A program made the translations under genes and the position numbers. Shown here one piece after another: positions 1 through 32,881 of a stretch of 32,881 nucleotides of DNA; within the stretch, counting starts at the first letter, position 1, and each line of letters opens with the position of its first letter. Source of the stretch: Burkholderiaceae bacterium (lineage in GTDB: Bacteria > Pseudomonadota > Gammaproteobacteria > Burkholderiales > Burkholderiaceae_B); assembly GCA_017857895.1 (NCBI GenBank), contig JAFMCG010000011.1:1-32881 (forward strand), given 5' to 3'. The notes under the pieces were generated by a model that searched no databases, was not told the origin of the DNA, and saw only the letters and a list, made by a program, of their open reading frames with translations.

Positions 1-177
1 AGCATGATCAAAGATGGTTTTGTGCCGGGTGTGACAGCGCCCATCGGCTATGAAAGCGACATGCCGGCATTTGGGGCGGTATTGACTGATATCCAAATCA
101 AATCCGTTCTGGCGTATATCAAAACTTACTGGCCTGAGGATGCGCTTGGCGCGCAGCGGGAAATATCGTTGCAGTAA
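1..177 (+). CDS. c-type cytochrome, C-terminal fragment (5' end outside window)
   Basis: Frame 1 is open from the first base to a TAA at 175-177, giving 58 residues with no start inside the window. The segment reads like the C-terminal helix of a class I cytochrome c: an MPAFG motif, whose Met is normally the sixth haem-iron ligand, followed by a T-D-x-x-I-x-x-V-L-A-Y-I-K helix and an aromatic Trp. The CXXCH haem-binding site would lie upstream and is not visible. Such proteins are periplasmic or membrane-anchored electron carriers. The gene is convergent with the phosphorylase gene that ends at 265. The family call rests only on the C-terminal motif, so subclass and partner are unknown. Confidence 0.72.
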   Translation, partial: SMIKDGFVPGVTAPIGYESDMPAFGAVLTDIQIKSVLAYIKTYWPEDALGAQREISLQ

Positions 178-210
178 GCTTGCCAATAATCCTACATACC
201 AGTTACTTTA

Positions 211-226
211 CATAATATACATTATG
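211..226. repeat. AT-rich inverted repeat between convergent genes
   Basis: CATAAT and ATTATG form a perfect 6-bp inverted repeat around a 4-nt loop, in the 87-bp gap between the cytochrome and phosphorylase 3' ends. It is too AT-rich and lacks a following T-run, so it is not a convincing intrinsic terminator. A second short palindrome, ACCCATGGGT, lies at 253-262. I see no gene in this gap. Confidence 0.3.
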
Positions 227-264
227 CGGTTTATACGGAAGGCGCCAATATCACCCATGGGTCG

Positions 265-1782
265 TTAAATGGATGGCGCTGATGTCGGTTCTATGAATAT
301 GGGTGGATGTGAGTCTAGGTACGCCAACGCATAATTCAGCTCCCCTTGAGCCTCACTGTGCAGAACAAATAAGATCTCACCCGCTGAAACCGAGTCTTGA
401 AGCCTGACTTTCAAGTCCAAACCAGCTGTTTTGGCGTCAGGCGCACCAGAAAGTTTGGCGACTCTGGCCAGACGACGGTTATCGATTGACTTGATAATGC
501 CGTCTTGCGTGGCACGGACAGCGTGCTGAAGCGGCGCCGTTTTAGGTTCGGTAAAGCCACCCTGAGCGTGACAGATCGCTAGGAACTTGTTTAGGGCCCG
601 ACCAGAGTCAATTGCCTCGTTGGCAAAGTCTTCGCCTTCATCGATGCCGACCGATCCACATAACTGCAACAACTCGCCAGCCAGCCTTACGGCTCTTTGC
701 CGCAAGTCTTTGGGTGCACCAGGATCGTTACGAAGAACTTCCAGCACATCTCGAGCCTCAAGTGCCGGCCCAATGCCACGGCCGACAGGCGCATTGCCAT
801 CGGTTCGCACCACTTTTAAGTTTAGTCCGTTGGCAAAACCCACGCGCGTTAAAAGGTGTTCGAGATGGTCAGCCTGTTCTTTGGTGCGAACTTTGGCCGT
901 TGGCCCTACCGGAATATCGATAACAACATGGGTTGCACCAGCGGCAATTTTTTTTGAAAGAACGGAAGCAACCAACTGGGCGTCACTGTCGATTTCAAGT
1001 GGTCTAGCCACTTTAATCAGCAAATCATCGGCTGGGCTGAGTGCTAAAGACCCACCCCACACAAAACAAGCGCCCTCCTTCTTAATGATTTGACGCATGG
1101 CGGCCAAATCGTGCGTAACCGGTGTCACGACTTCCAGAACATCAGCTGAACCGGCTGGTGAAGTGATGGCACGCGAAGACGTTTTGGGCATGATCAAACC
1201 GGCGCATGCCGCAATGGCCACCACGATTGGTGTGGTGCGATTACCGGGCAAGCCACCCACGCAGTGTTTGTCAGCCACTGGCGTCGTTCCCCATTGAAGA
1301 CGCTCACCGACTTCAACCATTGAGGCCGTTAAATCAATGACTTCTTGTAAATTAGCCCGATGGCTGGCCATGGCGGTCACAAAGGCGGCAATCTGAATGT
1401 TGGCATATCGGCCTTTGGCAATATCTGACATGATGGAAGTCAGTTCGTGCTTATTGAGACGATGACCAAAGATTTTTGAGCGCAACTGACTCAATGAATC
1501 AACCGGTGGTGCTTGAATGACAGCAACCGGTTGACCGGGTTTGACGCCAAGATCATGTTGCGCGCTCAGCGACAAACCTATCTCGTTGCAATTGAGCAAG
1601 TCCGAGTGAATCACGTTGACAATTGCCGTGATGTTTTTCTCAGCACACGTTAATTGCACCCGCGTTTGAGCCGCGATGCCTTCTGATTTTGATATGGGGC
1701 AGTCGTGATGCAAAAACGCGACATGCTCTTGCAAGGTGTCAATCCCAAGGGGGCTGTAGATCAGTGACAAGTTAGTTTTCAT
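265..1782 (-). CDS. thymidine/AMP phosphorylase family protein (archaeal-type, 505 aa)
   Basis: The product belongs to the nucleoside phosphorylase family II, which cleaves the N-glycosidic bond of nucleosides, or of nucleoside monophosphates, with phosphate. The phosphate/ribose-binding signature is visible as DKHCVGGLPGNRTT (residues 171-184), followed by KTSSRAITSPAGSADVLEV (200-218). Length is 505 residues against about 440 for E. coli-type DeoA. The extra N-terminal domain of about 90 residues and the GxPGNRTT variant match the archaeal AMP phosphorylase architecture (about 503 residues) better than classical thymidine phosphorylase. The substrate could therefore be a nucleotide (AMP/CMP/UMP giving ribose 1,5-bisphosphate) rather than thymidine; this is inference. 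The gene starts 12 nt after the stop of the upstream beta-CASP nuclease gene, so the two are very likely cotranscribed. The ATG is preceded by only a weak purine stretch. No symbol is given because deoA would imply a substrate. Confidence 0.88.
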   Translation of the reverse strand: MKTNLSLIYSPLGIDTLQEHVAFLHHDCPISKSEGIAAQTRVQLTCAEKNITAIVNVIHSDLLNCNEIGLSLSAQHDLGVKPGQPVAVIQAPPVDSLSQLRSKIFGHRLNKHELTSIMSDIAKGRYANIQIAAFVTAMASHRANLQEVIDLTASMVEVGERLQWGTTPVADKHCVGGLPGNRTTPIVVAIAACAGLIMPKTSSRAITSPAGSADVLEVVTPVTHDLAAMRQIIKKEGACFVWGGSLALSPADDLLIKVARPLEIDSDAQLVASVLSKKIAAGATHVVIDIPVGPTAKVRTKEQADHLEHLLTRVGFANGLNLKVVRTDGNAPVGRGIGPALEARDVLEVLRNDPGAPKDLRQRAVRLAGELLQLCGSVGIDEGEDFANEAIDSGRALNKFLAICHAQGGFTEPKTAPLQHAVRATQDGIIKSIDNRRLARVAKLSGAPDAKTAGLDLKVRLQDSVSAGEILFVLHSEAQGELNYALAYLDSHPPIFIEPTSAPSI

Positions 1783-1794
1783 CGAAAGCGACTC

Positions 1795-3219
1795 TTAAGC
1801 CAGAGGAAACTGTTGCCCAAGCAATGGCACCTGGCAGGGCAACCCGAGTTCATGCGCTACGCGTTGGCGTAACGTATCTGCTGCTGTGGGCTCACCGTGG
1901 TTTAAAAACACCTGTCGCGGACTGCCGCCAGCACTGTCTAGCCAATCCAGTAATTGATCCGCATCGGCGTGAGCGGAAAACCCTTCGATAGAGTGAATTT
2001 CAGCCCTTACTTCGAGATCTTGCCCAAAAACGCGTATGGTTGGTTCGCCGGCCACTAAGCGTGCGCCGCGGGTCCCCGCGGCTTGAAAACCGCCAAAAAC
2101 AATCGCATTTCGATGGTCACTAATAAGTGTGCGCATGTGATGCAAGACGCGACCCCCAGTGGCCATCCCACTGGCTGAAATAATGATGCGTGGGTACTTA
2201 AGCGCATTCAGGGCCTTTGACGCCTCAACCGTGTCAACCAATTGAGCCACCTCGAACACCGCTTTGATTTGTTTGGCGCTCAGCTGATGATCCTCGTGAT
2301 GCTTCTGATAGAGCTTGGTCACATTGACTGCCATTGGGCTGTCTAAAAAAACAGGCAACCTTGGGATTTGTTTAGACTCAATCATGTCATGAATGGCATG
2401 CATCAATACTTGTGCACGTCCTACGGCAAAGGCAGGAATCAAAACCGCTCCACCCCGTTTGACAGTTGCGTTGATAATACTCGCCAACAATGCTTTGGGT
2501 TCCTCAACGCGATGATGACGATCGCCATAAGTGGACTCCATCACCACATAATCGACCGGTCCTAGCGTCTCTGGCGCGCCCAAAATGGGGGCTTGCGCAC
2601 GTCCCAAATCACCAGAAAATACAACCTCTCGTTCGCCCGCATGAACACGTACGAAAGCGGCACCGAGTATATGACTGGCGCGTTGAAGTTTTATTGAGAT
2701 ATCCGGCAAGATATTGTGCCAATCGCCGAAAGATAGGGGTTTGAAAAACTTCACCGTGGCCTCAACATCGGCCACGTCGTATAAAGGTTTGGCTGGGTGA
2801 TGCTTGGTGGTGTTGTGACGATTGGCATAGTTCGCCTCTTCTTGCTGGAGTTTGGCGCTATCGAGCAGTAAAACAATCGCCACGTCAATTGATGCCGCTG
2901 AGGCATAGATGGGCCCGCGAAAGCCTTGTTTGACCAGCAATGGAAGTGCACCGGCGTGATCCAAATGCGCGTGAGTCAGCACGACAGCCGATAACCGCTT
3001 TGGCTCAAACGGTAAGTCAATCCAATTGAGTTGGCGCAAATTTTTGTGGCCTTGAAACAAGCCACAATCAACGAGTAAACGATGACCGTTGTGGGTCAAG
3101 AGTGTTTTTGAGCCAGTCACGGTTCCAGCAGCCCCGAAAAAATCCAAGGTTGCTGGGATTTGGCCTTTGGCCAACGTGGTGGATTTGGAAGAATGAATTG
3201 ATTTGCCAGTCGTGCTCAT
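1795..3219 (-). CDS. MBL-fold beta-CASP RNA-processing exonuclease-like protein
   Basis: A 474-residue metallo-beta-lactamase protein with the beta-CASP insert that defines RNA/DNA-processing nucleases (CPSF73/YSH1 type). Visible motifs in order: HAHLDHAG (83-90), the HxHxDH zinc site; GDLGR (203-207), the Asp of motif 4; ESTYGDRHH (228-236), opening the beta-CASP domain; IPAFAVGRAQ; SGMATGGRVLHH; and EGFSAHADADQL plus LNHGEP near the end, carrying the last zinc-binding His residues. Length is normal for this bacterial subgroup. The predicted role is zinc-dependent cleavage or 5'/3' trimming of RNA in the cytosol. The ATG at 3219 has an AAGGA box 8 nt upstream. The phosphorylase gene follows after 12 nt, which suggests a shared pathway such as RNA breakdown feeding nucleotide salvage. 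The general family is certain; the biological substrate is not known. Confidence 0.9.
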   Translation of the reverse strand: MSTTGKSIHSSKSTTLAKGQIPATLDFFGAAGTVTGSKTLLTHNGHRLLVDCGLFQGHKNLRQLNWIDLPFEPKRLSAVVLTHAHLDHAGALPLLVKQGFRGPIYASAASIDVAIVLLLDSAKLQQEEANYANRHNTTKHHPAKPLYDVADVEATVKFFKPLSFGDWHNILPDISIKLQRASHILGAAFVRVHAGEREVVFSGDLGRAQAPILGAPETLGPVDYVVMESTYGDRHHRVEEPKALLASIINATVKRGGAVLIPAFAVGRAQVLMHAIHDMIESKQIPRLPVFLDSPMAVNVTKLYQKHHEDHQLSAKQIKAVFEVAQLVDTVEASKALNALKYPRIIISASGMATGGRVLHHMRTLISDHRNAIVFGGFQAAGTRGARLVAGEPTIRVFGQDLEVRAEIHSIEGFSAHADADQLLDWLDSAGGSPRQVFLNHGEPTAADTLRQRVAHELGLPCQVPLLGQQFPLA

Positions 3220-3305
3220 TTGCGCATTCCTTTAAAAATAATTGAGTGCGCATCCTAAGCGTTTCAACCATGATTGGCTAGCGACCATGGGTGTTTTTAG
3301 CCAAG

Positions 3306-3321
3306 CAAAATGGCCATTTTG
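3306..3321. promoter_or_regulatory. 16-bp perfect palindrome, probable operator
   Basis: CAAAATGGCCATTTTG is a perfect 16-bp palindrome in the 154-bp region between the divergent beta-CASP gene (start 3219, minus) and the monooxygenase gene (start 3374, plus). It lies just upstream of a good -10 element (TATGAT, 3337-3342), about where the -35 region should be, as expected for a repressor operator. The binding protein is unknown. The rest of the gap holds no gene. A tentative minus-strand promoter pair (TTGAAA at 3267-3262, AATTAT at 3243-3238, 18-nt spacer) faces the nuclease gene, but it would leave a very short leader. Confidence 0.5.
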
Positions 3322-3336
3322 TGCCCCGCTGTGACG

Positions 3337-3342
3337 TATGAT
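3337..3342 (+). promoter_or_regulatory. candidate -10 element for the ABM-domain gene
   Basis: TATGAT differs from the sigma-70 -10 consensus at one position and lies about 32 nt before the chosen start codon. There is no good TTGACA-like -35 at 16-18 nt; that stretch is occupied by the palindrome at 3306-3321. A transcript starting near 3349 would exclude the upstream in-frame ATGs at 3338 and 3341. Confidence 0.4.
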
Positions 3343-3373
3343 GAACACTCAAATTCACGCCAAAGGAGTCATC

Positions 3374-3667
3374 ATGGTGACAGAAATCGCCCACCTCGTC
3401 ATTAAAACTGGGGAAGAATCGGATTTTGAAGCAAAAGTCGCGCTGGCCAAGCCCCATTTTTTAGCGGCCAAAGGTTGCCACGGGGTTCGATTGGTTCGGG
3501 GCATCGAGCATCCCAACCAGTATCAATTGGTCGTTGAGTGGGAGTCGGTTCAAGCCCACATGGTCGATTTCAGGGAGTCTGAAGGCTTCCAGCAATGGCG
3601 TGCATTGGCCAGCCCTCACTTTGCCCAAGCCCCTAAGGTTGAACACGTCGAAAACGTTTCGATTTAA
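3374..3667 (+). CDS. antibiotic biosynthesis monooxygenase (ABM) domain protein
   Basis: A small 97-residue protein with the dimeric ferredoxin-like ABM fold. It shows an N-terminal beta strand (VTEIAHLVIKTG), a long helix with xxFExKxxxAxPHFLxAxG, a central GV-x-L-x-R-G strand, and the typical Y-Q-L-V-V-E-W-E-S followed by an H-x-x-F-R-x-S helix. Family members act as cofactor-free monooxygenases, haem-degrading enzymes or small-aldehyde/quinone detoxifiers; this one cannot be assigned a substrate. The ORF track begins at 3338, but the ATG at 3374 has an AAGGAG box 5 nt upstream and the earlier codons overlap the probable -10 element, so 3374 is preferred. Expression is probably controlled through the palindrome upstream. 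Its TAA shares the sequence TTAA with the stop of the convergent gene at 3664. Confidence 0.8.
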   Translation: MVTEIAHLVIKTGEESDFEAKVALAKPHFLAAKGCHGVRLVRGIEHPNQYQLVVEWESVQAHMVDFRESEGFQQWRALASPHFAQAPKVEHVENVSI

Positions 3668-3993
3668 TAGCCCTGATCAGCCCGTTTGCGGGCATAACGC
3701 CGATCGGCGTTATATTGCAACCGGGCTTGCGCCAAACAGCGTTTGTCTTCCTCACCAACCAAAAGCGCGCACTGTTCCCGTGCAATTTTGTAAGCGGCAC
3801 TCGCCTCTTTTTCAAAAAAAGCGAGGATCTGTTCGCGGGTTAGGGGCTCACTGTCGGTCGGTGCTATTGGCGATTGAGCCACGGCAGTGGCTACGCAAAG
3901 GCTGGCTGCTGTGCCAACCACAAAGTGGCGCCAACCGCGTTCAATGCAGAGCGGTGTTTGTAAGGTATTTTTGGACGATGGGCTGACTTTCAT
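3664..3993 (-). CDS. small exported protein of unknown function
   Basis: I do not recognise this 109-residue protein. A basic N-terminus is followed by a hydrophobic stretch (FVVGTAASLCVATAVA) and a plausible AVA-Q signal-peptidase site near residue 40, so it is probably periplasmic. The mature part (about 70 residues) is highly charged and probably helical. It has two Cys separated by 11 residues (C-x11-C), which could form a disulfide, and ends in an Arg/Lys-rich tail. The start is supported by an AGGAG box 9 nt upstream. It is divergent from the peroxiredoxin gene with only 42 nt between start codons, and its stop overlaps that of the ABM gene. The signal peptide, good ribosome-binding site and lack of a competing frame support a real gene. 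Confidence 0.68.
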   Translation of the reverse strand: MKVSPSSKNTLQTPLCIERGWRHFVVGTAASLCVATAVAQSPIAPTDSEPLTREQILAFFEKEASAAYKIAREQCALLVGEEDKRCLAQARLQYNADRRYARKRADQGY

Positions 3994-4035
3994 CTAAGCT
4001 GACTCCTACGAAATGATTCGAGTGATGATGATCCC

Positions 4036-4677
4036 ATGCACAACTTAACGTATCGACTTCAAGTCGTAAAAAAAATGGCTGCAACACCAATCAACCCAGA
4101 CCCAATACCCGTGAGGGTGTTGGGTGCGTCTAGACATCGCCTCGCCGCTTGGTTAATGCTCTTGACCCTCTGGTTTATGGGGCATTCGTTGGCTTTGGCC
4201 CAACTCAAACCAGGGCAGACCGCGCCTGTTTTTAAGGCACCAGCGGCCTTGGCTGGCGAAACATTTACATTCGATTTGACCGCGGCTCTCGCCGAAGGAC
4301 CAGTCGTGGTTTATTTCTATCCTAAAGCATTTACCAGCGGTTGCACCATTGAGGCGCAAATGTTTGCGCAAGCCATCGATGATTTCAAAAAACAGAAAAC
4401 CACCGTTGTTGGGGTCTCGACCGATGATATTGAAACCTTGAAGACGTTTTCGACGGGACCGTGTGGCGGTAAGTTTGCGGTTGCCGCCGACAATGATCAA
4501 TCGATCATGAAAGCCTACGATGCCGCACTTAAGATATGGCCCGGTGTCGCAGACCGAATTTCTTATGCCATTGCCCCTGACGGAAGCATCATTGATGTCT
4601 ACGAAAGCTTGAGTCCTGAAGATCACGTGAAGCGTACTTTGGCTGCTGTGTCACGTTGGCAGGCGGCGCAAAAATGA
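4036..4677 (+). CDS. exported peroxiredoxin (AhpC/TSA, Bcp-like)
   Basis: A thioredoxin-fold peroxidase that reduces H2O2 or organic hydroperoxides with a reactive cysteine. The N-terminus carries a hydrophobic segment (residues about 36-55) ending in an ALA-Q site, so the enzyme probably acts in the periplasm. The catalytic loop reads FYPKAFTSGCTIE, with the peroxidatic Cys at 103 and Thr and Glu in the usual places. Ser stands where cytosolic Bcp has Pro, as I recall from the exported subgroup. A second Cys at 143 (GPCGGKF) is a candidate resolving residue. The start is uncertain: the 4036 ATG lacks a clear ribosome-binding site and gives a long n-region. ATG 4075 is an alternative, and would leave more room for a promoter next to the divergent gene. 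The stop overlaps the photolyase start (ATGA), implying translational coupling. Confidence 0.87.
   Translation: MHNLTYRLQVVKKMAATPINPDPIPVRVLGASRHRLAAWLMLLTLWFMGHSLALAQLKPGQTAPVFKAPAALAGETFTFDLTAALAEGPVVVYFYPKAFTSGCTIEAQMFAQAIDDFKKQKTTVVGVSTDDIETLKTFSTGPCGGKFAVAADNDQSIMKAYDAALKIWPGVADRISYAIAPDGSIIDVYESLSPEDHVKRTLAAVSRWQAAQK
4054..4066. repeat. odd palindrome CGACTT-C-AAGTCG near peroxiredoxin start
   Basis: Two 6-bp arms flank a single central base. The site is inside the annotated peroxiredoxin reading frame if translation starts at 4036, but just upstream if it starts at 4075. It is followed by an A-run, not a T-run, on the plus strand, so it is not a plus-strand terminator. It could be an operator if the downstream start is correct. 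Confidence 0.25.
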
Positions 4678-6095
4678 GTGCTTGCGTCTGGTTTCGTACC
4701 GATTTGCGATTGGAAGATCAACCTGCTCTGGCGGCAGCTCGACGATCAGGGCCTGCTCTCGCGCTGTTCGTGGTTTCACCGGCTCAGTGGGCGTCACACC
4801 AAGACGCGCCTATCAAGCAAGACTTGTGGCGACGCGCACTGATCGATCTTCAGCCGCGCTTGGCTGAAATCGGTGTTGTGCTCAAAATCTTACACGTTCA
4901 ATGGTGGCAGGATGTAGCGAGCGCCTTGGTGACGTTTTGTCAGCAAAACGGTGTGACCGAGATTCATTGCAACCGCGAGCAAGGGGTCAACGAACGCAAG
5001 CGTGATCGGGCGTGTTTCACCGCCCTCAAAACCCACGGTGTTGAACTGATTGGCCATGATGGGCAAACGCTGTTGACACCGGGTTCACTGAAAACTGGCT
5101 CGGGTGGTGTTTACCGTGTGTTTTCGCCGTTTGCCCGTGCTTGCCGCGCCAGGCTTCGCGAGCAACCCATCGTCCGAGTGCCAGTGCCTGATGCAATGCG
5201 TGCACCGGCAGACTGGCAAAGCGACTCAATTGAGGCGCTATGGCCTGAGACTTTACCGAGCTTGGCAAAGACTTGGCCGGTCGATCAAACCAGCATCAAG
5301 CAGCGATTAAGTGATTTTTTAAACACACGAATAGCGGCCTACGAGACGGCCCGTAATTTTCCTGGTCAAGATGGCACCAGCGCCCTCTCGCCTTACTTGG
5401 CCGCTGGTTTGATATCGCCAGCCCAGTGCCTAGAAGCCGCCATGATACGAAATCACGGTGAGCTTGAAACCGGTCAAGAAGGCATCCGCAGTTGGATCAA
5501 CGAGCTGATCTGGCGTGAGTTTTATTGGCATTTGTTAAATGGTTTTCCCAAGCTTTCGATGCACCAGCCGCTAAGGCCAGAAACACTGGGCGTGCAATGG
5601 CGCGATGCGCCTGAGGACTTCTCGGCCTGGGCCCAAGCGCGCACCGGCATTCCGATTGTGGACGCGGCCATGCAACAAATGCTTGCCACGGGTTGGATGC
5701 ACAATCGTTTGCGGATGGTTGTGGCCATGTTCTTCACCAAAAACCTGTTGCTTGATTGGCGTTTGGGTGAGGCTTTTTTTATGCAACACCTCATCGACGG
5801 TGAGCTAGCGGCCAACAACGGCGGTTGGCAATGGAGTGCCTCCACCGGCGCTGACTCAGCGCCCTACTTTCGAGTTTTTAATCCAATCAGTCAGTCACAA
5901 AAGTTTGATCCACAAGGTGACTTTATCAAGCAGTGGCTGCCTAATCTCTCTTCTCTAGATGCCAAAAGCATTCACGAGCCGACAGCGCAACAACGCCAAG
6001 CGCTGGGTTACCCAGCCGCCATCGTTGATTTAAAGTCCAGTCGTGTCAGGGCCATTGATGCTTTTAAACGCCTTTCTACCATTGACACCGAATAG
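4674..6095 (+). CDS. phrB: deoxyribodipyrimidine photo-lyase (class I CPD)
   Basis: A 473-residue FAD-dependent enzyme that uses blue/near-UV light to split cyclobutane pyrimidine dimers. The N-terminal Rossmann antenna domain opens with VWFRTDLRLEDQPAL. The C-terminal FAD-binding helical domain shows GQDGTSALSPYLAAG, WINELIWREFYWHLL, GWMHNRLRM, LDWRLGEAFF and NNGGWQWSASTGADSAPYF, all close to E. coli PhrB. The Trp residues in DWRLGE and GGWQW correspond to those of the photoreduction chain. Length equals the family norm. The ORF track's 4656 start is a TTG inside the previous gene; the ATG at 4674 overlaps the peroxiredoxin TGA in an ATGA and is the likely start. The glutathione peroxidase gene follows after 24 nt, suggesting a light/oxidative-stress operon. 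Confidence 0.96.
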   Translation: MSACVWFRTDLRLEDQPALAAARRSGPALALFVVSPAQWASHQDAPIKQDLWRRALIDLQPRLAEIGVVLKILHVQWWQDVASALVTFCQQNGVTEIHCNREQGVNERKRDRACFTALKTHGVELIGHDGQTLLTPGSLKTGSGGVYRVFSPFARACRARLREQPIVRVPVPDAMRAPADWQSDSIEALWPETLPSLAKTWPVDQTSIKQRLSDFLNTRIAAYETARNFPGQDGTSALSPYLAAGLISPAQCLEAAMIRNHGELETGQEGIRSWINELIWREFYWHLLNGFPKLSMHQPLRPETLGVQWRDAPEDFSAWAQARTGIPIVDAAMQQMLATGWMHNRLRMVVAMFFTKNLLLDWRLGEAFFMQHLIDGELAANNGGWQWSASTGADSAPYFRVFNPISQSQKFDPQGDFIKQWLPNLSSLDAKSIHEPTAQQRQALGYPAAIVDLKSSRVRAIDAFKRLSTIDTE

Positions 6096-6119
6096 CAGGA
6101 CAATCCGAGGACAACCATC

Positions 6120-6599
6120 ATGACGACATTATCAACATTCACCGTTCAGGACATTCACGGCCAAGACCAGTCGTTGGCAGCCTATGAGGGCAAAGTGCTT
6201 CTCATCGTCAACGTTGCTTCACGTTGTGGCTTCACAAGTCAATACGAAGGTCTTCAAGCCTTACAAAAAGATTTCGCTGAGCGAGGCTTTGCTGTGTTGG
6301 GGTTTCCGTGCAATCAGTTTGGGGCACAGGAGCCTGGCGATGAGGCCAGCATTTCATCGTTTTGTGAAACCAGATTTGGCGTGACGTTTCCGATGTTTGC
6401 CAAAGTCGATGTCAATGGCAGCAATGCCATCCCGCTTTACGAGTGGCTCAAGTCGAGTCAGCCCGGTTTGTTGGGCAGCGAGGCAATCAAGTGGAACTTC
6501 ACCAAGTTTTTGGTCGATAGCCATGGTACCGTAGTTAAACGGTATGCGCCGAACACGACGCCACAAGCGATCAAGGCCGATATTGAAGCCTTATTGTGA
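6120..6599 (+). CDS. glutathione peroxidase family protein
   Basis: A 159-residue cysteine-type glutathione peroxidase, reducing hydrogen and lipid hydroperoxides; bacterial members often prefer thioredoxin as electron donor. The signature NVASRCGFTSQY places the peroxidatic Cys at 36, with the catalytic Gln (about 70, after GFPCNQFGAQEP) and Trp-Asn (125-126, in KWNFTKF) completing the active site. C82 is a candidate resolving cysteine. There is no signal peptide, so it is cytosolic. A GAGG box lies 9 nt before the ATG. It sits between photolyase and a YfcG-like transferase on the same strand with short gaps (24 and 54 nt), consistent with cotranscription. Confidence 0.95.
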   Translation: MTTLSTFTVQDIHGQDQSLAAYEGKVLLIVNVASRCGFTSQYEGLQALQKDFAERGFAVLGFPCNQFGAQEPGDEASISSFCETRFGVTFPMFAKVDVNGSNAIPLYEWLKSSQPGLLGSEAIKWNFTKFLVDSHGTVVKRYAPNTTPQAIKADIEALL

Positions 6600-6653
6600 A
6601 ACCCTCGGTTTTTAATTGAACAAAACCAACAACAAAAACGAACTGGAAAAAAT

Positions 6654-7313
6654 ATGATTGACCTGTACTACTGGACCACGCCGAACGGCCACAAGATCAC
6701 ACTCTTTCTTGAGGAAACAGGCCTGCCTTACAACATAAAAACCATCAACATCGCCAAAAACGAACAGTTTGCCCCTGATTTTTTGGCGATCTCCCCCAAT
6801 AACCGTATCCCTGCCATCGTTGATCATGCGCCAGTCGATGGCGGCGCACCAGTGTCGGTGTTTGAATCAGGTGCGATTTTGCTCTACCTGGCGGAAAAAA
6901 CGGGACAATTTATTCCCACGGACATGCGTCTGCGTTTACAGACACTAGAGTGGTTGTTCTGGCAGATGGGTGGTTTGGGTCCAATGGCAGGACAAAACCA
7001 CCACTTTTCGCAGTTTGCACCAGAAAAAATCCCTTATGCCATCACTCGATATGTGGATGAAACCGCGCGGCTCTACGGCGTACTCAACAAACGATTGGCT
7101 AACCAGCCATTTATCGTTGGTGATTATTCGATTGCTGACATGGCTTGCTTTCCTTGGATTGCAGCCTACGGCCGTCAACAACAAAACCTCGATGACTTTC
7201 CTCATTTAAAGCGTTGGTTTGAGTCGATTCACCAGCGTCCTGCCACGCAAAAAGCCTACCGCCTGAGCGAGGAGCTCAATCCGAATGCGCCAAAGTTACC
7301 CGCGCTGGCCTAA
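6654..7313 (+). CDS. yfcG: Nu-class glutathione S-transferase / disulfide-bond oxidoreductase (YfcG-like)
   Basis: A 219-residue GST that matches E. coli YfcG closely. The N-terminal thioredoxin-like domain begins MIDLYYWTTPNGHKITLFLEE, with the Thr9 and Asn11 typical of the Nu class in place of a catalytic Tyr/Ser/Cys. ISPNNRIPAIVDH and FESGAILLYLAEKTG provide glutathione-binding residues, and the helical domain carries LEWLFWQMGGLGPMAGQNHHF. Nu-class enzymes bind two glutathiones and show disulfide reductase and organic peroxidase activity. The cytosolic location and neighbours (glutathione peroxidase, photolyase, peroxiredoxin) support a thiol/peroxide stress role. The ribosome-binding site is weak (GGAAA). 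The last 29 nt overlap the start of the following gene. Confidence 0.93.
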   Translation: MIDLYYWTTPNGHKITLFLEETGLPYNIKTINIAKNEQFAPDFLAISPNNRIPAIVDHAPVDGGAPVSVFESGAILLYLAEKTGQFIPTDMRLRLQTLEWLFWQMGGLGPMAGQNHHFSQFAPEKIPYAITRYVDETARLYGVLNKRLANQPFIVGDYSIADMACFPWIAAYGRQQQNLDDFPHLKRWFESIHQRPATQKAYRLSEELNPNAPKLPALA

Positions 7314-8076
7314 ACCCATTAACCTTGTTTTCACGGGTGTGGTGTTTGGGGTGTTGGTTTTGTCAGCATCCGCATTTGCGAGCGGGCAAAGTGCGCCCGC
7401 TTTCAGCACCCAAGCAATCACGGTGCCCGTTGACCGCTGCGAAAACAATCACTGTGCTGAGCTGATTGTTCAAAGTGTTACTTTTGTGGGGCACGAGGCT
7501 TTTAACGCTTTTGTCGAGCAATCATTGGTGAGTATGGCCTGGCAAAACGAAGGTGGGGAGCAACCCTATCGAGGATTGGCAGGCCTAACAAACTATTTTC
7601 GGTCGTCCGCTAAGCCCGCAGAGCAACTTTCTCTTAAAACCACCGTACAACGACACTCACCCTCCTTGGTGGTTCTTCGCTTGAGTCAATATCGATTTGA
7701 GGGAGGCGCACACGGCGAATCTTCCAGCCAATACATCAATTGGTTACTGCCTCAAAACCGTGCCCTTTCACTGGAATCCATGTTGTTGCCTGGTGCAATG
7801 CCCAAATTTATTACGGCTTTGAAAAGTGCTCATGGGGCTTGGGTGGCGTCCCAAGCCAAAACCGGATCCATCGACGATATCGACGCTTTCATCGAGCAAT
7901 GGCCTTTTACGGCCTCGGACAATGCGGCCTTGATGCCTAATGGTTTAACCGTGATGTATCCACGCTATGCCATTGCACCTGGCTTTTTCGGAGAGCCAAG
8001 CCTGGTCATTCCGTACGCTGTGCTGGGCAGCATCATCAAGCCAGAAATACTCACGCAAGCCGCCTTGACGCACTGA
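7285..8076 (+). CDS. exported DUF3298/DUF4163-like protein
   Basis: A 263-residue protein with a signal peptide (hydrophobic VFTGVVFGVLVLSASAFA, cleavage near residue 32). The C-terminal half shows the DUF3298 pattern: R-F-E-G-G-A-H-G-E, a Trp/Leu-rich strand, then the late motif L-x-V-M-Y-P-R-Y-x-I-A-P-G-x-F-G followed by V-I-P-Y-x-x-L. In other proteins this domain forms the extracytoplasmic part of anti-sigma factors such as RsiV, or of lysozyme-binding and periplasmic proteins. No transmembrane anchor or sigma-binding domain is present here, so it is probably a soluble periplasmic protein of unknown function. The start lies inside the yfcG gene in another frame, but AGGAG 10 nt before the ATG supports it. 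It converges on the ankyrin gene with a 30-bp gap. Confidence 0.8.
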   Translation: MRQSYPRWPKPINLVFTGVVFGVLVLSASAFASGQSAPAFSTQAITVPVDRCENNHCAELIVQSVTFVGHEAFNAFVEQSLVSMAWQNEGGEQPYRGLAGLTNYFRSSAKPAEQLSLKTTVQRHSPSLVVLRLSQYRFEGGAHGESSSQYINWLLPQNRALSLESMLLPGAMPKFITALKSAHGAWVASQAKTGSIDDIDAFIEQWPFTASDNAALMPNGLTVMYPRYAIAPGFFGEPSLVIPYAVLGSIIKPEILTQAALTH

Positions 8077-8106
8077 GCCACCATTTTTTTGTTGTCAATT
8101 CTCCAG

Positions 8107-8802
8107 TCAGCGTTTTCGTATAATGGCTTCGAGGCTATCAGCCAGGCCGCTGTGTTTGGCGTTTCGCGCGGAGACAGCCGCATTTTCACCGTTGATATTG
8201 ACTGCAGACGGGTCAGCGCCGGCATCGAGTAATACTTGCACCACCGCGGTGGATCCCGAGGCAGCGGCCATCATGATGGGGCTTGTGCCATCGGGTGCTG
8301 GTGAATTTGGCATTGCACCTTGCGCCAGAAGGAACTTAACCATTTCCAGGTGGCCTTTTGAGGCAGCATAGTGCAGAGGTGTCCAGCCCAGCTGATTGAC
8401 CTCAGCGCCTCGTTTGATCAATTCCCGAGCCCTTGGCAAATCCCCCACCAGGCTGACATACATCAACGGCGTCTCTTTAAAGCTGTTCATGATGTTGATG
8501 TTGGTTTTGCGTTGCTTCATCACCAAATCAAACACATCCCAACTGTCGTCCCGAATCGCTTGCATGATGATGGGATTGCCCTTATCAGTGGTTGTATTGG
8601 GGTCCAAGCCACGCCGCAGCAATTGCTGAACATCAACAGTACGGTTATTTTTGACGTAAATCCACAGGTCATCGACAGATTGCGCTTGTGCCAATGGCAG
8701 CAAAAAAAACAGACCGCAAAGCACTAGTAATTTAACCATCAAATTGTTTAAAAACAGAAGCTTAGAATTTAAATCTAATGTCGATTCTGATTTAATTCTC
8801 AT
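8107..8802 (-). CDS. exported ankyrin-repeat protein
   Basis: A 231-residue protein with a hydrophobic signal segment (VKLLVLCGLFFLLPLAQAQ) and cleavage predicted at AQA-Q near residue 40, so it is periplasmic or outer-membrane associated. The mature part has about four to five ankyrin repeats; the clearest are G-W-T-P-L-H-Y-A-A-S-K-G-H-L-E-M-V-K-F-L-L-A-Q-G-A and D-G-T-S-P-I-M-M-A-A-A-S-G. Ankyrin repeats mediate protein-protein binding; the partner is unknown. The ATG at 8802 has AGGA 8 nt upstream, whereas an internal Met at 8739 gives a more typical signal peptide but no ribosome-binding site; 8802 is kept. It ends the mltG-tmk-holB-tatD cluster, 19 nt after tatD, as I recall for Burkholderiales. 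Confidence 0.86.
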   Translation of the reverse strand: MRIKSESTLDLNSKLLFLNNLMVKLLVLCGLFFLLPLAQAQSVDDLWIYVKNNRTVDVQQLLRRGLDPNTTTDKGNPIIMQAIRDDSWDVFDLVMKQRKTNINIMNSFKETPLMYVSLVGDLPRARELIKRGAEVNQLGWTPLHYAASKGHLEMVKFLLAQGAMPNSPAPDGTSPIMMAAASGSTAVVQVLLDAGADPSAVNINGENAAVSARNAKHSGLADSLEAIIRKR

Positions 8803-8821
8803 GTCAAGATTCCTGATGAGG

Positions 8822-9598
8822 TCATGCTTCTATCTTATTGAATAGTCGATAAAAGTTTTCTGTGGAGGCATCAGCCACTGCTTGAACTGAAATGCCACGT
8901 AACTCGGCAATTTTTTCTGCCACGTGAACCACCAGCGAAGGATCATTGCGTTTGCCGCGATAAGGCACAGGCGCCAAATACGGGGAGTCAGTCTCAATCA
9001 GCAGACGATCCAAAGGCACCTTGATTGCTGTTTCTTGCAGCTCAAGCGCATTTTTAAAGGTCACAATCCCAGAAAAGGAAATGTAGAAACCAAGTGCCAT
9101 GCTCGCCTGGGCCATCTCCCATGTTTCGGTAAAGCAATGCATGACACCCCCAACAGCGTGGGCTTGTTCCTCTTGCAAAATCTTAATGGTGTCTTCGCGA
9201 GCACTACGGGTGTGGATAATCAGCGGCAAGCCTGTTTGGCGAGCGGCGCGAATGTGAATCCTAAAGCGTTCACGCTGCCAATTCAGATCGCCTTCCAAAC
9301 GGTAGTAGTCTAGACCTGTTTCACCGATGGCAACAATTTTTTGGTGTTGGCTTCTTGAGATCAAATCGTCAACGGTGGGCTCAATTTCATCTTCATAATC
9401 GGGGTGTACGCCCACGGACCCCCAGAGTGTTGGCTCAGCCTCAACCATTTGCATCATTTGGGGCCAGTCTCTGAGGTTCACACTCACACACAGCGCACCG
9501 CTGACTTTGTTTTGAGCCATGCGCTGTGCGATAGCCGGGTAGTCACTCGCCAAATCAGGAAAGTTAACGTGACAGTGTGAATCGATAAAAACAGTCAT
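8822..9598 (-). CDS. TatD family metal-dependent hydrolase (YcfH-like)
   Basis: A 258-residue TIM-barrel amidohydrolase-superfamily protein, the family of E. coli TatD/YcfH, with metal-dependent DNase or deaminase-like activity. Metal ligands are visible: H8 and H10 in DSHCHVNF, E93 in GETGLDYYR, H129 in IIHTRSA, H154 in MHCFTE, and the Asp in ETDSPYLAPVPYRGKRN. No signal peptide, so it is cytosolic. Length is normal. It begins 5 nt after the holB stop, and the holB-tatD pairing is widespread in bacteria, which favours the YcfH subgroup over true TatD. The physiological substrate is not established for this subgroup. Confidence 0.93.
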   Translation of the reverse strand: MTVFIDSHCHVNFPDLASDYPAIAQRMAQNKVSGALCVSVNLRDWPQMMQMVEAEPTLWGSVGVHPDYEDEIEPTVDDLISRSQHQKIVAIGETGLDYYRLEGDLNWQRERFRIHIRAARQTGLPLIIHTRSAREDTIKILQEEQAHAVGGVMHCFTETWEMAQASMALGFYISFSGIVTFKNALELQETAIKVPLDRLLIETDSPYLAPVPYRGKRNDPSLVVHVAEKIAELRGISVQAVADASTENFYRLFNKIEA

Positions 9599-9603
9599 AA
9601 CGT

Positions 9604-10677
9604 TTAATCACAGAAGCGTTGTAGGCAAGCATGGGCAAACAGCTTGGCATTTAAGGGGTGTGTGGCCAGTGGCAACTGGCTGTTTAGCCAACTGGCCAGT
9701 GATGACCAATGTGTCAGTGGCGCTTGTTGTGCCCGTTGTCTGGTAACCGCGGACAGTTTTGGGTAGTAACGAACGGGTAGTCCTGCTCGCGCCAATGTCA
9801 AATCGACACCGAGCCGCTGAAAAACCGGCAACCATTGAATAGCCGCACTCTTCGCCAATTCATCAGCCAAGCCCCCAACTGCAAATCCACCACGATGGGG
9901 GTCTGATTTGGCCAAACCCGTCATGAGATCGTTGGCCCATGGCGGACACGGTGTTGCTTGTTGAAGCGACAGCGCAAGTGCACGCAAAGGCGCATGGCCG
10001 GCCGCGGCCAACCACTCACCCGCTTGGCCCTGCTCTAGGCCTTGTTGTGCCAACCAAGACAGGCTTTGACCTTCTGTCGGCATGGGTATTGTCAAGCGCT
10101 GACAGCGCGACAAAATGGTCGCAAGCAATCGGTCAGGTGCATCGGTAACCAGAAGAAACAGTGTCTCTGGTGACGGTTCTTCGAGCGCTTTGAGCAATGC
10201 GTTAGCAGCAATCGCATTCATGGCTTCGGCAGGATAAAGCACCACAATGCGCAGACCGCCCCGATGCGTGGCCCGATGGTACCAAGGCTCAAGGGCTCGG
10301 ATTTGATCGACCCTTAAATCTTCTGACAGTTTTTTCTTGGAGGTAGGTGACTCGTCAACGTTGGGTTCATCCACTGAGGCTTCTTCACTGGCAATCGCTG
10401 CCCCTTCGCGGGCAGCCAAAGCAGCGGGCCTGACATGCATCAAATCGGGGTGGTTGCCGACCGCGCTCCAGCGGCAAGCATCACATTCACCGCACGCAAA
10501 GTCTGGACTGCCTGGGGCGCGCCGTTCGCACAGCAAAGCGTGAGCCATACCCAAGGCAAATTCGCGTTTTCCGGTGCCGCTTAAGCCATGAATCAGCAGC
10601 GCATGAGGCAGACTTGCTTGCCTCTGAAGCCAATGCTGCGCAAATTGTGCTTGCCACGGCAAAAAACCCGCCACCAT
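9604..10677 (-). CDS. holB: DNA polymerase III subunit delta'
   Basis: The 357-residue clamp-loader subunit delta' of DNA polymerase III. It has an AAA+ N-domain with a P-loop-like GLSGTGKRE (31-39), a zinc module with Cys at about 50, 62, 65 and 68 (ending CGECDAC), the RVDQIR and ALLKALEEPS helices, and the SRCQ sensor/arginine-finger region. Between the zinc module and RVDQIR there is a Glu/Asp/Ser/Ala-rich insert of about 30 residues (EEASVDEPNVDESPTSKKK) that looks disordered. It is translated 3 nt after the tmk stop and 5 nt before tatD. The protein acts in the cytosolic replisome, loading the beta clamp. Confidence 0.93.
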   Translation of the reverse strand: MVAGFLPWQAQFAQHWLQRQASLPHALLIHGLSGTGKREFALGMAHALLCERRAPGSPDFACGECDACRWSAVGNHPDLMHVRPAALAAREGAAIASEEASVDEPNVDESPTSKKKLSEDLRVDQIRALEPWYHRATHRGGLRIVVLYPAEAMNAIAANALLKALEEPSPETLFLLVTDAPDRLLATILSRCQRLTIPMPTEGQSLSWLAQQGLEQGQAGEWLAAAGHAPLRALALSLQQATPCPPWANDLMTGLAKSDPHRGGFAVGGLADELAKSAAIQWLPVFQRLGVDLTLARAGLPVRYYPKLSAVTRQRAQQAPLTHWSSLASWLNSQLPLATHPLNAKLFAHACLQRFCD

Positions 10678-10680
10678 GGT

Positions 10681-11334
10681 CTAGCCCCTGCCTTTTGAAG
10701 CGCGCCTTAGAAGCGCGTCTAAGTCAGCGGCCAGCACTTCTCGAATGCGTTCAATCGATTGTGTACCATCGACCGTTAAAAATCGCTCTGGAGAGGCTTT
10801 GACGCACTGCATATAGCCTTCACGTGTTCGTTTAAAAAAATCGGCCTGCTCGCGTTCGAATCGGTCTGGTTCACGCGCAGCAGACAGTCTTTGCCGAGCC
10901 ACTTCAAGCGGCACATCAAACAGCCAAGTACGATTGGGCTCAAATCCAGGGTGTACCCACTGTGCCAGTTGGTTGATTCGGTCGCGACCTAAGGCACGCC
11001 CCGCGCCCTGATAGGCAAACGTGGCATCGGTAAATCGATCACAGACAACCCACTGGCCAGCGGCCAAGGCCGGTTCAATCACGGTGCGCAAATGTTCATT
11101 GCGTGCAGCGAACATCAACAGGGTTTCGGTTTCTAAGTGCATCGGTTCAGTCAGCAATAAATCACGCAACTGTTCACCAAGCGCGGTGCCACCGGGTTCG
11201 CGGGTCAAACACACCGTCACGCCTCGGTCACACAAATATTGTTTAGCCCATTGCACGTGCGTGCTTTTACCCGCGCCGTCTACCCCTTCAAAGGTTAAAA
11301 ACAAGCCAGGGTTTGTTTGGGTGGGTTCAGTCAT
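10681..11334 (-). CDS. tmk: thymidylate kinase
   Basis: A 217-residue dTMP kinase that makes dTDP from dTMP and ATP, the last specific step to dTTP. The P-loop GVDGAGKST (17-25), the TREPGGTALGEQLRDLLL substrate loop, DRFTDATFAYQGAGR and a LID region with Arg residues (REPDRFEREQADFF) are present. Length fits the family. Its ATG overlaps the mltG TGA as ATGA, and holB follows after 3 nt. The order mltG-tmk-holB-tatD is widely conserved in proteobacteria. Confidence 0.97.
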   Translation of the reverse strand: MTEPTQTNPGLFLTFEGVDGAGKSTHVQWAKQYLCDRGVTVCLTREPGGTALGEQLRDLLLTEPMHLETETLLMFAARNEHLRTVIEPALAAGQWVVCDRFTDATFAYQGAGRALGRDRINQLAQWVHPGFEPNRTWLFDVPLEVARQRLSAAREPDRFEREQADFFKRTREGYMQCVKASPERFLTVDGTQSIERIREVLAADLDALLRRASKGRG

Positions 11335-12347
11335 GGTTTTTTCAAAATATAGCGTCGCACGTTGCTGTTGTGTTCAGCCAGATTTTTGGCAAAAGCACTC
11401 GATCCATCGCCCCGTGCCACGAAGTAAAGATAATCGTGAGATTCGGGATTTAGCGCGGCTTGTAAGGAAGCCTGACTTGAACTTGCGATCGGGGTCGGTG
11501 GCAAACCACGTCGCGTGTAAGTGTTCCATGGTGTGTCGCGTTGCAAATCAGCTTTGCGAATACGACCCATGTATAAATCACCCATGCCGTAAATCACGGT
11601 GGGATCTGTTTGCAACGGCATACCAATGCGCAGGCGGTTGATGAACACACCAGCGACCCTCGCTCGCTCGTCGGCGCGGCCAGTTTCCTTTTCAACGATA
11701 GAGGCCAAGATCAGGGCTTCATGAGGGGTTTTGAGGGGCAAATCAGGGGCGCGCGCTCGCCAAGCTTGCGCTAGGATTTCTTCTTGCGCCACGAAGGCTC
11801 GCTTCAGAATCTCTGCGTCGGTTGTCCCCACCGCAAACACGTAAGTATCTGGGAACAGAAGGCCTTCAACGTGTTGGTGTTCCACCCCCAATCGGCTGGC
11901 GAGGGCCTTTTGATCACTGAACTCTTGGTCTGATAATGTTCGGTCAATGTCAGGGTGTTTGGCCACGGCTTGGACAATCTGTTTGACCGTCCACCCTTCT
12001 ATAAAAGCCACTTGCCGATGACTGACTTCGCCCCGAGCCATGCGTTGTAAAACATCAATGAGGCTGTCGCCTTGTGATACTTGGTAGCCGCCTGCCTTGA
12101 TGTCGCGATCCATTTCAGTCAAACGGGCTAACCAAACGAAAGCTTGTGGTGGCATGTCAACCCCAGCACTGACCAACTGCCTTGCGATTTGGTGCAGACC
12201 TGAACCGGCCGACACCCTAAAGTCAATGGTGGGCGTCTTCAAAACCAAGGGTTTATGAACCCATTGGTAGACGAACACACCCGCACCCGCAGCGCCGAGC
12301 ACGGCCAGCAAGATCAACCAAAGAAAAGTGTTTATTAACCATTTCAT
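11331..12347 (-). CDS. mltG: endolytic murein transglycosylase MltG
   Basis: A 338-residue YceG-like lytic transglycosylase that cuts nascent glycan strands and limits their length. An N-terminal membrane anchor (WLINTFLWLILLAVLGAAGAG, about 3-24) is followed by a LysM-like region and the catalytic domain, with EGLLFPDTY (161-169), ASIVEKETG (catalytic Glu at about 219) and GVFINRLRIGMPLQTDPTVIYG. It acts on the periplasmic face of the inner membrane. It is the first gene of the minus-strand run, so the promoter should lie in the 230-bp gap shared with ygfZ. Confidence 0.95.
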   Translation of the reverse strand: MKWLINTFLWLILLAVLGAAGAGVFVYQWVHKPLVLKTPTIDFRVSAGSGLHQIARQLVSAGVDMPPQAFVWLARLTEMDRDIKAGGYQVSQGDSLIDVLQRMARGEVSHRQVAFIEGWTVKQIVQAVAKHPDIDRTLSDQEFSDQKALASRLGVEHQHVEGLLFPDTYVFAVGTTDAEILKRAFVAQEEILAQAWRARAPDLPLKTPHEALILASIVEKETGRADERARVAGVFINRLRIGMPLQTDPTVIYGMGDLYMGRIRKADLQRDTPWNTYTRRGLPPTPIASSSQASLQAALNPESHDYLYFVARGDGSSAFAKNLAEHNSNVRRYILKKP

Positions 12348-12577
12348 TGGTTAGAAGTGTAATAGATACAAGTGCTCGCGTCTTGGCGTTCCCAATTGCT
12401 CGAGTCGGTGACATGAACATCGCTTGAGTGGCAAAAAAGCCCTATGACATTCCCTAGGAAATATTGCACAAGGCCTGCGCATTGATACCATGGTTGTTAT
12501 AAAGGGTGACGTGGTGACCCTTTGCAATTGACCAACGGCGTGGCCATGGTCATGGTGGCTAAAAATGGTGGCTTGTG
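12348..12577. promoter_or_regulatory. divergent intergenic region mltG/ygfZ with one hairpin
   Basis: This 230-bp gap separates the divergent mltG and ygfZ genes and should hold both promoters; I see no gene in it. A possible plus-strand promoter is TTGCAC with TACCAT 16 nt downstream, around 12463-12490. An inverted repeat, AAAGGGT (12501-12507) and ACCCTTT (12517-12523), flanks a 9-nt loop; no T-run follows, so it is an operator or leader-RNA hairpin candidate rather than a terminator. These site calls are weak. Confidence 0.35.
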
Positions 12578-13558
12578 ATGGTAAAAGCGATGATTTCTCA
12601 GTATGTTGGCTTGGACTTGGTCGTGTTCACTGCACATGGCGCCGATGCATTCGGCTTTCTGCAGTCCCAATTGACCCAAGATGTGGATCGCCTGAAATCA
12701 GGCAAAGCCGCTTTAGCGGGTTACTGCACGGCCCAAGGTCGATTGCTTGCCAATATGGTTTTAGCACCGACTACCGGCGAGCCCGATTCGGTCACTGGGA
12801 TTGTTCAACGTGAAATCTTACCCAATTTTTTGAAACGCTTGCGGATGTTTGTTTTGCGCAGCAAAGTCACGCTAGAGTCGACAACGCGACAAGTCAGCGG
12901 GATTGTTGTTGAGACGGCTAAGTTGGCGCGTGCCTCGCAAGCGCTCGGTTACACCCTGCCACAAGCCGTTTGGGATACGGTTAATAGTGATGACGGTATT
13001 TGGATTGCAGCGCCTAGCGCCGACATAACGTTGGCTAGGTTTTGGTGGGTGGCTGATGAATCGCAGGTAGCGGCTTTAAGCACGCGCCTTGGTGCGGACT
13101 TTGTCACCTTTGAGTCTGACGATGTGTGGGCGGTGCAGGATTTGCAGGCAGGTTTACCTTGGATTAACGACATGACGGTTGATCTGTTCATTCCCCAAAC
13201 CATCAACCTGGATTTAACCGAGGGCGTGAGTTTCACCAAGGGCTGCTATCCCGGTCAAGAGGTCGTTGCACGCGCCCATTATCGCGGCACTGTTAAGCGC
13301 CGCATGCAATTGGCGCATCTGGACGGCGCACTTTTGCCAATTAAACCGGGTGAGGATGTTTTTTGCCCGGCAGATGGACCTAATCCATGTGGTCGTGTGG
13401 TGAACGTGGGTTTCGATGGGGAAAAAACATGGTTGCTGTTTGAAGCGCCCATGAAGTTGACCCAAACTGACGAAAGCGGCGCTTTACGTGTTATCACCGC
13501 CGATGGCCCTAAGTTAGCGATAGCAGACTTGCCCTACCCGATCACCACTGAGCGTTAA
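12578..13558 (+). CDS. ygfZ: folate-binding protein YgfZ (GcvT-like, Fe-S maintenance)
   Basis: A 326-residue member of the YgfZ/IBA57 family, which uses tetrahydrofolate to help assemble or repair certain Fe-S enzymes. The diagnostic motif KGCYPGQEVVAR (about residue 219 onward), with its redox-relevant Cys, is present, followed by HYRGTVKRRM. The N-terminus has the D-A-F-G-F-L-Q-S-Q-L-T-Q-D pattern of the aminomethyltransferase fold. Cytosolic. Start choice is uncertain among GTG 12575, ATG 12578 and ATG 12590; a GGTGG stretch about 7 nt upstream slightly favours 12578. It converges on the next gene with only 3 nt between stops. Confidence 0.92.
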   Translation: MVKAMISQYVGLDLVVFTAHGADAFGFLQSQLTQDVDRLKSGKAALAGYCTAQGRLLANMVLAPTTGEPDSVTGIVQREILPNFLKRLRMFVLRSKVTLESTTRQVSGIVVETAKLARASQALGYTLPQAVWDTVNSDDGIWIAAPSADITLARFWWVADESQVAALSTRLGADFVTFESDDVWAVQDLQAGLPWINDMTVDLFIPQTINLDLTEGVSFTKGCYPGQEVVARAHYRGTVKRRMQLAHLDGALLPIKPGEDVFCPADGPNPCGRVVNVGFDGEKTWLLFEAPMKLTQTDESGALRVITADGPKLAIADLPYPITTER

Positions 13559-13561
13559 ATA

Positions 13562-14686
13562 CTAAACGCCAAGCCCGCTTAAAGGGTGGTTCGGGTCGTC
13601 AATGGCAACTTCAAAGTAAGGGGCATTCCACTGGCCCCTAGTTTCGGCTAGCGTCTTAGGCTTCCACTGTGGATTGCGATCTTTATCGATCAAAACGGCT
13701 CGAATACCCTCTTGAAAGTTGCCTTGCGCAGCGCACTCGATGGCCACACCCCACTCTAACTGAAACACTTGAGCCAGCGACAGTTGGCGTGCGCAGCGCC
13801 ACAGAATCCAAGCCAAACGGGCGGTGGCTGGGCACCCAGCCACAAACGTCTGGCCCGCACGCGCAAGCCAAGCGTCCTCATGGGTGGCTAGCGCAGCAAC
13901 CCGCTGGGCAATGCTTTCAAGTTCATAGCCTTCACAGGTGTGCTGAATCGTATCAAAGTGTTGCCGCAGTGGTCCTGGCACTAGGGCTGGGCTTGCCAAA
14001 GAGGTCAAAACATCAGTCATCGCTTGAAAGTCGTCGTAGCGCCCCAGCCACGTGTGTTGACTCACCATTTGCAAAAAAATGGGCCACTGGTCACGATTGA
14101 CTGCGTGGTCTGCCATGCCAGCGAAGATGGCGTCTGAGGCACCCAGTTGCGCCCCCGTTAGGCCAAGAAAAATGCCTGTGCGACCGGGCGCGCGCGCCAG
14201 TAGCCAAGAACCACCGACGTCTGGAAACAAGCCGATGCTGATTTCAGGCATTGCCAGTCGTGACGTCTCTGTGACCACGCGATGGCTCGCTCCGGCCATC
14301 AATCCCATGCCGCCACCCATGACGATGCCATCACCCCAGCACACGATTGGCTTTGGGTAAGTATGGATTGAGTAATCTAAGGCATATTCTTCAGCAAAAA
14401 ACTCACAAACAACGGTGTTCTCTTGAGCGGGTCTTCCTTGGTGTTCTTTCATGGCGTTGTAGAGGCCGTGCAGATCGCCGCCAGCACAAAATGCCTTTTC
14501 GCCAGCGCCCTTTAAAACCACCGCCACGATTTGCTCGTCGGTCACCCATTTTTCAAGCTGTTTATCCAAGAGCCGCGTCATTTCCAGTGACAAGCCATTG
14601 AGCGTTTTGGGGCGATTTAGCGTCGCAATACCGATGGCCTTTCCTGCTGCACAAGACACGGTCTCAAACAATACGCTGTCATCCAT
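13562..14686 (-). CDS. 3-hydroxyisobutyryl-CoA hydrolase-like (enoyl-CoA hydratase/isomerase family)
   Basis: A 374-residue crotonase-fold protein whose length and motifs fit 3-hydroxyisobutyryl-CoA hydrolase (HIBCH) rather than the roughly 260-residue hydratases. The oxyanion-hole segments are KAFCAGGDLHGLY and GDGIVMGGGMGLM. The catalytic acid region is MPEISIGLFPDVGGSWLLAR, and the C-terminus has the family's extra helical part with FQEGIRAVLIDKDRNPQW. HIBCH acts in valine breakdown, hydrolysing 3-hydroxyisobutyryl-CoA. The start is supported by GGAG 7 nt before the ATG and overlaps the rnfH 3' end by 8 nt. No other valine-catabolism gene is nearby, so the pathway assignment comes from family alone. 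Confidence 0.88.
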   Translation of the reverse strand: MDDSVLFETVSCAAGKAIGIATLNRPKTLNGLSLEMTRLLDKQLEKWVTDEQIVAVVLKGAGEKAFCAGGDLHGLYNAMKEHQGRPAQENTVVCEFFAEEYALDYSIHTYPKPIVCWGDGIVMGGGMGLMAGASHRVVTETSRLAMPEISIGLFPDVGGSWLLARAPGRTGIFLGLTGAQLGASDAIFAGMADHAVNRDQWPIFLQMVSQHTWLGRYDDFQAMTDVLTSLASPALVPGPLRQHFDTIQHTCEGYELESIAQRVAALATHEDAWLARAGQTFVAGCPATARLAWILWRCARQLSLAQVFQLEWGVAIECAAQGNFQEGIRAVLIDKDRNPQWKPKTLAETRGQWNAPYFEVAIDDPNHPLSGLGV

Positions 14687-15083
14687 GGCTTTTCTCCGTT
14701 GATTGTTCTAATGTTGATGTTGGTTTAACGCGATCGTGTCGCTTTTGTTTGATCCGAGGTTTTTTCTTAGCCAGCGCTTGGGCTTTGCGATGGGCTGCGC
14801 GTCGGCGACGTGATTGCATTGGATCGAATGTCAGTGGCCGATAGATCTCAATGCGCGCACCTGCCGATACCTGTTCCTCAGGCGAGCAGTTGCGGCCAAA
14901 AAGTCCCACACCAGCAGCTTGCCAATTGATAGTAGGAAAAGTTTGCTCAAAACCACTGAGCGCAATGACTTCGGCGATTGTTGCGGGTTGGTTCAAGTAG
15001 ACTGATTCGAACCATACCTCATTTGTCGCACGGGCGTAAAACACCGAAACGGCAAATTTGGCATCCTGTTTCTGAATTGCCAT
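14679..15083 (-). CDS. RnfH family ubiquitin-like protein
   Basis: The first 90 residues match the RnfH (UPF0125) beta-grasp family: VSVFYAR at the first strand, an A-T-I-A-E-V-I-A-L-S-G helix, FPTINW, VGLFGR and ARIEIYRPLTFDPMQSRRRRAA. Its function is not settled; the name comes from co-occurrence with rnf genes in other bacteria. The C-terminus is extended by about 40 residues of Lys/Arg-rich sequence (AQALAKKKPRIKQKRHDR), making it longer than typical members. It starts 3 nt after the ratA stop, a pairing conserved across proteobacteria, and overlaps the downstream hydrolase gene by 8 nt. Confidence 0.9.
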   Translation of the reverse strand: MAIQKQDAKFAVSVFYARATNEVWFESVYLNQPATIAEVIALSGFEQTFPTINWQAAGVGLFGRNCSPEEQVSAGARIEIYRPLTFDPMQSRRRRAAHRKAQALAKKKPRIKQKRHDRVKPTSTLEQSTEKSHG

Positions 15084-15086
15084 ATT

Positions 15087-15527
15087 TTAGCGTCCCGTCC
15101 CGTAACAGGCTTCGGCGCGCTTGGTGAAGGAGTCTATGAAACCATTGGCGATGCGGTTGAAGACGGGGCCAACCAGTTTTTCCAAAGTCCGGCTGGAAAA
15201 CTCATAACGCAGGGTAAAAACCACTTTGCAGGCCTCTTCAGTCAGTGCGACGAATGCCCAACGGCCGTGTAACTCGGAAAAAGGACCGTCGATCAACTCA
15301 AGGGTAATTAAGGAAGGATAAGTGTGTTGATTTTGTGTGGTGAAGGTTTGGCGCAAGCCCGCAAACGCGATGGTCACAGAGGCCCTCATCCCATGTTCAT
15401 CGCACGCCTGAACCTGGCTGCCGCCACACCAAGGCATGAATTCAGGGTATTTTTCAACCCCAGCCACCAAGTCAAACATTTGCGCCGCACTGTAGGGCAC
15501 CAAAACAGATCGTTCAATCGAATGCAT
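15087..15527 (-). CDS. ratA: RatA/COQ10-type START-domain protein
   Basis: A polyketide cyclase/START-like protein of 146 residues. It begins MHSIERSVLVPYSAAQMFDLV and contains VEKYPEFMPWCGG, the typical segments of RatA/Coq10 proteins. Coq10 binds ubiquinone. E. coli RatA was described as a toxin blocking 70S ribosome assembly, but the ubiquinone role is the more general one. The ORF track's start at 15539 is a TTG; the ATG at 15527 gives the N-terminus typical of the family and is preferred, although no strong ribosome-binding site precedes it. The gene is divergent from smpB with 62 bp between starts, a layout conserved in many proteobacteria. Confidence 0.91.
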   Translation of the reverse strand: MHSIERSVLVPYSAAQMFDLVAGVEKYPEFMPWCGGSQVQACDEHGMRASVTIAFAGLRQTFTTQNQHTYPSLITLELIDGPFSELHGRWAFVALTEEACKVVFTLRYEFSSRTLEKLVGPVFNRIANGFIDSFTKRAEACYGTGR

Positions 15528-15589
15528 CACATCACACAAATCGCTAGAATGGGAAGATTTTAACGGTTCAACCGAGAAATAACGTATTT
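15528..15589. promoter_or_regulatory. divergent promoter region ratA/smpB
   Basis: These 62 bp must carry promoters for both ratA (minus) and smpB (plus). TAGAAT at 15545-15550 is a plausible plus-strand -10 for smpB without a good -35. CGGTT-C-AACCG at 15564-15574 is a short odd palindrome that could be an operator. On the minus strand, TTGAAC (15572-15567) could serve as a -35 for ratA. None is strong. Confidence 0.3.
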
Positions 15590-16051
15590 ATGAGCATCAT
15601 AGAAAACCGTAAAGCGTTTCATGAGTATTTCATCGATGAGCGCTTCGAAGCTGGCATGGTGCTTCAAGGCTGGGAAGTCAAAGGCATCAGGGCTGGTCGC
15701 GCCCAATTAAAAGAAAGCTATGTCGTTATCCTTCAGGGCGAGTTGTGGCTCTTGGGTATGCACATCAGCCCGCTGTCCTCGACCTCCACCCACGTGCTAC
15801 CAAACGCCACGCGCACCAGAAAGTTACTGCTAAAAGCCGAAGAGATATCCAAATTGATTGGCAAAGTCGAACAACGTGGCTTTGCGCTCGTGCCCTTGAA
15901 TCTGCACTATAAAAATGGGCGTATCAAAATAGATATCGCTTTGGCACGCGGCAAAAAGCAACATGACAAACGCGATACAGCAGCCGATAAGGATTGGCAG
16001 CGCGAGCGTGAACGATTACTCAAACACGACACGCGCCGACAAGACGATTAA
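15590..16051 (+). CDS. smpB: SsrA-binding protein SmpB
   Basis: The 153-residue tmRNA partner, which brings SsrA RNA to stalled ribosomes for trans-translation. Clear motifs are [39 protein letters not shown], the tRNA-like-domain contact [30 protein letters not shown] and the basic tail. Length is normal. The tmRNA gene itself is not in the window. The 3' end lies 11 nt from the convergent ppsA stop, leaving no room for a separate terminator. Confidence 0.98.
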
Positions 16052-16062
16052 GCCTGTACCGG

Positions 16063-18429
16063 TCAATCGCCAGCGAGCTGCTTCCAAGTGTCGACCACGG
16101 TGTCAGGGTTCAACGATATCGACAAAATCCCTTCCGCTTTGAGCCATTGCGCAAAATCGGCATGATCGCTTGGCCCTTGACCGCAAATGCCCACATACTT
16201 ATTGGCTTTTAAGCAGGCTTGGATCGCACGTCGCAACATGAACTTGACGGCATCGTCGCGCTCATCAAAATCAGCAGCCAACAGTTCCATGCCTGAATCA
16301 CGATCCAAGCCGAGCGTCAGCTGTGTCATGTCGTTTGAACCGATGGAGAAACCATCAAAGTGCTCAAGAAACGCTTCAGCCAAAATCGCGTTTGAAGGCA
16401 CTTCGCACATCATCACAACGCGAAGACCATTTTGACCACGTTTCAAACCGTGATCAGCCAATAAGTCAACCACGCGCTTAGCCTGTGGAACGGTGCGAAC
16501 AAAAGGCACCATCAATTCCATGTTGGTTAGCCCCATCTCATCACGCACTTTCTTGACCGCTTCGCACTCCATGCGGAAACACTCAGCGAAGTCACCCGCC
16601 AAATAACGCGAAGCACCACGAAATCCCAACATTGGATTTTCTTCTTCCGGCTCATAGCGTGAGCCACCAACGAGTTTTCGGTATTCGTTGGACTTAAAGT
16701 CTGACAGTCTGACGATGACTGGCTTTGGATAGAATGCCGCGGCGATGGTTGCCATACCTTCGGCGAGTTTCTCAACAAAGAAAGCACGTGGGCTGGCGTA
16801 GCCTCGGGCGGCTGATTCGACCGCCAACTTCAATTCGTGATCGACGTTTGGATAGTCAAGAACCGCTTTGGGATGAATGCCGATGTTGTTGTTGATAATG
16901 AATTCTAAGCGGGCCAAACCCACGCCTTCGTTTGGTATTTGTGCAAAATCAAAAGCCAATTGGGGGTTGCCCACATTCATCATGATTTTTAGGTCGATTG
17001 GGGGCATTTCACCGCGTCGCACTTCCTCAACTTCAGTCTCAATTAAGCCATCGTAGATTCGGCCTTCATCGCCTTCGGCACATGACACGGTGATTGATTG
17101 ACCGTCACGAAGGACACTGGTTGCGTCAGCACAACCCACCACTGCGGGGATACCAAGCTCGCGAGCAATAATGGCGGCATGACAAGTGCGCCCACCACGG
17201 TTGGTCACAATGGCCGATGCGCGCTTCATGACGGGTTCCCAGTTGGGGTCGGTCATGTCGGTGACCAACACATCACCAGCCTGCACTTTGTCCATTTCGG
17301 AAATATCAGAAACCACGCGCACGGGACCCGAACCAATTTTTTGGCCAATGGCGCGACCTGTGATCAAGATATCACCGGTGGCTTTTAAGCGATACCGCAG
17401 TTGAACATCATGCTGCCCTTGCAGCGACTTAACGGTTTCGGGTCGCGCTTGCAGAATATAAATTTTGCCGTCTAAACCATCACGGCCCCATTCAATGTCC
17501 ATGGGACGCTGATAGTGCTGCTCGATGATCACGGCATATCGCGCCAGTTCGATCACATCGGCATCACTTAAGGAATAGCGATTGCGTTCTGAGACGGGCA
17601 CATCGACCGTACGCACGGCATGACCGCTGGTGCGCTCAAGGTCAAATTCCATCTTGAGTAACTTTGAGCCAATTCGACGGCTAACAATGGGGTAATGCCC
17701 CTGCGCAAGCGTTGGCTTAAACACATAAAACTCGTCAGGATTCACAGCACCCTGCACCACTGTCTCACCTAGACCGTAAGAAGACGTGATGAAGACCACG
17801 TCAGAGAAACCAGACTCAGTGTCGATGGTAAACATCACACCAGCGCTGCCACGGTCTGAACGAACCATGCGCTGAATTCCGGCCGATAGTGCCACTTCAG
17901 CATGGGCATAGCCCTTGTGCACTCGGTAAGAGATCGCCCGATCGTTGTAGAGCGAGGCAAACACGAGGCGGATTTTATCGATCACATCGTCAATGCCCAC
18001 AACATTCAGGAAGGTTTCTTGCTGGCCGGCAAAGGAAGCGTCAGGCAAGTCCTCGGCTGTTGCTGAAGAGCGCACCGCAAAGGAACCCTTGCCATCGGTG
18101 TCTAGCGTAGCAAAGGCGGTGCGAATGTCTTGATCAAGTTTCGAAGGCAGTGGTGTTTGTTCGATCCACTGTCGGATTTCACGACCCGCCTCGGCTAGAG
18201 CCCGTACATCATCAGCGTCCAAGGTCGTTAAGCGATCAGCGATTTTTTTGTCCAGGCCAGTTTGGGCTAAAAAGTCCCTGAAGGCTTGTGCGGTGGTGGC
18301 AAAACCACCAGGTACCCTAACGCCGGCGTCAGACAACTGACTGATCATTTCGCCTAATGAGGCATTTTTGCCGCCAACAGTATCAACATCCGTCATCCGG
18401 AGTTGTTCAAATGGTAGAACATATGACAT
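16063..18429 (-). CDS. ppsA: phosphoenolpyruvate synthase
   Basis: A 788-residue enzyme converting pyruvate + ATP + water to PEP + AMP + phosphate, the gluconeogenic entry from pyruvate. It has the N-terminal ATP-grasp domain ([30 protein letters not shown]), a phosphohistidine swivel domain with [15 protein letters not shown] (phospho-His about 417) and a PEP-binding barrel ending in [13 protein letters not shown] (catalytic Cys). Thr415, two residues before the His, matches the Thr phosphorylated by PpsR to inactivate the enzyme. AAGGGTG lies 5 nt before the ATG. The regulator gene ppsR is divergent across a 205-bp spacer. Confidence 0.98.
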
Positions 18430-18634
18430 GAAGTCACCCTTTTACAATCAATGGAAAGCGAGTTTGGTCAATGCTCACCAAGTGGACTAAGCTATTCAGT
18501 GATACGCTGACCAAACCAGCCTTGAGTCACACCACTTCAAAAGACTCAAAAATGGCTAAATTGGTTGTAGGGTTCAGTTTTATGTTGCACTGCATTGTAC
18601 AACCGTCGAATGACCTTTTAGGACAGTTTTTCTG
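18430..18634. promoter_or_regulatory. ppsA/ppsR divergent control region with three inverted repeats
   Basis: This 205-bp gap separates ppsA (minus) from ppsR (plus) and holds no gene. Three perfect inverted repeats occur in series: GTTTGGTCA (18462-18470)/TGACCAAAC (18508-18516), 9-bp arms; TTGAGTC (18522-18528)/GACTCAA (18543-18549), 7-bp arms with a 14-nt loop; and GGTTGTA (18563-18569)/TACAACC (18598-18604), 7-bp arms. They may be operators or RNA leader structures for carbon-source control. No promoter pair close to consensus stands out. Confidence 0.45.
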
Positions 18635-19498
18635 ATGAACGATTCCAAGCAAATCAACCCGTTAGATGCGCCCGCTATTGATCGGACGGTTTTTATCATC
18701 TCTGACGGCACCGGTATTACTGCTGAAACCTTTAGCCATTCGGTGTTGTCGCAGTTTGAAAGTGTTCAATTCAAGCAAGTCAGGGTGCCATTCGTTGACA
18801 CACTAGAAAAAGCCGATTTGGTGGTGCAGCGCATCAACCATGTGGCCAACACGCAAGAAGGCCAACCGATCGCCTTTATTACCTTGGTCGACTCGGTGAT
18901 CTCCACCCGCATTAAAACCGCTAACGCATTGTTTCTAGACCTCTTTGCTGGTTTTGTTGAGCCACTTGAGCAAAGCTTGGGCTTGCGCTCAAGCCACTCC
19001 GTGGGCAAGTCCCACAAAGGCGGCAGTTCCACTAAGTACCGCAATCGAATTGATGCCATCAATTACAGCTTGGCCCACGACGACGGGCAATTCATCAAAG
19101 GCTTGGCGCAGGCCGATGTGATTTTGGTGGGTGTTTCACGGTGCGGCAAAACCCCCACCAGCTTGTACTTGGCCATGCAGTACGGCGTGAAAGCGGCCAA
19201 TTTCCCACTGATACCAGAGGATTTTGAGCGTGGTGCATTGCCCAAGACCCTTCATCCGTTTCGTGAAAAACTGTTTGGTTTGACCATTCAGCCTGAACGA
19301 TTGTCTGAAGTCAGGAAAGAAAGAAGGCCCGGTAGCCAATATGCCACACTTGAGCAGTGTCGCTATGAGGTCGATCAAGCTGAGCGCCTCATGCGCATTG
19401 AGACAATTCCTTCACTTTCAACGACGACCAAATCGATTGAGGAAATCTCCACCACCATTCTTCAGGAAATCAAGCTCGATCATCACACGGGTTACTGA
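18635..19498 (+). CDS. ppsR: PEP synthase regulatory protein (bifunctional kinase/phosphorylase, DUF299)
   Basis: A 287-residue cytosolic protein that controls PpsA by ADP-dependent phosphorylation of its active-site Thr and phosphate-dependent removal of that phosphate. Family marks are VFIISDGTGITAET near the N-terminus and the P-loop GVSRCGKTPTSLYLA (about 166-180), followed by KAANFPLIPEDF; EERRPGSQYA-like (KERRPGSQYATLEQC) and the late SIEEISTTIL helix are also typical. Length fits the family. AGGA lies 11 nt before the ATG. The last 7 nt overlap the 3' end of the convergent RNA methyltransferase gene. Confidence 0.97.
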   Translation: MNDSKQINPLDAPAIDRTVFIISDGTGITAETFSHSVLSQFESVQFKQVRVPFVDTLEKADLVVQRINHVANTQEGQPIAFITLVDSVISTRIKTANALFLDLFAGFVEPLEQSLGLRSSHSVGKSHKGGSSTKYRNRIDAINYSLAHDDGQFIKGLAQADVILVGVSRCGKTPTSLYLAMQYGVKAANFPLIPEDFERGALPKTLHPFREKLFGLTIQPERLSEVRKERRPGSQYATLEQCRYEVDQAERLMRIETIPSLSTTTKSIEEISTTILQEIKLDHHTGY

Positions 19499-20289
19499 CC
19501 TTGCCGATGTTGGCGCCGTTGCTCAAATAGACAGATCGCGGCAGCCGATGCAACATTCAAAGACTCAATAGCCGCTTGTGCGTGATCGATTCGAATGCGT
19601 TGATCGGCCATGGCCAATAAATCGGGCGCAACCCCCTGCCCTTCGTGCCCAAACACCCAGACTGCCTGCTCGGGCAAGGTCGTCTCAAATAAAGATGCTG
19701 AGGCATCAAGTGCCGTTGCCAGCACCGGTAGCCTATCTTGAGACCCCGACTCTTTAGCCAGCAAGGCAGACAAGTCGATGTTTTCGTGAATCTGCAACAC
19801 AAAATGAGCACCTTGGGCGCTACGCAATACTTTGGGTGACCAAACCGCTGCGGTACCTGACGAGCAAATGACTTGTGTGGTGCCCGCCGCCGCACAGGTT
19901 CGCAAAATCGTTCCAACGTTACCAGGGTCTTGAATACGGTCTAACAGCACCGTGGCACAATTTAGCCGCACCAACGAAGGCACCTCTGGCGCTGGCACGA
20001 CCATCAGTACCCCTTGATGAGATTGCACTGACGAAATCGAATCAAACAAATCGTGACTCAGACAAACCTGTTGCTCTAAATCAACGCCAACGCGCAAGGC
20101 CTCTATGGCTGGGTCGCCAAGTCGTGACGACTCAAAAATAAGCCATGCCATGCCCATTTGGTGGGTTTGCCACATTTGGCAAAGATGTGGCCCTTCAAGC
20201 CAAATCAGTTCGCCCGATTTTCCGGCGACACGAAATTGGCGCAACAGTGTTTTGTAAAAGGGATTGGCACGGGACGCTATCACTTTCAT
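19492..20289 (-). CDS. TrmH/SpoU family RNA 2'-O-methyltransferase
   Basis: A 265-residue SPOUT methyltransferase using S-adenosylmethionine to methylate ribose 2'-OH in rRNA or tRNA. The three SpoU motifs are present: [21 protein letters not shown] (motif 1), [11 protein letters not shown] (motif 2) and [19 protein letters not shown] (motif 3, the SAM knot). An N-terminal substrate-binding region precedes them ([19 protein letters not shown]). The ORF track extends upstream, but the ATG at 20289 overlaps the rnhB TGA in an ATGA and begins the typical N-terminus, so it is chosen. It is the last gene of the envelope block. The RNA target cannot be read from the sequence. Confidence 0.92.
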
Positions 20290-20858
20290 GGTCTGACCCA
20301 GTCGCGTACTGGTGCGAAGCTGCATCGATGCGCCGCACAAGGACCTAACGCGCGCAAGCGTTCTAAATGCAGGGCTGTACCGTAACCTTTGTGTTGGTCA
20401 AAGGCATAATCGGGGTAGATCTCATGCAGTTGCATCACTGAAGCATCACGTGCGGTTTTGGCGAGAATAGACGCCGCTGAAATAGCGGCAATCGTGAGAT
20501 CGCCTTTGATGATGGTTTGTACCGCCATTGGTATTTGAGGGGCTCGGTTGCCATCAACGAGGACCAAAGTTGGTCTCAATGACAGCAGTTGCACAGCCCT
20601 TTGCATGGCTAGCATGGTTGCCTGCAAAATATTCAGGGTATCAATTTCAGCCACATCGGCACTGGCAACAGCCCAAGCCAGCGATTGCGACTTGATGATC
20701 ACAGCCAATGTTTCGCGACGTTTGGGCGATAGTTTTTTTGAATCGGTGAGACCTTCGATGGGTTTATCAGGGTCTAGAATGACCGCACTGGCGAAGACAG
20801 CTCCGGCAAGTGGTCCGCGCCCTGCCTCATCCACCCCAGCAATCAATGCATGATTCAC
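20286..20858 (-). CDS. rnhB: ribonuclease HII
   Basis: A 190-residue RNase HII that nicks RNA-DNA hybrids at ribonucleotides, acting in primer removal and ribonucleotide excision. The catalytic [10 protein letters not shown] motif (Asp10-Glu11), [21 protein letters not shown] and the [15 protein letters not shown] segment are all in place. The start codon is GTG and overlaps the lpxB stop (GTGA); the stop overlaps the next gene's ATG. The lpxB-rnhB adjacency is common in proteobacteria. Confidence 0.97.
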
Positions 20859-22042
20859 GTCGAACGCCCCAAGACCTGTACGATGGCCTCAGCAGCCCGT
20901 TTTGCGGTTCCACATCGTAAGGTTTGATGCAACGCATGAAACTTGGACTGAATCGCTGTCCGCTGGGATTGGTCCTGCCATAACGACCAGAAGCTGTCGG
21001 CAAGCTTTTCAGGGGTGGCGTCGTCTTGCAACAGCTCGGGCACCACAAACTCTCTGCTTAAGACATTTGGTAGACCAACCCAGGGAAGCAAGGGTTTGTC
21101 TTGACCTGACTTCCACGCCATGATGCGCCGCATCCAAGGCGAGAGCACATAGCTGATAATCATTGGACGTTTAAAAAGTGCAGTCTCCAACGTCGCCGTA
21201 CCACTGGTGACCATGGCCATGTCGCAAGCAGCCAAAGCTTGCCAAGACAGGGGCATGGCGTCACTGGCTGGAACCAATGAAGGCGTCAGCACTTTCAATC
21301 GCGCAACAGGATATTGATCAAGTGCCGTTTGGAATTCAGCTTGGCGCTGTTCGTTCACCATGGGAACCACAAAAACCAATGATGGGTCCCGCTTGGCTAA
21401 CGTTTGCGCAGCCATTAAAAAACGTGGCGCCATTAGGCGGATTTCAGAGGCGCGACTGCCCGGCAAAATCGCAATCACGCGGGCGTCGTCGGGCACGCCA
21501 ATCAACCGCCGTGCCGCGAGCTGGTCAGGTTCTAAATCAATGGCATCTGCCAAGGGATGGCCCACGTACGTGACGGGAATACCCTCTTTCTCGTAAATTT
21601 CAACTTCAAATGGAAATAACACCAACATATGCGAGACAGCCTCGCGAATTTGTTGAATCCGCTCGTAGCGCCATGCCCAAATGGAGGGGCCCACAAAGTG
21701 GACGGTTGGAATGCCGTGGCGCCGAAGTTTGAGCGCTAAGCGTAGATTAAAGTCTGGCGCGTCGACACCAAGAAAGAGGTCTGGGGGTTCAGTCAGCCAT
21801 CGCTGACTGACATGACGGTAGATCGAAAGCAATCGCGGTAGGCTTTTCAGGGCATCAACGTAACCGAAAACCGATAGCGCGTTCATCGGCTCCCAGATTT
21901 CTAGCCCAGCGGCTTCGAGGTGAGGCCCACCGATGCCACTGGCAGATAGTTCTGGGCACATTTGATGTATGCCTTGAAGAACCTTTGCGGCAATCAGATC
22001 GCCAGAGGGTTCGCCAGCGACAAGACCCAAGCGCAGTGTCAT
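20855..22042 (-). CDS. lpxB: lipid-A-disaccharide synthase
   Basis: A 395-residue GT19 glycosyltransferase joining UDP-2,3-diacylglucosamine and lipid X to give the lipid A disaccharide 1-phosphate at the inner membrane. It opens with [18 protein letters not shown] and carries [64 protein letters not shown] and [19 protein letters not shown], all diagnostic. Length is slightly above E. coli LpxB. The ATG overlaps the lpxA stop by 4 nt and the stop overlaps the rnhB GTG, so translation is probably coupled along this run. Confidence 0.98.
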
Positions 22043-22833
22043 GGACGAATGATGCCCCGAGTGCTGCCATCTAAGAAAGTCAGTAAAGTTTCAAGCACTG
22101 TTGCGACTGCCGGCTCAGCCTCTTGTCTTTCTCTGATCTGCGCCCGGGCTTGATCAAGCGATAAACCCCGACGGTAAATGATTTTGTAGCCTTCGCGCAG
22201 TGCCGCAATGGCCTCTGGCGTAAAACCGCGCCGCTTTAATCCTTCTGCGTTGATCCCCACGGGTACGCAGGGGTTGCCTGACCCCATGACAAACGGGGGC
22301 ACATCCATGTGTAACGCACTAGATCCGCCAACCATGCTGTGCGCACCGATCTTACCGAACTGGTGCACAGCAGCCAAGCCACCCACAATAGCCCAGTCCC
22401 CGATGTGAACATGGCCACCCATTTGCACACCATTGGCCAAGATGGTGTGACTGCCGACTTGGCAGTCATGCGCGATGTGGACATAAGCCATGATCCAGTT
22501 GTCTGACCCGATGCGGGTGACACCAACGTCTTGTGTGGTGCCTGTATTCATGGTGACGTATTCACGCACCATGTTGCGATCGCCGATCTCAAGGCGCGTC
22601 GGCTCACCGGCGTATTTTTTGTCTTGAGGCATGCCCCCGATACTGCAAAAGCGATAAAACGTGTTTTCTCGCCCGATAGTCGTGTGGCCATCGATAATGC
22701 AGTGGGCGCCAATCGAACTGCCCGCACCAATGGTGACGTTGGGCCCAATAATGGCATAGGGTCCAACAGTGACGCTGTCGTGCAATTGAGCGGCTGAATC
22801 GACGATAGCCGTCGAATGGATGTTTATTGTCAT
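22039..22833 (-). CDS. lpxA: UDP-N-acetylglucosamine acyltransferase
   Basis: A 264-residue left-handed beta-helix enzyme catalysing the first step of lipid A synthesis, transfer of a hydroxyacyl chain from ACP to UDP-GlcNAc. Hexapeptide repeats run from the N-terminus ([27 protein letters not shown]). The catalytic His is in [11 protein letters not shown] (H122, matching E. coli H125). The C-terminal helical part has [24 protein letters not shown]. The ORF track extends 29 codons upstream into fabZ; the ATG at 22833 overlaps the fabZ TGA (ATGA) and gives the normal family length, so it is the likely start. Confidence 0.97.
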
Positions 22834-23285
22834 TGAGGGCTCGCTGGCCGAATGGCACACATTAGTTTTGCGCTTGCGACCTCTTGTCCGTCGACTTTGG
22901 CAACAGCCTGATATTTGCAAATGGTACGGCTCAATCGCTCAGCCACGACCTCCAAGTGCAATTGGTCACCAGGCACGACTGGGCGCCTGAAGCGGGCCCC
23001 ATCGATGCCAACAAAGTAGTAAAGCAAATCCTCGTCTGCCGCCTTGAGTCCCGTTTCGTCAGCAAAAGAAAAAATGGCAGCCGCTTGCGCCATCGCCTCT
23101 AGAATCAGGACGCCTGGCATCACGGGGTGATGCGGGAAGTGTCCCGTAAAAAACGGTTCGTTAATCGTGACATTCTTGATGGCATGAATGGATTTACCAG
23201 GCACCATATCCAAAACTCGATCGACAAGAAGCATTGGGTAGCGATGAGGGATTTGATCAAGAATGGCTTTGATATCAAGTTGCAT
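22830..23285 (-). CDS. fabZ: 3-hydroxyacyl-ACP dehydratase FabZ
   Basis: A 151-residue hot-dog-fold dehydratase of fatty-acid elongation. It begins [24 protein letters not shown] and has the active-site segment [24 protein letters not shown], with catalytic His49 and Glu63. The ORF track's upstream start is a TTG; the ATG at 23285 has AGGA 6 nt before it and gives the usual N-terminus. It sits in the lpxD-fabZ-lpxA-lpxB order, where it competes with LpxA/LpxD for 3-hydroxyacyl-ACP. Its TGA overlaps the lpxA ATG. Confidence 0.98.
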
Positions 23286-23403
23286 ATAACGTCCTAATAT
23301 GGGCAAACGACAGCGTTCGCATTAAATTCTATTCAAATAAAGCTGATCGGTGTTGGTTACGAGCATAGCCAAGACCATATTAAGTCTTGCTTGGCAATAA
23401 CGT
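23286..23403. other. lpxD-fabZ spacer with imperfect hairpin
   Basis: The 118-bp spacer is the longest gap inside the envelope block. It holds overlapping inverted repeats: CAAGAC (23371-23376)/GTCTTG (23385-23390) with an 8-nt loop, and GCCAAG (23369-23374)/CTTGGC (23391-23396). There is no T-run, so full termination is not expected; an RNA processing site or an internal promoter for fabZ-lpxA-lpxB is possible. Confidence 0.3.
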
Positions 23404-24504
23404 CTAACTTCGCTCTAATTTTCGAAGACGTTTGCGCAGCTCCGACAACTGACCCATGACAGCGGCGTTACGCTGCCAATCGGCATGGGGTGCTGCTGGC
23501 AGCACACCCGTGTAACGACCAGGCGTATCGATATCGGTGGTAATCGCAGTCCCCCCCGAAATGTGCACATCATCGCCAATGACCAAGTGTCCAGACAACA
23601 TCGATGCCCCTCCAATGGTGCAGCGGGCACCCACTTTGGTTGAGCCGGCGATACCAACACAAGCCGCCATGGCTGTGTGGTCGCCAATTTGGCAGTTGTG
23701 CGCAATCATGATCTGGTTGTCTATTTTCACGCCATTGCCAATTACGGTGTCATCGAGCGCACCACGGTCTATGGTGGTGTTGGCACCGATCTCTACGTCA
23801 TGACCAATTCGAACACCACCAAGCTGTGCAATTTTGCCCCAAACGCCCACGCCCGCGGCTGGATTGGGCGCAAAGCCAAAGCCATCAGCGCCCAAGACCA
23901 CACCACTATGAATGAGACCACGCTCACCAACAGTGACTCGATCGTAGCAGCGCACGCCAGGATAAAAGACAGTGTCTCGACCGATGTTGCAATCACCGCC
24001 CAAAACAGTATGAGAACGCAACTGAACGCCATCACTGACGCGGGTTCGCGCACCAACGATGACATAAGGCTCAATAATCGCTGATGGAGAAATATCTGCT
24101 GTGGGGTCAATGATGGCGCTTGGGTGAATACCACCCTTGCGAACTGGTTCGCGTGCTTGATCAAACCATCGTGCAACCAACGCATATAACAGATACGGCT
24201 GAGAACAAATGACTTGTCCAAACCCCTTGGCCTGGCAGATCGATTCGTTGGCCTGGGCGAGTTCGGCGGTCATGATGACCGCACAGGCCGACGTTTTTTC
24301 TAATTCAGACTGATATTTTGGGGCAACAATGAAAGAGATTTCGTGCACGCCGGCTGAACCCAAGGGGCCTATTCCTCGAATGCGATGCGTTGCTGCGTGC
24401 TGCGGACCGACTTGCCATGACGTCACCAGCGCTTGAGACTCGGGTATGGCTTGTAAAAGTTGCTCAAGTGATGGTGATTCGTTGGCATCAAGTATCACAG
24501 GCAT
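23404..24504 (-). CDS. lpxD: UDP-3-O-(3-hydroxyacyl)glucosamine N-acyltransferase
   Basis: A 366-residue trimeric beta-helix acyltransferase for the third step of lipid A synthesis. The N-terminal uridine-binding domain is followed by hexapeptide repeats ([21 protein letters not shown]) and the catalytic region [30 protein letters not shown], with the conserved His in IAHNC. The C-terminal helix ends in [18 protein letters not shown], typical for the family. Length is slightly above E. coli LpxD (341). It starts 38 nt after skp; the ribosome-binding site is weak. Confidence 0.98.
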
Positions 24505-24542
24505 GGGATATTGCTACCGTAAAAGACTTAAACAAAAAGGAC

Positions 24543-25157
24543 TCAGTTAAGTGCCTTGATCACTTTATCGGTGATGTCAACTCTTGGGTTTACGGTCACG
24601 GCGTCTTGCAAAATCAAGTCATAATTTTCGCTTTCAGCGATGTTTTTAATGGCAGCATTGGCGCGTTCGATGATGATGGCAAACTCTTCATTGCGGCGCC
24701 GATTAAAATCCTCTTGGATTTCTCGCTGCTTGCGCTGCACATCTGCATCAAGGTTCCCTAACTCACGCTGGCGACGGTTGCGATCACTTTCAGCCAACAC
24801 CGGTGCATCTTTCTCAAAGGCTTGAACGCGTTTACGTAGGTCAGCAACCAGCTTTTGCAATTCAGCGTTACGCTTTTCAAATTCAGCGTCGATTTTCTGT
24901 TGAGCGACTTTGGCAGGCGCTGAGTCTAACAAAATGCGTTGCGTGTTAACGAAACCGACTTTTGAACCCACTTGCGCAGCGGCATCATTGGAAACAGTCG
25001 TTTTGGTCGTCACTGTTTTGGCTTGTGCCAAGACATTACTAGACCAACCGGCTGCTAAAAAAACTGAAGCAACAACCGCTACTGGTGCCAAGAGAGCCAA
25101 ACGGGCATGGCTCGCTTGATTGCGTGTTTTCGTGACTAGCATTTGAACATCTGCCAT
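24543..25157 (-). CDS. skp: OmpH/Skp family periplasmic chaperone
   Basis: A 204-residue exported chaperone that holds unfolded outer-membrane proteins between Sec and BAM. A signal peptide with a long n-region ends around VLAQA (about residue 46). The mature part opens with VGFVNTQRILLDSAPAKVAQQKI, then a long coiled-coil (about 90-165, rich in E/K/R/Q) forms the tentacles, and it closes with YDLILQDAVTVNPRVDITDKVIKAL. An internal ATG six codons in (MLVTKT) is an alternative start. The gene lies 66 nt after bamA, as usual. Confidence 0.95.
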   Translation of the reverse strand: MADVQMLVTKTRNQASHARLALLAPVAVVASVFLAAGWSSNVLAQAKTVTTKTTVSNDAAAQVGSKVGFVNTQRILLDSAPAKVAQQKIDAEFEKRNAELQKLVADLRKRVQAFEKDAPVLAESDRNRRQRELGNLDADVQRKQREIQEDFNRRRNEEFAIIIERANAAIKNIAESENYDLILQDAVTVNPRVDITDKVIKALN

Positions 25158-25223
25158 TTCTTATTCACCATTAATTTTTAAACAATCACCGACATTTCAA
25201 CATATTGTGCCACTGTTAAGTGA

Positions 25224-27575
25224 CTAGAATGCTGTGCCAACCTGAAACTGAAAAACCTGCGTTCGATCGCCTTCTTTGGAGTTGAGGGCTTTTGCGTAGA
25301 CAAGTTGCAAAGGGCCCATTGGCGATAACCAAGACAAACCAATACCCGTAGAGTAACGCAAGTCACCCAAGTCGATGTTTGTGTCATTGCCACCGCCATC
25401 TGCCCCATAGACCTGTCCTGCGTCAGCAAACACAAACATGCGCAATGTGCGGTCACGTTGAGTACCTGGAAACGGAAAATAAAACTGGGTGTTTGCCACG
25501 ACGCGTTTAGAGCCACCTAAGAATGTGCCAGTTTGGGGGTCTTTCGGTCCCAAAGAGTTGCCAAGATAGCCCCTAACGGTGCCAATACCACCGGCATAGA
25601 CATCTTTAATGACGGGATACGGCTTGTCGCTGCCATAAACCCCACCGTAGTCAAACAAGGCATTGAAACCGAGCGTGAAGTCGCGTCCAAGCGGCAAGTA
25701 ATGTTGGTATTGCGCACTTAACAAGTAGTACTTGAGACTCATGGTGCCAGCAACACCTCCCAGTTTGATGTAATGACCTTTTGTCGGGTAAAGCAAACTG
25801 TCTCGGGTATCTTTGACCCAACCTAGGTTAAAAATCACTGTATTGGTGCTTTCGCCATACTCTTGTACGTACTGGTTGTATGCCTCAGGAGAGTTGGGCG
25901 AAGTTGGATCGACATCGATTTGATCGGATTCGAAATTAGCACCTAGGCTAATGCGATCAAATTCGGTGATGGGTATCCCAAAGTTTAATCCACCACCAGC
26001 TGACTTAACCTCATAACTACCGGGGTTGTTTATGCTAGGGCTTACGGTGCGATAAAAAATAGACGTGCTACGGCTCACCCCGTCAAGCGTCCAGTATGGA
26101 TCAGTGTGCGAAATCACGAACGTACGGCTGTCTTGGCTTGTGTTCACGCTAAAATTAAGGGCTGTGCCACTACCGAAAACGTTGTCTTCAGAGATGCCTG
26201 CACTTAGGATGACCCCGTCGGTTTGACCATACCCGACACCCAAATTGAGTGACCCAGTCTGCCGCTCTTCAACAGCAACATTGACATCGACTTGATCGAT
26301 TGAGCCGGGCACGGGTTCTGTGGAAACATTGACGGATTGAAAGTAGCCCAACCTTTCAAGCCGCTCGGTTGACAACTTAATGGCGCCGCCATCGTACCAA
26401 GCAGACTCTAGCTGACGAATTTCACGACGCGCAACGGAGTCTCGTGTCCGCTCGTTACCCGTGATTTCAATTTTACGGACATAAACCCGACGGCTGGGAT
26501 CGACAAAGAAGGTGAGGTTTACCGTTAACGCCTCTCGATTAAGCACAGGGTTTGGATTAACGTTGGCAAAGGCGTAACCGAGGCCACCGAGATAATCGCG
26601 GATAGCAACACTGCTTTCATTGGATTTGGCACCAGAAAAAATCTCACCCGGCTTGATTTTCAGTAGCGCCTGTATTTCATCGTCTAACCCGAGCAGGTTG
26701 CCGGCAATGTCGACAGATTCAACCTTGTAAGGCTTGCCTTCGGTGACCGTCAGCGTGATAAAAATATCCTCACGGTTCGGTGAAATGGTGACTTGTGGTG
26801 TCTCCATTCGGAACTCGAGATAGCCTCGGTCGAGGTAATACGACCGAATGGTCTCCATGTCAGCAGCAAGCTTTTCACTGGAGTATCTGTCAGTCTGGGT
26901 GTACCACGTTAAGTAACCGCTGGTTGACAGTGACATCAATCCGAGCAGGTTGCTCTGCGTAAAAGCTTGATTGCCGATGATTTTGATGTCTTTGATTTTG
27001 GCGATAGAACCTTCAAAGATATCAAAATTCACACCAATTCGGTTGCGCGGCAGCGGCGTAGTGGTCGACGTAATTTCGACGCCGTATTTACCTTTGCTTA
27101 AATATTGTTGCTTGAGTTCAAGCTCGGCTTGTTCAAGCATGGCTTGATCAAAAACGCGCCCCTCACCAAAGCCAACCTGACGTAACGAATCAGTGATTTG
27201 CTTGCTGTCAAACTCACGCATGCCAGTGAAAGAGACAGAGGCGATCACGGGCCGCTCTCGCACACTCACAACAACAATATTGTTGACTGTGCTGATTTGA
27301 ACATCGCTAAAAAATCCCGTTCCAAACAGCTGTCTGATGGTTTCTGTGGCCATTTCTTGCGTAAAGCGCTCACCCACCGTGACAGGAATATAGGAAAACA
27401 CAATGCCGGTCTCTGTGCGTTGAATGCCATCAACCCGAATATCTTTGACGATGAATGGGCTAAAAGCAAACGTAGCGGAGGAAAATAACAAAACCAAGCC
27501 CAGCAAGGCCATACGCATGAGGCTAACTGGCGCCAGAAGACTGATTACGGTTGGGCGGCGAATAAAAGATGACAT
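25224..27575 (-). CDS. bamA: outer membrane protein assembly factor BamA
   Basis: A 783-residue Omp85 protein, the core of the beta-barrel assembly machine. A signal peptide (ALLGLVLLFSSATFA, cleavage near residue 37) is followed by five POTRA domains, beginning FIVKDIRVDGIQRTETG (POTRA1) and running to about residue 435, and then the 16-strand barrel. The loop-6 motif appears as VRGYLGNSLGP, and the C-terminus ends in VGTAF with the aromatic signal needed for insertion. GGAG lies about 10 nt upstream of the ATG. Position between rseP and skp is the conserved proteobacterial order. Confidence 0.98.
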   Translation of the reverse strand: MSSFIRRPTVISLLAPVSLMRMALLGLVLLFSSATFAFSPFIVKDIRVDGIQRTETGIVFSYIPVTVGERFTQEMATETIRQLFGTGFFSDVQISTVNNIVVVSVRERPVIASVSFTGMREFDSKQITDSLRQVGFGEGRVFDQAMLEQAELELKQQYLSKGKYGVEITSTTTPLPRNRIGVNFDIFEGSIAKIKDIKIIGNQAFTQSNLLGLMSLSTSGYLTWYTQTDRYSSEKLAADMETIRSYYLDRGYLEFRMETPQVTISPNREDIFITLTVTEGKPYKVESVDIAGNLLGLDDEIQALLKIKPGEIFSGAKSNESSVAIRDYLGGLGYAFANVNPNPVLNREALTVNLTFFVDPSRRVYVRKIEITGNERTRDSVARREIRQLESAWYDGGAIKLSTERLERLGYFQSVNVSTEPVPGSIDQVDVNVAVEERQTGSLNLGVGYGQTDGVILSAGISEDNVFGSGTALNFSVNTSQDSRTFVISHTDPYWTLDGVSRSTSIFYRTVSPSINNPGSYEVKSAGGGLNFGIPITEFDRISLGANFESDQIDVDPTSPNSPEAYNQYVQEYGESTNTVIFNLGWVKDTRDSLLYPTKGHYIKLGGVAGTMSLKYYLLSAQYQHYLPLGRDFTLGFNALFDYGGVYGSDKPYPVIKDVYAGGIGTVRGYLGNSLGPKDPQTGTFLGGSKRVVANTQFYFPFPGTQRDRTLRMFVFADAGQVYGADGGGNDTNIDLGDLRYSTGIGLSWLSPMGPLQLVYAKALNSKEGDRTQVFQFQVGTAF

Positions 27576-27639
27576 GCAGAAAGTTCTCCGTCCGACGGGC
27601 GTATTTAAATTCGAAGTTTTATTTTACGGGACAATGCGA

Positions 27640-28968
27640 CTAACTCAAAAGCCGGGTCAGGTCGTTAAAAATGGCCAAAGTCATGAGGCCTGCCAGAACA
27701 AACGCCCCTGCCCTTTGCCCGACCTCAAGCCACTTGGCAGGCGCGGGTTTACCGCGAACCATTTCGATCACATAAAACATCAGATGACCACCGTCCAACA
27801 TGGGGATGGGCAATAAGTTTAAGACACCAATGCTGACACTCACCAGTGCAATAAATGCGATGTAAGAAGCCAGACCAACCCGCGCGGTTTGCCCAGCATA
27901 GTCTGCAATCGTCACCGGACCACTGATGTTTTTCCAGGAAACAGCACCCGTTACCATTTTTCCTAGCATTTTCAAAGAAAACCAGGCTGTCTCAAACGTT
28001 CGAACGCTGCCTTGCCAAAGACTGTCTAAAGGGTCGTGCTGAACGGTCACCATGGGTACATCAGAGCCAAGCGCAACACCTATCAGACCGACGTTTTGCC
28101 CCTCGTTGTTTGGTGTTGCTTGTGGCACAACAGACAGGTTCAGTAGTGCGCCCGCCCGATTAACGGTCAAAGGTAGTGCTTGGCCGGCACTCAGTTGGAC
28201 CAGTTCGATCATTTGGCGAACACTAGGTTTTTGTAATGAGCCGATGGATTGGACAATATCGCCTGTCTGAAGACCTGCCGCAGCGGCAGCACTACCAGAC
28301 TTTACCTGTCCGATTTGAGGCAACCCAGTGTCCAACCCCATGCCCGCAATCGCTAGGGCGTCAGTGTCGGGTTCTGCACCTGAGGCCGGCAACATCAAGG
28401 TGATTGGTATCTTTCGGTCAAAGCGATCAACCGTTAATTCGACCCTGCCACCAGAGACGCTCTGATCGAGCATTTGCCAGCGCGCATCGCGCCATGACGT
28501 GACGGCTTGACCCTCGATTGAAATGATGCGGTCACCGGCTTGTATACCCGCCATTTGCGCAGCGCTGTTAGCCGTTGGCGCCGCTAAAATTGGCGCTGGC
28601 TCTTCGCTACCAACCCAGCTTAGACCGGCGTAAAGAAAAGCCGCCAAAATAAAATTGGCTATCGGTCCCGCCGCCACAATAAAAAAACGGTTTCGTACTG
28701 GCTGGCTGGAAAAATCAACTTTAGGGGCCGTAGGGTCAGTGCCAGGCTCTGGTTCGTCAAGCATCTTGACGTAACCACCCAATGGAATACCAGCCACCGC
28801 CCATTCGGTGCCATTTTTATCCACTCGGCGCCACAATGGCTTACCAAAGCCGACTGAAAATCGCAAAACTTTCACGCCACAGCGCCGAGCCGCCCAGTAA
28901 TGGCCGAGCTCATGAAAGGTGATTAGAACCCCAAGCGCAAATAAAAAAGAGAGGATGGTGGTGATCAT
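27640..28968 (-). CDS. rseP: RIP metalloprotease RseP (site-2 protease)
   Basis: A 442-residue inner-membrane zinc protease that cuts within the membrane, releasing sigma-E from RseA and clearing signal-peptide remnants. The zinc motif HELGH (19-23) in the first membrane segment, two PDZ domains ([14 protein letters not shown] and [14 protein letters not shown]), and the third zinc ligand region [12 protein letters not shown] are present, with terminal membrane helices. Its ATG overlaps the dxr TGA (ATGA). There is no rpoE/rseA in the window. Confidence 0.98.
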
Positions 28969-30197
28969 GCGTTAAGCACCCGCTGTGAGACAGAAGAACC
29001 GTCGGTTTGACAAAGCGCTTGCGCAAAGGTTCTGGCTTGTTGGTCTCGATACATGACGTCCTCTAAGCTTGAAACCGAAGACTGTGGTTGGCCAGCCTCC
29101 CATTGCAGGGTTTTTTCAATAACCTGCGAGATACTTAAGTAAGGTAGTCTGCGCTCAAGAAAGGCGGCCACGGCGATCTCATTGGCTGCATTCAATGCAA
29201 TACAGCTCGATTGCCCTTGGCGCAAAGCCTCATATGCCAAGGTGAGACAAGGATAGCGATCCACTTGCACGGCGTCGAACTCGAGTCTACTGAGAGCAAC
29301 CAAATCTAACCTGGCCACGCCGGCTTCTATGCGATTTGGAAAGCCCAATGCGTAGGCGATTGGTGTGCGCATGTCGGGGTTACCCATTTGAGCCAGAACC
29401 GATCCATCATGGTACTGCACCATTGAGTGAATGACGCTTTGGGGGTGAATAACGACGTCAATTCGATCAGCCGGCATGGCGAATAACCAGTGCGCCTCAA
29501 TGACTTCAAGCCCTTTGTTGAGCATGGTTGCCGAATCGACGGATATTTTTTGACCCATGTCCCAGTTCGGGTGAGCACAGGCCTGTTCAGGCGTGACATG
29601 TGCTAACCCATCAAGAGGGTACGTTCTAAAAGGACCACCCGATGCCGTTAGGATAAGACGATCAACACCACCAGCAGGCTCTAAGCAAGCCAAAGATTGA
29701 CCAGCGGTTGGCAGACACTGGAAAATCGCATTGTGTTCACTGTCAATTGGCAATAGTTCAGCATGATGCGTTTTGACAGCATCCATAAAAAGTGAGCCAG
29801 CTGCGACCAACGCCTCTTTATTGGCCAACATCACGCGCTTACCCGCGCATGCCGCAGCCAAAGCGCTCGGTAACCCTGCTATGCCAACAATGGCCGCCAT
29901 CACCATGTCCGTTTCGCGATCTGCCGCCGTTTGCGCAAGCGCTTGCTTGCCGACTCTGATTTCAGGTCGAGGCTGCCCCATGCCAAAAAACTGTTTGAAA
30001 GCCTCAGCGGCACTGTCATCGGGAACGACAACACAATCGGGTTGGGTTTGGAGGGCTTGTTCAGCCAACTTTTCCATCCGACGGTGGCCGCTTAGCGCAT
30101 GAACCCGGAACCGATCGGGATGACGCAACACCACGTCAATCGTGCTTTGACCGACGGAGCCCGTTGAACCAAGAATGGTGATATTTTTTTGCGTCAT
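28965..30197 (-). CDS. dxr: 1-deoxy-D-xylulose 5-phosphate reductoisomerase
   Basis: A 410-residue NADPH-dependent enzyme making MEP from DXP, the committed step of non-mevalonate isoprenoid synthesis, which feeds undecaprenyl carrier made by upp[18 protein letters not shown] is the NADPH fold. [15 protein letters not shown] binds the metal, and [31 protein letters not shown] and [35 protein letters not shown] are diagnostic. The ORF track starts three codons earlier with TTG; the ATG at 30197 forms a TGATG with the cdsA stop and is preferred. Confidence 0.98.
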
Positions 30198-31033
30198 CAA
30201 TACCAAAAATCACTAACAAGTAAAAAGGCAACCGGTACAACAGCGACAACCGCGTCAACCCGATCGTAAACGCCGCCATGGCCCGGCAATAAACGTCCTG
30301 AATCTTTCACCCCAGCGCAACGCTTGAGTAAAGATTCGAATAAGTCACCCAAAACGGAAATTGAACCCAGCAAACCACCCGCTAGGACAAGCCCCAAAAA
30401 GCCCCACTGATCAAGCAATTCCGCAGCGTAACTCCCCGCCCATTGCGATGAGGCCAGCATCCAAAGTACCACGCCAACAATGCCGATTAGCGCGCCCTCT
30501 CTGGTTTTGCCAGGGCTGATGGCTGGCGCCAGTTTGTGGCGACCAAATTGACGGCCACCAAAGTAGGCAAAAATATCGGCAATCCAGACAATGGTCAGCA
30601 AGGAAATCAGTGCCCACGCGCCAGACTGTATCCATGTCAGCCCCAAAACACCCCAGGTGGCGAACAAACAAATGGGTGCGAAAAGCGTCCAGCTTTTGAG
30701 GGGTTTCGTGCTTTTGATCATCAGTGTAAAAATGGGGATGACAAAAATCCACACAAAGGCTGTCAAAGTGACGCAGAGATGCCAAATGGACCAAACCGCA
30801 GGCAGCTCGATTTGCCAGGCCCAGCCCTGAAATAGGGTTAATGCCAAAATTGCCACTGAAATCACCAAAGCCAGGCTCGGCTGGTTGGGTAACGTGAGTT
30901 TGGTCCACTCATAGGCCGCAACAGCAACCATCAAGCTCATGAATACCAACAGGGGCCACTTGGATTGAACGGATAGGGCAAAAACCAAAATCGCCAACAG
31001 TGCGATAGCGGTGATGACACGTTGGGCTAGCAT
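30197..31033 (-). CDS. cdsA: phosphatidate cytidylyltransferase
   Basis: A 278-residue integral membrane protein with about eight hydrophobic helices, making CDP-diacylglycerol from phosphatidate and CTP for all phospholipids. The C-terminal CdsA signature is visible as [13 protein letters not shown] followed by [21 protein letters not shown]; Tyr stands where Ile/Leu/Phe is more usual before DRVD. It starts 3 nt after the uppS stop and its TGA shares a base with the dxr ATG. Confidence 0.96.
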
Positions 31034-31036
31034 CGA

Positions 31037-31807
31037 TTATGCGACTGAATGCTTGGTGGGCAGTTGGGCGCTGGTTCGACCAAAGCGTCGCTCGCGGGCT
31101 TGGTACCAGTCAAAGGCCTCTTGCAACTTGGTCGCTGAAAAGTCTGGCCACAGACAATCGGTAAAGTAAAGTTCGGTATAAGCCAGTTGCCAAATCAAAA
31201 AATTCGATATCCGCTGTTCGCCTCCTGTTCGGATGAACAAATCGGGTTCAGGCGCCCAGCTCATGCACAAATGAGAAGCCAGGGTCTGCTCATCAATAAC
31301 CGATGGGTCTTTAGCAAGCTCAGGCGAGTGTTCAAGCATCGCTTTAGTGGCTTGCAACACATCCCATCGGCCACCGTAATTGGCAGCGATGGTCAAGTGC
31401 AACTTGTCGTTTTCAGCGGTCGTTTGTTGTGCATGCAAGATCATGCCTTGAAGCTTTGAATCGAATTTTGAAAGGTCGCCAACCACATGTAACCTAACAC
31501 CTTGCTGTTTGAGTTGTGCCACTTCACGATCGAGTGCTTGGACAAACAGTCGCATCAAAAGTGAAACCTCATCGGCTGGTCGGCGCCAGTTCTCAGAACT
31601 GAAGGCGAACAGGGTCAAATGCGAAACATTGCTTTTAACGCAGTATTCCACAACCTTGCGAACAGTTCGAACGCCCTTAACGTGGCCAGCCGTTCTTGGT
31701 AAGTGACGATTCACAGCCCAACGGCCGTTGCCGTCCATGATGATGGCAACGTGGGCCGGCACGGCTGAGACGGCAGGAATTTCTTGTGTTGAGCTGACAG
31801 GTTTCAA
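31037..31807 (-). CDS. uppS: isoprenyl transferase (undecaprenyl diphosphate synthase)
   Basis: A 256-residue cis-prenyltransferase condensing isopentenyl units into the C55 lipid carrier for peptidoglycan and LPS. Motifs: [17 protein letters not shown] (catalytic Asp), [26 protein letters not shown] and [29 protein letters not shown]. The start codon is TTG at 31807, supported by AAGGA 9 nt upstream; a GTG 16 codons in is the main alternative. It begins 13 nt after the frr stop and precedes cdsA by 3 nt. Confidence 0.97.
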
Positions 31808-31823
31808 AAGTTAATGTCCTTCA
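31808..31823 (-). promoter_or_regulatory. ribosome-binding site deciding the uppS TTG start
   Basis: Read on the minus strand, the frr stop region is followed by AAGGA and nine nucleotides before TTG-AAA-CCT. No ATG occurs between this site and the conserved MDGNGRW core, so the TTG is the best start for uppS. Confidence 0.55.
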
Positions 31824-32381
31824 AACCTTCATGATTTCAGCTTCTTTGTCAGCCACCATCTTATCTATATCGGTCACAAACTGATCTGTTAACTTTTGAA
31901 CCCGATCTTGAGCCCGGCGCTCATCGTCTTCCGAAATTTCTTTGTCTTTCACCAATTTCTTTAACGCATCGTTGGCCTCGCGGCGAAGATTACGCATGGC
32001 CACTTTGCTGTCCTCACCTTCGCTTCGCACCACCTTGGTCAGGTCGCGACGGCGTTCCTCAGTCAGCGCTGGCATCGGTACGCGGATGGTCTCACCCATG
32101 CCTTGTGGGTTTAATCCAAGGTCCGATTCACGAATGGCTTTCTCAACAGCACCAGCCATCGACTTTTCCCAAACCTGAACGGCGAGCGTTCGGGCGTCAA
32201 CCAAATTAACGTTAGCCACTTGGCTAAGCGGCGTCATGGCGCCGTAATACTCAACTTCAACATGGTCTAGGATGCCTGTGTGAGCCCGTCCCGTTCGGAT
32301 TTTTGAAAGTGTTGATTTCAAAGCGTCAAGCGATTTAGACATTTTCGCTTCTGTTGTTGAATACATGTCTTGAACGGTCAT
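31821..32381 (-). CDS. frr: ribosome recycling factor
   Basis: A 186-residue RRF that splits post-termination ribosomes with EF-G. The start [47 protein letters not shown], the hinge/linker [16 protein letters not shown], and [19 protein letters not shown] are diagnostic, and the C-terminal helix carries [18 protein letters not shown]. The ORF track adds 12 codons upstream; the ATG at 32381 has AGGA 9 nt before it and gives the family length. It follows pyrH by 50 nt. Confidence 0.98.
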
Positions 32382-32431
32382 TTCAATGATTCCTAAAAAG
32401 TAATACTGACTGCGCAAAATAAAGTGCCCAA

Positions 32432-32881
32432 CTACACATGTACCAAAGTACCCTCGTCTTCACCGTTAACCGCACGACCGAGTGCACCCGGTTTATTGAT
32501 AGAGAAAACACGAATGGGCAGTTTTTGATCACGACACAAAGCAAATGCAGTGGCGTCCATGATTTCCAGACGACGCGCGATGACATCATCAAAACTGATA
32601 CGACCGTACTTTGTCGCAGCAGGATCTTTGTTTGGGTCAGCGCTGTAAATGCCGTCAACTTTGGTCGCTTTCAGCACGATTTCGGCACCGATCTCCGCCC
32701 CACGAAGCGCAGCAGCGGTATCCGTGGTAAAAAAAGGGTTGCCCGTGCCAGCAGCAAAAATAACCACTTTGCCTTCTTCAAGGTAGCGTAGCGCTTTGGG
32801 GCGGATGTAGGGTTCCACGACCTGTTCAATGTTCAGTGCCGATTGCACTCGAGCATCAACGGACTGGTGTTTTAAAGCATC
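32432..32881 (-). CDS. pyrH: UMP kinase, C-terminal part (5' end outside window)
   Basis: The reading frame is open to the window edge; 149 C-terminal residues of about 238 are present. UMP kinase (amino-acid-kinase fold) makes UDP from UMP and is regulated by GTP and UTP in bacteria. Visible segments are the [37 protein letters not shown] block, [18 protein letters not shown] and the C-terminal [22 protein letters not shown]. The ORF track's start at 32848 is an internal GTG, not a true start. The pyrH-frr order is conserved in most bacteria. Confidence 0.97.

Follow-up and report, generated by a model that had tools for sequence, protein, structure and literature searches.

The DNA analysed here, referred to as the window, is a stretch of 32,881 nucleotides from a Burkholderiaceae genome bin that is 89.4% complete. 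The features that concern us lie near its beginning:

3..176, plus strand: 3' end of a convergent gene, probably for a c-type cytochrome, judging by the position of relatives' ORFs
265..1782, minus strand: phosphorylase of 505 aa from the type-2 'thymidine phosphorylase' family (NF003338/TIGR02645), predicted from profiles, tree and fold model to be an NMP phosphorylase
1783..1794, minus strand: intergenic gap of 12 nt, of interest for its spacing and the conserved adjacency of its flanking genes
1795..3219, minus strand: beta-CASP metallo-beta-lactamase RNase-type protein of 474 aa, assigned by domains and motifs, with all catalytic motifs intact

The arrangement of two minus-strand genes 12 nt apart, described in a first-pass annotation of this DNA, is confirmed, and the spacing together with the conserved adjacency suggests that the two are probably co-transcribed. 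The adjacency is kept in all five same-genus genomes that have the long phosphorylase (G301 and G303-G306), which excludes a chance pairing. Directly downstream of the window phosphorylase there is no PRPP-synthase paralogue; the end of the convergent gene is found instead, and cytochrome-c-like ORFs lie downstream of the phosphorylase on the opposite strand in four related loci (L109, L112, L113 and L115).

The phosphorylase scores 636 bits with NF003338 (cut-off 434), its residues 9-500 aligning with profile positions 5-497, and 564 bits with TIGR02645 (cut-off 434.6). With the DeoA/PyNP models TIGR02643, TIGR02644, NF004490 and NF004747 it reaches at most 194 bits and misses every cut-off widely. 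The N-terminal extension to which the first-pass annotation had drawn attention is real, as the DeoA/PyNP models start only near residue 100, and the GxPGNRTT loop is present, residues 176-184 reading GGLPGNRTT. In a tree of 80 sequences (47 bacterial long forms, six PhnN fusions, 23 archaeal sequences and four DeoA/PyNP rows), the bacterial clade of long forms and fusions, the window protein included, is sister to the 23 archaeal sequences with a support of 100, and very long branches separate the four DeoA/PyNP rows from both; the protein thus falls outside the thymidine phosphorylases and beside the archaeal AMP phosphorylases, in the outcome of a phylogeny that had been proposed as a check. 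The closest solved structure is the Thermococcus kodakarensis AMP phosphorylase 4ga5 (TK0352). An AF2 model built without template from a 23-row alignment (pLDDT 91), used instead of an unusable single-sequence model (pLDDT 39), superimposes on 4ga5 over its full length with a TM of 0.90 across 498 columns, against 0.67-0.73 for DeoA/PyNP entries; since archaeal rows were present in the alignment, this model is not wholly independent of the archaeal enzymes. Six window residues, K200, T201, S203, W242, D265 and K297, are common to the archaeal AMP phosphorylases, and DeoA/PyNP have other residues there; the T. kodakarensis counterparts of K200, S203, W242, D265 and K297 are K191, S194, W233, D256 and K288. 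By database annotation D256 would be the proton donor and K288 an AMP-binding residue of the Thermococcus enzyme, K191, K288 and D256 having a putative role in AMP binding. The T. kodakarensis enzyme phosphorolyses all natural 5'-mononucleotides (PMC8376864), and the product that the Thermococcus AMP phosphorylase forms from 5'-NMPs is ribose 1,5-bisphosphate (R15P) (PMC9700705). The earlier description of the protein as AMP-phosphorylase-like rather than DeoA-like is therefore upheld by profiles, tree, fold and residues, although not to the extent of membership in the AMP_phos equivalog TIGR03327, where the score of 451 bits lies below the cut-off of 535. We consider it likely that the window protein is an R15P-forming NMP phosphorylase.

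The NCBIfam name of NF003338 is 'thymidine phosphorylase', and taken at its word it would make the enzyme a pyrimidine/thymidine nucleoside phosphorylase that yields ribose-1-phosphate or deoxyribose-1-phosphate, the gene clustering then being a matter of ordinary pentose catabolism. It fits with this that no DeoA/PyNP-level match was found in the window's own genome or in same-genus genomes, and the phosphoketolase-type genes that occur near some relatives would suit a route from R1P through R5P to Xu5P as well. We nevertheless regard it as unlikely. An identity as thymidine phosphorylase (DeoA/PyNP) was rejected on the widely missed cut-offs, the tree, the full-length fold and the diagnostic residues, all of which side with the AMP phosphorylases, and the gene fusion described below, with R15P as the substrate of its kinase part, and the nadC gene upstream of it point to a mononucleotide as the substrate.

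PhnN is a ribose-1,5-bisphosphate kinase, which converts R15P and ATP into PRPP and ADP. A ribose-bisphosphate kinase near homologues of the pair was among the things that the first-pass annotation had suggested looking for, and PhnN is found as a fusion partner: in G305, a member of the window's genus, a second phosphorylase copy is fused to an N-terminal PhnN (170 bits with TIGR02322, cut-off 156; 509 bits with NF003338), and the same fusion occurs in G300, G302, G303, G332 and G249. Because PhnN turns R15P into PRPP, the fusion argues that the phosphorylase family makes R15P. In five loci of the window's family (L117-L121; in G305, L118:7989-10703) a nadC-type gene lies directly upstream of the fusion. 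An amidohydrolase gene is found alongside in these loci, and in several of them a gene for a TRAP-type transporter. The nadC product is a mononucleotide. The nadC beside the fusion is the only one in G303, G305 and G332, and none was found in the nearly complete G299 and G301, same-genus genomes that both lack the fusion. Among the genus members tested, nadC occurs only together with the PhnN-phosphorylase fusion. On the gene content, the simplest reading would be a closed ribose-phosphate loop, in which quinolinate and PRPP would give NaMN, NaMN and phosphate would give nicotinate and R15P, and R15P and ATP would regenerate PRPP; such a loop requires a mononucleotide substrate. The locus is possibly a cassette that decarboxylates quinolinate by means of a recycled ribose phosphate. 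A search of the open-access literature returned no description of the PhnN-phosphorylase fusion or of the module as a pathway, although a prior report elsewhere is possible.

PRPP-synthase paralogues, also proposed as candidates for the neighbourhood of homologues, are found there too. In a survey sample of 299 Pseudomonadota genomes the phosphorylase family exceeds its cut-off in 35, and NF005537, a divergent PRPP-synthase paralogue termed here PRS-prime, does so in 32 of these 35 and in none of the 264 negative genomes (Fisher p = 6e-40, spanning 14 families; the genomes are related, so that the p-value overstates their independence). The three phosphorylase-positive genomes without NF005537 above cut-off are G285, where a PRPP-synthase paralogue adjoins the phosphorylase with a score just under the cut-off, G249, a carrier of the PhnN fusion, and the window genome. 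The paralogue nearly always adjoins the phosphorylase gene. Its best solved relative is the PRPP synthase of M. jannaschii; the ATP-site residues, the KxR loop and the DD..STG ribose-phosphate loop are kept, and the PP-loop SPDxGG is changed to GPDEES. With TP for the phosphorylase, PRS for the PRPP-synthase paralogue, BC for beta-CASP and XK for a phosphoketolase-like gene, the orders observed at 49 non-fusion loci are TP-PRS (16), BC-TP-PRS (8), TP-PRS-BC (6), BC-TP (6), PRS-XK-BC-TP (4), XK-BC-TP (4) and BC-TP-PRS-XK (2), plus single cases; the same genes in several orders are what is expected of a functional module rather than of inherited synteny. In Variovorax sp. WDL1 the genes for the metallo-beta-lactamase (beta-CASP) protein, the phosphorylase and the PRPP-synthase paralogue overlap one another.

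The phosphoketolase-like gene is linked in 11 of the 49 loci (L107:4181-6589, L061, L062, L066, L069, L105, L108, L110, L111, L114 and L116). Its product scores far under the family cut-offs and shares about 22-24% identity with canonical XFP, with the SHQDP motif and further conserved His positions retained. A gene of similar length at the corresponding position in Sulfitobacter dubius is annotated as 'xylulose 5-phosphate 3-epimerase'. The four genomes with the order XK-BC-TP (G307, G312, G333 and G343, with loci L107, L108, L114 and L110, respectively) have neither PRS-prime nor PhnN above cut-off.

The 474-aa protein carries the Lactamase_B, Beta-Casp and RMMBL domains and belongs to the beta-CASP RNases. 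All six catalytic motifs are kept, and the metal and beta-CASP residues are intact in 28 aligned linked homologues as well. Its nearest solved structure is the Thermus thermophilus RNase TTHA0252. Two more specific identities were rejected, aCPSF1/FttA (TIGR03675, 303 bits against a cut-off of 580) and the type VII CRISPR protein Cas14 (NF045584, 368 bits against 800). The two genes are linked in 31 of the 49 loci, and all five same-genus genomes with the long phosphorylase keep the pair, but it is not universal: 18 loci lack the beta-CASP gene, most of them having the PRPP-synthase paralogue instead, so that the nuclease seems to be an optional component. In one locus (L058:6619-7959, on C7 of G259) the beta-CASP homologue matches several frames, which suggests a frameshifted copy or a sequence error; in L059, the second copy of the cluster in the same genome, it lies in a single frame.

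It is plausible, at about even odds, that the beta-CASP nuclease supplies the phosphorylase. Alternatively, the phosphorylase might act on NMPs from other sources and the nuclease serve RNA processing in general, having no more in common with it than regulation under low oxygen or starvation. The 18 loci without beta-CASP would be explained in this way; TTHA0252 and the eukaryotic relatives are processing nucleases, and the Bradyrhizobium operon considered below is part of the wider FixK2 regulon. The linkage in 31 loci, seen in several gene orders and with genes that overlap or almost do so, as in Variovorax WDL1, where the beta-CASP gene overlaps the phosphorylase ORF, speaks for a closer relationship, and we hold the role of a processing factor to be possible but on balance doubtful.

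The first-pass annotation had pointed out that the window contains neither RuBisCO nor R15P isomerase. This is correct, and it extends to the whole bin (89.4% complete), in which neither gene has a match; a route through these enzymes, for which the isomerase had been proposed as a search target, finds no genes there, and as far as the bin shows the two are not involved. The bin has the canonical Prs only, the NF005537 paralogue being found neither there nor in eight other genomes of the genus that were searched, and no PhnN above cut-off was found in the bin at its 89.4% completeness. Within the genus, the PhnN fusion is present in G303 and G305; PhnN stands alone after maf, outside any phn operon, in G301 and G304; G306 has a truncated PhnN match, and G299 has neither phosphorylase nor PhnN. 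Contig C73 of the window bin carries purD and hemF and ends just past hemF, before the nadD-rsfS-rlmH-maf-PhnN stretch of the sister genomes, and a 90-aa Maf probe gave no match in the bin. The absence of PhnN from the bin therefore says nothing, since the contig stops short of the syntenic region; by analogy with G301 and G304, a stand-alone PhnN following maf is the probable sink in the window genome. A separate observation concerns G000:C153:25411-25737, where several short copies, apparently in tandem, of a 50-90-base stretch match part of the sister locus L153.

Some evidence on regulation is available from Bradyrhizobium diazoefficiens, in which bll3117 (phosphorylase), bll3116 (PRPP synthase-like) and bll3115 (metallo-beta-lactamase) are induced in microoxia, with protein log2 fold changes of 2.1, 4.4 and 2.9 and transcript fold changes of 5.1, 7.7 and 15.4, respectively (PMC6515984). 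The three genes are predicted to form one FixK2-dependent operon, whose box lies at -74, and bll2518-2517, encoding phosphoketolase and acetate/propionate kinase, belong to the same FixK2 regulon (PMC9104804). No FNR/FixK box was found upstream of the window pair (3220-3420) or of most related loci checked, for some of which the start sites are approximate; low-oxygen control can thus not be transferred to the window. It may be recorded separately that TTGA-N6-TCAA sites with at most one mismatch number 42 in the window (1-32881), 19.4 being expected and none of 100 shuffles reaching as many.

Our main reading, to which we give a probability of about 0.6, is that the 505-aa NMP phosphorylase and the beta-CASP RNase form a small RNA/nucleotide-recycling unit with lineage-dependent sinks in PRS-prime or PhnN. 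RNA would be degraded by the nuclease in the direction of 5'-NMPs, from which, with phosphate, the phosphorylase would form the free base and R15P; both the substrate and the direction are predictions. R15P would be passed on in relatives by PRS-prime or by PhnN, and in some lineages the phosphoketolase-like enzyme may come next. The favoured scheme is thus the sequence from RNA through NMP to R15P of the first-pass annotation, with PRPP-synthase-like or PhnN sinks in place of RuBisCO. A broader proposal, for which we would claim somewhat less than an even chance, is that Pseudomonadota possess a RuBisCO-free, low-oxygen breakdown of RNA and nucleotides made up of beta-CASP nuclease, NMP phosphorylase, a neofunctionalised PRPP synthase that uses R15P, and a phosphoketolase-type step. 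The GPDEES-bearing synthase would convert R15P and ATP into PRPP and ADP, or R15P and ADP into R5P and ATP, and PhnN would replace it in some lineages. The flux might also run in reverse, R15P and free bases being joined into NMPs for salvage while PRS-prime or PhnN handled the exchange between PRPP and R15P; this appears quite improbable, as operons that also encode a nuclease and phosphoketolase-like enzymes are more in keeping with breakdown.

Archaea, CPR bacteria and the breakdown of phosphonates are the main settings in which R15P metabolism is known. The archaeal AMP/NMP phosphorylase (TK0352, 4ga5; TIGR03327) resembles the window protein in N-terminal domain, fold (the TM of 0.90), sister-clade position and Lys/Asp positions, whereas the latter is bacterial, scores under the TIGR03327 cut-off, has a nuclease partner and comes from a bin without isomerase or RuBisCO. 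DeoA/PyNP belong to the same superfamily and have the same catalytic core, but have neither the N-terminal domain nor the diagnostic residues and lie far off in the tree. PhnN of the C-P lyase pathway has the same kinase domain (TIGR02322 above cut-off) as that fused to the phosphorylase in relatives; unlike it, the PhnN of the relatives is fused, or stands alone after maf outside a phn operon, and R15P would here derive from a nucleotide and not from a phosphonate. TTHA0252, the closest solved relative of the window nuclease, shares the full set of motifs with it, and differs in that the window nuclease is operon-linked to a nucleotide phosphorylase. An AMP pathway with form II/III RuBisCO in CPR bacteria is cited in PMC9700705 and PMC12628685; there, too, an AMP-phosphorylase-type enzyme is used in bacteria, whereas the enzyme described here has no RuBisCO or isomerase beside it and is partnered with a PRPP-synthase paralogue, with PhnN or with a phosphoketolase-like enzyme.

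For a widespread proteobacterial 'thymidine phosphorylase' family, then, tree, fold, PhnN fusion and a near-obligate partner give independent support to the function of an R15P-making NMP phosphorylase, and many annotations of the kind 'thymidine phosphorylase family' would accordingly seem to be mistaken. Direct tests become possible for the function of the PRPP-synthase paralogue and for that of the FixK2-controlled Bradyrhizobium operon. Together, the pair in the window and the presumed R15P-using enzymes of its relatives suggest that bacteria may recycle the ribose of RNA without RuBisCO.
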